A stretch of 64,000 nucleotides of DNA. Source: Roseithermus sacchariphilus. Its GTDB lineage: Bacteria; Bacteroidota; Rhodothermia; Rhodothermales; MEBIC09517. The stretch spans positions 4,574,449 through 4,638,448 of the forward strand of contig CP030158.1 of NCBI GenBank assembly GCA_003285105.1. Reading direction: 5' to 3'. Each line of letters begins with the position of its first letter. The stretch's first letter is position 1. This document shows positions 1-64,000 of this stretch, piece by piece. The notes beneath the pieces were generated by a model that had not been told where the DNA came from, did no database searches, and was given only the letters and a program-made list of their open reading frames with translations. The translations under genes and the position numbers were made by a program.

Positions 1-2
1 TG

Positions 3-716
3 CCCGCCATCTGGGTGGCTGAGCGCAACCTCGGCGAGGCCGAGCGCCTGGGCCTGACCGTCGTCGAAGCCCCGGCCGTGATCACCACGCACCTGCTGGA
101 GGAGCTGCGCAAACACGCCCACCGCCTCCTCAACCGCCAGGAAGTCAGGAAGCTGATCGACAAGGTCGCCGAGATCGCACCGGCGCTGGTGGACGAGCTG
201 GTGCCGTCGGTGCTCTCCGTCGGCGACGTGCAGAAGGTCCTCAAGCGGCTGCTGCGCGAGCGCATCCCCATCCGCGACCTCGTCACCATCCTGGAGGCGC
301 TGGCGGACCACGCCACGCAGACGAAGAATATCGACGTGCTGACGGAGTACACCCGGGCGGCGCTGGCCCCCACCATCACCCGGCAGTTCGCCTCGCCCGA
401 CGGCAAGATCTACTGCTTCGTGCTGGATCCCGTTTTGGAACAGCACTTGCTCGAACGCGCCGGGCAGGGCGACCTGAACCCGAACACCCTCAGCCTGCCG
501 CCGGAACGCGCCGAACGGGCCATCCAGGAGGCGGACCGCCTGGCCAAGCGGCTGATCGGGAACGGGCACGTGCCGGTGCTGCTGACCTCGCCCGTGCTGC
601 GCTCGACCCTCTACAACTTCCTGTCGCCCTCCGTGCCCGACCTGGCGGTGCTGTCCTACAACGACCTCGTGCCGGACGCCACCGTGGAAGTGCTGGATCA
701 ATTGAAAGTGTCCTGA
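3..716 (+). CDS. flhA: Flagellar biosynthesis protein FlhA, C-terminal part (5' end outside window)
   Basis: The reading frame is open from the window edge and the visible 237 residues match the cytoplasmic C-terminal domain of FlhA, the export-gate subunit of the flagellar type III secretion apparatus that docks chaperone-substrate complexes. Recognisable family segments are the PAIWV start of the visible part, the TVVEAPAVITTHL stretch, and the RLLRERIPIRDLVTILEALAD block followed by the TEYTRAALAPTI helix. The membrane part lies upstream of the window. The gene is followed after 27 bp by flhF and then flhG, the usual order in polar-flagellum operons. The family assignment is secure. Confidence 0.93.
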   Translation, partial: PAIWVAERNLGEAERLGLTVVEAPAVITTHLLEELRKHAHRLLNRQEVRKLIDKVAEIAPALVDELVPSVLSVGDVQKVLKRLLRERIPIRDLVTILEALADHATQTKNIDVLTEYTRAALAPTITRQFASPDGKIYCFVLDPVLEQHLLERAGQGDLNPNTLSLPPERAERAIQEADRLAKRLIGNGHVPVLLTSPVLRSTLYNFLSPSVPDLAVLSYNDLVPDATVEVLDQLKVS

Positions 717-743
717 CCGATCCCGTCCTGACGTTCCGCGCCC

Positions 744-2108
744 ATGAAAACCCGCACCCTGACGGCTCCCACCATCCACGCCGCCCTCGCCGAGGCGCGG
801 CAGCTCTTCGGCGATGAGGTGGTGCTGCTGGAGTCGTTCCCGCCGCAGGGCGACCAGCCGGCCCGCATCACGATCATGACCGACGAGGTGGCCCCCGTGC
901 GCCGCACGCCGGTCCCGACGGCCGCCCCGGCCCGGGCGGCGAGCACGCCCGCCACGGCCGAGGTGCAACCGCTGCAGTTCGGCTACGGCACGCCTCCGCG
1001 GCGCGCCACGGCCCGGACAGGCGCCGGAGCCACGGGCGACGGCTTCGCCGACGGACCCGGCACCGGTGCGCCCGCCACCGTCCTGACCCGCTCCGAGCCG
1101 GCCCCGGACCGCCTCCGGCCCGGCCTGCGCGGACGGGCGGGCGAAGCCGGACGGGGCCGCCTCTTCCAACCCCCTCCCGGCGCCGTCGTCCCGGCCGGCG
1201 CCGACTACGCCCGCCCGTCCATCGAGGCCATCGAGAAGCTCTTCGAGGACCGGCTGAAGGTCCTGCACGAGCGCCTGGACCAGATGGACCGTCGCTTCGA
1301 ATCGGCGATCATCGGCGCCGGGCAACGCTGGACGTCGCACCCCCTGTTTCGCCAGTTGCTCGACCAGGGCCTGCGCCCGGCCACGCTGACGCGTCTGTTC
1401 GACCGCCTGGCCGATGCCGGCATCGCCCCCGACGAGGAAGACGAGCCGCTGCGCTGGGCCGTCGCCCAGGAACTGCGGCGGATGCTCGACGCGACGACGC
1501 CGCGCCGCATCACGGGTCCGCAGGTGTTCGTCGGCGCCGGCGGCACCGGCAAGACGTCCCTCGTCCTGAAGCTGGCGCGGCACCCCGGCTTCTTCGGCCG
1601 CCACCGCACCGCCGTGCTCTACCTCCTGCCCGAGGACGAGATGGAGGCGCTCTACCACAATCCGGTGGACCTCTACCGGCGCTTCGGCCTGCCCGTGCAG
1701 GCGGTGCAGACCGAGCAGGAGATGGAACGCGCCCTGCAGCGGGTCCAGCACTTCGATCAGCTCCTGATCGACACCCCTCCGCTGCCGACCGACGAGGCCG
1801 CCGCACGCCGGACGCTCCTGCGCTTCAAGCGCCTGCTCGGCCCGATCGTCCCCCTGCACGTCCACTGGGTGGTCGATGCCACGCGCGCGCTGGATCACGC
1901 CACCCCGCGGGCCCTCCAGCGGCTGCCGCTGGCGCCGGACGGGCTGGCGCTGACCCACCTGGACGAGACGCGCGGCTGGGGCCGTGTGGCCGAGTGGCTG
2001 ATGACCTTCGAGATGCCGGTGCAGTATGCCACCATCGGCCCCCGCATTCCCGACGGCGCCCTCGCCTACTCGCCGACGTGGTTCATCGAGCAGCTGTTGA
2101 ACCTGTAG
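744..2108 (+). CDS. flhF: Flagellar SRP-like GTPase FlhF
   Basis: 454 residues. The N-terminus (KTRTLTAPTIHAALAEARQLFG) is the basic FlhF N-domain start. It is followed by a Pro/Ala/Arg-rich linker (about 50-155) and an SRP-type NG domain. The P-loop GAGGTGKT lies near residues 264-271, LIDTPPLP is the DTxG-like G3 region, and THLDETRGWG is the G4/G5 region that replaces the usual TKLDE. FlhF places the flagellum at the pole and recruits the first basal-body components. The central position between flhA and flhG supports the call. The G3 and G4 motifs depart from consensus, so GTPase activity is inferred rather than seen. Confidence 0.88.
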   Translation: MKTRTLTAPTIHAALAEARQLFGDEVVLLESFPPQGDQPARITIMTDEVAPVRRTPVPTAAPARAASTPATAEVQPLQFGYGTPPRRATARTGAGATGDGFADGPGTGAPATVLTRSEPAPDRLRPGLRGRAGEAGRGRLFQPPPGAVVPAGADYARPSIEAIEKLFEDRLKVLHERLDQMDRRFESAIIGAGQRWTSHPLFRQLLDQGLRPATLTRLFDRLADAGIAPDEEDEPLRWAVAQELRRMLDATTPRRITGPQVFVGAGGTGKTSLVLKLARHPGFFGRHRTAVLYLLPEDEMEALYHNPVDLYRRFGLPVQAVQTEQEMERALQRVQHFDQLLIDTPPLPTDEAAARRTLLRFKRLLGPIVPLHVHWVVDATRALDHATPRALQRLPLAPDGLALTHLDETRGWGRVAEWLMTFEMPVQYATIGPRIPDGALAYSPTWFIEQLLNL

Positions 2109-2165
2109 GTTGAACCTGTAGCCCGACGCCGGCCGCAGCGGGCTTTCGTTCAGGACCCCATCCCC

Positions 2166-2939
2166 ATGAGACGAGCAACGACTACCCTGGCGATCACGAG
2201 CGGGAAAGGCGGCGTCGGCAAGAGCGTCGTCGCCGTCAACCTGGCCGAGGTGCTCGCCGCCCGGGGGCACCGCGTCGCCCTCATCGACGCCGACTTCGGC
2301 CAGGGCGCCTGCGCGCTGCTGATGAACGAGACGCCGGAGGCCGCCGTGATCGACGTCGTCCGCCACCGGGCCCGGCGCGAGCAGGTGCTCTACGAGACGC
2401 TCCTGGGCGTGACGCTGGTGCAGGCCGTCGCCGAGCCCGGCACCGCCGACGGCCGCGAACACGCCCTCTACGAGGCCCTCGACGCCCTGCTCGCCGACCT
2501 GCGGCGCACCCACGACCTCGTCCTGATCGACACGCCGGCCGGCGCCGACGGCCCCGTGCGCTGGGCGCTGGACCGCGCCGACCTGGGCCTGCTCGTCCTC
2601 GCCGACGAACCCACCGCCATCGCCGACGCCTACCGGCTCGTCAAGCTGACCTGGACCGCCGACCCCGACCTCCCGCTGGCCGCGCTGGTCAACTTCGCCG
2701 ACTCCGAAGACGACGCCCGCAGCGTGGCCGACCGCTTCGCGGAGGTGACCGGGCACTTTCTGCATCAGGCGCCCCCCTTCCTCGGATGGGTACCTTTTTC
2801 CGCCCAGATCCGGAAATCCGTCCGCCGGCAACAGCCGGCCGCCCGCTTCCCCGGGCGGGTGCAGGACGCCTTCGTACACCTGGCCGACGTGCTCGTCGAA
2901 GGACGCCTTCCGGTGGCGGCCCCGACGGTCCTCGAATGA
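2166..2939 (+). CDS. flhG: MinD/ParA-like ATPase FlhG (FleN), flagellar number regulator
   Basis: 257 residues with a deviant Walker A motif SGKGGVGKS at 12-20, the MinD/ParA signature including the extra Lys. It is followed by VALIDADFGQGAC and a LVLIDTPAGADG Walker B-type strand. FlhG counteracts FlhF and limits flagellar number. It sits 57 bp after flhF and before the small membrane protein gene and fliA. The pairing with FlhF separates it from generic ParA/MinD proteins. Confidence 0.9.
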   Translation: MRRATTTLAITSGKGGVGKSVVAVNLAEVLAARGHRVALIDADFGQGACALLMNETPEAAVIDVVRHRARREQVLYETLLGVTLVQAVAEPGTADGREHALYEALDALLADLRRTHDLVLIDTPAGADGPVRWALDRADLGLLVLADEPTAIADAYRLVKLTWTADPDLPLAALVNFADSEDDARSVADRFAEVTGHFLHQAPPFLGWVPFSAQIRKSVRRQQPAARFPGRVQDAFVHLADVLVEGRLPVAAPTVLE

Positions 2940-3031
2940 CCCCCCACACCTCGTCTCAATGGCATACATCTTGATGAGTCGTTGCACGTCCCCTTTCTCC
3001 CGTGTCATCCCGGTGGACCTGCTGCGTGAAC

Positions 3032-3355
3032 ATGCCGTCTCTCTTCACACAGTTCAGTGGTCTCGTGGGCCTGCTGGTCTTTCTGCATCAGATGTGGGAC
3101 TATGCCCCGGTGGAGCGCGCGGTCGTGACGGCCGCCGCCTCCGGCATGGCCGTCTACGTCGTCCTGCTGCTCGGGCACGCCGCCATCCGGCAGATCGTGG
3201 CGTACCGGCCCCCGTCGCTGGCGGAGGAGACTGCCGGCGGCACGCCCGAGGGGACGCCCGGCGGCACCCCCGGCGGCACCCCCGACGGGGCGGATGCGCA
3301 GAAGCCCTCCGCCGCACGCACACCGGCGAGGCCGCCCGCCTCCGGCACGTCCTGA
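3032..3355 (+). CDS. Small membrane protein between flhG and fliA, unknown function
   Basis: 107 residues from the ATG at 3032 (PSLFTQFSGLVGLLVFL). An upstream in-frame start at 3002 would add an unlikely Cys-rich tail. One or two hydrophobic segments (about 5-20 and 30-55) are followed by a low-complexity Gly-Thr-Pro tail encoded by a short tandem repeat (GGCGGCACCCCC-like, 3236-3285). No family is recognised. Its place inside the flagellar operon suggests a role in motility or simple co-transcription. Confidence 0.6.
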   Translation: MPSLFTQFSGLVGLLVFLHQMWDYAPVERAVVTAAASGMAVYVVLLLGHAAIRQIVAYRPPSLAEETAGGTPEGTPGGTPGGTPDGADAQKPSAARTPARPPASGTS

Positions 3356-3406
3356 CCCCGCCGCCCGAGCGTCCTCTAACCCCCTGACTCCTTACCTCCC
3401 GGATCC

Positions 3407-4168
3407 ATGGCTCACGATCTACAGCGCCTTGCGGAGGAGCACGCGGCCAACCCGACGCCCGAGAACCGGGAAGCCGTCGTCATCGCCGCCGTTCCGCTCG
3501 TCCGGTCGCTCGTCGGGCGGATCAGCGTGCCCGATCACATGCTCGCCACGCGCGAAGATCTCGAAAACGTGGGGCTGCTGGGCCTGCTGCAGGCCCTGGA
3601 CAACTACGACCCCGAGCGGGGCACGCCGTTCGTCTCCTTCGCCTACGGGCGCATCCGGGGAGCGCTGGTGGACTACCTCCGCTCCATCGACGTGCTCCCG
3701 CGCGAGCGCCGCCGCCGCCTGGCCGAGGCCCAGCGCGCCGTGGAAACGCTGCGCCAGATGCTCGGCGCCGAGCCGGACGACCAGGACGTGGCCGACTACC
3801 TGGGGCTCTCCATCGCCGAGTACCACAAGCTCCTCACCGACGCCCAGCGCCGCTTCGCCCTCTCGCTCCACGACACCACCGGCTCCGACGGCGACCAGGC
3901 CGTCCTCGACACGATCCCCAACGACGAAGCCCTGCAGGCCTTCGAACAGGTCGACCGCGAATCCCTGCAGGACTACCTCGCCACGCTGATCCAGGAACTG
4001 ACCGAGCGCGAGCAGAACATCCTCGCCCTCTACTACTACGAAAACCTGACACTCCGCGAGATCGCCCAGCTCCTGGGGCTGACCGAGGCCCGGATCTCTC
4101 AGATCCTCGGCAAGATCCTCGTGACCCTGCGCGGCCGGCTGACCAGCACCCGCTCGTTCGCCGCCTGA
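3407..4168 (+). CDS. fliA: RNA polymerase sigma factor for flagellar operon, FliA/WhiG family (sigma-28)
   Basis: 253 residues with sigma-70 region 2 ([42 protein letters not shown]), region 3, and a region 4 helix-turn-helix ([21 protein letters not shown]). There is no region 1.1, and the length fits FliA/WhiG (about 240-260 residues). It should direct transcription of late flagellar genes. It is the last gene of the flhA-flhF-flhG cluster and is followed by a stem-loop terminator. The main alternative within the family is a stress sigma of the SigB/SigF branch, but the operon context favours FliA. Confidence 0.92.
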
Positions 4169-4233
4169 ACGCGCCCCCGCCGCCGCACCGGCCCCCGTCG
4201 GCGCCGCACCCCCCGCCTTTTCTCGCTCCCCGG

Positions 4234-4270
4234 AACGCTCGTCCTGCTCGGTCGTAGGACGGGCGTTTCT
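4234..4270 (+). terminator. Intrinsic terminator after fliA
   Basis: The inverted repeat AACGCTCGTCCT / AGGACGGGCGTT (one G-T wobble) has a 10-nt loop and is followed by a short T-rich stretch. It lies 65 bp after the fliA stop and before the PPIase gene, so it closes the flagellar operon. Confidence 0.75.
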
Positions 4271-4424
4271 ATATGGTGAGGCGCCGGATCCAGACCCGGA
4301 GCCGCCCCGCGCGCAACGCCTCCCCGCCCTGCCGTCCGCACCGGCCCACAGCCCCCGACGACCGGCGTGCAGGCCCTCCCCGTATCGTTCAGCTTACCGA
4401 GACCATTGTGATAGAGGTGCAGTA

Positions 4425-6515
4425 ATGGGCACGATGACCAAGCTCCGGGACAACACCGGCATCATTCTCTGGATCCTCGTGATAGCCTTCGGCGGCCTCT
4501 GGGTGCTGCAGGACTCGGGTGTCTTCGACACCATCGGCGCCGTCGGCCAGAACATCGCAACCGTCGACGGGACGCCCATCTCCTACGAAGAGTACTCGCA
4601 GGCGCTGAACCAGCAGCTCGACCAGTACCAGGCGCAGACGGGCGAGACGGCCCCGCCGCAGTGGGTCGACCTCCAGCGCGAACAGGTCTTCCAGGCCCTC
4701 GTCGACGACCGGATCATGCAGCGCGAGATGGACCGCCTCGGCATCACGGTGACCGATGACGAGGTCTACGAGATGATCCTGGGCGAGAACCCGCACCCCA
4801 TCATCAAGGCCTACTTCAGCGACGGCCAGGGCGGCGTGAACCGGGCCCTCCTGCAGAGCTTCATCGACGACCCGGAGCAGCAGGCCAGCCTGATCGCGCT
4901 GGAGCAGTACCTCCGCGCCGAGCGCCGCCGCCAGAAGCTCCAGAACCTCATCGGCGCCACCGTGCGCGTCTCCGAGCAGGAGGTCCTCCAGGAATACCTC
5001 AAGCGCAACAAGACGGTCGACACGCGCTACGTGGCCCTGCGCTACGCCGCCGTACCGGACGACTCGATCTCGATCTCGGAGCGGGACCTGCGCCGCTTCT
5101 ACGACGCCCATCGTGAGGAATTCAAGCGCAACCGCACCTACACGATCCAGTACGTCTCACTCCCGAAGGTCCCCTCCGCCGCCGACACCGCCGCCGTCCT
5201 GGACGACCTGGAGCGCCTGCGGGACCGCTTCGCCGCCGCGGAGGACGACTCGCTCTTCCTCGTCCGCAACGGCTCGGAACGGCCGTACACCAGCGCCACC
5301 TTCCGGGCGGACGAACTGGAGGCGCCCATCGCCGACGCGGTGTTCGCCAACCTGGAGCCCGGCCGGATCGTCGGGCCCATCCTCTCGGGCAACCAGTACC
5401 ACCTCATCAAGATCCAGAGCGTCGAGCCGGCCGATGAGCCGGTCGTGCGGGCGCGGCACATCCTGCTGCGGGCGCCGGAGGGCAACGAAGCCGCCCGCGC
5501 CGAGGCCCGCGCCCGGGCCAACGAACTCCGCCGGCGCATCCTCGACGGGGAATCCTTCGCCGACCTGGCCCGCGAGTTCTCCGAGGACGGCTCTGCCCAG
5601 CAGGGCGGGGACCTCGGCTGGTTCGGCCGGGGCCGGATGGTCGAACCCTTCGAGGAGGCCGCCTTCTCGGCACGCGTCGGAGAGATCACGCGGCCGGTGG
5701 AGACCCGCTTCGGCATCCACCTCATCCAGGTGACCGACCGCACCGACCGCGCCGTCCGCCTGGCCGACTTCGCCCTCACGCTGCGCCCCAGCGTCGGCAC
5801 GCTCAACGACGCCGAGGAACGCCTGGAGGACCTGGCCTACTTCGCCTCGGAATCCGAGGACTTCGAGGGAGAAGCCGAGCAGGCCGGCCTGACGCCGACC
5901 GTCGTGCAGGTCGAGGCGGACCAGCAGTTCATCCCGGGCCTGGGCAACAGCCGCCGGCTGATGAACTTCCTGGCGGACGCCGAGCCGGGTGACATCAGCG
6001 AGGTCATTGAGTTGAACGACCAGTTCATCGTGGCCCACGTGAGCGCGATCCAACCGGAGGGCTACCGGTCCTTCGACGAGGTGCGCAGCGAGATCGAGCC
6101 CCGCGTGCGCACCGAGAAGAAGAAGGAGGTGCAGCGCGAGCGGCTGGCCCGGGCGGCGGCCGCCCACGACGACCTCGACGCCATCGGCAACGCCCTCAAC
6201 GTCCCGCCCCGCACGGCCAACGGGCTGCGCATGGACAACCCGGTGGTGCCCGGCCTGGGGCGCGAGCCGGCCTTCGTAGGCACCGCCTTCGGGCTGGAGC
6301 AGGGCGAGCGCTCGGGCGTCATCACGGGCGAAAACGCCGCCTTCATCCTGGAGGTCACGAACATCCAGGAGCCCCCGCCGATCTCCGAGGCCCAGCGTCA
6401 GCAGATCCGCACGCAACTGCTCACGCAGCGCCGGAATCAGGTGCAGCAGCAATGGATCGCCGGCCTCCGCGAGCGGGCCGACATCGAGGACAACCGCCGC
6501 GCCTTCCAGGAATGA
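4425..6515 (+). CDS. Periplasmic peptidyl-prolyl cis-trans isomerase, PpiD/SurA type
   Basis: 696 residues. An N-terminal membrane anchor (about 8-28, [16 protein letters not shown]) is followed by a SurA_N/PpiD-like chaperone region ([18 protein letters not shown]), then a parvulin domain around residues 335-435 ([40 protein letters not shown]). The C-terminal third resembles a second, weaker rotamase-like segment. It would help outer-membrane or exported proteins fold in the periplasm. AGAGG seven bases before the ATG at 4425 supports this start. The gene is monocistronic between a terminator and a convergent gene. Confidence 0.88.
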
Positions 6516-6546
6516 CCCGGGCGGAACTGCCCCGGCCCGGCATGCT

Positions 6547-6582
6547 CCCTCAGGCCGGCCCTCAGGCCGGCCCTCAGGCGGG
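6547..6582. repeat. Three tandem 12-bp repeats at a convergent gene junction
   Basis: Units CCCTCAGGCCGG at 6547-6558 and 6559-6570 are identical; the third, CCCTCAGGCGGG at 6571-6582, has one change. The tract lies between the PPIase stop (6515) and the stop codon (6574-6576) of the minus-strand gene, and overlaps that gene's last codons. Confidence 0.85.
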
Positions 6583-6903
6583 CAGGAACGCCCGCACCGA
6601 TGCCGCCAGCATGACGATGCCGGCCACGACCGCCAGCATCTTGCCCGTCGCCATACGGTGCCGCCGCCAGGCATACAGCCCCAGCAGCAACGCCGTCAGC
6701 GCCGGCGCGTTGCGCACGAGCAGGTAAAAGGCCGTCCGCCCGGCATGGCCCCACGTCGGGTCCGCCAGCAACCCCTCGATGGCCTCCGGCCGCTCGTAGC
6801 TGAGCGTGAAGGTGCTGGCGTGCATGACGATCCCGAGCACCAGCAGCCCGAACGCGATCACGAGGACGTTGGAGCCGGAAGGCGGCCGGACGGGGCGAAA
6901 CAT
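6574..6903 (-). CDS. Small membrane protein, unknown function
   Basis: 109 residues from the ATG at 6903, beginning FRPVRPPSGSN. Three hydrophobic helices are visible: VLVIAFGLLVLGIVMHAS, the AFYLLVRNAPALTALLLGLYAW region, and MLAVVAGIVMLAASVRAF. A longer in-frame extension upstream is Arg/Gly-rich and overlaps the divergent acyltransferase gene, so it was not used. No family is recognised. The start is 36 bp from the proposed start of the divergent acyltransferase, so the two may share a promoter region. Confidence 0.6.
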   Translation of the reverse strand: MFRPVRPPSGSNVLVIAFGLLVLGIVMHASTFTLSYERPEAIEGLLADPTWGHAGRTAFYLLVRNAPALTALLLGLYAWRRHRMATGKMLAVVAGIVMLAASVRAFLPA

Positions 6904-6938
6904 GCGGGGTGAGGTCGGACCAGATGAACGGAGGCGAG

Positions 6939-7937
6939 GTGAACGCCCGCCCGACGCCGCCCGGTTCCCCCTCCCCCGCACAGCCCGTAGCCCACAGCCA
7001 CCGCGCACAGCCCACAGCCAGACGACCGGTGCCCCCTGACAACCGACATCCTTCCCTGGAGGATCGCTTCAACACGCCCTGGCGCGCCGTCGCCGGGGCC
7101 GTCTACACCGCCCCGACCGACGCACGCATCTACGGGGCCACGGACTTCGACGTGACCGACCTGATGGCCTACGTGCGTGCGCGCCGCCGCGAGGGCGCCC
7201 GCATCACGCTGACGCACGTCTTCACGGCCGCCATCGCCCGGGCCCTCGCCTTCGACGTGCCGGAGATGAACGCCTACATGCGGCGCGGCCGCGTCATCCC
7301 CCGGACGACGGTGGACGCCATGATCTCCGTCAACATCCGGGGGCAGGAGATGAGCGCCATCAAGATCACCGACGCCCACGCCAAGCCGATCAGCGTCATC
7401 GCCGAAGAGGTTCGCGCAAAAGCCCGGGACCACCGGCTGGGCGACGAGTCGGCCACGATGCGCAACAAGGCGCTGCTCAGCCGCATCCCGTGGCCGCTGC
7501 GGCAATGGGCCTTCCGCACGCTGCGCTGGCTCACGGGCGACCTGGGCGTCGAGATCCCGGCCCTCGGCCTCTCGCCCGACAGCTTCGGCTCGTTCATGCT
7601 CTCGGACATCGGCAGCCTCGGCCTGACGCGCGGCATGGCGGCGCTGCTGCCGGCGGCCCGCCTCCCCGTCGTCTACGTGCTCGGCCGCGCCGAGGAGAAA
7701 CCCGCCGTCGTCGACGGCGCCATCGTGCCCCGCCAGATGGTCACCCTCAGCGGCACGTTCGACCACCGGCTGGTCGACGGCGCGCAGGGCGGGATGCTCT
7801 CCCGCGCCATCGCCCGCTACCTCAAACGCCCCGAGTGGCTGGACGCCGTGCCGCACGACGAGCTGGCCACGTGCCTATTTCCGCCCCGGACCCTTGAGGT
7901 CGAGAAACCCGATCCAGCGCCAGACCGCCAGCAGTAG
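6939..7937 (+). CDS. 2-oxoacid dehydrogenase acyltransferase (E2) catalytic-domain protein lacking a lipoyl domain
   Basis: About 332 residues. The C-terminal half carries the E2 catalytic core: a TLSGTFDHRLVDGAQGG motif (the DHRxxDG active-site signature, His near 275), LSDIGSLG, and an N-terminal core beginning ALAFDVPEMNAYMRRG. No lipoyl or peripheral-subunit-binding domain precedes it, and no E1 or E3 gene adjoins. It may be a stand-alone acyltransferase. GGAGG four bases before the GTG at 6939 favours that start, but 6909, 6924 and 7029 are also in frame. Codons near 6984-7021 encode a CCCACAGCC-type repeat resembling intergenic repeats elsewhere in the window. The gene overlaps the convergent symporter gene by 63 bp. 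Confidence 0.75.
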   Translation: MNARPTPPGSPSPAQPVAHSHRAQPTARRPVPPDNRHPSLEDRFNTPWRAVAGAVYTAPTDARIYGATDFDVTDLMAYVRARRREGARITLTHVFTAAIARALAFDVPEMNAYMRRGRVIPRTTVDAMISVNIRGQEMSAIKITDAHAKPISVIAEEVRAKARDHRLGDESATMRNKALLSRIPWPLRQWAFRTLRWLTGDLGVEIPALGLSPDSFGSFMLSDIGSLGLTRGMAALLPAARLPVVYVLGRAEEKPAVVDGAIVPRQMVTLSGTFDHRLVDGAQGGMLSRAIARYLKRPEWLDAVPHDELATCLFPPRTLEVEKPDPAPDRQQ

Positions 7938-9278
7938 CACGAGGTAGACCGTGAAGCCGAGCAGCGTCAGCCAGTACCCCTCGACGCGGTTCTGGAAGTA
8001 GAGGAAGGGCATCTGGAGCATGAAGATCAGCGGCAGCCCCGCGAAGAAGCTGATGCCCGATCCGTAGGCGGCGTCTTCCGCCACCGGCGTCTTGAACTCG
8101 GGATCGGTCACCCGGAGCAGGATGATGGCGGAGTTGATGGTCCCCGTCATCTCTCCGAAGAGCTCGACGAAGCGCTCGAAGTGGTAGTCGTCGAAGGCGC
8201 GCCAGCAGAGCCAGTAGAGCAGGCCGATGGTAGCGGCTCCGGCCAGGATGGACATGAGCAGGATCGGGAGCCAGTAGGCCTGCACGACGACGAAGCTGAT
8301 GGCGGCCACCGCCGCCACGATCAGAAAGTCGAGGAAGACGCCCATCGTGCGCGTCATCAGCCCGCTGTCGACCAGGTAGGCGCGGCCCGTGCGGTCGAGC
8401 ACGGCCCGCACCGCCAGCGCAATCAGCAGGGCCAGGATGAAGTGCAGCGACCAGAAGGTCGACACGAACCCGCCCAGGCCGGCGGCCGTCAGCGCCTCGC
8501 CCAGCAGCCACAGCGCGCCGTAGGTGAGCAGGTAGACGAACCCGATCAGCGCGAACTGGAAGGCCATGGGCTCGATGGCCTCGGACGACAGCGGCAGGTA
8601 CCCGGCCACGGGCGGCGGCGTCGTCTTGTAGACCCCGATGCGCACGTCCTCGCTGACCTCGTCGCCCTCGTCGATGAGGGCGCTACGGCGGGTTCGGATG
8701 CCCCAGTTCACCAGCGCCATCCCCCCGATGAAGGCAAACAGATAGCCGATCACGGCAAAGGTGAGCCCCACCTGCCCGCCCCCGGCAAACCCGAACTGCT
8801 CCCAGTTGCGCCCGATCGAATAGGCCATCCCCGGCCCCATCCCGAAGCCCAGCGGCACCATCAGCCCCGTGCCCACGAAGAGGTTCGGATAGAGGGTGTA
8901 GACGAGCACGAAGGCGACGATCAGCCCGACGATGGCCTGCACGAGCAGGGAGGCGAGCGACGCCAGGGCCTTGCTCAGCGGGCCTTTGCCCCACCGGTTC
9001 TTCTGCTTGCGCAACCCGAGGGCGACGAAGGTGAGCGCCAGCAGATGGTAGACGTAGAGCCCCAGCCGGTCCGAGGGCATGTCCACCCACCCCAGGCCCT
9101 GGGTGCTGACCAGCAGGGCCGCAAACCCACCGATGAGGGCATTGGGAATCAGGTAACGCTGAAAGAGTCGGACGTACCGCCGCAGCGCCGTCCCCACGAG
9201 CAGGAACGTCCCCAGGAACATGAAGTCGAGGACGACGGCGTGCAGGTTGACGTCGAGATCCCAGGGGTTGGAACCCAT
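7875..9278 (-). CDS. gltS: Sodium/glutamate symporter family protein (GltS-like)
   Basis: 467 residues from the ATG at 9278 (GSNPWDLDVNLHAVVLDFMFL). About ten to twelve hydrophobic segments are visible, with Gly-rich stretches such as VPLGFGMGPGMAYSIG and FVVVQAYWLPILLMS typical of the ESS/GltS family of Na+-dependent glutamate permeases. GltS members are usually about 400 residues; the extra length is a cytoplasmic loop around TRRSALIDEGDEVSEDVRIG. Substrate specificity is inferred from family only. Upstream lies attL of the integrated element, so the ancestral neighbour was tRNA-Leu. Confidence 0.75.
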   Translation of the reverse strand: MGSNPWDLDVNLHAVVLDFMFLGTFLLVGTALRRYVRLFQRYLIPNALIGGFAALLVSTQGLGWVDMPSDRLGLYVYHLLALTFVALGLRKQKNRWGKGPLSKALASLASLLVQAIVGLIVAFVLVYTLYPNLFVGTGLMVPLGFGMGPGMAYSIGRNWEQFGFAGGGQVGLTFAVIGYLFAFIGGMALVNWGIRTRRSALIDEGDEVSEDVRIGVYKTTPPPVAGYLPLSSEAIEPMAFQFALIGFVYLLTYGALWLLGEALTAAGLGGFVSTFWSLHFILALLIALAVRAVLDRTGRAYLVDSGLMTRTMGVFLDFLIVAAVAAISFVVVQAYWLPILLMSILAGAATIGLLYWLCWRAFDDYHFERFVELFGEMTGTINSAIILLRVTDPEFKTPVAEDAAYGSGISFFAGLPLIFMLQMPFLYFQNRVEGYWLTLLGFTVYLVLLLAVWRWIGFLDLKGPGRK

Positions 9279-9436
9279 GGCCGAAAGACAACTGTGGGGA
9301 AGGCAGCAACCGCCGGCACCGTTCGGGTACGTGTCCGGGTACGTACCGGAAGCCGGCGCGCCCAGCCGGCCCGGAAGGCGGGGTCCTGGCTGGATCACAG
9401 ACGACAAAGCCCCTGCCGGCCGCAGAGGCTTGTTTC

Positions 9437-9454
9437 GTGGGGAGAGCGGGACTC
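9437..9454. other. attL: duplicated 3' end of tRNA-Leu
   Basis: The 18 bases GTGGGGAGAGCGGGACTC match the 3' end of the tRNA-Leu gene at 17347-17364 exactly and then diverge (CAACAGC versus GAACCCG). This is the truncated tRNA end expected at the left junction of a tRNA-targeted integrative element. Confidence 0.9.
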
Positions 9455-9566
9455 AACAGCCCGTATCTCTCTGCGGCTTGATGCACGTCAAACCGCCAAA
9501 ACAAGCCCGCAAAGCGTCAAAACAGGGTGTCGGTTGCATTGACTGAGTGCAGGTAAACCCGTAGAA

Positions 9567-9600
9567 TGTTTTACCCAATGTTTTACCTGTTGTTTTACCC
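9567..9600. repeat. Three arm-type direct repeats near attL, 12-bp period
   Basis: TGTTTTACC recurs at 9567, 9579 and 9591, exactly 12 bp apart, about 110 bp inside attL and just upstream of the integrase. One further copy plus a variant lie near attR. Position and spacing fit arm-type binding sites for the tyrosine integrase or its excisionase. The rest of 9279-9436 upstream of the symporter shows no gene. Confidence 0.75.
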
Positions 9601-9645
9601 GTCTGCGGCCGGCGCCCGCTCCGCGCCGCCCTGACACAAACGAAC

Positions 9646-9684
9646 GCGGCGTCTCCCACCTATGCCGAGGAAGCGAGACGCCGC
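9646..9684. promoter_or_regulatory. Perfect 10-bp inverted repeat in the integrase leader
   Basis: GCGGCGTCTC (9646-9655) and GAGACGCCGC (9675-9684) form a perfect stem with a 19-nt loop, ending 21 bp before the integrase ATG. It could be an RNA hairpin controlling integrase expression or a protein-binding site. It is not followed by a T-run, so a plus-strand terminator is unlikely. Confidence 0.55.
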
Positions 9685-9705
9685 AGGAAAGCACACGAGG
9701 TGCCG

Positions 9706-10935
9706 ATGGCAAGTGTACGCATCATCCAGCGTAAGGACAAGAGCCGGGCCGACGGGACCGCGCCGCTCTACGTCCGCATCACGGCCCGCCGCCGGAGCCG
9801 CTACGTCTCGACGGGCATCTACGTCGAGCCGCGCCACTTCAACGCGGCCCGCCAGGAGGTACGCCGCTCGCACCCGCTCGCATCCGCCTACAACGCCCGG
9901 CTCCAGGACCTGCGCCTGGAGGCCGAGCGGGCCGCCCTGGAGGCCGACGCCCCGGAGGCCGTCAAGGACGCACTCCAGGGACGCGCCGGGAGCCTGACGC
10001 GCTACTTCGAGCGCTTCATCGAGGGGCTGGAGCAGGCCGGCCAGTACTGGGAGCGCAAAAAGTACACGACGACGCTGCGCAAGCTGCGCGCCTGCCTGGG
10101 CGAGGAGATCGACTTTGCCGACCTGGACCGGGAGGCCCTGCGCCGCTTCGAGGTGTACCTGCGCGACCGCGTGGGCAACCGGCCCAACACCCGGCGCAAG
10201 GAGTTTGCCCGCCTGCGCCGCGTCGTCCGCCAGGCCGTCAAGGATGGCGTGATACCGCCCGAGAAGGACGCGCTGGCATACTTCGACCTGCCCAAAGCCG
10301 AGCGGCCCGTACGGCGCAAGCTGACGCTGGAGGAGGTGCGGGCGCTGGAGGCGGCCGACCTGGAGCCCGGTAGCTGGCCGGCGCTGGCCCGGGACGCCTA
10401 CGTGCTGGCCGTCTACGCCGGCGGCATGCGCGTCTCGGACGTGTGCAACCTGAGGCGCCGCCACGTCGAGCGCGACGGCGACACGCTCCGTCTGCACTAC
10501 AGGCAAATGAAGACGGGTACGCCCGTCTCGATGCCGCTGCCGCCGCCGGCCCGCCGGATCGTCGAGCACTACCTGGAGGGCGCCGCCGATGGACGCGTAA
10601 CGCGTCCTGATCCCGATGCCTACGTGATGCCCTTCCTGCGCGACCGGGACACCGGGGACGGTGTGCGCCTGCGCCGGGCCATCGGGGCGGTAAACGTGAT
10701 GCTCAACCGGGGCATCAAGGAGGCGGCCCGTGTGGCCGGCCTGGAGCGTCCTGAGACGATCTCGATGCACACGGCCCGGCACACCTTCGCGGACTACGCC
10801 CGGAGCCGTACGGGCGACCTGTACGCCGTGAGCCGGGCTCTGGGGCACCGCAACTTGAAGACGACGGAGGCCTATCTGCGCAGCCTTGACCAGGCCGCCG
10901 TCGACAACCTGGCGAGGACGCTATGGAGCGAGTGA
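9706..10935 (+). CDS. int: Site-specific tyrosine recombinase (integrase) of the island
   Basis: 409 residues. An N-terminal arm-binding-like region (SVRIIQRKDKSRADGTAPLYVRIT, the type found in Bacteroidota integrases) is followed by a SAM-like core-binding domain (about 95-195) and a catalytic domain. Catalytic residues are visible: Arg in AGGMRVSD (about 242), H-x-x-R in HTARHTF (about 355-358), the GH pair in LGHRNLK, and the nucleophile Tyr in TTEAYL (about 390). The ATG at 9706 has GAGG five bases upstream; a GTG at 9700 is less likely. The next gene starts 13 bp before its stop, so the two are translationally coupled. It should integrate and excise the element at tRNA-Leu. Confidence 0.95.
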   Translation: MASVRIIQRKDKSRADGTAPLYVRITARRRSRYVSTGIYVEPRHFNAARQEVRRSHPLASAYNARLQDLRLEAERAALEADAPEAVKDALQGRAGSLTRYFERFIEGLEQAGQYWERKKYTTTLRKLRACLGEEIDFADLDREALRRFEVYLRDRVGNRPNTRRKEFARLRRVVRQAVKDGVIPPEKDALAYFDLPKAERPVRRKLTLEEVRALEAADLEPGSWPALARDAYVLAVYAGGMRVSDVCNLRRRHVERDGDTLRLHYRQMKTGTPVSMPLPPPARRIVEHYLEGAADGRVTRPDPDAYVMPFLRDRDTGDGVRLRRAIGAVNVMLNRGIKEAARVAGLERPETISMHTARHTFADYARSRTGDLYAVSRALGHRNLKTTEAYLRSLDQAAVDNLARTLWSE

Positions 10936-11864
10936 AAACCTGGCGCGACCTTTCGCCCGAGGAGCAGAGGCGGCGGATCGAGGCCTGGCTGCGGCGGGAG
11001 AAGGTCCGCGCCGCGCTGGAGGGGGCGCCGCCCGAGGACGGGATCGGCTGGTACGCCCCGCTGCGCGTACCGCTCCTGCTAAACGGCCTGGTGCGGGACG
11101 GGGCCGAGCGGGACTGGCTCGCCCGCATCGAGGCGAGCCGATCGACCTTCGCGGGGTGGTATCGGCGGCATGGGCCGGCGCTGCTGGAGCGCGAGCAGGA
11201 GCGGATCGCCCGCCGGCTGGAGGCGCTGGAGGCGGAGGCGGCGGAGCTCGAGCGCGAGGCCGTGGCGCTGATCGAGGCGCACGGGCCGGAAGACCCGCTG
11301 CTGCGCCGGATCGAATTGCAGGCCGTCCTCAGCCCGGCGTGTGCCGTCGCGGGCGGCACGGGCGCCTACGGGGAGCGGCTGCGCGAGATCAGCGGCCGCA
11401 TCCAGGAGATCGGCCCCGAGCAGGACGACCTTCGCCTGCGGGCGGGGGTGCTCCAAAACGTCCTTGCTCGGACGCTGCGGGCCGACGACCTGGAGCCCTG
11501 GGAGGCCCTGGCCGCCGCCTTTACCGTCACCGAGGACGAGGTGAGGGCTGCCTGCGCAGCGCTGGATGTGCCCTTCGCGGCAGCCGCGGACGAGCGGCTC
11601 GATGAGGACACGAGGCGCGCCCTGCACCGTGCGAGGCTGAGGTCCAGCGACCGGGAATACGTGCTCCAGAAACTCCAGGAGTACACGGGGTGCTACGACA
11701 TTTCCCTGAACGCCGCCCTGGACCGTCTGCTCGAGGAGGCGGAGATGGAGGACGGTCGCCTGCCCGGGGGCTTCCCGTCCTACGGCGCCGTGCTCGACGC
11801 CTTCAAGCGGAGCCCGTACGAGAACATGAGCACGCGGGCACTGAGGCGGCGCGGGGAGCTATAG
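10923..11864 (+). CDS. Island protein of unknown function, coupled to integrase
   Basis: 313 residues, overlapping the integrase gene by 13 bp. The middle (about 80-120) is a strongly charged Glu/Arg/Ala helix (LLEREQERIARRLEALEAEAAELERE) typical of a coiled coil. The N-terminus (TWRDLSPEEQRRRIEAWL) and C-terminus (DISLNAALDRLLEEAEM) look helical and soluble. There is no membrane segment, signal peptide or catalytic motif I recognise. Its coupling to the integrase suggests a recombination accessory or structural role, but this is only position-based. Confidence 0.75.
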   Translation: MERVKTWRDLSPEEQRRRIEAWLRREKVRAALEGAPPEDGIGWYAPLRVPLLLNGLVRDGAERDWLARIEASRSTFAGWYRRHGPALLEREQERIARRLEALEAEAAELEREAVALIEAHGPEDPLLRRIELQAVLSPACAVAGGTGAYGERLREISGRIQEIGPEQDDLRLRAGVLQNVLARTLRADDLEPWEALAAAFTVTEDEVRAACAALDVPFAAAADERLDEDTRRALHRARLRSSDREYVLQKLQEYTGCYDISLNAALDRLLEEAEMEDGRLPGGFPSYGAVLDAFKRSPYENMSTRALRRRGEL

Positions 11865-11901
11865 GGGCAACCTGCCCCTGCGCATCGGGGCAGCCTGCCC
11901 G
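11864..11901 (+). promoter_or_regulatory. Two tandem GGGGCA-CCTGCCC hairpins
   Basis: GGGGCAACCTGCCCC (11864-11878) and GGGCAGCCTGCCC (11888-11900, followed by GTTTTG) are two similar short hairpins directly after the stop of the unknown gene and before the AlpA-like gene. They may be a weak tandem terminator or an RNA-level boundary in the operon. Confidence 0.5.
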
Positions 11902-11965
11902 TTTTGCGGCGCGGCCTCCTGCCGTATCCTGCGACTGATCCTATCACGAGCCGCAGGACGCTGCT

Positions 11966-12262
11966 ATGACCGAGATCATCGCTGCCACGCGCGCGGACCT
12001 GGAGGCCGCCGTCGAGGCCGCCGTCCGCCGCGCCATCGAGGAGGCCCTGCCGGAGGCCGTCCGCCGCGCCACGGAGCCTGAGTATATGACCAGCGCCGAG
12101 CTGATGGCCCTGACGGGCTGGAGCGAGCGCAAATTGGCCTACCTGCGCCAGCGGCGCGAGCTGCCGTTCATCAAGCGGGGCCGTTCCGTACTGTACCCCC
12201 GCGAGGGCATCCGCGACTACCTGGAGGAGGGCCGCGTCCGCGCCCGGAGGGCCGCCCGATGA
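11966..12262 (+). CDS. AlpA/excisionase-family helix-turn-helix protein
   Basis: 98 residues. An Ala/Glu-rich N-terminal helix (about 8-38) precedes a winged HTH_17-type domain: YMTSAELMALTGWSERKLAYL is the helix-turn-helix and LPFIKRGRSVLYPREGIRDYL is the wing and final helix typical of Xis/AlpA proteins. In integrative elements such proteins act as recombination directionality factors and, in satellites, as activators of integrase or excision. The next gene's ATG overlaps its stop (ATGA), so it opens a tightly packed operon with the primase. Confidence 0.85.
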   Translation: MTEIIAATRADLEAAVEAAVRRAIEEALPEAVRRATEPEYMTSAELMALTGWSERKLAYLRQRRELPFIKRGRSVLYPREGIRDYLEEGRVRARRAAR

Positions 12263-12477
12263 CCGCCCGCATCTACCCCGTGGTGCCGCCCGCCCTGCCA
12301 CCGGAGCGCCGCCGGCCGTGCCGGGACCGCATCGAGCGGCTGTCCGTCGTCGAGAGGCCGCCCGCCGCCGTGGCCTACCTGGAGGCCCGCACCCTGGCCG
12401 AGGCGTACCCGGCCCACCTGGCCGCCATCCAGGCCGGCCTGGCCGACGGCCTGAGGGGCCGGAGGGTGCCGGCATGA
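12259..12477 (+). CDS. Small island protein of unknown function
   Basis: 72 residues, overlapping both neighbours by ATGA-type stop/start junctions (12259-12262 and 12474-12477), which is good evidence that it is translated. The sequence (ARIYPVVPPALPPERRRPC, then AVAYLEARTLAEAYPAHLA) has no known motif. It is probably a small accessory of the adjacent primase-helicase or regulator. Confidence 0.65.
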   Translation: MTARIYPVVPPALPPERRRPCRDRIERLSVVERPPAAVAYLEARTLAEAYPAHLAAIQAGLADGLRGRRVPA

Positions 12478-14474
12478 GGGCCGAGGACCTGCTGCGCCGT
12501 CTCCACGGCGTGCGCCGATCCGGCAGCGGCTACGTCGCTCGATGCCCGGCCCACGACGACAGCGAGCCGTCGCTGTCGATCGCGGAGGGCGAGGACGGCC
12601 GCGTGCTGCTCCACTGCCACGCCGGCTGCCCCACGGAGGCGGTCGTGGGGGCCCTGGGGCTGCGCCTGGCCGACCTGATGCCCGAGGATCTGACGCGCCA
12701 CGCGTCCGCCGGTGACGGACGCCGTGGCCGGGAGCCGGCGCCGCCGCCCGTCGAGGTAGCCCGCCACCTCTACACCGACGAGGAGGGCCGGCCGCTCTAC
12801 CAGGTGCGCCGCTACCAGCCCAAAACATTCCGCCAGTACCGCTTCGAGGCCGGCCGCTGGGTGCCGGGCCTGGGAGGCGTGCGCCGCGTGCTCTACCGCC
12901 TGCCCGAGGTCCTCGAGGCCGCCCGCGCCGGGCGCGTCATCTGCGTCGTCGAGGGCGAGAAGGACGCGGACCGCCTGGCCGGCCTCGACTTCGTGGCCAC
13001 GACCTGCGCGATGGGCGCGGGGGCCTGGCGGCCGGAGCATAGCGAGGCCCTGCGAGGCGCCCATGTGGCTATCCTGCCCGACAACGACGAGCCGGGCCGC
13101 CGGCACGCCGCCGAGGTGGCCCGGGCCGTGTGGGGTGTGGCCCGGAGTGTCCGCATCGTCGAGCTACCCGGCCTGCCCGAGAGGGGCGACGTCTCCGACT
13201 GGCTCGATGCCGGCCACCTGCCGGCGGACCTGCGCCGCATCATCCGCGAGACGCCGCCGCTGGAGGCGCCACCGGAGCCGCCGTCTGAGGCGCCGGACGG
13301 GCCGCCTGAGCGCCAGCAGGAGGCGCGATCTCCCGAGGCCCGGGCGGTGGCCGTGCGCGTCGCTGACGTCGAGCGAGAGGCCATCCGCTGGCTCTGGCCG
13401 GGGCGGCTGGCCCTGGGGAAGCTGGCCATCCTCGACGGCGATCCCGGCCTAGGCAAATCGACGCTGTACTGCGACCTGGCCGCCCGCATCACGACGGGGC
13501 GGCCGTGGCCTGACGCACCCGACGCCCCCCCCGGTGAGCCGGCCGACGCTGTCATCATCGGCTGCGAGGACGGCATTGCCGACACGATCCGGCCGCGCCT
13601 GGAGGAGGCCGGGGCCGACCTGCGCCGCGTCCACGTCATCCAGGCCGTCCGGGAGGGCGAGGACCTGACCGTGCCGCGCCTGCCCGACCACATCGACGCT
13701 ATCGAGGCCGTCGTCCGGGAGACGGGCGCCGCCCTGCTCGTCGTCGATCCGATCATGGCCCACCTGGGCGACCGCATCAACGCGCATCGCGACGCCGACA
13801 TACGCCGCGCCCTGACGCCGCTAGCGCTGCTGTGCGAGCGCTGCGGCTGCGCCGGCCTGGTCGTCCGTCATCTCAACAAGATGCCCGGCGGGGACCCGCT
13901 CTACCGGGGCGGTGGCTCCATCGGCATCATCGGCCAGGCCCGTCTCGGGCTTCTGCTGGCGTCGCACCCGGAGCACGAGACGGCCGACGGCGTGCGCGTG
14001 CTGGCCATGACGAAGGCCAACGTGGGGGCGTGGCGCCCGTCACTGGTGCTGCGCCTGGCCAGCAGCGAGCACGATCCCGACACCGCCGTGATCCGCTGGG
14101 AGGGCACGACGCCGCTCACGGCCCGCGACCTGCTGGCCCGCCCGAGGGCCGAACGCCCGCGTGACGAGGCCGCCGACTGGCTCCGGGAGCGCCTGGCATC
14201 GGCCGCCGACCCGGTGCCGGCCCGCACGCTCTACGCCGAGGCCGAGGCCCGGGGCATCAGCACAAAGACGCTAAAGCGAGCCAAAGTCCGCCTGGGCGTG
14301 ATCTCGGAGCAGGTGCCGCCGAGGCCGGGCGGCACGTGGTACTGGAGCCTGCCCGGAGCCGGCGCGTCACACATATACCCGGGCGAGGTGTTCGACGTCC
14401 CGGAGGCCCCAGAGGGCCAGTTTTACCAAAGTGGCCCTCTGGGAGACGGCACAGACGACGAAGTGCCCTTCTAG
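12474..14474 (+). CDS. Primase-helicase: CHC2-like zinc finger, TOPRIM and RepA/RecA-like ATPase
   Basis: 666 residues. A zinc-ribbon with C24-P-A-H27 and C48-x3-C52 resembles the CHC2 finger of DnaG-type primases. A TOPRIM domain follows, with the glutamate in VVEGEKDA (E160) and the acidic pair in LPDNDEPG (D203, D205). After a Pro/Glu-rich linker (about 260-290) comes an AAA_25/RepA-like ATPase with Walker A GDPGLGKST at 322-330, Walker B LLVVDP near 421-426, and a VVRHLNKMPGGDPLYRGGGS segment. The C-terminus may bind DNA. Primase and helicase in one chain suggest autonomous replication of the excised element. Inverted repeats overlap and follow its 3' end. Confidence 0.9.
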   Translation: MRAEDLLRRLHGVRRSGSGYVARCPAHDDSEPSLSIAEGEDGRVLLHCHAGCPTEAVVGALGLRLADLMPEDLTRHASAGDGRRGREPAPPPVEVARHLYTDEEGRPLYQVRRYQPKTFRQYRFEAGRWVPGLGGVRRVLYRLPEVLEAARAGRVICVVEGEKDADRLAGLDFVATTCAMGAGAWRPEHSEALRGAHVAILPDNDEPGRRHAAEVARAVWGVARSVRIVELPGLPERGDVSDWLDAGHLPADLRRIIRETPPLEAPPEPPSEAPDGPPERQQEARSPEARAVAVRVADVEREAIRWLWPGRLALGKLAILDGDPGLGKSTLYCDLAARITTGRPWPDAPDAPPGEPADAVIIGCEDGIADTIRPRLEEAGADLRRVHVIQAVREGEDLTVPRLPDHIDAIEAVVRETGAALLVVDPIMAHLGDRINAHRDADIRRALTPLALLCERCGCAGLVVRHLNKMPGGDPLYRGGGSIGIIGQARLGLLLASHPEHETADGVRVLAMTKANVGAWRPSLVLRLASSEHDPDTAVIRWEGTTPLTARDLLARPRAERPRDEAADWLRERLASAADPVPARTLYAEAEARGISTKTLKRAKVRLGVISEQVPPRPGGTWYWSLPGAGASHIYPGEVFDVPEAPEGQFYQSGPLGDGTDDEVPF

Positions 14475-14548
14475 GCACCAAAAACGCCGATTTTGCCAGA
14501 GGGCCACCAGAGGGCCACCTGGGAGGCCCAGAAAAAGTGGCCCTCTGG
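14409..14548. repeat. Five iteron-like copies of CCAGAGGGCCA, candidate replication origin
   Basis: The 11-mer CCAGAGGGCCA occurs at 14409-14419, 14496-14506 and 14507-14517 on the plus strand and inverted (TGGCCCTCTGG) at 14432-14442 and 14538-14548. The first pair lies inside the primase coding end and can form an 11-bp stem; the others fill the gap after the gene. Repeats beside a primase-helicase are typical of a replication origin or autoregulatory site. Confidence 0.7.
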
Positions 14549-14555
14549 CACATAT

Positions 14556-14565
14556 CACATATGTG
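14556..14565. promoter_or_regulatory. CACATATGTG palindrome before the 14588 gene
   Basis: A perfect 10-bp palindrome in a small AT-rich island (14549-14570) between the iteron-like repeats and the next gene. It may be a melting region of an origin or an operator. Confidence 0.4.
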
Positions 14566-14587
14566 TGAGAGCCTGGGAGAGTGTGCC

Positions 14588-15136
14588 ATGACCCTGACAC
14601 AGACGTTTGACGAGGTGCAGCGGCGCCGCCTGCGTATGTGGCGGGCCCGCTCCGGGGCCGGGGATCGCCTGCTGGTCGAGCCGCGCCGCGAGATCACGCC
14701 CGACCTGGCCCGGGCCCTGATCCGGCACCGCCGCCTGATCCTGGACCGGCTCCTGCTCCAGGAGGTCCTCGATGCCATGCTCGACGCCGTGCCGGAGGGC
14801 GCGGACCCGGAGCGGTGGCGGGCCTGCATCGAGCCGCTGGAGTACTTCGACGACGCCTTCGGCGGCAACCTGGAGGAGGGTTTCCTGTGCGCCTGGTACT
14901 GGTACGCATCGGTCTACCTGCCGCGTGCGCCCTTCGACCTGGAGGGCTGGGGGCCGGTGGAGGAGCCCGTCGAGTTTTACCACAGCATCGCGGAGGTCTT
15001 GCGGGAGGCCGACCGTGGGCCGTCGCTAAGCGTCGCCTTCGACCTGGTGCGCGAGCTTTACCGCGCCTTTGGCCGGGAGACGCTCCACGCCCTGAGCCGC
15101 CGTTACCTGCAAACGGAGGAGGGAGCCGATGCCTGA
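14588..15136 (+). CDS. Island protein of unknown function
   Basis: 182 residues from the ATG at 14588 (TLTQTFDEVQRRRLRMWRARSG); longer upstream reading would cross the repeat region. The protein is acidic and helical. A basic N-terminal segment (RDL-type LVEPRREITPDLARALIRHRRLIL) resembles short N-terminal DNA- or docking-domains seen in plasmid and phage proteins, and Trp/Tyr-rich FLCAWYWYASVYLP lies mid-protein. No family is assigned. It overlaps the nuclease-like gene by 8 bp. Confidence 0.65.
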   Translation: MTLTQTFDEVQRRRLRMWRARSGAGDRLLVEPRREITPDLARALIRHRRLILDRLLLQEVLDAMLDAVPEGADPERWRACIEPLEYFDDAFGGNLEEGFLCAWYWYASVYLPRAPFDLEGWGPVEEPVEFYHSIAEVLREADRGPSLSVAFDLVRELYRAFGRETLHALSRRYLQTEEGADA

Positions 15137-15431
15137 AAAGCCCTGGAAGCGCACCGAGCGCAAGGTGGCCGCCCGCCTGGGAGGGCGCCGCGTGCCCGTC
15201 ACCGGCCGGAGCCGGGGCGACGCGCCCGACGTGGCCCACGACTGGCTGAGTGTCGAGGTCAAGCACCGCCGCCGCCTGCCCGCCTGGATCGAGGATGCTC
15301 TGCGCCAGGCCGAGGCCGCCGCACGGGACGGGCAGCTACCCGTGGCCGTGCTGCACCAGCGGGGGCGACGGCACGCCGAGGACCTGGTGGTGCTGCGGCT
15401 GCGGGACTTCGAGGCGTGGTTCGGGGGCTGA
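15129..15431 (+). CDS. Putative PDDEXK-type nuclease (phage resolvase-like)
   Basis: 100 residues. KRTERKVAARLGGRRVPVTGRSRGDAPDV followed by WLSVEVKHR gives the E...GD-x-PD...ExK arrangement of small PDDEXK nucleases found in phages and satellites (Holliday-junction resolvase or VRR-NUC-like). The catalytic acids would be Asp in DAPDV and Glu-Val-Lys in SVEVKHR. A role in resolving replication intermediates of the element is plausible. It is translationally coupled to the preceding gene. Confidence 0.7.
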   Translation: MPEKPWKRTERKVAARLGGRRVPVTGRSRGDAPDVAHDWLSVEVKHRRRLPAWIEDALRQAEAAARDGQLPVAVLHQRGRRHAEDLVVLRLRDFEAWFGG

Positions 15432-15536
15432 TAATGCGAGTTTTTACACTCCTGCCCGAGCGGCGGCGACGTGCCCGAAATCTCTTACCATTGCTAACCC
15501 GCCGACAGGCCCTTCGCCCGCTACGACCGGGAGACG

Positions 15537-15683
15537 GTGCCCGTGGGCCGCGGTGCGGCCTACGACTGGCCGCACCGGCCCGGCGGTGGCCGTTGCCGGT
15601 GGCCGGCCCCGCCGGAGGGCCACACGGAGCCGCCGCCGCCCGTGGAGGTCATCCGCCGCCGGAGCCGCCCGTGGTGGCGGTGA
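15537..15683 (+). CDS. Possible small Pro/Arg-rich open frame (doubtful)
   Basis: A GTG-started frame of 48 residues (PVGRGAAYDWPHRP..., ending RRRSRPWWR) fits the GC-rich codon use of the island. The frame is open back to 15498, but there is no clear Shine-Dalgarno and no family. The stretch 15432-15728 otherwise holds only the palindrome at 15685. Confidence 0.25.
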   Translation: MPVGRGAAYDWPHRPGGGRCRWPAPPEGHTEPPPPVEVIRRRSRPWWR

Positions 15684-15684
15684 C

Positions 15685-15700
15685 TGTTTGCGCGCAAACA
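15685..15700. promoter_or_regulatory. 16-bp palindrome TGTTTGCGCGCAAACA, copy 1
   Basis: A perfect 16-bp palindrome between the nuclease-like gene and the HGG-motif gene. An identical copy with the same preceding GAC occurs at 17152-17167 near the right end of the element. The exact repetition suggests a binding site for an element-encoded regulator or replication protein. Confidence 0.7.
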
Positions 15701-15728
15701 TTGGGAGCCGCGCAACGTCAAAACCCTC

Positions 15729-16175
15729 ATGGCAAAACCCCGAGGTCCTGGTCTAGACGATAACCCCATGCGCCGTTGTGGTGCCCGCACACGGGCTGGG
15801 ACGCCCTGCCGCGCACCGGCCATGAAGGGGCGGACGCGGTGCCGCCTGCACGGGGGCAAGGCCACCGGGCGCCCCTGCGTGCACGGGCTCTACAGCAAGG
15901 ACCCGGCCCGGCGTGCCGCCGCATACCGCCGCCTGGCCGCAGAGATCGCGGACACGCTCTGCGAGTTGGACCGCCGGGGATCGGCGCGGGTGGCCGCCGA
16001 GTTGGCGAAGGACCACGCCGCCGGCGGCTGGCGCCGTGACTATGCCCACCAGCAGGTGGCCGCGTGGCAGACCCGGTGGGCCTGGGGCGAGGACCTGGCC
16101 GCATGGGCCCGCATCGAGCGCCGCATCCGGCGGCGGCAGCGACGACGCATGCGCACCGGGAGCACCCGAGGTTGA
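15729..16175 (+). CDS. Phage/satellite HGG-motif protein
   Basis: 148 residues. The N-terminal half has paired Cys motifs and the signature RCGARTRAGTPCRAPAMKG and CRLHGGKATG...HGLYS seen in many phage and island proteins, often near small-terminase genes, with putative metal-binding Cys/His. The C-terminus is very basic and helical (ERRIRRRQRRRMR). DNA binding is likely, but the exact function of this family is unclear to me. Internal Met at residue 14 (RRCGARTRAGTPC) is an alternative start. Confidence 0.7.
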   Translation: MAKPRGPGLDDNPMRRCGARTRAGTPCRAPAMKGRTRCRLHGGKATGRPCVHGLYSKDPARRAAAYRRLAAEIADTLCELDRRGSARVAAELAKDHAAGGWRRDYAHQQVAAWQTRWAWGEDLAAWARIERRIRRRQRRRMRTGSTRG

Positions 16176-16262
16176 GCCGTTGTATATTGGCCTGCCTCCA
16201 TCCTCTGCCGTGCCCCTGCCGGGGCCGGGCGGCCACCCGTAGGCAGAGGTTGGGTTGAGGAT

Positions 16263-16301
16263 CGGGCACCTTCGCTTATGCCGGAGGTGCCCGTTTTTTT
16301 T
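16263..16301 (+). terminator. Intrinsic terminator after the HGG-motif gene
   Basis: CGGGCACCT (16264-16272) pairs with AGGTGCCCG (16285-16293) and is followed by a run of eight T. This ends the main plus-strand operon of the element. Confidence 0.9.
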
Positions 16302-16311
16302 ATCACTTGAC

Positions 16312-16370
16312 GATGGTAAAAAATATCATTTGCTATTGACAAGAGCATAGCAATTGCTTATATTACCATC
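16312..16370 (+). promoter_or_regulatory. Strong sigma-70-like promoter embedded in inverted repeats
   Basis: TTGACA (16336-16341), a 17-bp spacer and TATATT (16359-16364) form a near-consensus promoter in a strikingly AT-rich island. The spacer holds the palindrome AGCAATTGCT (16349-16358). TTGCTAT (16330-16336) and ATAGCAA (16347-16353) are inverted, and GATGGTAA (16312-16319) / TTACCATC (16363-16370) flank the whole. It drives the gene at 16426 and looks operator-controlled, plausibly by the Cro/C1-type protein encoded at 16821. Confidence 0.75.
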
Positions 16371-16425
16371 AGTCACGGGGCGGTGGCCGCCGCCCGATCC
16401 TCACCCCAAAAACACGGAGGTTGCC

Positions 16426-16764
16426 ATGACGCGCACCGAGGCCCTTCAGACGATCCGCCGCCACGCCGGCGACCTGCTACTGATCCACTTCACCAAGCGC
16501 ACCGACGGCACGCACCGCCGTATGGTGTGCATCTACAACCCGGAGGCCGCCGAGCGGCAGACGTTCCGCTTCAACCCGGTTGCCCGTGGGCTCTGCCCGG
16601 TCTGGGACGTGGAGAAGGGCGCCCGCCGCTTCGTCAACCTGGACGGCGTGCTGAGCATCCGCGCCATGCGCCGGGCCATGCGCCGCGATGATCGCCCGCC
16701 GATCCGCCGGGCCGCCGGCGACGACTGGCAGAGCTACCAGGCCCGCGTCCAGGACCTGTTCTGA
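16426..16764 (+). CDS. Island protein of unknown function under the AT-rich promoter
   Basis: 112 residues from the ATG at 16426, with ACGGAGG five bases upstream. The sequence (TRTEALQTIRRHAGDLLLIHFTKRTDG, CIYNPEAAERQTFRFNP, LCPVWDVEKGARRFVNLDGV) looks like a small mixed alpha/beta protein, and WDVEKGARRFVNLDGV resembles viral/plasmid SH3-like beta modules. No family is assigned. A strong regulated promoter and a perfect ribosome-binding site suggest high expression, perhaps on induction. Confidence 0.7.
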   Translation: MTRTEALQTIRRHAGDLLLIHFTKRTDGTHRRMVCIYNPEAAERQTFRFNPVARGLCPVWDVEKGARRFVNLDGVLSIRAMRRAMRRDDRPPIRRAAGDDWQSYQARVQDLF

Positions 16765-16820
16765 CGCCACCGGGGCGGCCGGACCTACCGGCCGCCCCTT
16801 CACCTTGACCCGTAACGACG

Positions 16821-17054
16821 ATGCCGAAGAAGCCTGAAATCCTCGATGAGGCCGCCCTGCACGCGCTGGCCCGCGAAGCCTTCGAGCGTACCGGCCTGAC
16901 GCAGAGGGAGGCGGCCGAGCGCTTGGGCGTGACGCAGGGAGCCGTGAGCCAGGCCCTGCGCCACGCGGGCGGGCGGTATGTGGCCCTGCAATGCCGCATC
17001 GTGGAGCTGGCCGGCTGGCGGTGTGAGGGCCCGCGCTGGCTGGTGTACCGGTAG
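16821..17054 (+). CDS. Small Cro/C1 (XRE)-type helix-turn-helix regulator
   Basis: 77 residues. The helix-turn-helix is LTQREAAERLGVTQGAVSQALRHAG (about 24-48), of the lambda Cro/C1 type. It lies 56 bp after the 16426 gene and is probably in the same transcript. It is the best candidate for binding the inverted repeats in 16312-16370, giving a self-controlled switch. Confidence 0.8.
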   Translation: MPKKPEILDEAALHALAREAFERTGLTQREAAERLGVTQGAVSQALRHAGGRYVALQCRIVELAGWRCEGPRWLVYR

Positions 17055-17086
17055 GAGGGTGCAAAATCCCTGCGACCCATGCCCGG

Positions 17087-17119
17087 GGGGTGCCCACGGG
17101 GTGCCCACGGGGTGCCCGC
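17087..17119. repeat. Three tandem 11-bp repeats near the right end of the element
   Basis: GGGGTGCCCAC occurs at 17087-17097 and 17098-17108, with GGGGTGCCCGC at 17109-17119. They follow the Cro/C1 gene and precede the palindrome copy at 17152. The stretch 17055-17346 carries no gene. Confidence 0.75.
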
Positions 17120-17151
17120 GGAGGACCCGGGGTGTGGCGGGGCGTGCCGAC

Positions 17152-17167
17152 TGTTTGCGCGCAAACA
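17152..17167. promoter_or_regulatory. 16-bp palindrome TGTTTGCGCGCAAACA, copy 2
   Basis: Identical to the palindrome at 15685-15700, including the preceding GAC. It lies in the non-coding right end of the element. Confidence 0.7.
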
Positions 17168-17199
17168 CGGGGGCCCTGGAGGGACCGGCGCAGACGCAA

Positions 17200-17234
17200 A
17201 ACGGCCGCTCCTGGCTGGTGCCGGAGCGGCCGTT
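17200..17234 (-). terminator. Perfect 12-bp hairpin, likely terminator of tRNA-Leu transcription
   Basis: AACGGCCGCTCC (17200-17211) and GGAGCGGCCGTT (17223-17234) form a perfect stem with an 11-nt loop. On the minus strand it is followed by TTTTG, so it would end transcription coming from the tRNA-Leu gene. It belongs to the element, so integration would supply a new tRNA terminator. Confidence 0.6.
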
Positions 17235-17279
17235 GCCGTGCTCGGTAAAGCGGCCCGTTTGGGGAGCAAATCGGGACTT

Positions 17280-17300
17280 TGTTTTACCTATGTTGTACCC
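17280..17300. repeat. Arm-type repeats near attR
   Basis: TGTTTTACC at 17280-17288 and the variant TGTTGTACCC at 17291-17300 match the three repeats near attL. Finding the same motif at both ends supports an integrase arm-site role. Confidence 0.65.
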
Positions 17301-17313
17301 GTGATCCTGTAAG

Positions 17314-17345
17314 CGATTGTCCCATAGGGACTTACGGGCAATCGT
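17314..17345. repeat. Nested inverted repeats adjoining attR
   Basis: CGATTGTCCC (17314-17323) is inverted against GGGCAATCG (17337-17345), one mismatch, and GTCCCATAGGGAC (17319-17331) is a palindrome inside it. They lie immediately before the 18-bp core at 17347 and may be core-flanking integrase sites. Confidence 0.5.
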
Positions 17346-17346
17346 T

Positions 17347-17364
17347 GTGGGGAGAGCGGGACTC
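17347..17364. other. attR: core site within tRNA-Leu 3' end
   Basis: Right copy of the 18-bp direct repeat, inside the tRNA-Leu gene. See attL at 9437-9454. Confidence 0.9.
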
Positions 17365-17433
17365 GAACCCGCACGGTTCTTGCGAACCAGCGGATTTTAA
17401 GTCCGCTGCGTCTACCAATTCCGCCATCCCCCC
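17348..17433 (-). tRNA. tRNA-Leu (anticodon UAA)
   Basis: 86 nt. The acceptor stem GGGGGGA pairs with UCUCCCC (one G-U), the D-arm contains AAUUGGUAGACGC, the anticodon loop is ACUUAAAAU giving UAA, a class II variable arm is present (UGGUUCGCAAGAACC region), and the T-arm is GCGGG-UUCGAGU-CCCGC. The 3' CCA is not encoded. Its 3' end is the 18-bp core at attR, so the gene was kept intact by the element. Confidence 0.97.
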
Positions 17434-17570
17434 GGCAGGCCGTTCAAATTAAGCGTGCCTGTCGCCGGGTGCAAGCGTCCCGGAGCGTCACCACGAGACG
17501 CCGGCGAAACCTTTTCGGCAGGGGGCGTTACGTGCTGTTCCGTCTTCGTCCGGCTCCCCGGTATGCTGCC

Positions 17571-18362
17571 GTGCCCACCTCCCCGCTGACCGTGCTCCGC
17601 CGTCACGCGGCCGCCTTGCGGTCCCGGGCGCACGCGCCCTACTCCCGGCAGGCCGACGCGACGGTGCTGCTGCTGGCCGACGGCACGTGGGTGCCGGGCG
17701 TGCGGGTCGAAAGCGCCGCGTTTCCGCTGACCATCCCGAGCCCGCTCAACGCGCTGACCACGGCCGTGGCCGCCGGCCGCACGGACATCGTCGCCGCCGT
17801 CTTCAGCGCTCCGCTGCCGGCCTGGGAACGCACCTTTCTGTCCACGCTGCCCTTCGCCCCGATGGCGCCCGTGGCCGACGATGCCGTGGCCGCCACGCCG
17901 GCGGAGGACCTCCCGACGGTCGGCTCGCGCCTGGACCCTTTCCTCCCGGACACACCGCCCCCCTCCCCGGCCGATGGCATCCGGCTGGCCCGGCGGGTGG
18001 CCGGGCGGGCGCTGGTGCCGGCCTCGGCGTTTCCCGTGGGCTGCGTGGCCGTCCTGCCGCAGGGCCGCCTGGTGCCGGGCGTCAACGTGGAGCCGCCCGA
18101 CTGGACGCGCATCCTCTGCGCCGAACGCGCGGCGCTGGGGACGGCCGTGACCTACGGCGCCGGCCCCGTCACAGCCCTGTACCTTTCCTGCCCGAAAGAC
18201 CCCACCGGCACCCCGTGCGGCGCGTGCCGGCAGCTCCTGGTGGAACTCGCCCCGGACGCTGTGCTTTGGATGGACCGCGGCACCGCCCCCCCGGACTCCT
18301 CTCCGGTGCCGACCCTGCTCCCCGGCAGCTTCCGGGGGCAGGCCCTCCTCCGTGACCGTTGA
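17571..18362 (+). CDS. Two-domain cytidine deaminase-like protein
   Basis: 263 residues from the GTG at 17571; in-frame starts as far as 17469 exist but give an Arg-rich tail. The C-terminal domain carries the zinc-binding deaminase motifs: CAE in ILCAERAALG (about 183-185) and PCGACRQ (about 214-220). The N-terminal half (YSRQADATVLLLADGTWVPGVRVESAAFPL) has the cytidine-deaminase fold pattern without the zinc ligands. Two-domain enzymes of the E. coli Cdd type usually keep the active site in the first domain, so the order here looks reversed. It likely deaminates cytidine or deoxycytidine. Confidence 0.75.
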   Translation: MPTSPLTVLRRHAAALRSRAHAPYSRQADATVLLLADGTWVPGVRVESAAFPLTIPSPLNALTTAVAAGRTDIVAAVFSAPLPAWERTFLSTLPFAPMAPVADDAVAATPAEDLPTVGSRLDPFLPDTPPPSPADGIRLARRVAGRALVPASAFPVGCVAVLPQGRLVPGVNVEPPDWTRILCAERAALGTAVTYGAGPVTALYLSCPKDPTGTPCGACRQLLVELAPDAVLWMDRGTAPPDSSPVPTLLPGSFRGQALLRDR

Positions 18363-18415
18363 CGCCGGCGGCCGCCACCGCTCCCCGGCCCCGGTGTGCC
18401 TTCAAGATAAAACGT

Positions 18416-19360
18416 ATGCTGCTCGACCTGCTGATCTTCGTCGCCGGACTGGTCATCCTGTACCTCGGCGCCGAGTGGCTCGTGCGCGGAGCCGCCAGCC
18501 TGGCCCTGGAATACGGCATCCGCCCGCTCGTCGTCGGCCTGACCGTCGTGGCGCTGGGCACCTCCATGCCGGAGTTCGTGCTGAACTTCTTCGCCGTGCT
18601 GTCGAACGAGGACAGCCTGGCGCTGGGCAACATCGTCGGCTCGAACATCTGCAACATCGCCCTGATCCTGGGCACGAGCGCCGTGGTGCTGCCGCTGACG
18701 GTCGCCCCCGGCACGCTGAAACGCGAGTACGCCATCATGCTCCTCGTCACCGGCGTGTTCTACCTGGTCGCGCTCGACGGCGTCATCAGCCAGCTCGACG
18801 GGCTGCTGCTGGTGGCGGGCCTGGTCGCCTTCGTGGGCTACCTCATCGTGGACAGCCGCCGCCGCACGGAACCGCCGATCCCACCGGCGGAGGACCTCCC
18901 GCAGGCTCCAGGCTGGAAGAAAGCCCTGATGCTCCTCGGCGGGGTCACGTTCCTGGCCGTCGGCGCGCACCTGATGGTCACCGCCGCCCAGTCGATCGCA
19001 CACCAGATGGGCATCGACCCGGTGGTGGTGGGGCTGACGGTGCTGGCCGTGGGCACGAGCCTGCCGGAGCTGGCGGCCTCCGTCGTCAGCGCCATCAAGA
19101 AAGAAGCAGACCTGTCGGTCGGAAACGTGCTGGGCAGCAACATGCTCAACGTGCTGTTCGTCGTCGGCCTCCTGGCGCTTTTCAAGCCGATGACCGTCGA
19201 GCCCGCTGCCATCCAGATCCACTTTCCGGTGATGATCGCCTTCAGCGTGCTCCTGTTTCCGCTGGCGTGGACGGGCTACCGCATCTCGCGGCTGGAGGGC
19301 GGGATGCTGCTGACGGGCTTCGTGGGCTACATCGCGTATCTCGTGATGCCCTACGTGTGA
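18416..19360 (+). CDS. Sodium/calcium exchanger family membrane protein (YrbG-like)
   Basis: 314 residues, ten predicted membrane helices in two homologous halves. Each half carries the CaCA alpha-repeat signature: VVALGTSMPEF...GNIVGSNICNIALILG and VLAVGTSLPELAAS...GNVLGSNMLNVLFVVG, whose acidic residues bind the cations. The halves are joined by a short hydrophilic loop (SRRRTEPPIPPAEDLPQ). Size and duplicated motif are typical of the bacterial K+-independent Ca2+/Na+:H+ antiporters. The ion is inferred from family. Confidence 0.93.
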   Translation: MLLDLLIFVAGLVILYLGAEWLVRGAASLALEYGIRPLVVGLTVVALGTSMPEFVLNFFAVLSNEDSLALGNIVGSNICNIALILGTSAVVLPLTVAPGTLKREYAIMLLVTGVFYLVALDGVISQLDGLLLVAGLVAFVGYLIVDSRRRTEPPIPPAEDLPQAPGWKKALMLLGGVTFLAVGAHLMVTAAQSIAHQMGIDPVVVGLTVLAVGTSLPELAASVVSAIKKEADLSVGNVLGSNMLNVLFVVGLLALFKPMTVEPAAIQIHFPVMIAFSVLLFPLAWTGYRISRLEGGMLLTGFVGYIAYLVMPYV

Positions 19361-19497
19361 GGCCCGATCCGCCGGATCGCCGCTGGCTTCTCGCCTCAGG
19401 CTTCGCGCCCCGGGCCCGGCCGGGCGGCCCCGGCTGGAACAAAATGGGGCGCCGGCGCTAGCGCCATGGTGAACCCTTTCTCACACGCCTCGCCTGC

Positions 19498-21663
19498 ATG
19501 GCCCTCTCCTTCGGCCTCCACCCGCTGCTGCTGTTGCTCTGCGCGCTGGGCGCGGCAGGGCTGACGTACTGGATGTACCGGAGCCCGGTGCCGCCGCTGC
19601 CACCGCTCCGCCGGGGGCTGCTGATGGGGCTGCGCTTCGGGGCGCTCTTCCTCATCCTCTTCCTCCTGGCCGAACCCGTCCTGCGCCGGCTCCATCGCGA
19701 CGTCCGCCCGCCGGTGCTCGCCGTCCTGCTCGACGACAGCCAGAGCCTGAGCCTGACCGCCGCGGACGCCGACACCGCCGGGCCCTCCTTCGGGACGGCC
19801 GTGCAGGAGGTCGTCCGCCGGCTCCGGCAAGAAGGCCTCACCGGGGACGTCCGCTACTTCGCCTTCAGCAACGACGTCACCCCCCTGCCTGGCCCCGAAG
19901 CCATCGACTCGCTGCACTTCACCGGCGCCCGCACGAACATTGCCCGGGCGCTCGACCGGGTGCGGGAAGACCTGCAGACGGACAACCTGCGCGGTGTGCT
20001 GCTCATCTCCGACGGCCAGGTCAACACCGGGCGCAACCCGCTCTACCTCGCCGAACGCTACCCCGTGCCCATCCACACCGTCACCGTGGGGGACACCACC
20101 AGCCGCCGCGACCTGCAGATCCGCCGTATCGTCACGAACGACATCGCCTACGTGGACACCGAGTTGCCGGTACAGGTGGGACTGCGCTCGATCGACTACG
20201 GGGGCGAGCTGGTCACGGTGACGCTGTTGCAGCAAGGGCAGGTGCTGGCGTCGACGCAGACGCGGCTCCCCACGGGCACGGCCGAGGTGCAGACCGAACT
20301 GGCCTTCACGCCACAGGAGGAAGGGTTGCAGCAGTGGACGGTGGCCGTCACCCGGCTCGACGGCGAAGCCACCTACCGCAACAACAGCGAAACCTTCACG
20401 GTCCGCGTCCTCGAGAGCAAGCGCCGCATCCTGCTGCTCGCCGCCGCTCCGGGGCCGGACGTGGCGGCACTCCGCCGGCTGCTGAGCGCCGACCCGCACG
20501 CCGAGGTGAGCGCCTTCATCCAGAAAGACCGCGCGACGTTCTACGAGGGGCCGTTTCCGGAGGATGTGCAGGACTACGACGTGATCGTGCTGGCCGGATA
20601 CCCCGGTCGCACGGCCTCGGCCGCGGTGCTGGACCGACTGCGCCAGGCGCTGGACGAGGGCACCCCGGCCCTGTTCCTGCTGACGCGGCAAACCAACCCC
20701 CGCGCCGTGCAGGACTACCTGGCCGACGTGCTGCCCGTGGCGCCCGAAGCCGTGCGCTTCAGCTACCTGGAGGCGAGTTTCGTCCCGACCCCGGCCGCGA
20801 CCCACCACCCGGTCTTCTCCATCCCCGACGTGCCGCCCTCGGCCGTGGCGCAGCTGCCGCCCCTGCTCTACAACGAAAGCCGATGGCGGCCCACCCCGGA
20901 CGCCCGCGTCCTGGCCACGGTCCGCGTGCGCGGCATCGACCTGGATGACCCGATCCTCGTCCTCCGCCGCCGGGGCACCCAGCGGTCGGCCGCCTTCCTC
21001 GGCGCCGGCACCTGGCGCTGGACCAACCTCCCCGACGACCTCCGCGAGGCCGAGACCTACTGGCCCACGCTGCTCTCCAACCTCCTGCAATGGGTCACGA
21101 CGCCGGAGGACGACCGCCCCGTCCGCGTCCGCCCCATCACCGACCTGTTCGCCGGCGGGGAGTCGGTCGAGTTCACCGGGCAGGTCTATGACGAGAGCCT
21201 CAACCCGATCCCGGATGCCTCGGTCGCCGTGCAGGTGACGGCGCCGGACGGCACGCAGTACCCGTACCAGATGGAATCGCTCGGCAACGGCCGCTACGTG
21301 CTGGACACGGGCGTGCTGCCCGAGGGCACCTACCGCTATACCGCCACGGCCCGGCGCGACGGGGCAGAGATCGGCTCGGACCGCGGGACGTTCGCCGTCG
21401 GGGCGCTGTCGCTGGAGTTCCGGGAGACCCGTGCCGACGCCGCGCTCATGCGGCAGATCGCAGCCCGCTCGGGAGGGCTCGCCTTTTCCCCGGAAGCGGC
21501 CAGGGCCATCCCGACCCGCCTGGCCGCCTCGGGATCGTTCGAACCGCTCGTCATCGAAGAACCCATCGAAACGGAACTGTGGCGCCGCTACGTCTTCCTC
21601 GCCCTGATCCTGCTGCTGCTCACGATGGAATGGTTTGTGCGTAAGCGCAGCGGGATGGTCTGA
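19498..21663 (+). CDS. Membrane-anchored VWA-domain protein
   Basis: 721 residues. Two N-terminal helices (LLLLLCALGAAGLTYW and the GLRFGALFLILFLLAEPVL region) precede a VWA-like domain with a DxSxS MIDAS-type motif (LLDDSQSLSL) and LLISDGQVNTG. A large extracytoplasmic region follows, and a C-terminal helix (RYVFLALILLLLTMEWFV) sits just before the basic tail RKRSG. The layout matches the Bacteroidota/Planctomycetes family of aerotolerance-like membrane proteins with VWA and glutamine-amidotransferase-like parts. Function is unknown. Confidence 0.75.
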   Translation: MALSFGLHPLLLLLCALGAAGLTYWMYRSPVPPLPPLRRGLLMGLRFGALFLILFLLAEPVLRRLHRDVRPPVLAVLLDDSQSLSLTAADADTAGPSFGTAVQEVVRRLRQEGLTGDVRYFAFSNDVTPLPGPEAIDSLHFTGARTNIARALDRVREDLQTDNLRGVLLISDGQVNTGRNPLYLAERYPVPIHTVTVGDTTSRRDLQIRRIVTNDIAYVDTELPVQVGLRSIDYGGELVTVTLLQQGQVLASTQTRLPTGTAEVQTELAFTPQEEGLQQWTVAVTRLDGEATYRNNSETFTVRVLESKRRILLLAAAPGPDVAALRRLLSADPHAEVSAFIQKDRATFYEGPFPEDVQDYDVIVLAGYPGRTASAAVLDRLRQALDEGTPALFLLTRQTNPRAVQDYLADVLPVAPEAVRFSYLEASFVPTPAATHHPVFSIPDVPPSAVAQLPPLLYNESRWRPTPDARVLATVRVRGIDLDDPILVLRRRGTQRSAAFLGAGTWRWTNLPDDLREAETYWPTLLSNLLQWVTTPEDDRPVRVRPITDLFAGGESVEFTGQVYDESLNPIPDASVAVQVTAPDGTQYPYQMESLGNGRYVLDTGVLPEGTYRYTATARRDGAEIGSDRGTFAVGALSLEFRETRADAALMRQIAARSGGLAFSPEAARAIPTRLAASGSFEPLVIEEPIETELWRRYVFLALILLLLTMEWFVRKRSGMV

Positions 21664-21761
21664 GCCCGGCCGCGATGGTCCCGGACCCGGCCGTGCCGTA
21701 CCTTGCCGCTCGATCCTGTTCCGCCGCCCCCGGCGGCCCCTTCCCAGCCGGAGTCTTGCCC

Positions 21762-22994
21762 ATGGCTTCCTCCCACCTCGTCGCCTCCACCTCGCTCGAC
21801 CTGCCCACCCCGGACGTCCGGATCCCTCAGAACCTCTCGACGCTGCTGACCGGCATCCGGCGACACCTGCACATGAACCCGGAGATCGGGTTCCAGGAAT
21901 ACGAGACCTCCCGCTTCATCCGGGAGATCCTGGAGATGCACGGCCTGCGCGTCCACGGCCCGCTGGCCGGAACCGGGCTCTACGTCGACATCGAAGGCGC
22001 CCATCCGGGCCGGCACATCGGCTACCGGGCCGACATCGACGCGCTGCCGACGCCCGACGCCAAGACGGTCCCCTACGCCTCCCGCCGGGAGGGCGTCGCC
22101 CACCTCTGCGGGCACGACGCCCACACCGCCGTCGCCATCGGCGTGGCCCTGCTGCTCGACGCGCAGCGGGACGCGCTGCACGGCACCGTGCGCGTGTTCT
22201 TCCAGCCCAACGAGGAAGGCATCCCCAGCGGCGCCCCCGCCATGATCGAAGCCGGCGTGCTCGACGGACTCGACGCCGTCTATGCCATCCACGTCGACTC
22301 GTCGCTGGAGAGCGGCCGGTTTGGCCTGCTGGCCGGGCCGATCACGTCGGCCGCCAGCCAGTTCACCACCACCGTGCGCGGCCCGGGCTCGGGCCACTCG
22401 GCCCGCCCGCATGAGACGACCGACACCGTCTGGGTCGCCACGCAGATCGCCACGGCCTTCTACCAGCTCGCCGGGCGCATCTCGGACGCCCGCGACAACA
22501 CGGTCATCACGATCTGCCGCTTCCGGGGCGGCGAGGCCTTCAACGTCATCCCGGCCGAGGTCGAGTTCGGGGGCACGCTGCGCTGCACGCGCAACGAGGA
22601 CCGCCCGTTCTTCTTCCGGCGGATGCAGGAGATCGCCCGGCAGACGGCGGCCCTCTACGGGGGCACCGCCGAGGTCGTCTTCAGCGAAGGCGCGCCGGCT
22701 GTCGTGAACGACCCGCTGCTGGTGCAACGCGCCGCCAGGGTCATCCAGGACACGCTCGGCCCCGAGGCCGTCTACTGGATCCCCCGGCCCAGCATGGGCA
22801 CGGAGGACTTCGCGCATTACCTCACGCACGTGCCCGGCCTGCTCATCCGCGTCGGCACGGCCGCCGGGCCGGAGACGAGCTACCCGCTGCACGACAGCCT
22901 GTTCGACCTCGACGAGGCTGCCCTCGCGCCGGCGGCACAGGTGCTCTCGCGCATCCTGATGAACCACCTGGCACAGGCCGCCGACGCCCCCTGA
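21762..22994 (+). CDS. M20-family amidohydrolase (IAA-amino-acid hydrolase-like)
   Basis: 410 residues from the ATG at 21762, with GGAG eight bases upstream; a more 5' start would add a Pro/Ala tail. Motifs: RRHLHMNPEIGFQEYET, the metal site CGHDAHTA, FQPNEEG with the catalytic Glu, a dimerisation domain containing GPGSGHSARPHET, and the terminal MGTEDFAHYL plus LHDSLFDLDE. This is the amidohydrolase (hippurate/N-acyl-amino-acid deacylase) branch of peptidase family M20. Substrate is not predictable. Confidence 0.9.
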   Translation: MASSHLVASTSLDLPTPDVRIPQNLSTLLTGIRRHLHMNPEIGFQEYETSRFIREILEMHGLRVHGPLAGTGLYVDIEGAHPGRHIGYRADIDALPTPDAKTVPYASRREGVAHLCGHDAHTAVAIGVALLLDAQRDALHGTVRVFFQPNEEGIPSGAPAMIEAGVLDGLDAVYAIHVDSSLESGRFGLLAGPITSAASQFTTTVRGPGSGHSARPHETTDTVWVATQIATAFYQLAGRISDARDNTVITICRFRGGEAFNVIPAEVEFGGTLRCTRNEDRPFFFRRMQEIARQTAALYGGTAEVVFSEGAPAVVNDPLLVQRAARVIQDTLGPEAVYWIPRPSMGTEDFAHYLTHVPGLLIRVGTAAGPETSYPLHDSLFDLDEAALAPAAQVLSRILMNHLAQAADAP

Positions 22995-23083
22995 CGCATC
23001 ACGCCGCACGCGGCTCCGCTTCGGCCATCGCCGGCGTCCCGATGAATCCGGAACGCGTAGACCACCGCTTCGACCTTCGACCC

Positions 23084-26000
23084 ATGCCGCGCCCCGTCTC
23101 AGCCCCCGGCGACCCGCGGCTCCGGCCCCTCCGGCTCCTGCTCCTGCTGGCGGCCCTCTGGCCGGCCGCGGCCGCGGCTCAGACGGTCGTGACCGACACG
23201 TTCGACGACGGGGACTTCACGCAGGACCCGGCCTGGACGGGCACGGCGGACGGCTGGACCGTCGAGCCGCTCGGCGGCAGCCCGGCGCTCCGCGCGAACG
23301 GGCCGGACCGGGCCGACACGCTCGCGCTGGCCACGGCCTCGACGGTCACGTACGGGACCTGGCAGGTGACTCTCCGCTACGAAGACGGCGCCCTCAGCAA
23401 CTTCAACCTGATCCGCATCTACCTGCTGGCCGACGCCGCCGACCTCACCGGCCCTGTCAACGGCTACTTCGTGCAACTGGGCACCAACAGCCGCGACGTG
23501 CGCCTCTACCGCAGCGACGCTGCCCGCGCCGACCCCCGCGTGCTGCTGGCCCGGACCGACGCCGACCTGCTGCCCGACGAAGCCCGCACGCTCCGGCTGA
23601 CGATCACCCGCACCGAGCCGGGCACGTGGTCCATCTCCCTGGACGACCTGGAGGTGCTGACCCACGAGGAACCGACGCCGGCCGTCACCGCCGGCCGTGC
23701 CTTCGGGTTCTGGATCAAGCATTCCGCCACCCGCGGCCGGAGCTACTGGTTCGACGACGTGCAGATCGAGGGCCGCAGCGGCCCGGCGGATACGACCCCG
23801 CCGGTGCTGCTCGGCGCGGAAGCCCTCGGCGCCGAGGAGGTTCGGGTGCGCTTCGATGAACCCGTGGACGGCTGTGACCCGGCCCACTACGACATCGCCC
23901 CCGGCATCGGCCGGCCCGCCGCGGTGCCCTGCATTCCCGAGCCGGACATCGGGCAGTCGATCTTCACCCTCATCCTGGCTTCGCCCCTCACGACCGGCAC
24001 CTACACGCTGACGGTCCGCGACGTCGCGGACCGGGCCGGCAATGTGCTGGCCGAGGCGCAGACGACGTTCAGCTACGTGGATGAGGCGGTGGGCACGCCC
24101 GCACCGGGAGACATCGTGGTCAACGAGATCTTCTACGACCCGCCCGACAGCGACCTGGAGTTCATCGAACTCTACAACCGTGCGGACGCCGCGTTCGACC
24201 TGAGCCGGCTCACGTTCTCGGACGACCGCGGGCAGGCCGTGCCGGTGGTGGAGACGGTGACGGCCCTGCCGCCGGATGGCTACGCGGTGCTGGTCCGCAA
24301 CGCCGACGCCTTCGCCGAGGCCTTTCCCGGCGTCGCCTACCTGGCTCCGCCGGCGTGGCCGGTGCTGAACGACGGGGGCGACGCGGTGGTGCTCCGTGCG
24401 GAAGCCACCGTCGTCGACTCGGTCGCCTACCGGCCGGGCTGGGGCGGCGAGGGCGTCAGCCTCGAACGCCGGGACCCCGGCGGCCCTTCCAACGCCGCCG
24501 CCAACTGGGGCTCGTCCACCGACCCGGCCGGCGCCACGCCGGGTCGCCGCAATACGCTCTTCGCCATCGACACCACCCCGCCGGCGCTGCTGGGCGTCAC
24601 CCCGAATGCGACGGCCGACACGCTCCGCGTCCGCTTCTCCGAACCCCTCGACCCGGCGAGCGTCACGCCGGACGACTTCCGCATCCTGGACGGGGCCACC
24701 TCCGTCACGCCGGCCGCCGTGGCGACGCAGGACACCCTGGTGCTCCTGACCGTCGCCCCGCCCCTGCCCACCGGCTCCTACACCCTCGACGTCACGGACG
24801 TGGCCGACCTGCGGGGCAACGTCCTGACCCGGGCCAGCCGGCCGTTCGACGTCTTCCGCCCCGACCCGCCGAAGCCAGGAGAGATCGTGGTCAACGAGAT
24901 CTTCTACGCCCCGCCCGACGCCGACCTGGAGTTCGTCGAACTCTACAACCGCTCCGAGAAGACCTTCGACCTGCGCGGCTTCCGCCTGGCCGATGCTCGC
25001 CTCGAACCGGTTCCGATCACCGGGGCGGTGACGCGGGTGAACCCCGGCGACTACGTCGTGCTGGTCCGCAACGCGGCGGTCTTCGCCGAGGCGTTTCCCG
25101 GCGTCGCAGCCCACAGCGTTGCGCCATGGCCGGCGCTGAACGACGGGGGCGACGCCGTGGTGTTGTACTACGGCGAGACGACCATCGACGCCGTGGCTTA
25201 CGCGGCCGACTGGGGGCGGCCCGGCGTCTCGCTGGAACGGCGCGACCCGGACGGCCCCTCCGACGCGTCGGTCAACTTCGGCCCTTCGACGGCCGAAGGC
25301 GGTGCCACGCCGGGCGTCCGCAACAGCCTCTTCGGCCGCGACCTGAGCCCGCCGCAACCGCGCTACGCCGAACAGACCGCGCCGGCGCATCTCCGCGTGG
25401 CGTTCGACGAGCCGCTGGACCCGGCCACGCTGGTGCCCGGAGCCTTCTCCCTGGACGGCCGCCCGCCCGCCGCGGTGCTCCTGCCCGCTCCCGCCGAGGT
25501 CGACCTGCGCTTCGACGCACCGATCGGCGAGACGCGGCTGACCATCGCCGGCGTCCGCGACCTCTTCGGCAACACGCTGGCCGAAACCACGCTGGACGTC
25601 GCGCGCCTGCCCGAACCAGGCACCGTGCGGATCAACGAGATCCTGTTCGACCCGCTGGCCGATGCCTACGACGGCCGCCCAGATCAGCCGGAGTACGTGG
25701 AGGTCCTCAACACGGCGCCCTACCCCGTCAGCCTCCGCCACGTCTTCCGCACACGCCGCGCGGATGAGTCCGGCGATGCGGATACCCTGCGCTGGGCCGA
25801 CGGCTTCGCACAGGTGGCTCCCGGGGGCTATGCCGTCTTCTTCGCGCAGCCCACCCCCACGGCCGACCCCGCCGTGGCCTCCACGCTGGCCGATGCGTTT
25901 GCCGGCATCGACTTCCGGCGCCCGGAGGTCACGCTGGTGCCGGTGGGCCGCTCGTCGCTGAACCTGCGCAACGACGCCGACCTGATCCGCCTGCACCGCG

Positions 26001-26530
26001 CCGACGGCACCGTGCTCGACGCGGTGCCCTACGAAGCCGCCTGGCACCACCCCGGGCTGGCCGACACCCGGGGCCTGGCCCTCGAACGCATCGCCGTGGA
26101 CGGCCCCTCGGACGATGCCGCGAACTGGAGCAGCTCCACCGCCCCCTCGGGCGGCACCCCCGGCCTGCCCAACACGCTGCGGCTCGACCCCGCCGCCCCG
26201 CCCCCCTCGCCGGGGCTGACCGTCGCGCCCTCCCCCTTCTCGCCGGACGGCGACGGGTTCGAGGACGTGACGGCGCTGGAGTTCACGCTGTCCGCCGCCC
26301 CGGCCCTGATCCGCACCCGGATCTTCGACGCGCAGGGGCGGCTCGTCCGCACCCTCGACGAAGCCACCCTGGCCGCCCGCCAGGGACGCCTGATCTGGGA
26401 CGGACGAGACGATGCCGGGCGCGCCCTCCGCATCGGCCTCTACATCATCCTGCTGGAGGCCGTCGACGAACGCAGCGGCACGGTCGAAGCCTTCAAGCGG
26501 CCCGTCGTGCTCACCCGCGCGTTCGACTGA
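23084..26530 (+). CDS. Large secreted protein with lamin-tail and Ig-like domains and a T9SS-type C-terminus
   Basis: About 1148 residues from the ATG at 23084; 23042 is an alternative that only lengthens the N-terminus. A signal peptide (LRLLLLLAALWPAAAAAQ) is followed by a jelly-roll/laminin-G-like region. Repeating units then alternate Big_5/SbsA-like Ig modules (DTTPPVLLGAEALGAEEVRVRFDEPVDG) with lamin-tail domains (GDIVVNEIFYDPPDSDLEFIELYN, repeated near 24113, 24880 and 25622). The end (SPDGDGFEDVTALEF...GLYIILLEAVDERSG) is the FlgD-like/gliding-type CTD of exported Bacteroidota proteins. Probably a surface adhesin or nuclease-associated scaffold; no catalytic domain is seen. Confidence 0.8.
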   Translation: MPRPVSAPGDPRLRPLRLLLLLAALWPAAAAAQTVVTDTFDDGDFTQDPAWTGTADGWTVEPLGGSPALRANGPDRADTLALATASTVTYGTWQVTLRYEDGALSNFNLIRIYLLADAADLTGPVNGYFVQLGTNSRDVRLYRSDAARADPRVLLARTDADLLPDEARTLRLTITRTEPGTWSISLDDLEVLTHEEPTPAVTAGRAFGFWIKHSATRGRSYWFDDVQIEGRSGPADTTPPVLLGAEALGAEEVRVRFDEPVDGCDPAHYDIAPGIGRPAAVPCIPEPDIGQSIFTLILASPLTTGTYTLTVRDVADRAGNVLAEAQTTFSYVDEAVGTPAPGDIVVNEIFYDPPDSDLEFIELYNRADAAFDLSRLTFSDDRGQAVPVVETVTALPPDGYAVLVRNADAFAEAFPGVAYLAPPAWPVLNDGGDAVVLRAEATVVDSVAYRPGWGGEGVSLERRDPGGPSNAAANWGSSTDPAGATPGRRNTLFAIDTTPPALLGVTPNATADTLRVRFSEPLDPASVTPDDFRILDGATSVTPAAVATQDTLVLLTVAPPLPTGSYTLDVTDVADLRGNVLTRASRPFDVFRPDPPKPGEIVVNEIFYAPPDADLEFVELYNRSEKTFDLRGFRLADARLEPVPITGAVTRVNPGDYVVLVRNAAVFAEAFPGVAAHSVAPWPALNDGGDAVVLYYGETTIDAVAYAADWGRPGVSLERRDPDGPSDASVNFGPSTAEGGATPGVRNSLFGRDLSPPQPRYAEQTAPAHLRVAFDEPLDPATLVPGAFSLDGRPPAAVLLPAPAEVDLRFDAPIGETRLTIAGVRDLFGNTLAETTLDVARLPEPGTVRINEILFDPLADAYDGRPDQPEYVEVLNTAPYPVSLRHVFRTRRADESGDADTLRWADGFAQVAPGGYAVFFAQPTPTADPAVASTLADAFAGIDFRRPEVTLVPVGRSSLNLRNDADLIRLHRADGTVLDAVPYEAAWHHPGLADTRGLALERIAVDGPSDDAANWSSSTAPSGGTPGLPNTLRLDPAAPPPSPGLTVAPSPFSPDGDGFEDVTALEFTLSAAPALIRTRIFDAQGRLVRTLDEATLAARQGRLIWDGRDDAGRALRIGLYIILLEAVDERSGTVEAFKRPVVLTRAFD

Positions 26531-26763
26531 CGCCCCTCCCTCCGGCCGGGCCGCCGGCGGAGCCCTTTTCCCGATCCGCAGGGCGGATGCGGAAGACCTT
26601 TCCGGCGGATGCAAGCGCCCGCAACACACCCCGGCCCGACCCGCCGCCGGCGGAACAGCCTCCGGCCCGGATCGTTGCATCGGACACCGGCATGGGAGCC
26701 GCCACCACCCCGCCTCACCCGTGCTTCCATGCCCCGTACCGCAACCCACGAGAGTGATCCGAG

Positions 26764-27123
26764 ATGGCAGATTCGGCGACCAGGACGATGCCCAGGGCCC
26801 CCATCATGCTGAGCGAGCGGGCCAGCCGCGAGATCCGCAAGATCATGGCGACCAAAGACATCCCCGAAGGCTACGGGCTCCGCGTCGGCGTGCGTGGCGG
26901 GGGCTGCTCGGGCATGAGCTACATCCTCGGCTTCGACAAGCAGCGCGAGCACGACGCCGCGTACGAGATCGACGGCATCGTGCTGTACATGGACAAGCGC
27001 CACGGGCTGTACCTGATGGGCACCACCATCGACTACCACGACGGCCTCAACGCCCGCGGGTTCACCTTCGACAACCCCAACGCCACCCAGACCTGCGGCT
27101 GCGGCTCCAGCTTTGCCGCATGA
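26764..27123 (+). CDS. HesB/IscA-family iron-sulfur cluster assembly protein
   Basis: 119 residues. Three conserved cysteines are present: GGGCSGMSY and the C-terminal CGCGSSF, the A-type Fe-S carrier signature. It should pass 2Fe-2S or 4Fe-4S clusters to apo-proteins. It stands alone, without isc or suf neighbours. The first ATG is kept; 26803 (MLSERASREI) is an internal alternative. Confidence 0.93.
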   Translation: MADSATRTMPRAPIMLSERASREIRKIMATKDIPEGYGLRVGVRGGGCSGMSYILGFDKQREHDAAYEIDGIVLYMDKRHGLYLMGTTIDYHDGLNARGFTFDNPNATQTCGCGSSFAA

Positions 27124-27442
27124 CGTACACGGCGTGCCGCGCCCGGCATGGCCCCAACCTCGCCCCGCCTCCCCTCCCCGGCGCCGGCTTCCACGACCGG
27201 CTCGGGCGCCCCGCCCGAACCGGAACTGTCCACCAGAGGGCCGGTTAACAACCAGGCCGGTTTCGGCGTGCCCCCCTGCGTGGCCGCGCCGGACTGCCGC
27301 CCTCGTCAGGCACCAGCGCAGGGTCGTTCCTGTCCTGGCCTGCGTTTTGCTCTAGCCAATGACGTCATCGTCCGGGTGCGCACGCCGGCGGTGAAACCGG
27401 GCCGGAGCGTCACGCTCTAGCTGCGCCCAGACTCGAGATAGC
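27124..27442. other. Non-coding stretch upstream of clpC
   Basis: 319 bp with no convincing frame. It holds the palindrome TGACGTCA (27360-27367) and the inverted repeat GAGCGT-C-ACGCTC (27405-27417), either of which could be an operator. I see no CtsR or CIRCE box. Confidence 0.4.
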
Positions 27443-30025
<2,583 letters not shown>

Positions 30026-30051
30026 CACTCCGGCTCCGACCGCAGACGACG

Positions 30052-30088
30052 CGCCCCGCTGATGGCTTCATCGGCGGGGCGTTTTTTT
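30052..30088 (+). terminator. Intrinsic terminator after clpC
   Basis: CGCCCCGCTGATG (30052-30064) pairs with CATCGGCGGGGCG (30069-30081, one wobble), followed by seven T. It also lies just after the convergent rsmB, 18 bp away. Confidence 0.92.
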
Positions 30089-30105
30089 CTGGGGTATGGG
30101 GCCGG

Positions 30106-31446
30106 TCAGGCGTCCCGGCGCAGCCGCGCACCGAAGGCCCCGTCGATGCCGTGGCGGTGCGGGAGCGAGGCGAAGTAGCCCTCCGGCGTACACAGCGCGG
30201 CCGGCACGAAGGCGGCGGCAGGTTCGAGGCGGAAGCCGGGATGCCGCTGGAGAAAGGCCGCCACCTGCGCCTCGTTTTCCTCCGGCTCGATGGTGCAGGT
30301 GCCGTAGACGAGCACCCCGCCGGGGCGGACGAGCCGGGCCGCGGCGTCCAGCAATTCGGCCTGGAGCCGGGTAAGCTGCGTGAGTTCCTCGGCGGTGCGC
30401 TGCCAGCGGAGGTCAGCGCGCCGGGCAAGGACGCCGAGGCCGGAGCAGGGCGCGTCGAGCAGCACCCGGTCGGCCGGAGGCAGGTCGGCGCGCTCCGGCA
30501 GGGTGCGGAGGTCGGCCGCCTCGGTGCGGAGGCACGAGAGGCCGTGCGCCGCGGCAGCCTGGGCCACGAGCCCGATGCGGTTCGGATGCCGGTCGAAGGC
30601 CCACACCTGTCCGCGGTCCTGCATGCGGAGGGCAGCGTAGAGGGCCTTCCCTCCCGGCGCGGCACACCCGTCCAGGATGACCTCGCCCGGATGCGGGTCG
30701 AGCAGGCGGACGATCAGCCCGGCGCTCTCGTCCTGCACGGCGCAGAGGCCGTCGGCCAGGAGGCCGGTCTGCATCACCGGCTGGAGCTTCGGCACGCGCA
30801 CGAAGTCGTCGAGATACGGTGAGGGCGTTCCCTCGATGCCCTGCTCCCCGAGCCGCTGCCGAAACGCCTCCGGGGTGGTACGCAGCGTGTTGACGCGCAG
30901 CCCGTACGAGGGCCGGGCGTTGTTCCAGGCGAGCAGGGCCGCCGTTGCCTCCGGCCCGAAGCGCGCCAGCCAGCGGCGCACCATCCAGGTGGGGTGCGAG
31001 AACCGGATGGCGAGGTCGCGCGCGGCATCGCCCGTGTCCGGCTCCGGCAGGGGGCCCCGGTGGCGCTGCACGGCGCGGAGCAGCCCGTTGACGAGCCCGG
31101 CCACCTTCGGGTGCACGTGCCCCTTGGCCAGTTCGACGGCCTCATGGATGGCCGCGTGGGGCGGTGTCTGGAGAAAGAGCAGGTCGTACAGCCCGATCCG
31201 CAGCACCTGGCGAAGCGCCGGATCCAGCCGCTCCGACGCGCCATGATAGAAGCGGTTGATCAGGAAATCCAGCCAGCGCCGCCAGCGCGTGACGCCCGCC
31301 ACGTACTCCGTCGCCTGCCGCTCCTGGCGCGCATCCAGCCCCGCATCGTCCCCGACGAGGCCGACGTAGGCGCCTTGCTGCTCGATGCGGTTGAGTTGAC
31401 GCAGGGCGACCAGACGAACGGGCGTGGGCATGAACGGACGGGGCAA
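30106..31446 (-). CDS. rsmB: 16S rRNA (cytosine-967-C5)-methyltransferase RsmB
   Basis: 446 residues; an internal ATG at 31431 is an alternative start. The N-terminus is a NusB-like RNA-binding domain (RLVALRQLNRIEQQGAY, LRIGLYDLLFLQTPPHAAIHEAVELAK). The C-terminal Rossmann methyltransferase has the SAM loop LDGCAAPGGKA and the RNA m5C motifs DAPCSGLG and YGTCTIEPEENE, the latter holding the nucleophile Cys. It methylates C967 of 16S rRNA. Confidence 0.93.
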   Translation of the reverse strand: MPRPFMPTPVRLVALRQLNRIEQQGAYVGLVGDDAGLDARQERQATEYVAGVTRWRRWLDFLINRFYHGASERLDPALRQVLRIGLYDLLFLQTPPHAAIHEAVELAKGHVHPKVAGLVNGLLRAVQRHRGPLPEPDTGDAARDLAIRFSHPTWMVRRWLARFGPEATAALLAWNNARPSYGLRVNTLRTTPEAFRQRLGEQGIEGTPSPYLDDFVRVPKLQPVMQTGLLADGLCAVQDESAGLIVRLLDPHPGEVILDGCAAPGGKALYAALRMQDRGQVWAFDRHPNRIGLVAQAAAAHGLSCLRTEAADLRTLPERADLPPADRVLLDAPCSGLGVLARRADLRWQRTAEELTQLTRLQAELLDAAARLVRPGGVLVYGTCTIEPEENEAQVAAFLQRHPGFRLEPAAAFVPAALCTPEGYFASLPHRHGIDGAFGARLRRDA

Positions 31447-31641
31447 TGGGGAAACGAATAGCGATCACAGGGGCTCGGAAAGCGGCCGGGGAGGGCCGTG
31501 CCGGGGGCAGCTTCCTTGCGATTCGTGCAGAACGAAGCACGCCCCCCTCTACCCGACCCCTTCGTCTTCTGATCCCTCCTCTCACCCGTTCCCGATAAAG
31601 CACATACACGACGACCTTCCCGAACCCCATCCGCCTGCCCG

Positions 31642-34600
31642 ATGCGCCGCTGCTCGCTGCTGCTCCTGCTCGTCACGTTTCTGCCCGCCACTACCGCCCG
31701 GGCCTGGAAGCCCAGCACCCACGTCTACCTCGCCCTCCAGGCCCTCGACGAGATCACCGGCACGTCCGATCTCTTCGGGCACCCCAAGGCGGCCAACACG
31801 ATCGTCATCTACCGCGTCAACTACCAGACCGGTAAGGTCCTTGAAAAACTCGGCGAGTACGAGGCCGACGGGGCGCTCGTCGAGGCGCTGGACACCCACC
31901 GACGCGAGTTCATCATGGGCGTGCTCGGCCCGGACGCGTATCCCGACATCGCCACCGGGCAGATGCGCACCCACGTACGCCACCCGGTCTACACCGACCG
32001 CTGGCTCCAGTACCTCTGGGATCAGGCGCAGGGCAAGGACGAAGCCATCACGGCCTTCGTCATGGGCTACCTGAATCACGCCGCCGGGGACATGTTCATG
32101 CACACCTTCATCAACCACTACGCGGGCGGGCCGTGGGCGAACGACTTCACGCGCACCGATCTCAACAACCCGCTCAACTTCAACGGCGCCCGGCACGTCA
32201 TCGTCGAGAGCTACATCGGCCAGCGAGCCCCGGCTCTGCCGCCGAGCGCCTACGACCTCGGCCAGGAGCCGGTCCCGGTCCTCCGGGAGTTTCTCTACAA
32301 GCACCTCGCCGACGCCCGGGCCGGCTCGTTCTTCGGCGACGCGGTGATGCCCGTCAAACCCCTCCTGGGCTCCGTCAACGGCGACATCGACTTCGAGGCC
32401 TCCGTGCCGCGGGCCTTCGGCAACCTGCGCAACGGGCTGTCCAACTACCTCTTCGTCGTCGACACGACGACGGCCGGGTTCGACACACGCATCCAGGCCT
32501 TCTTCGCCGATGCCGCCGAGCGGAGCTGCCCCACCGGCGTCACCTGTAGCAGCCCGATCACAGAGCAAACCCCTGCGTGCACCGCGGCGTGCGCGGCGGC
32601 GGCGGCCCAGGCCGCGCCCTTCGAGGCGCAGAAGACGGCCTACCTCGCCGCCAACAGCGGCCCCTACACCTTCACCCGGGCATGGATCGCCGACATCGAC
32701 GAGGGCCTGCGTGCCTGGATCGACCTCAACCATCAGATCGCCCAGAAGCTCATCTTCCACGCCGACGGCGCCTCCGACCTCCAGGGCGCTCGGGAGCTGG
32801 CCACCACCTATCGTAACGAGCACCTGCTGTCGATGCTGGGCGCGCCGGATGTGGTCGGGCAGTACCTGGGCTTCACCCAGGCGATGAAGGAGATGTACCT
32901 GAAGGACTTCGAGGACGTGATGCGGCTGCTGGAGGACAACCTCGTCCACATCTTCTTCCGCGTGCTCTACGACATGACGCCGGAGGAATTCCAGGAGATG
33001 TACCTCAGCCCCCAGGCCGTCTTCGACGACCTCATTCCCCTCCCCTACACCAGCGAAGACGGCGACGTCGCCCAGCCCATCACGCTCAAAACGCTGAACC
33101 GTACTCTCCTGGGCATCGACGACGACGCGTACGACTTCCCCGCGCGCACGTGGGACCCGATGGCGTTCGAGCCGGCCTATAACACCCTCCTCATGACCAA
33201 GCTGATGCTGCTGAGCGAGGCCGGCGCCCGGAACCTGTTCGCCGATCTCGGCGCGGATTGCTCCGACCCGGACGCCTGCCGCCTCGACGGGCCGGTGATG
33301 CTCGGCTTCATGCGCTCGCTGGACGAGGACAACCAGTGGCTGCCGGACCGGGAAAACCTGGACGATCCGTTGTTCGGCCACCTCAAACATCCGCTCCAGC
33401 CGTTCGCCTTCGAGGAGTGCCTGCTCTACGGGCAGCTTTTCAAGCGGCAGATCGGCGAGTACGAGGGGGCCGGCTACACCGGCCCCGACGGCCGCACCGC
33501 CGACGCCCGGCCCTGCGCACCCATCGCGCCGCTGGCGGCTCCCATCGTCACCCCGGCCGGCGGCACGTTCGATGCCCCGCAGGAGGTGACCATCACGCAC
33601 CCGGACGACGACGTCGAGCTGTACTACACGCTGGCCGTCCCCGGCGTGGAGGTCGAGCCGATCCAGCCGACGGCGAGTTTCAACGACAGCCGTGTACACC
33701 TCTACGAAGCTCCCTTCTCCATCTACCCGCCTCTGGACCCGAGCCAGCTCCCGCTGACGCTCCGCGTGAAGGCCTACAAGCCCGGCTACCTGCCCAGCGA
33801 AACCGTGGTCCACGCCTTCGACGTGGATGCCCGCCTGGCAACGCCGGTGCTCTCCCACGCAAGCGGCGAGTACCTGGAGCCGTTCCGTGTGAGTGTGACG
33901 CTGCCGAACGACCCGGGCGGCTCGGGGATCTACTACACCCTCACCGGCAAGGACCCGGACTACAACGACACCGCCTACAGAGGCCCCCTCCAACTGCCCC
34001 GGGGCGAGCACACCCTGAAGGTCGTGGCCTACCGGCCCGGGTACGTTCGCAGCCAGATCGCCGAGGCGTCGTACCGCGTCTTCGCCCCGAGCGAGGTCAC
34101 CCGCGCCGAGCCGCCGTTCTTCACCTCGCCGCGCGGCTCGGGCCGGTACACGACCCGCGTCGACCTCGCGATGGACACCCACACGCAGGGCGGCACCATC
34201 CGCTGGACCATCGGCCAGGACCAGCTACCCGCCATCGACCCGTCCGAAACCCTCGGCAGCACCTACACCGAGCCGATCACCCTCGGCAAGGGCAACTGGT
34301 TCATCCGCGCCATCACGATCAAAGACGGGCTCTTTCCGAGCGAGATCGCCCAGATCAACGTCAACGTCGTCGACCCCCTCGGCACCACCGCCCCGCCGAC
34401 GGTGCGCCCGGCCGGGGGCGTCTTCCACAACGACGTCGAGGTGCAGCTCGTCAGCGCGGTGACGTTCGTCGATAACCAGGGGCAGACGGTGGTCGACTCG
34501 TCGGGCCTCCAGTTGCAATACACCCTCGACGGCTCGGATCCCGACATCAATCCTTCCTACAATCCGCTTGCCAACCGGCGCTATCTCCGGCCGTTCACGC

Positions 34601-35760
34601 TGCGGCGCTCGGCCACGCTGCGAGCCCTGGCTTACCGCACGTTCTTCCCCATCAGCGAGATCACCGAGGTGACCTTCGACCTGGTCTGTGCCACACCCAC
34701 GATCGCACCGGGCGCGGGCCGCTACTACGACGCCGTCCAGGTGAACCTCACATCGATCACGGAGAACGCGACGATCCGCTACACGCTCGACGGCAGTGAG
34801 CCGACCGAAACCTCGACGCGGTACGACGGCCCGTTCTCCCTGACCGAGAGTGCCACCGTACGCGCCCGTGCCTATAAGAACGGCTACACCTTCAGCGACA
34901 TCGCCACCGCCAACCTGCTCGTCACCCCGAGCGCACCGCCCGTCATCACCCGCCAGCCGACTCACGTCGAGGCCGTCATCGGGTCGACGGCGCTCCTTGC
35001 CGTGCAGGCTGCCGGCACGCCCGAGCCCACGTACCAGTGGTTCTTCGGCGAGACGCCGATCGACGGCGCCACCGACGACACACTGCGCATCGCGAACGTG
35101 ACCAGCGCCCGGGCCGGTTCGTACCGGGTGAGCTTGACCAACCCCGCCGGGGCCGTGACATCCCAACCCATCACCCTCGCCGTCGTGCCCGAACCGGTCG
35201 CCCCGGCGATCACACAGGATCTGCCGGACACGCTGGTCGTGAAGGCCCAGGATCCCACCCTCTTCGGGATCACGGCCACGGGAACCCCGACGCCGACCTA
35301 CCGCTGGTACCGCAACGGTCAACTGCTGCCTTCACAGACCGGCGCCACCATCTCCTACGCCCGGGCCGACCTGCCGCACGCCGGCACCTACATGGTGGTG
35401 GCCCGGAACAGCGCCGGGGCCGACAGCAGCCGGGTGATGCAGCTGGTAATCCGGCTCGCCACCAACGTCAGCGCCGTCGGGGACGATGAGGTGCCGACCA
35501 CGTTCGAACTCGGCCAGAACTACCCGAACCCCTTCAACCCGCGAACGACGATCCCCTTCGCCGTGCCCGAGCCGTCGCACGTGCGGCTGACGCTCTACGA
35601 CCTGGCCGGGCGGCAACTCGCCGTGCTGCTGGACCGCCACTTCGCGCCGGGTCGTTACACCGCCACCTTCGACGGCAGCCGCCTCGCCAGCGGTCTGTAC
35701 TTCTACCGGCTGGAGACCCGGGACTGGGCGGAAGTGAAAAAGCTGATGCTGGTAAAGTGA
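31642..35760 (+). CDS. Secreted multidomain protein: zinc-dependent phospholipase-C-like, chitobiase-like and Ig domains, T9SS sorting domain
   Basis: 1372 residues. The signal peptide RRCSLLLLLVTFLPATTARA is followed by a zinc-dependent phospholipase C-like region (about 22-220: KPSTHVYLALQAL, GVLGPDAYPDI, MGYLNHAAGDMFMHTFINHY, whose His/Asp are plausible Zn ligands). Several chitobiase/hexosaminidase C-terminal-type modules follow (PAGGTFDAPQEVTI, YYTLTGKDPDYND, IRYTLDGSEPTETSTRYDG), then two Ig-like modules (ITRQPTHVEAVIGSTALLAVQA). The C-terminus LGQNYPNPFNPRTTIPF...LASGLYFYRL is the T9SS type A sorting domain. Likely a cell-surface or secreted hydrolase. The stretch 31447-31641 upstream shows no gene. 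Confidence 0.88.
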   Translation: MRRCSLLLLLVTFLPATTARAWKPSTHVYLALQALDEITGTSDLFGHPKAANTIVIYRVNYQTGKVLEKLGEYEADGALVEALDTHRREFIMGVLGPDAYPDIATGQMRTHVRHPVYTDRWLQYLWDQAQGKDEAITAFVMGYLNHAAGDMFMHTFINHYAGGPWANDFTRTDLNNPLNFNGARHVIVESYIGQRAPALPPSAYDLGQEPVPVLREFLYKHLADARAGSFFGDAVMPVKPLLGSVNGDIDFEASVPRAFGNLRNGLSNYLFVVDTTTAGFDTRIQAFFADAAERSCPTGVTCSSPITEQTPACTAACAAAAAQAAPFEAQKTAYLAANSGPYTFTRAWIADIDEGLRAWIDLNHQIAQKLIFHADGASDLQGARELATTYRNEHLLSMLGAPDVVGQYLGFTQAMKEMYLKDFEDVMRLLEDNLVHIFFRVLYDMTPEEFQEMYLSPQAVFDDLIPLPYTSEDGDVAQPITLKTLNRTLLGIDDDAYDFPARTWDPMAFEPAYNTLLMTKLMLLSEAGARNLFADLGADCSDPDACRLDGPVMLGFMRSLDEDNQWLPDRENLDDPLFGHLKHPLQPFAFEECLLYGQLFKRQIGEYEGAGYTGPDGRTADARPCAPIAPLAAPIVTPAGGTFDAPQEVTITHPDDDVELYYTLAVPGVEVEPIQPTASFNDSRVHLYEAPFSIYPPLDPSQLPLTLRVKAYKPGYLPSETVVHAFDVDARLATPVLSHASGEYLEPFRVSVTLPNDPGGSGIYYTLTGKDPDYNDTAYRGPLQLPRGEHTLKVVAYRPGYVRSQIAEASYRVFAPSEVTRAEPPFFTSPRGSGRYTTRVDLAMDTHTQGGTIRWTIGQDQLPAIDPSETLGSTYTEPITLGKGNWFIRAITIKDGLFPSEIAQINVNVVDPLGTTAPPTVRPAGGVFHNDVEVQLVSAVTFVDNQGQTVVDSSGLQLQYTLDGSDPDINPSYNPLANRRYLRPFTLRRSATLRALAYRTFFPISEITEVTFDLVCATPTIAPGAGRYYDAVQVNLTSITENATIRYTLDGSEPTETSTRYDGPFSLTESATVRARAYKNGYTFSDIATANLLVTPSAPPVITRQPTHVEAVIGSTALLAVQAAGTPEPTYQWFFGETPIDGATDDTLRIANVTSARAGSYRVSLTNPAGAVTSQPITLAVVPEPVAPAITQDLPDTLVVKAQDPTLFGITATGTPTPTYRWYRNGQLLPSQTGATISYARADLPHAGTYMVVARNSAGADSSRVMQLVIRLATNVSAVGDDEVPTTFELGQNYPNPFNPRTTIPFAVPEPSHVRLTLYDLAGRQLAVLLDRHFAPGRYTATFDGSRLASGLYFYRLETRDWAEVKKLMLVK

Positions 35761-35767
35761 CCAGGGG

Positions 35768-36649
35768 CTACTGCTCGTCGGCGCAGCACCGGAAGCCGGT
35801 CGAATAATCGTGGTAGGCGCGGCCGTGCGCCGTGGTCCGGTACAGGCACCCCGCCCCGTTGATCCGGGCGTCGACGTAGAAGCCGCCGCGGAACGTCCCC
35901 CCGGCGTCGGCGACCCATTCGTGCAGGTTGCCGTGCAGGTCGAACACCCCCTCGGCCGACATACAGACCGGGTGGGTGCCCGTCGGGGCCAGCCCATCGG
36001 GCAACTGGTTCAAGCGCGGGTCGTTCATCTGCCGGGCCGACCAGTCGGCGTCCTCTCCGAAGAGTTCCACGACGGGGTGTACGGCGCGGCCCTCGTTGCA
36101 CGCGCCCGGCAGGTAGGTATCGCCATAAGGGTAGGTGGTCCCAGACGGCCCCTGGCAGGCACGGAGCCACTCGGCGCTCGTGCACAGCCGCTTCCCGGCC
36201 GCCCGGCAGGTGCGCTCCGCCACGTCTGCGCTGATGTATCCCTGGGGGATGACCTCCGGCGCCGTCCGCGCCACCCCTGCCGTGGGCACGGCGAAGGGCG
36301 ACTGATCCGCGAGGTGGGCTTCCCACCGGTCGATGCAGAAGCCCTCGACGTGGGCCATGCCGGCGGGACAGGGGCCGGCATCGGTGTCGGCCACGACGGC
36401 GCAGGCGGCATCGAAGACGTAACCCGCCTGTCCCGGCACGGCGCCCGTGGGGATGCCGTCGCCATGCTGCAAATGGGCGGGCACCTCTTCGGCGCGGGCA
36501 TACTGGAGCACGAAGGCGCTGCCATCGGTGGTGTGGCACAGCGCCACACCGTCCGGCGGGCCCTCCGGCTCCGGCGGCGGGTCCTCCAGGCTACCGCTCC
36601 CGCTGCAGCCGGCCAGCAGCAGGATCACCCCGCCGAGCCACCGCCACAC
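35768..36649 (-). CDS. SUMF1/formylglycine-generating-enzyme-domain lipoprotein
   Basis: 293 residues from the GTG at 36649. Upstream in-frame codons overlap the DUF805 gene and are rejected. The N-terminus VWRWLGGVILLLAGCSGSG is a lipoprotein signal with lipobox LAGC. After a Pro/Glu linker and a small Cys-rich region comes a SUMF1 domain: AHVEGFCIDRWEAHLAD, AGKRLCTSAEWLRACQG, GNLHEWVADAGGTFRGGF, YSTGFRCC. Such lipoproteins often lack sulfatase-activating activity and serve as binding modules. It sits close to DUF805 on the same strand. Confidence 0.75.
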   Translation of the reverse strand: MWRWLGGVILLLAGCSGSGSLEDPPPEPEGPPDGVALCHTTDGSAFVLQYARAEEVPAHLQHGDGIPTGAVPGQAGYVFDAACAVVADTDAGPCPAGMAHVEGFCIDRWEAHLADQSPFAVPTAGVARTAPEVIPQGYISADVAERTCRAAGKRLCTSAEWLRACQGPSGTTYPYGDTYLPGACNEGRAVHPVVELFGEDADWSARQMNDPRLNQLPDGLAPTGTHPVCMSAEGVFDLHGNLHEWVADAGGTFRGGFYVDARINGAGCLYRTTAHGRAYHDYSTGFRCCADEQ

Positions 36650-36729
36650 CCATCGCCCGGCGTGCGGGGCGGACCAGAAACGCACCGCCGAATCACAGAC
36701 ACCCGGCGGTGAGGAGCAACTGCCCGCGC

Positions 36730-37101
36730 TCACGCCCCCCGTCCCTTCGGATCGGGCCCGTACCGGTTGGCACCCGGCGTGCCGTCCTGGAGCGTGAAGA
36801 TCAGCAGGATGAGCGAGCCGATGATCGGGATCAGCCCAAGCAGCACCCACCATCCGCTCCGGTCCGTATCGTGGAGCCGGCGTACCGTCACGGCCAGGCT
36901 CGGCAGGGCATGCGCCAGCACGAACAACGTGCTGATCAGCCCGACGGCGGCCTCGTCCACATACGTGCCGATCATCACATCGACGACGAGCAGCAGCAGG
37001 TAGAGCAGGATCAGCCACAATCCGTAGAGCCAGTATTCCTTGCGTCGGGCCCGTCCGCGGAAGACCGCGTACTTCCGCAGGGCCTGAAGATACCAGGTCA
37101 T
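36730..37101 (-). CDS. DUF805-family inner-membrane protein
   Basis: 123 residues with four hydrophobic helices and the DUF805 pattern: YFLQALRKYAVFRGRARRKEYWLYGL near the start, RRLHDTDRSGWW between helices, and PGANRYGPDPKG at the end. The function of the family is unknown; it is widespread and often lies beside stress or division genes. Confidence 0.9.
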   Translation of the reverse strand: MTWYLQALRKYAVFRGRARRKEYWLYGLWLILLYLLLLVVDVMIGTYVDEAAVGLISTLFVLAHALPSLAVTVRRLHDTDRSGWWVLLGLIPIIGSLILLIFTLQDGTPGANRYGPDPKGRGA

Positions 37102-37205
37102 GCGTCGCGCAGCGGGTTGACACAGAGGGTTCGAACGGGGACGAACCTACGCACGCCGGTGCTCACATGCCACGGTCTGCCCGACCGGAATGCGCTCCGT
37201 CGGCC

Positions 37206-38210
37206 TCAGCCGGCCATGAGCGGATCGACCGGCTCGCTGTGGCCGTCCGGGTGGTGGTCATCGTGCGCCTCGGGCTCCAGATGCGCCGTGACGTGGACCT
37301 CATCCTCCGGGAAGAGCCGCTGCAGGGCTTCCTCGACGGCGTTGGCGCGGGCGTGGGCGTCGGTGAGTTGCAGATTGTCCGGAAACAGGAGATGCACCTC
37401 GACCCAGCGGCGGTCGTTGACGCGGCGGTGACGCAGCTGATGGAACCCGCTGATCCGGCCGGCCGCTACGGCCCGTTCCAGTTCGGCCAGGATGGCCCGC
37501 GTATCGGCGGCATCGGCCTTTTCCATGAGCCCCTCGTAGGCCCGGCGGAACAGCTGCGCGCTGGTCCAGAGCACGTGCAGCGCCACCGCGATGGCGAGCG
37601 CGGCATCGAGCCAGAGCAGCCCGGTCAGCCACGCCAGGGCCACACCGGCCACCACGCCCAGGCTCGTCCACATGTCCGCCAGCACATGCTCGCCGTTGGA
37701 GATCAACACGAGGCTGTTGTGGCGCCGCCCCTGCCGCTTCAGGTAGAGCCCGAGCACGAGGTTGACCGCGGCCAGCCCGGCGATCAGCAGCAAGCCGGCG
37801 CCGAGCTGCCGGAGTTCGACGCCGTCGATCAGCGCGCGGACGCCGGTGTAGAGGATGCTGAGGCCGGCGGCCAGGATGAACGTGCCCTCGACGGCCGCCG
37901 TGAGGTACGCCATCTTGCCGTGCCCGTAGAGGTGCTGCGCATCGGGCGGCTGAAGCGCATACCACAGCCCGAAGCTGACGAAGAGCGTCGCAACGATGTG
38001 CACGACCGACTCGGCGGCGTCCGAGAAGATGGCGGCGCTGCCGGTGAGGGCATAGGCCGCCAGCTTGCCTACGAGCATGAGGAGCGACGCCGCCAGGCTC
38101 ACGCCCATCGCCCGCTGGCGCGGGTCCTGCAGGTTATGTCGCAACCGCTCGATCATCGCGTCTGCGAACGAGACACGGGCGGGTGGGTTCTGCCCCTCCC
38201 CATTCTTCAA
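37206..38210 (-). CDS. Cation diffusion facilitator (CDF) family transporter
   Basis: 334 residues. Six membrane helices carry the CDF signatures: SDAAESVVHI (metal-site Asp and His), HGKMAYLTA, and HVLADMWTSLGV (second HxxxD site). A cytoplasmic ferredoxin-like domain follows (HQLRHRRVNDRRWVEVHLLF, LQLTDAHARANAVEEAL), with a His/Asp-rich tail (HDDHHPDGHSE). It probably exports Zn2+, Fe2+ or Co2+. The stretch 38211-38403 upstream shows no gene. Confidence 0.93.
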   Translation of the reverse strand: MKNGEGQNPPARVSFADAMIERLRHNLQDPRQRAMGVSLAASLLMLVGKLAAYALTGSAAIFSDAAESVVHIVATLFVSFGLWYALQPPDAQHLYGHGKMAYLTAAVEGTFILAAGLSILYTGVRALIDGVELRQLGAGLLLIAGLAAVNLVLGLYLKRQGRRHNSLVLISNGEHVLADMWTSLGVVAGVALAWLTGLLWLDAALAIAVALHVLWTSAQLFRRAYEGLMEKADAADTRAILAELERAVAAGRISGFHQLRHRRVNDRRWVEVHLLFPDNLQLTDAHARANAVEEALQRLFPEDEVHVTAHLEPEAHDDHHPDGHSEPVDPLMAG

Positions 38211-38403
38211 GGTTTAGCCCGACCTACGCGAGATGACGGGATGAGGGGATCGGGGCGTGTGCAGCGAGGGACGGGCCGGGCCGTGCCGGGCTTTCCCGCA
38301 CGGGCCGCATCCGGGCCGCACCGGTTGACATTCGACGGCGGCACCGCGTAGTTCCACGCGACCGCCGTTCTTCGTCCTCCCCCTGCCCAACCGGCACGCC
38401 GTC

Positions 38404-38814
38404 ATGATCCGACTCGAACACATCGGCATCGCCGTCCGCGATGCCGCAGCCGTCGCCTCGCTGTACGAACAGCTGCTGGGCCACGGCCCCTACAAAGCCG
38501 AAACCGTCGAACGCGAGGGCGTCCGCACCCACTTCATCCAGGCCGGCACGGCCAAGCTCGAACTCCTGGAAGCCCTCGGCCCCGACTCCCCCGTGGCGAA
38601 GTACCTGGAGCGGCGCGGAGAAGGGCTGCATCACCTGGCCTTCGAGGTCGACGACATCCACGCCGAGATGCAACGGCTGCGCGACCTCGGCTTCACCCCG
38701 CTCAGCGACGAGCCCCGCCCCGGCGCCGACGGCAAGCTCATCTTCTTTCTCCACCCGAAGCAGACCCACGGCGTCCTGGTCGAGTTCTGCCAGTCCGTCG
38801 ATGCGGGCTCTTGA
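38404..38814 (+). CDS. mce: Methylmalonyl-CoA epimerase
   Basis: 136 residues, vicinal oxygen chelate fold. MIRLEHIGIAVRDAAA, VEREGVRTHFIQAG, LELLEALGPDSPVAKYLERRGEGLHHLAFEVDDIHAEM and the final HPKQTHGVLVEF match the family, with metal ligands His7, Gln and Glu visible in these motifs. It interconverts (R)- and (S)-methylmalonyl-CoA in the propionyl-CoA pathway. The mutase is not in the window. Confidence 0.93.
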   Translation: MIRLEHIGIAVRDAAAVASLYEQLLGHGPYKAETVEREGVRTHFIQAGTAKLELLEALGPDSPVAKYLERRGEGLHHLAFEVDDIHAEMQRLRDLGFTPLSDEPRPGADGKLIFFLHPKQTHGVLVEFCQSVDAGS

Positions 38815-39480
38815 GGCGCCCGCATACTACCATATCTTCAATAACGCGGCACCGTCTTGACACTCACCGTGCCAGTGGGTACCATGGCCCCACATCATGC
38901 CTGCGCTGCCACCCTGGCATGACCGTACACCATGGAAGCCCTTTCTTGATGGCATGAAAGCCCTTTCGTCTTCCGCTGAAACGCGCCGTCTGGCCCTTCC
39001 TGCCAGCGAAGAAGACGAGGTACTGCGCAAGGTCATCTAGCCACAGGCACCCTTCCCGGAACCGCCGCGGCCTCCATCTCGGCCCCGCTCTACGAGCCAG
39101 GTACACCACACCCCGTAACCCGACCCTGCTTTTGCACCCTATGTGCAAAAAAACCTGCACCTTCGCCCCTTTTCGCCCCTTTTCGCCCCATCGGCCACGC
39201 CCACGTGAAACCATGCAGGTGCCGTCCTGCCGGACGTGTCCAGGAAGCATGCAGGCATGGGGCATGAACCACGGGTTCGTACGGCCCTGGCGCCAACCGG
39301 GTGAACGGCTGCCGACTTCACGATCTCCCGGTGGGCGCTGAGTGGGTTGCCGCCGGCAGACCGCCTTTTTGCGTCCCGGCGAGAGAACCGGGCCTCCTTC
39401 GTCATCCGACGGATACGGCCGATGCCGTTCCGTTTTCCACATAACGCTTCCCTTCCCTCCCAACATCACCCGCTAAATCC
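38815..39480. promoter_or_regulatory. 666-bp non-coding leader of the TonB receptor gene with several repeats
   Basis: No convincing gene. The 15-mers CATGGAAGCCCTTTC (38931-38945) and CATGAAAGCCCTTTC (38953-38967) are direct repeats 22 bp apart, two helical turns. TTTTGCAC-CCTAT-GTGCAAAA (39129-39149) is a perfect 8-bp stem with T/A-rich flanks. Close by, CGCCCC blocks separated by TTTT recur (39164-39189). These could be operators or a structured RNA controlling the receptor operon. Confidence 0.5.
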
Positions 39481-42400
39481 ATGAGAACATCGGTACTGCT
39501 ATTATTCGCGGTGGCCCTGCTGCTCGGTGTAGCTCCGGCACGCGCCCAGACGGGCAAGATCGCAGGAACCGTCACCGATGCCCGCACCGGACAGCCCCTC
39601 CCCGGCGTCAACGTGGTCATCGAAGGCACGACGCAGGGGACCACGACGGACGTGAACGGCTTCTACACGATCGTCAACGTTCGTCCGGGGACGTACGACG
39701 TGCGGGCCTCCTTCATCGGCTTCACCCCGGTCGTCCGGCAAAACGTGCAGGTGAACATCGACCTGACGGCCGAGGTCAACTTCGAGCTCCAGGAGGAAAC
39801 CGTGGGGCTGGAAGAAGTGGTCGTCTCGGCGGAGCAGGAGGTCGTCAAGCGGGACCTGTCGGCCAGCCGGGTAGACATCACGGCAGAGCAGATCCAGAAC
39901 CTGCCGGTGACGGACGTCAACCGCGTCGTGGGTTTGCAGGCCGGGGTGCAGGGCCTCAACATCCGAGGCTCCGGGGCGGACCAGGCCGCCTTCATCATGG
40001 ACGGGTTCAACCTGGGCACCCGACGCGACAACACCCCCTACACAAACATCAGCTACGCCGGCGTCGAGCAGATCCAGATCCAGTCCGGCGGCTTCACGGC
40101 CAAGTATGGCGACATGCGCTCCGGGATCGTCAACGTCGTGAACCAGGAAGGCCCCCGGGACCGCTACACGATCAACCTGTCGGCGAGCTATAGCCCGGCC
40201 ACGGAGAAGTACTTCGGCATCTCCCCGAGCGATCCCAATTCCTACTGGATGCGGCCCTACACCGATCCGGACGTGGCGTTCGTAGGCACGGAAAACGGTA
40301 CGTGGGACGAGATGATGCAGCAGCAGTATCCGTTCTTCCAGGGCTACAACAGCCTCGCCGCGAACCTGGCCTCGGACGAGGATCCGACCAATGATCTGAC
40401 GCCGGAACAGATTCAGGCCCTCTTTCTGTGGGAGCACCGCCGGGATCTGACGGCTCAGAAGCCCGACTACGTGATCGACGGCGGCCTCGGCGGGCCGGTC
40501 CCGCTCATCAGCCGCTACCTGGGGGATCTGCGCTTCTTCACCACCTACCGCCAGGCCGAGGATCAGTACATCATCCCGCTGCCGACGGACGGGCGCAAGG
40601 AGTGGAACTATAACCTGAAGCTGACCTCCAACATCACCCCGGCCATGAAGGTGGTCTTCAACGGCATGTGGGCCAACTCGTTCGGGACTTCCACGGAGGA
40701 CCGCGGCGGCACCACACGCATCATCGGCACGGAAAACACCGTGCAGGACGGCACCGGCTCCACGTTCCGCTACAATCGCCCGGAAGACTGGATGTTCGGC
40801 ACGGGGGCTCGCTCCATCTCGGACATCGACACGAAGATGTACGGGGTGTCGTTCACCCACACGCTGAGCCCGACGACCTTCTACGAGGTGAAGCTGCAAC
40901 GCACGCAGGAGAACTACTTCACGCGCCCGCCCCGCACACGGGACGAAACCTGCCTGACGCAGCTCAGCGACCCGGCGTTGAACAGCATCCTGCAGCCGGC
41001 CATCAACAACGGCTTCTGCATCGACGAGTCGCCCTTCGGCTGGAAGTATGAAGGCGCCACGTCCTTCATCAACAACATGCGCATGGGCGGGCACTGGGCC
41101 GAGTTCCGCGACACGAGCGAGGTCGTGCAGTACCAGATGCGGTTCGACTACACGAGCCAGGTCAACCGCACCAACCTCATCCAGGCCGGCGTCGAGTTCA
41201 GCGTCACGCCGCAGGACATCAACTTCGGCTTCGTCGACCAGCTCATCAACCCGGACGACATCTACTCGAGCTGGAACGAAACGGAGTACTACGCGGCGAT
41301 CTACGTGCAGGACAAGCTCGAATTCCAGGGCATGATCGCCAACCTGGGGCTGCGCCTGGACTACATGGACCCCAACACGGAGTGGTACGTCATCGACGAC
41401 CCCTACAGCGACGCCTTCCTGGGCAAGAACATCGACGAGTTCGATGAGATGCTGGGCGGCAAAAAGCCGGTAGATCCGCAGATCCGCCTGAGCCCCCGGC
41501 TGGGGGTCTCCTTCCCGGTAACGGCGGCGAGCAAGCTGTATTTCAACTACGGCCACGCCTACCAGCGGCCGAAGCCGCAGGAGCTCTATCGGCTCTCCCG
41601 GGCCTACACGAACGACGGCGTCTTCCACATGCCGAACCCGCGGAACCCGATGCAGCTCACCATCCAGTACGAAGCCGGATACGAGCAGAGCTTCCTCGAC
41701 CAGTTCCTCGTCCGCATTGCCGGCTATTACAAGGACGTCCGCAACCAGCCGCGCCAGGTGGCCTACATCAGCCGCGACGGGCTGGTCAACTACACCGTGC
41801 CGGTGGCCGACAGCTACGCCGACACGCGCGGCGTGGAAATCAGCCTCTTCAAAAACCGGGGCGACTGGGTCCGCGGCTTCCTGAACTACTCCTACATGGT
41901 CGACTCCGGCGGTGCCTTCGGCTTCCCCTCGTTCCGCGAAAACCGCGTCGAACAGCGGCGTTACGAGGAGAACACAACGGACTACTACCAGAACAAGCCA
42001 CTCCCACGACCCTACGCCCGCTTCAACCTCGAATTCATCAGCCCGGTCGACTTCGGCCCCGAAGCCGGAGGGTTCCATCCGTTCGGGGACTGGCGGCTGT
42101 CCTTCCTGGGTGAGTGGAAGAAAGGGGAGTATTTCACCTTCACCGGGGGGCAGACCACCGTCCGTGGCATCGAGAACAACATGTACTGGAAGGCCTACCG
42201 CAACGTGGACCTGCGCATCAGCAAGAATCTCGACATCCCGCAGGGCAACCTCCAGCTCTATGCCGACATCCGCAACGTGTTCAACATCAAGAACTTCAAC
42301 GCCAGCGCCTTCAGCGACGGGCAGGACTTCAACAGCTACATCAACTCGCTGCGCCTGCCCAAGGAGATGGTCGAAGGCTGGGAAGAGTTCTACGCGCAGC

Positions 42401-42540
42401 AGGACGAGAACGGCAACCCGATCTACGGGAACGACATCCCCGGCACGCTGGACAAGGATTACATCAACGACCCGAACTACTCGTCGTTCTGGTACCTCTT
42501 CCCACGCCGGGTCTTCTTCGGCATGCGCCTTTCCCTGTGA
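39481..42540 (+). CDS. TonB-dependent outer-membrane receptor with carboxypeptidase-D-like N-domain
   Basis: 1019 residues. Signal peptide SVLLLFAVALLLGVAPARAQ, then a CarboxypepD_reg-like domain (GKIAGTVTDARTGQPLPGVNVVIEG), a plug domain (QIQNLPVTDVNRVVGLQAGVQGLNIRGSGAD, YAGVEQIQIQSGGFTAKYGDMRSGIVNVV) and a long beta-barrel ending FPRRVFFGMRLSL with a terminal aromatic/hydrophobic strand. The class imports large or scarce ligands across the outer membrane; the ligand is not predictable. It is followed after 70 bp by a secreted protein and a PorV-like barrel, forming an apparent operon. Confidence 0.92.
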   Translation: MRTSVLLLFAVALLLGVAPARAQTGKIAGTVTDARTGQPLPGVNVVIEGTTQGTTTDVNGFYTIVNVRPGTYDVRASFIGFTPVVRQNVQVNIDLTAEVNFELQEETVGLEEVVVSAEQEVVKRDLSASRVDITAEQIQNLPVTDVNRVVGLQAGVQGLNIRGSGADQAAFIMDGFNLGTRRDNTPYTNISYAGVEQIQIQSGGFTAKYGDMRSGIVNVVNQEGPRDRYTINLSASYSPATEKYFGISPSDPNSYWMRPYTDPDVAFVGTENGTWDEMMQQQYPFFQGYNSLAANLASDEDPTNDLTPEQIQALFLWEHRRDLTAQKPDYVIDGGLGGPVPLISRYLGDLRFFTTYRQAEDQYIIPLPTDGRKEWNYNLKLTSNITPAMKVVFNGMWANSFGTSTEDRGGTTRIIGTENTVQDGTGSTFRYNRPEDWMFGTGARSISDIDTKMYGVSFTHTLSPTTFYEVKLQRTQENYFTRPPRTRDETCLTQLSDPALNSILQPAINNGFCIDESPFGWKYEGATSFINNMRMGGHWAEFRDTSEVVQYQMRFDYTSQVNRTNLIQAGVEFSVTPQDINFGFVDQLINPDDIYSSWNETEYYAAIYVQDKLEFQGMIANLGLRLDYMDPNTEWYVIDDPYSDAFLGKNIDEFDEMLGGKKPVDPQIRLSPRLGVSFPVTAASKLYFNYGHAYQRPKPQELYRLSRAYTNDGVFHMPNPRNPMQLTIQYEAGYEQSFLDQFLVRIAGYYKDVRNQPRQVAYISRDGLVNYTVPVADSYADTRGVEISLFKNRGDWVRGFLNYSYMVDSGGAFGFPSFRENRVEQRRYEENTTDYYQNKPLPRPYARFNLEFISPVDFGPEAGGFHPFGDWRLSFLGEWKKGEYFTFTGGQTTVRGIENNMYWKAYRNVDLRISKNLDIPQGNLQLYADIRNVFNIKNFNASAFSDGQDFNSYINSLRLPKEMVEGWEEFYAQQDENGNPIYGNDIPGTLDKDYINDPNYSSFWYLFPRRVFFGMRLSL

Positions 42541-42610
42541 CGGGGAGCCCGGGGTCGCCCCGGCGGCCCGGGCCCGTGCGACCGACACCGAACTTCCATA
42601 GCCCACGTTG

Positions 42611-44779
42611 ATGAACATGTTTGATAGAACACGCACCCTCGCCATCCTGCTGCCCCTGGTCGCCTGGCTCTTCCTGCCGGGCGTCTCGCGGGCGCAGTTC
42701 AAGAACAAACCCCTGGCCGTCGGCAACCTCGTCTACCAGTACAGCGAAGTCGGCGGCGAGCGCGAAGGCTGGTACAGCGGGCGCAGCCTGCGCTGGCCCC
42801 GCATCCTGGCCCAGGACAACACCCGCGTCAACGTCGTCTGGATCGGCGCCCGCAACGTCCAGCGGGCCGACGGGCAGACGCAGGACTACATGGTCGTCCA
42901 CGTCGGGCCGCGCGTCAGCGGCGCCGGCGAGATGTTCCCGATCGAGTTCCGCACGGTGAGCCGCTTCGAGCCGCCCACGGTGACGGTGAAGCTGGGCTCG
43001 GGGCAGGAACTCGAAAGCACGGACTACTTCGTCGACAACGACGCGGTCAACCCCAACCTCCCGGCGGACCGCATGATCTACACGGAGGTCAACACGGCCC
43101 TGGGCATCACCATGAAGCGCCGGGCCTACGCCTTCGGGCAGGAGTACAACGACAACTATCACATCCAGGAGTTCGTGCTCATCAACACGGGCAACATGGA
43201 TGACGATGAGGAGATCGAAGTCGAACAGACCCTCGAAGGGGTCTACCTCCACTTCCAGAAGCGGTATCAGCTCGCCGAGTTCTCCTACCATCCGGGCGGG
43301 CCGGACGGCTGGGGGGCCAACGTGATGAATGACATCGTGGGCGATGGCATGGAAGACTACGAGGTGGACTTCCGCGCCCAGTACACCTGGCTCGGCAACG
43401 CCCGCAACGCGGACGCCGCCACCTTCGACGAAGCCGGGTACCCGATGCTGGCGCCGCTCGACTGGTCGCAGCCGAGTGACAGCTCGGGCCGCCTGACGGT
43501 GCCCCAGTTCGTCGGCACCGTCACGCTGCATGCAGACACCTCGCCCTCGGACCGCACCGACGACCCCGCCCAGCCCTCCTCGACCGGCCACATCGACTCG
43601 GACGCGCCGATCCTCTCCGGCAACGACGCCTTCGACTCCGACCGGAGCCGGGCGGACTACCTCGGCGCCATCGAAGTCGGGCACATGTACCCGCACCACG
43701 CCGACATCGTGGACCCGGACGGCGACTTCACCGAGCAGGACGGCACGCCGCAGCTCGGCAAGGCCGGCGGCTACTCGTCGATGTACAGCTACGGCCCCTA
43801 CACACTCGCCCCCGGCGACAGCGTGCGGATCGTCATCGCCGAGGGGGTGGACGGTCTGGACCCGTACGAGGCGTTCGTCGTCGGCAGCGAGTTCAAGCGC
43901 CTGGCCAACCACCGGCGGGACCAGATGACGCCCGAACTGGCGCAGACCCCCAACATCACCTACCGCGGGCTCACGCTGAGCAAGAACCAGTGGTGGTTCA
44001 GCGGCAAGGACTCGCTGTTCCAGACCTTCCAGCGCGCGCTGGACGTCTATGCGGCGAGCAATGAGATGACGACCTATCCGATCCCCGCCGGGCCCCTGCC
44101 CCCGCGTGTCTTCCGCGTCGAGTCCGGCGTGGACAACGTCAACCTGTCCTGGGAGCTGTATCCCGAGGCGGAGACGCCGGCGGGCTTCGAGCTCTACCGC
44201 GCCCGCACCTACGTCGAGGGGCCGGCCGATGACGGCTTCCGCTACACGTGCATCGCCGGGTGCCCGGGCACGCCGGAGCTGGGCCCCTCGGCCCGCAGCT
44301 TCAGCGACCCGCTGCCGCGCGGCATCGAGCAGTACTACTACCTCCAGGTCGTCAGCAACGAGGTGACGCCGGCAGGCGCCGTCGGCACCCCCGCCGGCGT
44401 CCGGCTCAAGAGCAACCGTTACTACACGCAGACCTGGGATCCGGCCTCGACCTCCCGCGGGCCGGGAGCGACGACGTCGTCCTTCAAGATCGTCCCCAAC
44501 CCGCTCAACATCGCCGCCAACGAGTCGGTCCGCTACACCCGCGGCAACACCGCCGACCGGATCGGCTTCCTGGACATCCCGGGCAACTGCACCATCCGGA
44601 TCTATACGGAAACCGGCGAGCTCGTCAAGACGATCGAGCACACCACCGGTACCGGCGACGAATACTGGAACCTGACGACGGACTCGCAGCAGGTCATCGT
44701 CAGCGGGCTGTACATCGTCGTGGTCGACAACCACGACGACGGCAGCCGCGCCATCAAGAAGTTCGTCGTCATCCGCTAA
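42611..44779 (+). CDS. Secreted protein of unknown function, paired with the TonB receptor
   Basis: 722 residues. Signal peptide (ILLPLVAWLFLPGVSRAQ), then a long beta-rich region without a recognised catalytic domain (YSGRSLRWPRILAQDNTRVNVVWIG). A fibronectin-like stretch follows (RVFRVESGVDNVNLSWELYPEAETPAGFELYR). The C-terminus SFKIVPNPLNIAANE...TGELVKTIEHT resembles FlgD-like/T9SS-type CTDs. Position between a TonB receptor and a PorV-type barrel suggests a cargo or accessory of the same export/uptake unit. The name is unknown to me. Confidence 0.7.
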   Translation: MNMFDRTRTLAILLPLVAWLFLPGVSRAQFKNKPLAVGNLVYQYSEVGGEREGWYSGRSLRWPRILAQDNTRVNVVWIGARNVQRADGQTQDYMVVHVGPRVSGAGEMFPIEFRTVSRFEPPTVTVKLGSGQELESTDYFVDNDAVNPNLPADRMIYTEVNTALGITMKRRAYAFGQEYNDNYHIQEFVLINTGNMDDDEEIEVEQTLEGVYLHFQKRYQLAEFSYHPGGPDGWGANVMNDIVGDGMEDYEVDFRAQYTWLGNARNADAATFDEAGYPMLAPLDWSQPSDSSGRLTVPQFVGTVTLHADTSPSDRTDDPAQPSSTGHIDSDAPILSGNDAFDSDRSRADYLGAIEVGHMYPHHADIVDPDGDFTEQDGTPQLGKAGGYSSMYSYGPYTLAPGDSVRIVIAEGVDGLDPYEAFVVGSEFKRLANHRRDQMTPELAQTPNITYRGLTLSKNQWWFSGKDSLFQTFQRALDVYAASNEMTTYPIPAGPLPPRVFRVESGVDNVNLSWELYPEAETPAGFELYRARTYVEGPADDGFRYTCIAGCPGTPELGPSARSFSDPLPRGIEQYYYLQVVSNEVTPAGAVGTPAGVRLKSNRYYTQTWDPASTSRGPGATTSSFKIVPNPLNIAANESVRYTRGNTADRIGFLDIPGNCTIRIYTETGELVKTIEHTTGTGDEYWNLTTDSQQVIVSGLYIVVVDNHDDGSRAIKKFVVIR

Positions 44780-44829
44780 TCCGATCCGTTGCCTCCGGCA
44801 GATCTCGGATCTCAAGCTACGGTTTCCCC

Positions 44830-45852
44830 ATGAAGACTTACTTTCTCTATACGCTGCTCGCTGCCTTATCGCTGGTGCAGGTGCAGGCGGTGTACGGACA
44901 GGACTCCGGCACGGCTGACAACCCCCGGGAGAAACGCGCCCAGACCGGGCTGCAATTCCTGAGCGTCTCGATGAGCCCCCGGGCGGCCGCCCTCAGCGAC
45001 GCCATGGTGGCCGTCGACCTCGGCTCGTCCATGGCGATGTTCTACAACCCGGCCGGCATGGCCAGCCTCCAGGGCGGAGACCTCGCCCTGGGTAATGTGC
45101 AATGGATCGCCGACATCGGCTTCAACGGCGGCAGCGTCGCCTACAGCCCGGCCGACGGTCAGTACGGCACCTTCGGCTTCACGGTCATGGCCGTCGACTA
45201 CGGCGAACTGGAAGGCACCATCCGGTCGGACAATGAGATCGGGTACATCGACACCGGCTCCTTCAGCCCCACCGCGCTGGCTATCGGCATCGGCTATGCG
45301 ACGTCGCTGTCGGACCGCTTCTCGATCGGGGGCACGGCCCGCTACGTGCGGCAGGACCTCGGCGACTCCATCATGGACGCGGACATGTCCTCGAAGTCCA
45401 ACACGGTCAGCACGCCGGTCTTCGACTTCGGCGTGCTCTACCGGACGGGCTTCCGGAGCTTCAACATCGGTCTGGCCGTCCGCAATTTCTCGCCGTCGGT
45501 TACGTATGAGGAGGAGTCCTTCGAAGCGCCGCTCCTGCTGAGCATCGGGGCGTCGATCGATGTGATGGACCTCTCCAACACCGTCTCGGACGCTCACAGC
45601 CTGCTGGTGACGGCCGAGGCCGGGCACCCTCGCTCCTATAGCGAACAGATCCGGCTGGGCGGGGAATACCGCTTCATGAACCTCGTCTCGCTCCGCGCCG
45701 GCTACGTCTTCCCGACGGACGAGCAGGGCCTCAGCGCCGGAGCCGGGCTGAACCTGGAGCTGGGCGGCCTCCGCTTCGGGGCCGACTATGCCTACACCGC
45801 CTTCGGCGACCTCGGCAACGTCGACCGCCTCGGCATCCGGATCGGCTTCTGA
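44830..45852 (+). CDS. PorV/PorQ-family outer-membrane beta-barrel protein
   Basis: 340 residues. Signal peptide (LLAALSLVQVQAVYGQ), then QFLSVSMSPRAAALSDAMVAV and MFYNPAGMASLQG, both typical of the PorV/PorQ family, followed by alternating beta strands to a C-terminal RLGIRIGF with terminal Phe. PorV is a T9SS shuttle/attachment-complex component; PorQ-like members are related barrels. It ends the receptor operon and is followed by a terminator. Confidence 0.88.
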   Translation: MKTYFLYTLLAALSLVQVQAVYGQDSGTADNPREKRAQTGLQFLSVSMSPRAAALSDAMVAVDLGSSMAMFYNPAGMASLQGGDLALGNVQWIADIGFNGGSVAYSPADGQYGTFGFTVMAVDYGELEGTIRSDNEIGYIDTGSFSPTALAIGIGYATSLSDRFSIGGTARYVRQDLGDSIMDADMSSKSNTVSTPVFDFGVLYRTGFRSFNIGLAVRNFSPSVTYEEESFEAPLLLSIGASIDVMDLSNTVSDAHSLLVTAEAGHPRSYSEQIRLGGEYRFMNLVSLRAGYVFPTDEQGLSAGAGLNLELGGLRFGADYAYTAFGDLGNVDRLGIRIGF

Positions 45853-45900
45853 CCGGGGAAACGACCCCGGAACCTGCGGCCTCTGCCGCATGACGGCTGC

Positions 45901-45940
45901 GAGGCCCCGCCCGGATCCTTCGGGCGGGGCCTCCGTTTTG
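45901..45940 (+). terminator. Intrinsic terminator after the PorV-like gene
   Basis: GAGGCCCCGCCCG (45901-45913) pairs perfectly with CGGGCGGGGCCTC (45921-45933), with a 7-nt loop, followed by CGTTTTG. It closes the 39481-45852 operon. Confidence 0.9.
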
Positions 45941-45981
45941 TGGCCCTGCGGACCATTCCCCCGGGATCCTCGCTCCTCCGT

Positions 45982-47238
45982 ATGCACGCCCCTGCCCTCG
46001 CCCGAATCGGCCTGCTCCTGCTCCTGCTCCTGCCGGCGGCCGGGCCGGGCTGCCGTCCGGCCAACGACGCACCGGAATCGCCACGCCTCCGCCTTCCTCC
46101 GCCCTCTCCGGCGGCCGCCCGCTACCTGATCGAAGCACAGCACGCCTTCCGCCAGGGCAACTGGCAGGTCGCCCTGGCCCTCACCGACAGCGCCGAGCAC
46201 CAGGCGCCCCCCGACCACCGCGCCTTCCGCGCCGACGTGGCCTTCCTCCGGGGCCGCATCTACGGCGATCTCAACCAGGTGGACCAGGCCGTCGCCGCCT
46301 ATGAGCAGGTGCTCGCGCTCGACCCGACCTACCGAGGCGCCCGGCTGAACCTGGGCAACCTCGCCTTCCGCCGGGGCCGGCTGCGGGAAGCCCTGACCCA
46401 TTACCGGGAAGAACTGGCGGTGCAGGATGACCCCCGGGTCCGGGTCTACATGGGCCACGCCTACGCCGAGTTGGGCCGGGTGGACAGCGCCCGGCAGGCC
46501 TACGAGCAGGCCCTCGCCCGGAACGACAGCCTGGCCGAGGCCCACATCCGCCTGGCCGTCCTGCTCGAAGACAATGGCGAGCTGGAGCAGGCGCTGGCCC
46601 GGGCCCGGCGCGCGCTGGCGCTGAAGCCAAACGACCCGGACTACCGCTACATCGCCGGCAACTTGCTGCTGCAAAACGGCCTCCTGGCCGAGGCCGAGGC
46701 CGAGCTACGCCGCACCATCGAGCAACAGCCCACGCACGCAAAGGCGCATTACAGCCTGAGTGTGGCGCTGGCCCGGCAGGGCCGGCAGGACGACGCGCAG
46801 CGCTACCTCGCCCGGGTCGACAGCCTCCGCCAGCTCGAAGAATCCCTCGACACGTTTCAGCGGCGGACCCGCCTCTACCCGGACGACCCGGCGGCCTGGG
46901 CCACCTACGGCTACGCCCTGTATCGCGCCGGCCGCCCGGCGGACGCCATCCGCCCGCTGCAGGTGGCCCTCCACCTCGGCCCCGGCAACCCCGACGTGCA
47001 CGTCCTGCTGGCCAACGTGTACATGAGCCAGCGCCGCCCGCAGGACGCCCTCCCACACTACCAGGCCGCCGTGCAGCAAAACCCCGCGATGACCGACGCC
47101 TGGATCAACCTGGGCATCTGCCGCGCCCGCCTCGGCGATCCCGAAGGCGCCCGGCAAGCCTGGACCCGGGCACTGGACCTGGCCCCCAACCACCCGCAGA
47201 TCCGGCAGTACCTGGCGAGCCTGCCGCCGACGCCGTAG
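45982..47238 (+). CDS. TPR-repeat lipoprotein
   Basis: 418 residues from the ATG at 45982; an in-frame start at 45940 overlaps the terminator. Signal peptide RIGLLLLLLLPAAGPGC has a lipobox-like end (PGC). At least seven tetratricopeptide repeats follow (for example ALDPTYRGARLNLGNLAFRRGRLREAL and YMGHAYAELGRVDSARQAYEQAL). It is probably an outer-membrane-tethered scaffold for protein assembly. Function is not specific. Confidence 0.85.
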   Translation: MHAPALARIGLLLLLLLPAAGPGCRPANDAPESPRLRLPPPSPAAARYLIEAQHAFRQGNWQVALALTDSAEHQAPPDHRAFRADVAFLRGRIYGDLNQVDQAVAAYEQVLALDPTYRGARLNLGNLAFRRGRLREALTHYREELAVQDDPRVRVYMGHAYAELGRVDSARQAYEQALARNDSLAEAHIRLAVLLEDNGELEQALARARRALALKPNDPDYRYIAGNLLLQNGLLAEAEAELRRTIEQQPTHAKAHYSLSVALARQGRQDDAQRYLARVDSLRQLEESLDTFQRRTRLYPDDPAAWATYGYALYRAGRPADAIRPLQVALHLGPGNPDVHVLLANVYMSQRRPQDALPHYQAAVQQNPAMTDAWINLGICRARLGDPEGARQAWTRALDLAPNHPQIRQYLASLPPTP

Positions 47239-47253
47239 CGCAACCTGAGCCAA

Positions 47254-47295
47254 TGGGCCGATGCCTGTTATATCTGGGCCGATGCCTGTTATATC
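47254..47295. repeat. Two perfect tandem 21-bp repeats
   Basis: Units at 47254-47274 and 47275-47295 are identical (starting TGGGCCGATGCC). They lie at the edge of the AT-richer patch, after the TPR gene. Confidence 0.9.
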
Positions 47296-47319
47296 CGGTT
47301 GATTCGTTACGGTGTACTC

Positions 47320-47613
47320 CTCGTATATCGTTCACTTCGTCAGGATGATGCCAGCCCCAGCCCAGCTTGTCGGTCAGGGCGTTGAACCCGACCAGCACCG
47401 CATAGACCAGCAAGGTCGAGATCCAGGCGGACCACAGGGCAAAACCACGCAGCAGAAAAAGACCGGCATTGAGCATCATGCGCATCCGTTGGCCTTTCTC
47501 AGGCTCCAGTCGGAGGGACTTCGCAAAAGCAGGCGCGAACCCCATGATGCCCAGGAGCCAGACAGCGGTCAAGATGCAACATCCGGATTAAGCCAGATCG
47601 GTTCTTGCCCCAT
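47320..47613 (-). pseudogene. Frameshifted paralogue of the small membrane protein at 47628
   Basis: An ATG at 47613 starts GQEPIWLNPDVAS and then hits TGA at 47571-47573. One base shifted, the frame continues LTAVWLLGIMGFAPAFAKSLRLEPEKGQRMRMMLNAGLF, clearly homologous to LTAVWLLAVLLMMPAYYKTLQYEPKLGRRLRTIYNLGLL of the intact neighbour. A single missing base (or one sequencing error) explains the break. Its end is ragged and merges with the 21-bp repeats. A TTG at 47572 could restart translation of the second part. Confidence 0.7.
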
Positions 47614-47627
47614 GTGGACGAGCCCTA

Positions 47628-47957
47628 CTAACCGGTCTGCTCCTTCTTTTCGCCGGTGTTCTCCTGCGGAATCCATCCCATTATTTCAGCCAGGAAATTG
47701 CCTCCGATGAGTAGCATCACGATCAGGATTGTCCAGAGACGGGGTGGCCCGTAGGGCGAGACCAGGGCGATGGTGAGATAGACAGCAACCATGGCACCCA
47801 AAAGGCCCAGATTGTAGATCGTACGCAGCCGACGTCCCAGCTTCGGCTCATACTGAAGCGTCTTGTAATAGGCCGGCATCATCAGGAGAACTGCGAGTAG
47901 CCAGACGGCTGTCAGTTGCGCCGATGGATCGAGCCAGAGCGGTGGCATACCATCCAT
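47628..47957 (-). CDS. Small membrane protein (intact copy of a tandem pair)
   Basis: 109 residues from the ATG at 47957, which has AGGAGG five bases upstream. Two or three helices are seen (LTAVWLLAVLLMMPAYYKTL, IYNLGLLGAMVAVYLTIALV, LWTILIVMLLIGGNFLAEI) with a Lys/Glu tail. A frameshifted paralogue lies 14 bp downstream. Base composition is AT-richer than the surroundings, suggesting transfer. The function is unknown; an immunity-like role beside the Gly-rich small protein is only speculation. Confidence 0.65.
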   Translation of the reverse strand: MDGMPPLWLDPSAQLTAVWLLAVLLMMPAYYKTLQYEPKLGRRLRTIYNLGLLGAMVAVYLTIALVSPYGPPRLWTILIVMLLIGGNFLAEIMGWIPQENTGEKKEQTG

Positions 47958-47968
47958 GATTCCCTCCT

Positions 47969-48262
47969 CTATTGATACTTCTTGCCGATAGGTTCGATGG
48001 TCACTCCTTCCGTCGGAGGGGCCCCTCCCGGATTGGGATTCCCTCCATCCCGACACATTTCAATACAATTGCCACGATCCAGCCCGATATTCCATGCGTC
48101 CGCGAGGGCGTTGATGTATCGACCTGTCCACGCAGCAAGGGCAACCCCTAAACTAACACCCCCGGTTATGCCGGCAAATACAAACCCAGGACCGAGGGTC
48201 GTAACTGTGTCGATAATGAATGTATCCACATTGTCATCCGCCAGTAGAGGCGGCGTTTTCAA
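47969..48262 (-). CDS. Small Gly-rich hydrophobic protein, unknown function
   Basis: 97 residues from a TTG at 48262, directly after the in-frame TGA of a mini-ORF (ATG at 48290, MSQEAN) that contains AGGAGG. The middle is GPGFVFAGITGGVSLGVALAAWTG, Gly-rich and hydrophobic like some bacteriocin or toxin helices; the C-terminus has two Cys (CIEMCRDGG). It ends 11 bp before the membrane-protein gene, so the two are likely co-transcribed. The start is uncertain. Confidence 0.45.
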   Translation of the reverse strand: MKTPPLLADDNVDTFIIDTVTTLGPGFVFAGITGGVSLGVALAAWTGRYINALADAWNIGLDRGNCIEMCRDGGNPNPGGAPPTEGVTIEPIGKKYQ

Positions 48263-48360
48263 TCGACGTCAATTGGCCTCCTGACTCATGCCCCTGGAAC
48301 GTTCGCCGGCTCGGACGTTGAACCCACCCGACTGTCCTGCTCCGCGATTGTGCGTCCGCC

Positions 48361-50205
48361 GTGTCTTCGCTGCTCGACGACAAGCTCGCCAACCTGCCCA
48401 CCCGGCCGGGCGTCTACCAGCACAAAGACGCCTCCGGCAAGGTCCTCTACGTCGGCAAGGCCAAGAACCTGCGCAGCCGCGTCCGCTCGTACTTCCAGGA
48501 GAGCCGCCCGCGTGACGGGCGCATCCAGGCCCTCGTCAAAAAGATCGCCGACGTGGAGGTGATCGTGACCGACACGGAGGCCGAGGCGCTGATCCTCGAA
48601 AACAACCTCATCAAGAAGCTCAAGCCCCGCTACAACGTCAACCTGCGGGACGACAAGACCTACCCCTACATCTGCATCAAGAACGAGCGCTTCCCCCGCG
48701 TCTTCCCCACGCGGCGGGTGCAGAAGGACGGCTCGCTCTACTTCGGGCCGTACACGGACGTCAAGAGCATGCGCCTCCTGCTCGACGCCATCCGCTCGAT
48801 CTTCCAGCTGCGGACCTGCTCGCTGCACCTCGCCCCGGAGCCCATCGCGGCCGGCAAATACCAGGTCTGCCTCCAGTACCACATCCAGAAGTGCAAGGGC
48901 CCGTGCGTCGGCTACCAGACGGAGGCGGACTACGACCGGACCATCGAGCAGATCAAGAAGCTGCTGCAGGGCAAAACGTCTGAACTGATCGAGCGGCTGG
49001 AAGCGGATATGCGGGCGCAGGCTGCGGCGATGCACTTCGAGGAGGCGGCTCGCCTGCGCGACCAGGTGCAGGCCCTCCGCACCTATTCCGAAAAGCAGAA
49101 GATCGTCAGCCCCGACTTCCTCGACCGCGATCTGTTCGCCCTCGCCATCGACCGGGAGGAGGACGTCGCCTGCGGGGTGCTGTTCAAGGTGCGCGAGGGC
49201 AAGATCATCGGACGCCAGCACAAGTACCTCCGCCGCCTGGAAGGCCGCTCGGACGCGGAGCTGATGCAGTCTTTCCTGGAGGATCACTACACCGAAACGA
49301 CGTTCTTCCCCGAGGAAGTGCACCTCGCCTTCGAGACGGCCAACCCGGAGCCGCTGGAGGAGGTGCTGCGCGCCGAGCGGGGCAAGAAGGTGCCGATCAA
49401 AGTCCCCCAGCGCGGCGACAAGGCCGACCTGATGCGAATGGTCGAGGCCAACGCCCGGCTGCTGCTGGACGAGTGGAAGCTGCAGAAGGCCCGGCGCGAG
49501 GAAGGCCGCATCCCCCATGCCGTCCGGCAGCTTCAGGAAGCGCTGCGCCTGCCTCGCCTGCCCCGCCGCATCGAGTGCTTCGACATCTCCCACCTCGGCG
49601 GCACGGGCACCGTCGCCTCGTGCGTCGTGTTCGAAGACGGCAAGCCGCGGAAACGGGACTACCGCACCTACAAGATCCGCAGCGTGGACGAGGGTAAGCC
49701 CGACGATTTCCAGTCGATGCGCGAGGTCGTCGAGCGCCGCTACCGCCGGGTCCGGGAGGAAAACGGCCCCTGGCCCGACCTCGTCGTGATCGACGGCGGC
49801 AAGGGGCAGCTCTCCAGCGCCGTCGACGCCCTGGAGCGCGCGGGCATCGCCGGGGCGTTTCCCGTGATCGGGCTGGCGAAACGCCTGGAGGAAGTCTTCC
49901 TCCCCGGCGACCCGTCCCCCCACCACCTCTCCCGCGACAACGCCGCGCTGCACCTGCTCCAGCGCGTCCGGGACGAAGCCCACCGCTTCGCCGTCACCTT
50001 CCAGCGCAAACAGCGACAAAAGAAGACGCTACAGTCCGAGCTGACCGAGATCCCCGGCGTCGGCGAGAAGACGGCGCGGAAGCTGCTGAGCACGTTCGGC
50101 TCGGTCCGGCGCGTGCGGGAGGCCGATCCGGACGCCCTGGCCGAGGTCGTCGGCCCGGCAACGGCCCGGCGAATCGCCGACTACTACGCCGGCCACGGCG
50201 GTTGA
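48361..50205 (+). CDS. uvrC: Excinuclease ABC subunit C
   Basis: 614 residues with a GTG start. An N-terminal GIY-YIG nuclease domain (RPGVYQHKDASGKVLYVGKAKNLRSRV), a Cys-containing UvrC segment (YHIQKCKGPCVGYQ), a UVR motif (about 205-235), an RNase H-like UvrC domain (RIECFDISHLGGTGTVASCVVF...LVVIDGGKGQL) and a C-terminal helix-hairpin-helix (ITEIPGVGEKTARKLLSTFGS). It makes both incisions in nucleotide-excision repair. The leader overlaps the AT-richer region. Confidence 0.96.
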   Translation: MSSLLDDKLANLPTRPGVYQHKDASGKVLYVGKAKNLRSRVRSYFQESRPRDGRIQALVKKIADVEVIVTDTEAEALILENNLIKKLKPRYNVNLRDDKTYPYICIKNERFPRVFPTRRVQKDGSLYFGPYTDVKSMRLLLDAIRSIFQLRTCSLHLAPEPIAAGKYQVCLQYHIQKCKGPCVGYQTEADYDRTIEQIKKLLQGKTSELIERLEADMRAQAAAMHFEEAARLRDQVQALRTYSEKQKIVSPDFLDRDLFALAIDREEDVACGVLFKVREGKIIGRQHKYLRRLEGRSDAELMQSFLEDHYTETTFFPEEVHLAFETANPEPLEEVLRAERGKKVPIKVPQRGDKADLMRMVEANARLLLDEWKLQKARREEGRIPHAVRQLQEALRLPRLPRRIECFDISHLGGTGTVASCVVFEDGKPRKRDYRTYKIRSVDEGKPDDFQSMREVVERRYRRVREENGPWPDLVVIDGGKGQLSSAVDALERAGIAGAFPVIGLAKRLEEVFLPGDPSPHHLSRDNAALHLLQRVRDEAHRFAVTFQRKQRQKKTLQSELTEIPGVGEKTARKLLSTFGSVRRVREADPDALAEVVGPATARRIADYYAGHGG

Positions 50206-50221
50206 CGGGCAGACCGCCGGA

Positions 50222-50269
50222 GGATGACGCCTGGCGGACGGCGCCTGGCGAACGGCGCCTGGCGGATGG
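50222..50269. repeat. Short direct repeats between uvrC and the methyltransferase
   Basis: GCGCCTGGCG-type units recur three times between 50222 and 50269 (ACGCCTGGCGG, GCGCCTGGCGA, GCGCCTGGCGG). They lie in the convergent intergenic stretch. Confidence 0.7.
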
Positions 50270-50292
50270 GTGCGCGGGGGGGCTGGTCCGGG

Positions 50293-50916
50293 CTATTCGG
50301 GGATGCGGCCTCCGCACACGAAGAAGTCGTCCTGCCGCCAGGCGCAATCCACGTCGGCGAAGCCGGCGCGCTCCATGGCCTTCATCTGCCGGTAGAGGCC
50401 CAGCGTGCCCACGTGGTCGGCCACGAAAAGATGACCGCCGCGGGTCAGGCTGTCCCGCAAGCCCTGGAAGAGCAGTTCGTACCGGCCATCGGCCTCGGCG
50501 CTCTCGACGTCCGCCCCCACGATCACGTGCAGCGCCAGCGAGGCGATGACGACATCGTACGGGCCGCCGGGCAGCGGCTCGCCGTCGGCGGTCACCCGGG
50601 CCTGCAGCAGCGTGACGTCCGGGCGGATCTCGCCGGTCTTTTCCTGCGCGATGGCGAGCAGATCCGGGTCCTCGTCGAGCAACGTGAGCTGCACGTCCGG
50701 GTAGTTCATCAGCACCATGAAGGCCGCATTGCCCGTCCCGCAGGCCAGGTCGCAGACGGTCGTGCCGGGCTCCAGCGGCGGCAACGCCGCGACGAGTTCC
50801 TCCAGCATGGGCAGGGCGAGGGGCATCCGGCGAGGGAGGTGGAGGTCATACCAGCGCCCGTGGCGCCAGAAGCCGCCACGGCGGCGCAGGTTTTCCCGCC
50901 AGTTGGGAGCCTTCAT
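50293..50916 (-). CDS. Class I SAM-dependent methyltransferase
   Basis: 207 residues from the ATG at 50916 (KAPNWRENLRRRGGFW). The SAM-binding motif is TTVCDLACGTGNAAFMVL, with LTLLDEDPDLLAIA as the acidic motif II and YDVVIASLALHVI as motif IV. Small-molecule methylation (ubiquinone/biotin type) is likely. No neighbour suggests a pathway. Confidence 0.8.
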   Translation of the reverse strand: MKAPNWRENLRRRGGFWRHGRWYDLHLPRRMPLALPMLEELVAALPPLEPGTTVCDLACGTGNAAFMVLMNYPDVQLTLLDEDPDLLAIAQEKTGEIRPDVTLLQARVTADGEPLPGGPYDVVIASLALHVIVGADVESAEADGRYELLFQGLRDSLTRGGHLFVADHVGTLGLYRQMKAMERAGFADVDCAWRQDDFFVCGGRIPE

Positions 50917-51028
50917 GAACGACCGGTCCGGGAGATCGAGAGGGGAAGCGAAACGTGCCGCGTTGCACCGCGGCCCCGCACGAAAGATCCGGCCGCCGCC
51001 CGGACGGCCGGGCCGCACCGGCGGGCGA

Positions 51029-51682
51029 TCAGGCCGCCATCGGACGCGGGCCCGCCTCCCGGAAGATACCGTGGCGCGTGACGCGCCCCACGTACCGCCC
51101 CAGCACCCGCACCTCCTCGAACACGTCCGGCTCGATGCGGATGGTTTCGTATTCCGGGTTGGCCGGCTCCAACCGCAGGCCCTTCTCGTCGTGATAGACC
51201 CGCTTGAGCGACGTCTCGCCGTTGTAGAGCACCGCCCCGATGCCTCCGTCCGGGATGTCGTCGTCGATCAGCAGCACACAGTCGCCGTCTTCGATGCCGG
51301 CCTCCTTCATCGACTGCCCCGAGACGCGGATGGCAAAGATGCGGTCGAGGTTGGGGAAGAGCGTCTCCAGCGTGATCGTGTCCAGCTCGGCCTCGACGGC
51401 CTCCTGCAACCGCCCGGCGGTGATGTAGCCCCGCACCGGGATGCCCTTCGGCTCGGTATCCAGCACGTGCTCGTCGACCAGCCGGTAGCCGTCGTGGTCA
51501 TCCTTGCGGAGATACCCCTTGCGATGCAGGGCCTGGAGGTTCTGCGTGACGCTGTTGGGCGAACGATACCCGAAGTGATCCGTCAACTCGCGATAGGTGG
51601 GCCAGACGCCCGTCTCGCGGATGTGCTGGATCAGATACTGCAGGAAGGCATGCTGCTTCGCGGTCAGTTTCTTGCGGCTCAT
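51029..51682 (-). CDS. lexA: LexA repressor (SOS regulator)
   Basis: 217 residues from the ATG at 51682. An N-terminal winged helix (LTAKQHAFLQYLIQHIRETGVWPTYREL) is followed by a peptidase S24 domain. The cleavage site is Ala89-Gly90 (ITAGRLQ), with the catalytic dyad Ser124 in SGQSMKEAG and Lys160 in GETSLKRVY. Upstream in-frame extensions pass through the promoter region and are rejected. It controls the SOS regulon; uvrC and recO are in the vicinity but not in its operon. Confidence 0.95.
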   Translation of the reverse strand: MSRKKLTAKQHAFLQYLIQHIRETGVWPTYRELTDHFGYRSPNSVTQNLQALHRKGYLRKDDHDGYRLVDEHVLDTEPKGIPVRGYITAGRLQEAVEAELDTITLETLFPNLDRIFAIRVSGQSMKEAGIEDGDCVLLIDDDIPDGGIGAVLYNGETSLKRVYHDEKGLRLEPANPEYETIRIEPDVFEEVRVLGRYVGRVTRHGIFREAGPRPMAA

Positions 51683-51751
51683 GGGACAACCCTCTCTCCC
51701 AACGTGAACGGTACGGGCGAGATCTCCGCCCTGGCGACACATAGGCCACAC

Positions 51752-51781
51752 AGTATAGCATGAGACGGCCGAAAAGGTCAA
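51752..51781 (-). promoter_or_regulatory. lexA promoter
   Basis: On the minus strand TTGACC (51781-51776) and TATACT (51757-51752) are separated by 18 bp. The -10 box ends about 70 bp before the lexA ATG. I did not find a clear LexA box. Confidence 0.6.
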
Positions 51782-51789
51782 GGCCCCGG

Positions 51790-51870
51790 CTGTGGGCGGC
51801 TGGTTTCTGGCTGCTGGCTGTGGGCGGCGGGGTGTGGGCTGAACGCTGACGGCTGACCGCTGCCGGCTGA
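51790..51870. repeat. CTGTGGGC / GCTGACGG simple repeat tract, left of the IS
   Basis: A tract of degenerate GCTGTGGGCGGCTG and GCTGACGGCTGACC units upstream of lexA. The same motif continues right of the IS (53395-53428) and at 53742-53806. The IS element interrupts this tract. Confidence 0.7.
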
Positions 51871-51927
51871 GAGATATAGTCAAATGTTGTGGATGAGGCC
51901 TTCAGGTAGCGCATCCTGTTGCTCGGT

Positions 51928-53272
51928 TCAAGCGGCCTGTCTGGCGGCATCAATTGGTTCGCCATCGACGAAGGTCACTCCGTGAAGGATCATCATAATC
52001 GTCTTGTAGCCGTCTAGTCGGTGCCAGTGCTTTTCGGCTTCTCGCACCAACTTGTAGACCATCGACAGGGCTGCTGCTCTGGATCCGCAGCCCTTCGTCT
52101 GCCTGGTACGGTGCCGCACTGTTGCGAAGGTCGATTCGATCGGGTTCGTCGTCCGCAGATGCTTCCAGTGTGCCGCAGGGAAGTCGTAGAAGGTCAGCAG
52201 CACGTCTTGATCCTTGCGCAGGCACGCGACGGCCTTCGCGTACCGGTCGCCGTAGAGCGCCTCGAAGTCATCGAGCGCCTCGAGGGCCTCACGGCGCGTG
52301 GGCCTCACGGCGCGTGGGCGCCTGGTAGATCGCCTTCAGCTTCTGCTTGGCTACGCCCTGGAGCGACTTGGGCATCTTGTCGAGCACGTTGGCCGTCTTG
52401 TGTACCCAGCACCGCTGATGGCGTGTACTCGGGAAGACCTCCTCGAGAGCCGGCCAGAAGCCAAGGGCGCCGTCTGCGATGGCCAGCAGAGGCGCTTTCT
52501 TGAGCCCACGCCGCTTCAAGTCGAGCAACATCTCCTTCCAGGAGAGCTTGCTTTCTCGCTCGCCATCGAGCAACCCTACCAGTTCCTTGCGACCGTCGGC
52601 GGTTGCGCCCATCAAGACCAGCATACAAGGTCGCTCGGGTGTCAGGCGCACGTTGAAGTAGATGCCGTCCGCCCAGAGGTAGACGTAGTGCTTCTGCGAC
52701 AGGTCGCGCCGGCTCCAGGCCTCGAACTCGGCCTGCCAGGCCTCTTTCAACCGGACGATGTTGGTCGGCGAGAGTCCCGAGGCCCCTTCGCCGAGTATGG
52801 CCGTGAGCGCTTCGCTGAAGTCTCCCGTCGAGACCCCTTTGAGGTAGAGCACCGGGATCAGCGCATCGAGCGAGGGACTACGTCGCAGATAGCGAGGCAA
52901 AATCGAGCTGGTGAAGTGGTGCCCTTCCCGGCGATCGTGGACCCGCGGCCGCTCAATGACAAGCGGTCCGGCACCCGTGACGATCTCACGAGCCGGCTGG
53001 CGACCGTTGCGTACGACGAGGCGGTGGCCATGCTCATCGCGCTGATCACGGTGGCGCTCAATGTAGGCTGCTACCTCGTCTTCAATGGCCTTCTGCAGCA
53101 GTTGCTGGGCACCTCGGCGCACGATCTCGTCGAGAACCGACCGGGCCTCTTCCTGCGCGTCTTCCTGCGTACGGGCCTCTTCCTGCGTACGGGCCTCTTC
53201 CTGCGTACGGGCCTCTTCCTGCGTACGGGCCTCTTCCTTCTTAAGCGAAAGAACAGTAGCTTGGTTGTGCAT
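51928..53272 (-). pseudogene. IS256-family (mutator-type) transposase, frameshifted by a 16-bp tandem duplication
   Basis: Two overlapping frames, 53272-52289 and 52308-51928, together give a full DDE transposase. D1 lies in LWADGIYFNV, D2 in AIADGALGFWPALEEV, and E in TNPIESTFATVRHRT. The unit GGCCTCACGGCGCGTG is present twice (52285-52300, 52301-52316); removing one copy joins YQAPTRREA directly to LEALDDFEALYG. The N-terminus carries EARTQE repeats from an 18-bp minisatellite. The product should be inactive unless a frameshift occurs. Confidence 0.92.
53143..53242. repeat. 18-bp minisatellite in the transposase N-terminus
   Basis: GGGCCTCTTCCTGCGTAC repeats perfectly at 53173, 53191 and 53209, with partial copies on both sides. 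On the coding (minus) strand each unit encodes EARTQE, so the tract is in frame. Confidence 0.9.
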
Positions 53273-53429
53273 AAGGCGTGTCCTGGTTGTGCCCCATCGG
53301 GGCGGTTGATGTTAGCCGCAATCAGGATACGCCTTTTTGTGTTCTGCAGCGACGGCCAGGCCGCCTGCTCATCCACAACTTTCGATAATACCTCGACGGC
53401 TGACCGCTGACCGCTGACGGCTGAACACG

Positions 53430-53736
53430 CCCTTCCCCCTGGCCGCAGGCCAAGCAGGGGGAAGTCCCCCGAAGGGGGGAAGGGGGTCAGACCCGCCGCC
53501 GTGTCGCCAATCGCCCGGGGGCTACCCCTCCGTCGCTCCGCGACACCTCCCCTTCGCAAGGGGAGGATTGGATGGTTGCTACAACGTACGATGCCAGACC
53601 CTTCCCCCTCGCCGCAGGCCAAGCAGGGGGAAGTCCCCCGAAGGGGGGAAGGGGGTCAGACCCGCCGCCGTGTCGCCAATCGCCCGGGGGCTACCCCTCC
53701 GTCGCTCCGCGACACCTCCCCTTCGCAAGGGGAGGA
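53430..53736. repeat. Tandem pair of a 138-bp hairpin-rich repeat
   Basis: The copies at 53430-53567 and 53599-53736 differ by one base, separated by 31 bp. Each holds GGGGGAAGTCCCCCGAAGG-type stems, GTCGCTCCGCGAC, and ends in CCTCCCCTTCGCAAGGGGAGG-like pairing. The unit resembles REP-like intergenic repeats. The tract from 53395 to 53814 contains no gene; GCTGACGGCTGA units flank both sides. Confidence 0.9.
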
Positions 53737-53814
53737 GCTTCTGGCTGACCGCTGTGGGCTGACCGCTGACGGCTGACCGCTGACGGCTGAACGCTGACGG
53801 CTGAAGGCGCTGCT

Positions 53815-54588
53815 TCACGGCGATGGCGGCGGTGAGGAGCCGGCACGCAGCAGCTGCTCGATGACCCGGCTGCTGCGGTCGGGATAGGCTTCTTCGAGAT
53901 GGAAGCGCAGATAGTCCGCCACCAGCCGGTCGAGTTCGCGGCCGACCTCGGGGGTGGCACGCATGCGCAGGACGGTGGCGGCGTCGGCCCGGGCGCAGAT
54001 GGCGAAGGCACGGAGGGCGGCCCGTGAGGCGCGGCGAGCGGCAGGCGGCGCCTCCTCCAGCGGCAGAATGGCCCCGCTATCCAGCGCCAGCACGCCGCCT
54101 TCCTTGCCCACGGCCTCCACCCGCGCGCGGTCGATGTCCGGCGCGAAGCCCAGCACGGCCCCCAGCTTGAGCTGGAAGTGGGGTAGCAGATTTCGCGGTC
54201 GCTCGGAGGCGGCATCCAGGTGCCGCAGGGTATCCAGCAGCAGGTTGAACACGAGCGGGTTCTGCTCTTCCGGCTGCAACAGCGCCTGCACCAGCTCTAC
54301 CATGCGCAGCCCGGCCGAGAGCTTCTCCAGGTCCTCCCCGATGCCGCGAAACACCTCCAGGTGTGTGGTTTCGCTGAGGGTTTGCAGCTCCCGCGTCGGT
54401 TTGTAATAGAAGAGGCACTGGATATAAGCCAGGGGCTGCAACGTCGCGCCGAATCGGCTCCGGGTGAGCCGGGCGCCCCGGGCCATCACGGCCACCTTGC
54501 CTTTCTCGCGCGTGAACAGCGTGACGATGCGGCTCGTCTCGCCGTACTTCATGCTGCGCAGCACCAGCGCGTCGGTTCGGACGATCAT
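53815..54588 (-). CDS. recO: DNA repair protein RecO
   Basis: 257 residues from the ATG at 54588 (IVRTDALVLRSMKYGETSRIVTLFTREKGK). The N-terminal OB fold and RGARLTRSRFGATLQPLAYI match the family; the C-terminal helical part includes LLPHFQLKLGAVLGFAPD. Many RecO have a zinc-binding CxxC set in this region; here it is absent. It loads RecA onto SSB-coated DNA with RecR. Confidence 0.92.
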   Translation of the reverse strand: MIVRTDALVLRSMKYGETSRIVTLFTREKGKVAVMARGARLTRSRFGATLQPLAYIQCLFYYKPTRELQTLSETTHLEVFRGIGEDLEKLSAGLRMVELVQALLQPEEQNPLVFNLLLDTLRHLDAASERPRNLLPHFQLKLGAVLGFAPDIDRARVEAVGKEGGVLALDSGAILPLEEAPPAARRASRAALRAFAICARADAATVLRMRATPEVGRELDRLVADYLRFHLEEAYPDRSSRVIEQLLRAGSSPPPSP

Positions 54589-54734
54589 GGCCTCGTTCGT
54601 TTCCGATCCGGGCACCCGCCCTGCCCCCGGATCGCGCCCGCCTCCCGCCGGAGCATGGCACGCAGGTTATGTGGGCCGCGGATCCGGGTCTGGGGAAAGA
54701 GCACGTTCATTCCCTTCAGGCATCCAGGTTCGTC

Positions 54735-55202
54735 ATGCATCGGCTCTACCGGCTCCAGATGCGGCTCAACCTCACCCGGCGTGAGGGCACGGCCCTCCTG
54801 ACCTTCGGTGCGCTGCTGGCGCTCGGCCTGGCGGCCCAGGCGTGGCAGCACCGCCCACCCGCGCTGCCGGACGATGCCTACGCCGAGGCCGACCGGCTGT
54901 TCGCCGAAGCCGGCACGTTCCCCGATGCCCCGGACGCCCCCGGCCGGTCCTCCCCGCTGGCCGACGCCCCCGTCGTGCCGGCCCGGGCCGAGCGGCTGGA
55001 CCTGAACACCGCCTCGGCCGACGAGCTGGAGCGGTTGCCCCGCATCGGGCCGGCGCTGGCCGCCCGTATCCTGGCCTACCGGGCTCGCCATGGCGGCTTC
55101 CGCCGGGTCGAAGAGCTGACCGCGGTGCCCGGCATCGGCGACAAAACGCTGGCGCGCCTGCACCCCTACCTCACCGTCTCGTCCGCCGCCTCGCCCGACT
55201 GA
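54735..55202 (+). CDS. ComEA-like helix-hairpin-helix DNA-binding protein
   Basis: 155 residues. An N-terminal membrane anchor (ALLTFGALLALGLAAQAW) and acidic linker precede a double helix-hairpin-helix: LDLNTASADELERLPRIGPALAARILAYRARHGGF and LTAVPGIGDKTLARLHPYL. ComEA binds incoming DNA in the periplasm during natural transformation. It is divergently oriented from recO and ends over the 3' end of a convergent small gene (37 bp overlap). Confidence 0.85.
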   Translation: MHRLYRLQMRLNLTRREGTALLTFGALLALGLAAQAWQHRPPALPDDAYAEADRLFAEAGTFPDAPDAPGRSSPLADAPVVPARAERLDLNTASADELERLPRIGPALAARILAYRARHGGFRRVEELTAVPGIGDKTLARLHPYLTVSSAASPD

Positions 55203-55387
55203 GCACCGCCGGCTCCATCGCCGGACGGCGCCTCCTGCGCACGCTGCCGCCGGCGTAGCTCCTCGTGCGTCCACCGCTCGCTCGCCTGCTCCTCCCGCTG
55301 CAGAAAACGGTATACCGGCATCAACAGGAGATACGCGAGCACCGCAAACCCGACGAGGGTGAGGATGATGATGAGGGTGAAATCCAT
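55166..55387 (-). CDS. Small single-pass membrane protein
   Basis: 73 residues from the ATG at 55387. One helix (DFTLIIILTLVGFAVLAYLLLMPVY) is followed by a charged tail (EEQASERWTHEELRRRQ). No family is recognised. It overlaps the ComEA-like gene tail-to-tail. Confidence 0.55.
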   Translation of the reverse strand: MDFTLIIILTLVGFAVLAYLLLMPVYRFLQREEQASERWTHEELRRRQRAQEAPSGDGAGGAQSGEAADETVR

Positions 55388-55670
55388 GGGGCACCGAACC
55401 GGCTGAACGAAACGGATGTGGCTGATACGCCGGCCCCCCCGGCAGGTTTGTGCCCGAACGTGAAGCCCCTCCGAAGGAAAGGCCCCCGCCCGGCCCCTCA
55501 TCCCGCCTGCCTCAGCGTCGACGCCGGAGCCCGCAGGCGCGGGCTTCGACAAATGTCGGCACGGCTTTCTCGACCTCGTTACATTAGGGCGGGATATGAA
55601 ACCGGGAAACCGGATTCATACGTCCCGCCTCGCGTGTTTCGCTGCCCCGTTCCCCCTGCCTCGATCCGCC

Positions 55671-56378
55671 ATGAACACCGCCGACCCCACCGAAGTCCGC
55701 ATGCTCATCGTAGAGGACGACCCCGAACTGGGGATGGGCCTGCAGGACCTCTTCGAACTCAAAGGATACACCGTGGCGCGCGCCATGGAGGGCGAGCAGG
55801 CGCTACAGATGATGAGCATGCTGCCACCCTACGACGTGGTGCTGCTCGACGTGATGCTGCCCAAGAAAAACGGGTTCGATGTGCTGCGCGAGGCGCGCAA
55901 GGCCGGTGTCGACTCGCCCGTGCTGATGCTGACGGTGAAAGGGCAGCAGGAGGACAAGCTCCAGGCCTTCGGCCTTGGCGCCGACGACTATGTGACCAAG
56001 CCGTTCAACGCCGACGAACTCGCCGCCCGCGTCCAGGCCGTGCTGCGCCGCAGCCGTGCCCGGCACGCCGAGCCGCCGAACACCTTCACCTTCGGCAACA
56101 TCGAGATCCACTTCAACGACCGCGTCGCCCGCCGGGGTGACGACGAGATCCCGTTCACCGCCCTGGAATTCGACATCCTCAAGTACTTCATCGAGCATCG
56201 CGGGCGAACGGTGAGCCGCAAGCAACTCCTGCGCGACGTCTGGGGCATCAGCGGGGAAATCACCACCCGCACCATCGACCGCCACGTGGCCTCACTCCGC
56301 AAAAAGATCGAACCCGATCCGTCACGCCCCCGCTACATCGAAACGGTCTACGGCATCGGCTACAAATTCAGCACCTGA
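55671..56378 (+). CDS. OmpR/PhoB-type response regulator
   Basis: 235 residues. The receiver domain has acidic residues in VEDDPELG, phosphoacceptor Asp60 in VLLDVMLP and Lys110 in DDYVTKPF. The C-terminal winged helix (EIPFTALEFDILKYFIEHRGRTVSRKQLL...TIDRHVASLRKKIEPDPSRPRYIETVYGIGYKF) is the PhoB/OmpR DNA-binding domain. No histidine kinase lies next to it, so it is an orphan here. Confidence 0.93.
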   Translation: MNTADPTEVRMLIVEDDPELGMGLQDLFELKGYTVARAMEGEQALQMMSMLPPYDVVLLDVMLPKKNGFDVLREARKAGVDSPVLMLTVKGQQEDKLQAFGLGADDYVTKPFNADELAARVQAVLRRSRARHAEPPNTFTFGNIEIHFNDRVARRGDDEIPFTALEFDILKYFIEHRGRTVSRKQLLRDVWGISGEITTRTIDRHVASLRKKIEPDPSRPRYIETVYGIGYKFST

Positions 56379-56594
56379 CGGCCCGGCCACCCCGGAAATC
56401 GGCCTCGCCGAAGCCATCACCCGTCCACACAACCACCAAGCAATTCAAAAATTACCAAAAAGACGGGCGAGACCGAAACAGGGTCGGAACAAGGCGAAGT
56501 TCACCATCCCACAACAAATGGCTCAAACAGGCCCAAAAAGACATTCATGCAGTCATGCCACCCCTTTCCCGGCCTGGCTCCAGCCCGAACGGCC

Positions 56595-56662
56595 ATCCTG
56601 TATCCACCCGAAACCATTCAACCACATCGTCATATAAAGGGTATTGGATCCTGATACAGGAT
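56595..56662. promoter_or_regulatory. ATCCTGTATC inverted sites upstream of thioredoxin
   Basis: ATCCTGTATC (56595-56604) is exactly inverted as GATACAGGAT (56653-56662), and ATCCTG-ATA-CAGGAT (56648-56662) is a palindrome. The sites lie 54-121 bp before the thioredoxin start. The stretch 56379-56715 is AT-richer than average and holds no gene; these may be operators. Confidence 0.6.
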
Positions 56663-56715
56663 AGACGCCATCACATCCATTCACGAGCAGAGGCCGTCCG
56701 GCGGCCTCGGACCGA

Positions 56716-57054
56716 ATGACCATGCAACCGATCCCTGATTTTTTCCAGAAGGAAGTCATCGACAAGAGCCACGAGAAGCCGGTGCTGGTGGACTTCTGGG
56801 CGCCCTGGTGCGGGCCCTGCCGCGTCCTGGGGCCGACGCTGGAGAAGCTGGCGCGGGAGTCCGGGGGTGCCTGGCGCCTGGTGAAGGTCAATGCCGACCG
56901 GCACCCGGAGCTGAACCTGCGCTACGGCATCCGCGGCATCCCGGCGGTGAAGCTGTTCGTCGACGGCGACATCGTGGCCGAGTTCGTCGGGGCCCAGCCG
57001 GAGCCGGCCGTCCGCCGCTGGCTGGACGAGCACCTGCCGGCCACGGCATCCTGA
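56716..57054 (+). CDS. trxA: Thioredoxin
   Basis: 112 residues. Active site WCGPC at 31-35 (DFWAPWCGPCRVLGP), cis-Pro in IRGIPAVKLF, thioredoxin fold length. It reduces disulfides in the cytoplasm. A second in-frame Met at residue 3 is a possible start. Confidence 0.95.
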   Translation: MTMQPIPDFFQKEVIDKSHEKPVLVDFWAPWCGPCRVLGPTLEKLARESGGAWRLVKVNADRHPELNLRYGIRGIPAVKLFVDGDIVAEFVGAQPEPAVRRWLDEHLPATAS

Positions 57055-57091
57055 GCCACCCGGCTCTCTCCCCCCGGCCGGATCCCTCAGA

Positions 57092-57126
57092 GACGCGCTC
57101 CCGACCGACGGGGGCGCGTCTTTTTT
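57092..57126 (+). terminator. Intrinsic terminator after thioredoxin
   Basis: GACGCGCTCCC (57092-57102) pairs with GGGGGCGCGTC (57110-57120, one wobble), followed by six T. Confidence 0.9.
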
Positions 57127-57305
57127 CACAGACGGCGCGGTGTGCAGAGGGAGATGACCGACGATGCATCAACGGTCGTGTGCCATGTGGTCGAACCGCC
57201 CGGACTCGTACCGTACCGGCGCCTGCTTCTTACGTCGCCGTTCCGTAATCTGAGGAGCCGCTTCCGGCACCCCCCATCCCCGTTCACCCACCCCTTCCCG
57301 ACCCC

Positions 57306-60300
57306 ATGCGGACGACCTCCCGCACCGAGGCCGGCCTCCGGCTGCCCGGCGTCCTGTTCTTCGGTCTCCTGCTGCTCTTCATCGCCGCGACGCCCTCCCC
57401 GGCCCAGCAACTCGACACGACGAAGCTGGCGGGACTGAAGGCCCGTGCCATCGGGCCGGCCGGCATGAGCGGCCGCGTCACGGCCATCGACGCCGTCCAT
57501 AGCGACCCGGACATCATCTACGTCGGCGGGGCCGCCAGCGGCCTGTGGCGCTCCACCAACGGCGGCATCGACTGGGAGCCCCTCTTCGATGACCAGCCCG
57601 TCACCTCTATCGGCGCCATCGCCATCTACCAGAAAAACCCGTCCATCCTCTACGTGGGCACCGGGGAAGGCAACCCGCGCAACAGCCAGACCAGCGGCAA
57701 CGGCGTCTACAAGTCCATCGACGGCGGCCGCACCTGGACCCACCTCGGCCTCGACGAGACGCGCAACATCCACCGCATCCTCGCGCATCCGGACAACCCG
57801 GACGTCGTCATCGTCGGCGCGCAGGGGCCGGCCTGGGGCGAGACGGAGATGCGCGGCGTCTTCAAGTCCACCGACGGCGGCAAGACCTGGCGGAAGGTGC
57901 TCTACGTGAACGAGCGCACCGGCATCGCCGACCTGGTCATGGACCCGGCGAACCCGGACAAGCTCATCGCCGCCATGTGGGAGTTCCGGCGCTGGCCGTG
58001 GTTCTTCACGTCCGGCGGCCCCGGCTCCGGCCTCTTCGTTTCCTTCGACGGCGGCGAGACGTGGACGCGGCGCACCCATGAGGACGGCCTGCCCGAGGGC
58101 GAGCTCGGCCGCATCGGCCTGGCCATCGCCCGCAGCAACCCGGACGTCGTCTATGCCCTGGTCGAGGCGAAGAAAAACGGCCTTTACCGCTCGGACGACG
58201 GCGGCTTCACCTTCCGGCTCGTCAACGACAAGGACGAGGTGAGCAACCGCCCGTTCTATTACAACGACCTCTTCGTGGACCCGGCCAACGAGAACCGGGT
58301 CTACCACGTGGCCTCGCCTGTCAACCTGAGCGAGGACGGGGGCAGGAGCTTCGAGACCTACCTGCCCTTCGAGCGGGTGCACGTCGACCACCACGCCTGG
58401 TGGATCCATCCGGAGGACCCCGACCTCATCTACGACGGCAACGACGGCGGCATGTACATCTCGCGCGACCGGGGCAAGACCTGGCGCTTCGTCGAAAACC
58501 TGCCGTTCGCGCAGTTCTACCACATCAACGTGGACATGGAGCTGCCCTACAACGTCCTCGGCGGGTTGCAGGACAACGGCTCCTGGCGCGGGCCGGCGTA
58601 CGTGTGGCGTCAGGGCGGCATCCGCAACGCCTACTGGGAGGAGGTCGCCTTCGGCGATGGCTTCGACGTCACCCCGGACCCCTCGAACCCGCGCTACGGC
58701 TACGCCATGAGCCAGGGCGGTAACCTGGTGCGGTACGACCTCGAGACGGGGCATCAGAAGTACATCAAGCCCGTCCACCCCGAGGGCCTCCCGCTGCGGT
58801 TCAACTGGAACACCGGCTTCGCCGTGGACCCGTTCGATCCCGCGACGATCTACTACGGCAGCCAGTTCGTCCACAAGAGCACGGACCGGGGCGACACGTG
58901 GGAGATCATCTCGCCCGACCTGACGACGAACGACCCGGAAAAGCAGCGCCAGCTCGAGAGCGGCGGGCTGACGTACGACGTGACGCAGGCCGAGAACTTC
59001 ACCACCATCCTGACCATCGCCCCGAGCCCCATCGAGCGCGGCGTCCTCTGGGTCGGCACCGACGACGGCAACGTGCAGCTCACGCGCGACGGCGGGCGGA
59101 CGTGGACGAACGTCGTGACCAACATCCGGGGCGTGCCCGAGGGCACCTGGGTGCCCCACATCGAGGCCTCGAAGCACAACCCGGCCGAGGCCTTCGTCGT
59201 CTTCGACGACCACCGCCGCAACAACTGGACGCCCTACGTCTTCCGCACGCGGGACTACGGGCGCTCGTGGGAGCGCCTGGTGGATGAGAACGACGTCTGG
59301 GGCTATGCGCTCGTCGTCGAGCAGGACCCGGTGGCGCCCAACCTGCTGTTCGTCGGCACCGAGTTCGGCCTGTACGTCTCCATCGACGGCGGGAGCACAT
59401 GGACGAAGTGGACGCACGGCGTCCCGACCGCCTCGGTGATGGACCTGGTCATCCACCCGCGCGAGCACGACCTGGTCATCGGCACCTTCGGCCGCTCGGT
59501 CTTCGTCCTGGACGACATCCGCCCGCTGCGGGCGCTGGCGCGGGAAGGCGCGGCCCTCCTCGACGCGCCGCTCCGCGTCTTCGACCCGCCCGAGGCCTAC
59601 CTGGCCGAGTACAAGGAGGCCGCCGGCACCCGCTTCATCGCCGAGGGCATGTTCGCCGGAGAGAACCGGCCCTACGGCGCCATGATCACGTACGTCGTCA
59701 ACCCGCCCGCGGCGGCCGCCGGCGCCGACACCGCGAAGGCCGAGGGCGCGAAGAAGAAGGAAGACCGGGTGACTATCGAGATCCTCGACGCCGACGGCAC
59801 GGTCATCCGCACGCTCCGGGGGCCGGCCGAGCCGGGGCTGAACCGCATCCACTGGGCGCTCGACCGCCGGGGCGTCCGCTTCCCCGGTCAGCCGAAGCCG
59901 AAGCCGGACGCCGCCGAGCCGGGCGGGCCGCGTGTCCTGCCGGGCACCTACACCGTCCGCGTCCGCCACGGCGACCACCGCGACAGCACCACCGTCACGG
60001 TCCACCCCGACCCGCGGATCGACTACGACCCGGCGGCCCTTGCCGCCCGCGACGCCCTCATCCGGCGGTGGATGGACCGCGTCGCGCTGGCCACCGAGGC
60101 CGCCGACCGGCTGCGCGAGGCGAAAGAGGCGGTCGAGCTGGTGAACAAGCAACTCGGCGACCGGGACGACGAGACGGCGAAGAGCCTGAAGGAACGGGGC
60201 AAGGCCGTGCTCGACTCCCTCGAGGCCATCGAAGAGCAGATCCGCGGCAAGGAAGTGCAGGGCATCCGCCGTGACCCCGACGTGCTGACGGCGCGCCTGC

Positions 60301-60509
60301 AGACGGCCTCGCGGTACCTGCAGAGCGCCTACGACGCGCCCGGCCAGGCCGACCGGATCGCCCTCGACGCGGCCGAGGCCAAACTCCGCGCGGTGCTCGA
60401 CGCCACGAACGCCTTCTTCGCCGGACCGTGGGCCGCCTACCGGCAGGCCGTCGAGGCCGCGGGCGTCTCGCCGTTCAGGACCTACGAGCCGCTTCAGTTG
60501 GACGATTGA
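57306..60509 (+). CDS. Secreted BNR/sortilin-like beta-propeller protein
   Basis: 1067 residues. Signal peptide PGVLFFGLLLLFIAATPSPAQ, then many BNR/Asp-box turns (SDGGFTF-like: STNGGIDW, SIDGGRTW, STDGGKTW, SFDGGETW, SRDRGKTW, SIDGGSTW). These make one or two beta-propellers of the VPS10/sortilin type through about residue 740. A C-terminal Ig-like and helical region follows (VTIEILDADGTVIRTLRGPAEPGLNRIHW, then a Lys/Glu-rich coiled segment). The family is common in Bacteroidota and is annotated as glycosyl hydrolase or photosystem-stability-like; no catalytic residue is certain. Confidence 0.85.
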   Translation: MRTTSRTEAGLRLPGVLFFGLLLLFIAATPSPAQQLDTTKLAGLKARAIGPAGMSGRVTAIDAVHSDPDIIYVGGAASGLWRSTNGGIDWEPLFDDQPVTSIGAIAIYQKNPSILYVGTGEGNPRNSQTSGNGVYKSIDGGRTWTHLGLDETRNIHRILAHPDNPDVVIVGAQGPAWGETEMRGVFKSTDGGKTWRKVLYVNERTGIADLVMDPANPDKLIAAMWEFRRWPWFFTSGGPGSGLFVSFDGGETWTRRTHEDGLPEGELGRIGLAIARSNPDVVYALVEAKKNGLYRSDDGGFTFRLVNDKDEVSNRPFYYNDLFVDPANENRVYHVASPVNLSEDGGRSFETYLPFERVHVDHHAWWIHPEDPDLIYDGNDGGMYISRDRGKTWRFVENLPFAQFYHINVDMELPYNVLGGLQDNGSWRGPAYVWRQGGIRNAYWEEVAFGDGFDVTPDPSNPRYGYAMSQGGNLVRYDLETGHQKYIKPVHPEGLPLRFNWNTGFAVDPFDPATIYYGSQFVHKSTDRGDTWEIISPDLTTNDPEKQRQLESGGLTYDVTQAENFTTILTIAPSPIERGVLWVGTDDGNVQLTRDGGRTWTNVVTNIRGVPEGTWVPHIEASKHNPAEAFVVFDDHRRNNWTPYVFRTRDYGRSWERLVDENDVWGYALVVEQDPVAPNLLFVGTEFGLYVSIDGGSTWTKWTHGVPTASVMDLVIHPREHDLVIGTFGRSVFVLDDIRPLRALAREGAALLDAPLRVFDPPEAYLAEYKEAAGTRFIAEGMFAGENRPYGAMITYVVNPPAAAAGADTAKAEGAKKKEDRVTIEILDADGTVIRTLRGPAEPGLNRIHWALDRRGVRFPGQPKPKPDAAEPGGPRVLPGTYTVRVRHGDHRDSTTVTVHPDPRIDYDPAALAARDALIRRWMDRVALATEAADRLREAKEAVELVNKQLGDRDDETAKSLKERGKAVLDSLEAIEEQIRGKEVQGIRRDPDVLTARLQTASRYLQSAYDAPGQADRIALDAAEAKLRAVLDATNAFFAGPWAAYRQAVEAAGVSPFRTYEPLQLDD

Positions 60510-60518
60510 CGCCGGCGC

Positions 60519-61019
60519 TCAGTCCAGGTTGAGTCTGGCCCGGAGCGCATCGTCGGAGGACGGCGGGCGGAGCACGGCGGCCTGCTCGTCCCGGATCTCG
60601 GGGTGCCGGATCTGCCCGCCGAGGTTGTTGGCCCGGGCTATGAGCACGAAGACGCCGAGGGCCAGCACGGCGAGCACCCCGGCCGCCCAGCGCGGGAAGT
60701 CCTGCCGGAAGGCCAGCAGCGCACCCAGCGACAGCACACCCAGCACGATGGCGAGGAGGAACGCATAGTACGCCGCGTCCTCGTGGGCCTCGACGGCCTC
60801 GTGCGATACCCCGGCCAGGTGCTCGACGATCTCCTCGGCTTCTTCGCCCGAGAAGTAGGCGGCCGCGGCGCCGAGCCCGGCCACCACAAAAAAGACCAGC
60901 GCCAGGCGCACCAGGCCATCCCGGCCCCGCCACCAGCCGAAAGCCAGCAACGGCAGCCCGAAAACGATCCCGAAAAGCGGCAGGTGGTTGACGAGCAGGT
61001 GGAGATGGGCGGCGTTCAT
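60519..61019 (-). CDS. His-rich membrane protein of the metal-efflux operon
   Basis: 166 residues from the ATG at 61019 (NAAHLHLLVNHLPLFG). Four helices, a His/Glu-rich loop (VEHLAGVSHEAVEAHEDAAYY). The ORF is adjacent (48 bp) to the TolC-type channel on the same strand. Such proteins accompany CusCBA-like clusters; function is unknown, metal sensing or binding is possible. Confidence 0.75.
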   Translation of the reverse strand: MNAAHLHLLVNHLPLFGIVFGLPLLAFGWWRGRDGLVRLALVFFVVAGLGAAAAYFSGEEAEEIVEHLAGVSHEAVEAHEDAAYYAFLLAIVLGVLSLGALLAFRQDFPRWAAGVLAVLALGVFVLIARANNLGGQIRHPEIRDEQAAVLRPPSSDDALRARLNLD

Positions 61020-61067
61020 GTCGGGAATCCTCGTTGGTTCGTTGCCCGGTCGTACCTGCACCGGTGT

Positions 61068-62321
61068 TCATTGGCCGGTGAAGACCAGGTCCTGTTCGAG
61101 GTAACGCTCCAGTTCGATCACGTCCAAGTAGTAGTCTCGGAGGGCCTGGTAGAAGCGGAGCTGGCTGTCGAGGTAGGTGCGCTGCGTGTCGAGCAGGGTG
61201 AGCAGGTCGATCTCCCCGAGGCGGTAGCCTTCGCGGGTGAGCGACAGGAGCGTGGCAGCGCGTTCCTGCACGGTCTGGTTGAAGCGTTCGATGACCTGCC
61301 GGCTGGCGTCGTAGCGGTGCCAGGCCTGCTCGATGGCCTGCTTGAGGTCGAGGCGGACGGCGTCCGTCTCCCACTGGCGCTGGCGGTGCTCGGCGCGGGC
61401 CTGCTGGATGCGCCCACGGCCGTCGAGCCATCCCCAGAGCGGCACGGAAATCCCCGCCTCGAAGGCGTGGACGTCGTATCCCGTGCCAAAGTCCTGCGGC
61501 CAGTAACTGAGGTGCACGCGAGGCAGCAGGCTGCTTCGAGCGGCGCGCACCCCGTAGCCGGCCGCCGCGACGCGGGTCAGGGCCTCCTGCACCTCGGGCT
61601 GCTCGTCCAGCCGCGCCAGCGCCGCCTCCTGATCGATCTCGACCGGCACGTAGGCCAGCGTGTCGGGGAAGACGATCTCGTAGCGCTGCGCCTCCGGGTC
61701 GAGGCCGATGGCGCGGAACAGGTCGTAGCGGGCGTTGAGGAAGTCGCGATGAGCGGCGTCGAGGTTGTCCCGGGCCTGCGCGAGTTGCAGGTCGGCCTTC
61801 ATGCGGTCGATGGGGCTGGCCTCGCCGACTTCGAGGCGCGTCGAGACGGCGTCGATGAGGGCACGGGCCAGCGCCAGCTCCTCCTGCCGCAGGTGCTCGA
61901 TCTCGCGGGCGTAGAGCACCCGTGTGTAGGCCTGCTTGACGCGGGCTTTCGTCTGGCGGCGCAGCGCGTCGAGCCGGCGTTCGAGGGCGTCGGCCTCACG
62001 GTCGGCCTGGCGGTAGCGGTAGAGCCCCGTCGTCGGGAAGTCGAACGCCTGCGAGACGACCACCCGCTGTTCGTTGAACCCACCGGCCCCGATCCCCTCG
62101 CGGGCATAGGCCACCGTGGGGGCGTCGAGGCCGAAGGTCGTCAGCCGGGCGGCACGGGCGGCCTCGACGGCGGCCCGCAGCCGGTTCAATTCGGGGCTGT
62201 TCGCCTCGGCCAACCGGACGGCCTCGACCACACCCAGCCGCTCCGGTGCCGGCTGCGCCCGCAGCGGCCCCCCCAGCGCCAGCATCGTCAACAACAGAGT
62301 CAGTCCCGTACGAGCGTGCAT
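61068..62321 (-). CDS. TolC-family outer-membrane efflux channel (CusC/CzcC-like)
   Basis: 417 residues. Signal peptide (LTLLLTMLALGGPLRAQ), then two OEP repeats with helical coiled coils (LAEANSPELNRLRAAVEAARAARL, RQADREADALERRL; repeat 2 from AGISVPLWGWLDGRGRIQQAR). It forms the exit duct of a tripartite pump. The pump gene lies 32 bp upstream on the same strand, and the His-rich membrane protein downstream. Confidence 0.9.
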   Translation of the reverse strand: MHARTGLTLLLTMLALGGPLRAQPAPERLGVVEAVRLAEANSPELNRLRAAVEAARAARLTTFGLDAPTVAYAREGIGAGGFNEQRVVVSQAFDFPTTGLYRYRQADREADALERRLDALRRQTKARVKQAYTRVLYAREIEHLRQEELALARALIDAVSTRLEVGEASPIDRMKADLQLAQARDNLDAAHRDFLNARYDLFRAIGLDPEAQRYEIVFPDTLAYVPVEIDQEAALARLDEQPEVQEALTRVAAAGYGVRAARSSLLPRVHLSYWPQDFGTGYDVHAFEAGISVPLWGWLDGRGRIQQARAEHRQRQWETDAVRLDLKQAIEQAWHRYDASRQVIERFNQTVQERAATLLSLTREGYRLGEIDLLTLLDTQRTYLDSQLRFYQALRDYYLDVIELERYLEQDLVFTGQ

Positions 62322-62353
62322 CGTGCTTTTCCTGTTTACGAACGAACAGAACG

Positions 62354-64000
62354 TCAGGCCCCCGCCTCGGCCACGGCTTCGGCGGGTTCGAGGGCAGCGC
62401 CGTCGCCGGCGAGGGGGTCCGGGCCGCCGGGGATGCGGTCGTCGCGTTCGAGCCAGTTGTAGACGGTCGGCAGCACACGCAGCGTCAGCAGCGTGGCCGT
62501 GATGAGGCCGCCGATGACGACGGTAGCCAGGGGCCGCTGCACCTCCGAGCCCGGCCCGGTGTTGAAGGCCATCGGGACGAAGCCCAGGCTGGCCACGAGC
62601 GCCGTCATCAGCACCGGCCGCAGGCGGTCCGTGGCCCCCTGGATCGTCGCCTCGCGCACGCCGAGGCCGCGGCGGCGCAGGTTGTTCAGGTGCGCCACCA
62701 TCACCACGCCGTTGAGCACCGCCACGCCGAAGAGCGCCACGAACCCGACGCTGGCCGAGACGGAGAGGTAGAGGCCGCGCAGCCACAGCAGGTAGATGCC
62801 GCCGGTGAGCGCAAAGGGCAGCGACAGGAAGATCATCCAGGCGTAGCGCATCTGCCCGAACATCAGGTAGAGCAGCCCCAGGATGATGAACAGGGCCAGC
62901 GGGACGACCACGAGCAGGTGCCGCATGGCCCGCTGCTGGTCCTCGAACGCCCCGCCGTAGGTGATGAACGTGCCCGGCGGGATCGTCACCTGTTCCTCGA
63001 TGGCCCGTTGCAGGTTGGCCACGTACGTGCCGATGTCGATGCCCGTCAGGTTGATGCCCACCACCGTGCGGCGCCAGCCGTTCTCGCGGGCGATCTCGCG
63101 CGGCCCCTCCTCGGCGGTGATGCGAGCCAGGCGGGCCAGCGGCACCGTGCCCCCGCCGGGCAGCTGCACCGGCACGTCCATCAGGTCGCGGAACGTGTCG
63201 CGGAGTTCCTCGGGGAAGCGGACCACGATGTCGAAGCGGCGCTGCCCCTCGAAGACCTGGCTGACGGGCACCCCGCCGATGCCGGCCTCGATGATCTGCT
63301 GCACGTCCGCCACGTTGAGGCCGAAGGCGGCCACCGCCTCGCGGTCGATCTCGATGTTCAGATAGGGCTGGCCGGTCGTCTGCTCCACGTAGAAGTTGTC
63401 CGTGCCGGGCAGCGAGGGCAGCAGCCGGGCGATGTCCTCCGCCACGCGCTGCATCACGGCCAGGTCCTCGCCGAAGAGCTTGACGGCCACGTCGCTCTTG
63501 ACGCCGCTCGTCAGCTCGTCCACGCGCATGGCAATCGGCTGCGTGAAGTTGTAGGCCAGCCCCGGCTCCGTCTCCAGGTAGGGCCGGATCTGCTCGATGA
63601 TGCGCTCCTTCGTCATGCCCGGCCGCCAGGCGTCGCGCGGCTTGAGGACGACCCACACGTCCGTCTGGTGCACGCCCATCCAGTCGTTGGCCAGGTCCGA
63701 GCGGCCCGTCTTGGGCACGACCGTCTCGATCTCGGGGATGTGCGCCTTGAGCTGCCCGGCCAGCCAGTTGGCGTTCTCGACGGACTCCTGCAGCGTCACG
63801 CTTGGCATGCGCACCTGTTCGATCAGGATGGAGCCCTCGTCCAGCTCCGGCAGGAACTCGGTGCCGAGGAAGGGCAGCAGCGCCAGCGCCCCGGCCAGGA
63901 ACGCCCCGGCGATCAGGAACGTGCGGCCCTTCCGCTCCAGGTTCTTCTCCAGGAAGCGCCGGTAGCGCGGCTGCATCCACTCCATGACGACGTTGCGGCG
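62354..64000 (-). CDS. Heavy-metal RND efflux pump, CusA/CzcA type (5' end outside window)
   Basis: 549 residues, C-terminal half. A membrane helix (FLIAGAFLAGALALLPFLG) then the periplasmic porter part (FLPELDEGSILIEQVRMPSVTLQESVE, EPGLAYNFTQPIAMRVDELTSGVKSDVAVKLFG) and the last helices (FIILGLLYLMFGQM, VGFVALFGVAVLNGVVMVAHLN, TALVASLGFVPMAFNTGPGSEVQRPLATVVIGGLI) match the HME family. The frame continues to the window edge. The membrane-fusion protein would be beyond the edge. Confidence 0.93.
   Translation of the reverse strand, partial: RRNVVMEWMQPRYRRFLEKNLERKGRTFLIAGAFLAGALALLPFLGTEFLPELDEGSILIEQVRMPSVTLQESVENANWLAGQLKAHIPEIETVVPKTGRSDLANDWMGVHQTDVWVVLKPRDAWRPGMTKERIIEQIRPYLETEPGLAYNFTQPIAMRVDELTSGVKSDVAVKLFGEDLAVMQRVAEDIARLLPSLPGTDNFYVEQTTGQPYLNIEIDREAVAAFGLNVADVQQIIEAGIGGVPVSQVFEGQRRFDIVVRFPEELRDTFRDLMDVPVQLPGGGTVPLARLARITAEEGPREIARENGWRRTVVGINLTGIDIGTYVANLQRAIEEQVTIPPGTFITYGGAFEDQQRAMRHLLVVVPLALFIILGLLYLMFGQMRYAWMIFLSLPFALTGGIYLLWLRGLYLSVSASVGFVALFGVAVLNGVVMVAHLNNLRRRGLGVREATIQGATDRLRPVLMTALVASLGFVPMAFNTGPGSEVQRPLATVVIGGLITATLLTLRVLPTVYNWLERDDRIPGGPDPLAGDGAALEPAEAVAEAGA

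Follow-up and report, generated by a model that had tools for sequence, protein, structure and literature searches.

A candidate antisense-RNA switch upstream of a stand-alone WYL-fold protein gene, carried as a cassette by small tRNA-integrated elements

The stretch of 64,000 nucleotides analyzed here (the window) is part of the 4.81-Mb single contig that makes up the genome of Roseithermus sacchariphilus, and the region of interest is, as judged from its sequence, the right end of a 7.9-kb integrated element with a tyrosine integrase and an attachment repeat in a tRNA-Leu gene. The element combines the two features expected of integration into a tRNA gene, an integrase and, at its far end, a direct repeat of the tRNA 3′ end. 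The left attachment repeat, GTGGGGAGAGCGGGACTC (9437–9454), repeats 18 nt of the tRNA-Leu 3′ end in direct orientation; its right counterpart (17347–17364) lies within the tRNA-Leu(TAA) gene itself, at the 3′ end of that gene (17347–17433, minus strand). All of the other features described below are on the plus strand unless stated otherwise. The integrase, a tyrosine recombinase (9706–10935; Pfam Phage_integrase 1.6e-16, with Phage_int_SAM_5 and Arm-DNA-bind_5), is followed by a hypothetical protein, an excisionase-like HTH_17 protein (11966–12262; Pfam HTH_17 1.5e-8, PHROG excisionase/regulator 1.6e-6) and a replication protein of the TOPRIM/AAA_25 primase-helicase type (12468–14474; Pfam AAA_25 4.7e-36, PHROG DNA primase 1.1e-39) whose DNA, among plasmids, is best matched by those of Salinibacter ruber. 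A second hypothetical protein separates the replication gene from that of a protein resembling Holliday-junction resolvases (15129–15431; PHROG 6.3e-9), and then comes an HGGxSTG-domain protein (15768–16175; NCBIfam HGG_STG 5.8e-13). No capsid or tail gene was seen among the genes of this element.

Several repeated sequences punctuate the element. The perfect palindrome TGTTTGCGCGCAAACA occurs in it twice (15685–15700 and 17152–17167), and its core, GTTTGCGCGCAAAC, is found at only three places in the genome, the third being in a second element of the same genome (locus L008, near 11140). Copies or variants of this palindrome are also located at module junctions in the two sibling elements introduced below; the elements may use it for recombination or as a binding site for a protein. 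Between the HTH gene described below and the right end, a short tandem GGGGTGCCCAC repeat with an 11-bp period occupies positions 17080–17125, and near the end of the replication gene there is a 16-nt inverted pair (14409–14424/14533–14548) that ranks among the next longest in the window.

Comparison with related elements delimits a cassette within this right end. We designate the window's element A; its siblings B (L016, at a tRNA-Ser gene) and C (L017, at a tRNA-Val gene) both reside in one genome, G030, that belongs to another family of the same order. The second element of the window's own genome, A2 (L008), is integrated at a tRNA-Ser gene. A2 and A have positions 12474–16156 in common at 91.5% identity (3.7 kb; 7943–11610 of L008), as well as short stretches beyond 17050, but a blastn alignment of the window against L008 reveals that the intervening segment, 16157–17049, is missing from A2. 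The two integrases are only 30% identical, and the coexistence of 3.7 kb of shared DNA with divergent integrases and distinct tRNA targets points to a modular exchange of the integration modules. B and C, on the other hand, carry the 0.9-kb cassette, their DNA being 88–91% identical to that of A from the upstream region into the beginning of the gene at 16426. The homology among A, B and C starts close to 16180, in the promoter region of the small RNA described below, and the genes upstream of it differ among the three (the HGGxSTG gene that is the cassette's upstream neighbor in A is also in A2, and is absent from B and C); the unit is thus composed of the small-RNA region, a promoter, a gene for a WYL-fold protein and a gene for a helix-turn-helix (HTH) protein. 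The best reading of this distribution is that the cassette is carried by a family of small tRNA-integrated elements. Other repeats accompany the cassette and its genes. B and C share the palindrome TCACTGGAACATTGTTCCAGTGA, which precedes the cassette in each of them but in different surroundings (reverse-complement 7401–7440 of L016 and reverse-complement 7757–7785 of L017). Before the HTH gene, at 16774–16826, stands a hairpin, GGGGCGGCCGG/CCGGCCGCCCC, and after it CTTCACCTT-ACCCGTAACGACG; in B the GGGGCGGCCGG/CCGGCCGCCCC hairpin is doubled around an inserted 86-aa open reading frame (reverse-complement 8440–8490 and 8760–8812 of L016), as if genes entered as hairpin-flanked cassettes.

The first protein gene of the cassette is the 112-codon open reading frame with a ribosome-binding site to which the sequence-only reading had drawn attention: it runs from 16426 to 16764 and is preceded by the Shine–Dalgarno (SD) sequence GGAGG (16416–16420), 5 nt before the ATG. 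That reading had also proposed a structure prediction for its product, and the result is a WYL fold. The AlphaFold2 model, computed from an alignment of six sequences that included viral relatives, has a pLDDT of 82 and a pTM of 0.74, and the folding of the single sequence was poor (pLDDT 48.5). The top structural matches of the model are the WYL domains of BrxR, PafBC, DriD and CapW, led by BrxR and PafBC at Z 8.1, and the fold is that of a WYL/Sm-like SH3 barrel; among viral structures (BFVD), the top matches are phage WYL proteins. The Pfam family WYL_2 (PF10902) matches all three members (A, B and C) weakly, with a score for the protein of A of 17.0 bits against a gathering cut-off of 26.7 (E 0.0076), and hhalign gives a probability of 96% against gp55 of Rhodobacter phage RcSimone-Hastad, with 30% identity over 79 columns. 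Although a Z near 8 would be weak by itself, the sequence profile and the fold agree, so there is good support from modeling for considering the product of the 16426 gene a stand-alone, WYL_2-like protein. It is soluble and rich in Arg and Asp. No close relative of it was found outside the two genomes in phages, plasmids, viral contigs or genome contigs, and a single phage protein is distantly related. Weak matches in the genomes G096, G320, G032 and G359 were not accepted as genes, because some have internal stops and the stretch in G096 overlaps a different long open reading frame.

The second gene (16821–17054) encodes a 77-aa protein that is 95% identical in B and C. Previously labeled a Cro/C1-type regulator, it does have an HTH, but the models do not settle the family name: Sigma70_r4 is the top model (26.1 against a cut-off of 24.1), HTH_3 passes narrowly (23.2 against 23.0) and Cro fails (16.8 against 32.7), and no single HTH family is assignable. 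Relatives of this protein in other genomes of the order, with 32–47% identity, do not have the cassette beside them.

A strong promoter-like sequence precedes the WYL gene. TTGACA (16336–16341) and TATATT (16359–16364) are separated by a 17-nt spacer and agree with the consensus at 11 of 12 positions, with an expected transcription start near 16371, and only 0.6 sites that match at 9 or more of the 12 positions are expected in shuffles of 14 kb. That this promoter stands out in a GC-rich genome, as had been noted, is borne out at the level of the genome, where TTGACA-N16..18-TATATT occurs seven times in 4.8 Mb and the reversed pattern never. Two of the six other sites are situated just upstream of tRNA-Val and tRNA-Phe genes, and this type of promoter is therefore evidently in use by the organism. 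The hexamers are identical across A, B and C. In the entire window, moreover, TATATT is found just twice, at 16183 and at 16359, that is, in the two promoters that we propose, and the same pair is present in B and C.

Around this promoter, within 16295–16376, element A contains the three inverted repeats that had been noted earlier, GATGGTAA/TTACCATC, TTGCTAT/ATAGCAA and the palindrome AGCAATTGCT, to which a further T7/A7 inverted pair can be added. Shuffled sequences would be expected to contain 0.43 of such repeats (P about 0.001), so their number is above chance, and each of the two promoter hexamers is flanked by TTGCT half-sites. The sequence-only reading had taken the repeats for the operator of a regulatory switch, to be bound by the HTH protein; on that view the 18-nt complementary arms described below would have no role as RNA. 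A regulatory switch is still the best reading of the locus, given a real promoter, a mobile element and a small gene followed by one for a DNA-binding protein, and the 95% conservation of the HTH protein would suit such control. As a conserved operator, however, the repeats do not hold up: all three are broken in B (P 0.38) despite an identical HTH recognition region, and only two survive in C; the last half-site, TTGCTTATATT, is invariant, like the promoter hexamers. The HTH protein may still have an operator near the promoter and may regulate its own expression, and such control could coexist with that by RNA, but a switch that worked by protein alone would leave the RNA structure and the complementary arms unexplained, and we regard it as improbable.

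What the sequence-only reading had missed, and what is the strongest and most conserved feature of the locus, is a small RNA encoded directly upstream together with its 18-nt complementarity to the leader of the WYL mRNA. The predicted RNA of about 105 nt (16196–16300, with an approximate 5′ end) has a branched 5′ domain, a linker and a terminator hairpin. The TATATT at 16183–16188, conserved in B and C, is the predicted −10 element of its gene; no clear −35 element could be recognized upstream of it. An intrinsic terminator (16263–16301), made up of a 12-bp stem followed by T8, is likewise conserved in B and C. The segment 16196–16300 of A folds with a predicted energy of −61.8 kcal/mol (z = −5.0), the corresponding z values are −4.5 in B and −5.0 in C, and in each of the three no shuffled sequence was as stable. 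When the three loci, which come from two genomes, were aligned, all 28 stem pairs were kept and three of these displayed compensatory changes on both sides; slid controls yielded zero or one such double change. As 20 of 500 column shuffles reached the observed level, and as just three sequences are involved, the covariation is supportive rather than conclusive. Taken together, the small RNA is well supported by its sequence, and 16196–16300 would be the segment from which it is produced.

This RNA belongs to no family in Rfam: a cmscan search of 15400–17450, with E values up to 5, returned nothing but the tRNA above threshold and no match to the c4 RNA model (RF01695). A sub-threshold match to the DUF1874 RNA on the opposite strand (E 0.0029; 29.6 against 42 bits) was judged to be due to chance, because the T-run of the terminator is on the plus strand in all three loci. 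A model built for the new RNA and searched over 245 genomes of the class had strong matches to A, B and C only; eight weak matches (E 3e-4 to 0.03) were rejected for want of a complementary downstream arm.

The antisense segment of the small RNA, TTGGGTTGAGGATCGGGC (16250–16267), is placed between the branched stable stem domain and the intrinsic terminator, and it is complementary to GCCCGATCCTCACCCCAA in the leader of the WYL mRNA (16392–16409, or −34 to −17 relative to the ATG). The arms pair at 17 of 18 positions in A, where one target base is mismatched, at 17 of 18 in B (17 continuous) and at all 18 in C; A and C do not differ in the antisense arm. Neither the 64-kb window nor locus C has another pair of this type as long, and in B it is the joint longest. 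When the 301 bp around it were shuffled 400 times with dinucleotides preserved, the best pair with arms of at most one mismatch was 16 long and appeared once. In A, B and C alike the target covers −34 to −17 and the SD is at −10/−11, so that the duplex would end 6–7 nt short of it. With up to one mismatch, the 14-nt target core GATCCTCAACCCAA has just three occurrences in the genome, namely the small RNA, the leader and a site within one coding gene; as there is no further noncoding target at this level, the neighboring gene is the only evident one. The RNA of each element could also pair with all three leaders at 16–18 of 18 positions. Beyond these elements, an exact 16-mer of the antisense arm had 13 matches in viral contigs, none of which had the surrounding structure and which are consistent with chance; longer patterns had no match there, and at eight phage loci nothing upstream of the WYL gene formed an antisense pair that reached 14 nt.

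Inverted arms on either side of a promoter are also the layout of the invertible promoters of the Bacteroidota, as outlined in PMC8748976, and the 18-bp arms might accordingly be recombination sites between which a 124-bp promoter segment flips. We judge this highly unlikely. All three copies are in one orientation, the arms are imperfect in A and B, and an inversion would separate the RNA from the terminator that ends it. Not a single serine recombinase is encoded in the genome of B and C, and the conserved stems that lie outside the arms would go unexplained.

The explanation that we favor, and consider probable, is that the WYL gene is repressed, in the manner of c4 RNA, by an antisense RNA whose gene precedes it in tandem, the whole constituting an RNA-controlled switch that travels as a cassette. 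Built on what can be read in the DNA (the element and its cassette, the promoters, the RNA structure and a conserved, genome-unique complementarity), it would operate as follows. A promoter near 16183 would give rise to the structured RNA of about 105 nt, ended by the terminator at 16263–16301, and the second promoter, at 16336–16364, would produce the mRNA for the WYL-fold protein and probably for the downstream HTH protein too. The exposed linker (16250–16263), together with the base of the terminator stem, would base pair over 17–18 nt with the leader directly upstream of the SD. A point against this is that opening the full 18-nt antisense region is predicted to cost about 22–23 kcal/mol, because its 3′ end is in the terminator stem; for the 14 nt of the linker alone the cost is 8.5–10 kcal/mol. 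The pairing most likely lowers expression of the WYL protein, either by hindering the binding of the 30S subunit or by inviting RNase III, and translation of the WYL gene (or its mRNA) would most likely be kept low while the element is quiet in the chromosome. Such silencing would most likely act in trans as well, in cells that receive a like element, and loss of the small RNA would allow the WYL and HTH proteins to be made. We infer that these proteins then control the element; it is their place in it that suggests such roles.

In its anatomy the locus is most like the c4 RNA of phages P1 and P7 and the IsrK RNA of Gifsy-1. The former is a small structured RNA of a mobile element; its gene lies before a regulatory gene, and it blocks translation of that gene's mRNA, to which it is complementary near the ribosome-binding site (PMC12197685). 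Here too, the RNA is upstream of its target, on the same strand and complementary to the leader near the ribosome-binding site. However, only one pairing, of 17–18 nt, was found, the Rfam model of c4 does not match, RNA and mRNA start from promoters of their own on either side of a terminator, the product of the target gene is a WYL-fold protein and not a known antirepressor, and the host is not a proteobacterium. IsrK of the IsrK-orf45-anrP locus has its own terminator and is encoded on the same strand just upstream of an antirepressor operon with whose leader it pairs, and there the pairing activates (PMC4825925). By analogy, the same RNA and the same pairing could open an inhibitory leader structure in our locus and so turn translation on. 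In A, constrained folding of the target-bound leader did make opening of the SD-AUG region cheaper in the two longer stretches; no consistent change emerged over A, B and C, so activation by freeing the SD was not retained. As the duplex also ends short of the SD, the sign of the regulation is uncertain. Furthermore, IsrK acts on a read-through transcript, whereas here a second promoter, after the terminator, gives the mRNA a start of its own, and the RNA here matches no Rfam family. Activation therefore seems unlikely to us, though somewhat less so than control by the HTH protein alone.

That a single pairing of this length can repress is known from OrzO, an adjacent small RNA that silences zorO through 18 nt of complementarity to its 5′ UTR and needs no more than 15 continuous or 17 discontinuous pairs (PMC3919570). 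The copy in the window (17 of 18, with one mismatch) has exactly this minimum of 17 discontinuous pairs (PMC3919570). The likeness, and the fact that the cassette is borne by a mobile element, might suggest an addiction module akin to type I toxin–antitoxin systems, in which the small RNA would be the antitoxin and the WYL protein, alone or with the HTH protein, would be harmful. Complementarity to a 5′ UTR is indeed present here, but the small hydrophobic toxin of such systems is not: in place of the short hydrophobic peptide there is a soluble 112-aa WYL-fold protein with relatives in tailed phages, and the tandem order of the genes differs from the divergent zor/orz layout. We give an addiction module little credence, about as little as a switch based on protein alone.

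Repression by an antisense RNA would also bring the element close to satellite phage P4, whose CI RNA, processed out of the very leader on which it acts, causes premature termination. Both would be cases of RNA-based immunity of a small integrative element that works on a leader, but the RNA here would form a unit of its own that ends in an intrinsic terminator. The WYL proteins BrxR, CapW, PafBC and DriD combine HTH, WYL and WCX domains. The 16426 protein has the barrel fold of their WYL domains, but in this case the WYL domain is alone and a small HTH protein is encoded next door. A more ambitious extension, which we put forward as a speculation with perhaps a slightly better chance than activation by the RNA, is that the cassette represents a new class of RNA-based immunity of small integrative elements. 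The shared antisense RNA, by which siblings would be silenced in trans, would hold down a split damage sensor in which the stand-alone WYL protein, whose fold binds ssDNA in DriD and CapW, and the separate HTH protein trigger excision or replication.

The RNA family appears to be new, as it has no match in Rfam, and the gene that it would control appears to encode a stand-alone WYL-fold protein. RNA-controlled switches of the lysogeny type have been described in a handful of proteobacterial phages. If the proposed switch is real, it would carry this logic into another bacterial group, to small elements integrated at tRNA genes among which phage structural genes were not seen, and the stand-alone WYL proteins, a class frequent in tailed phages to which no function has been assigned, would gain a regulatory setting in which they can be tested.
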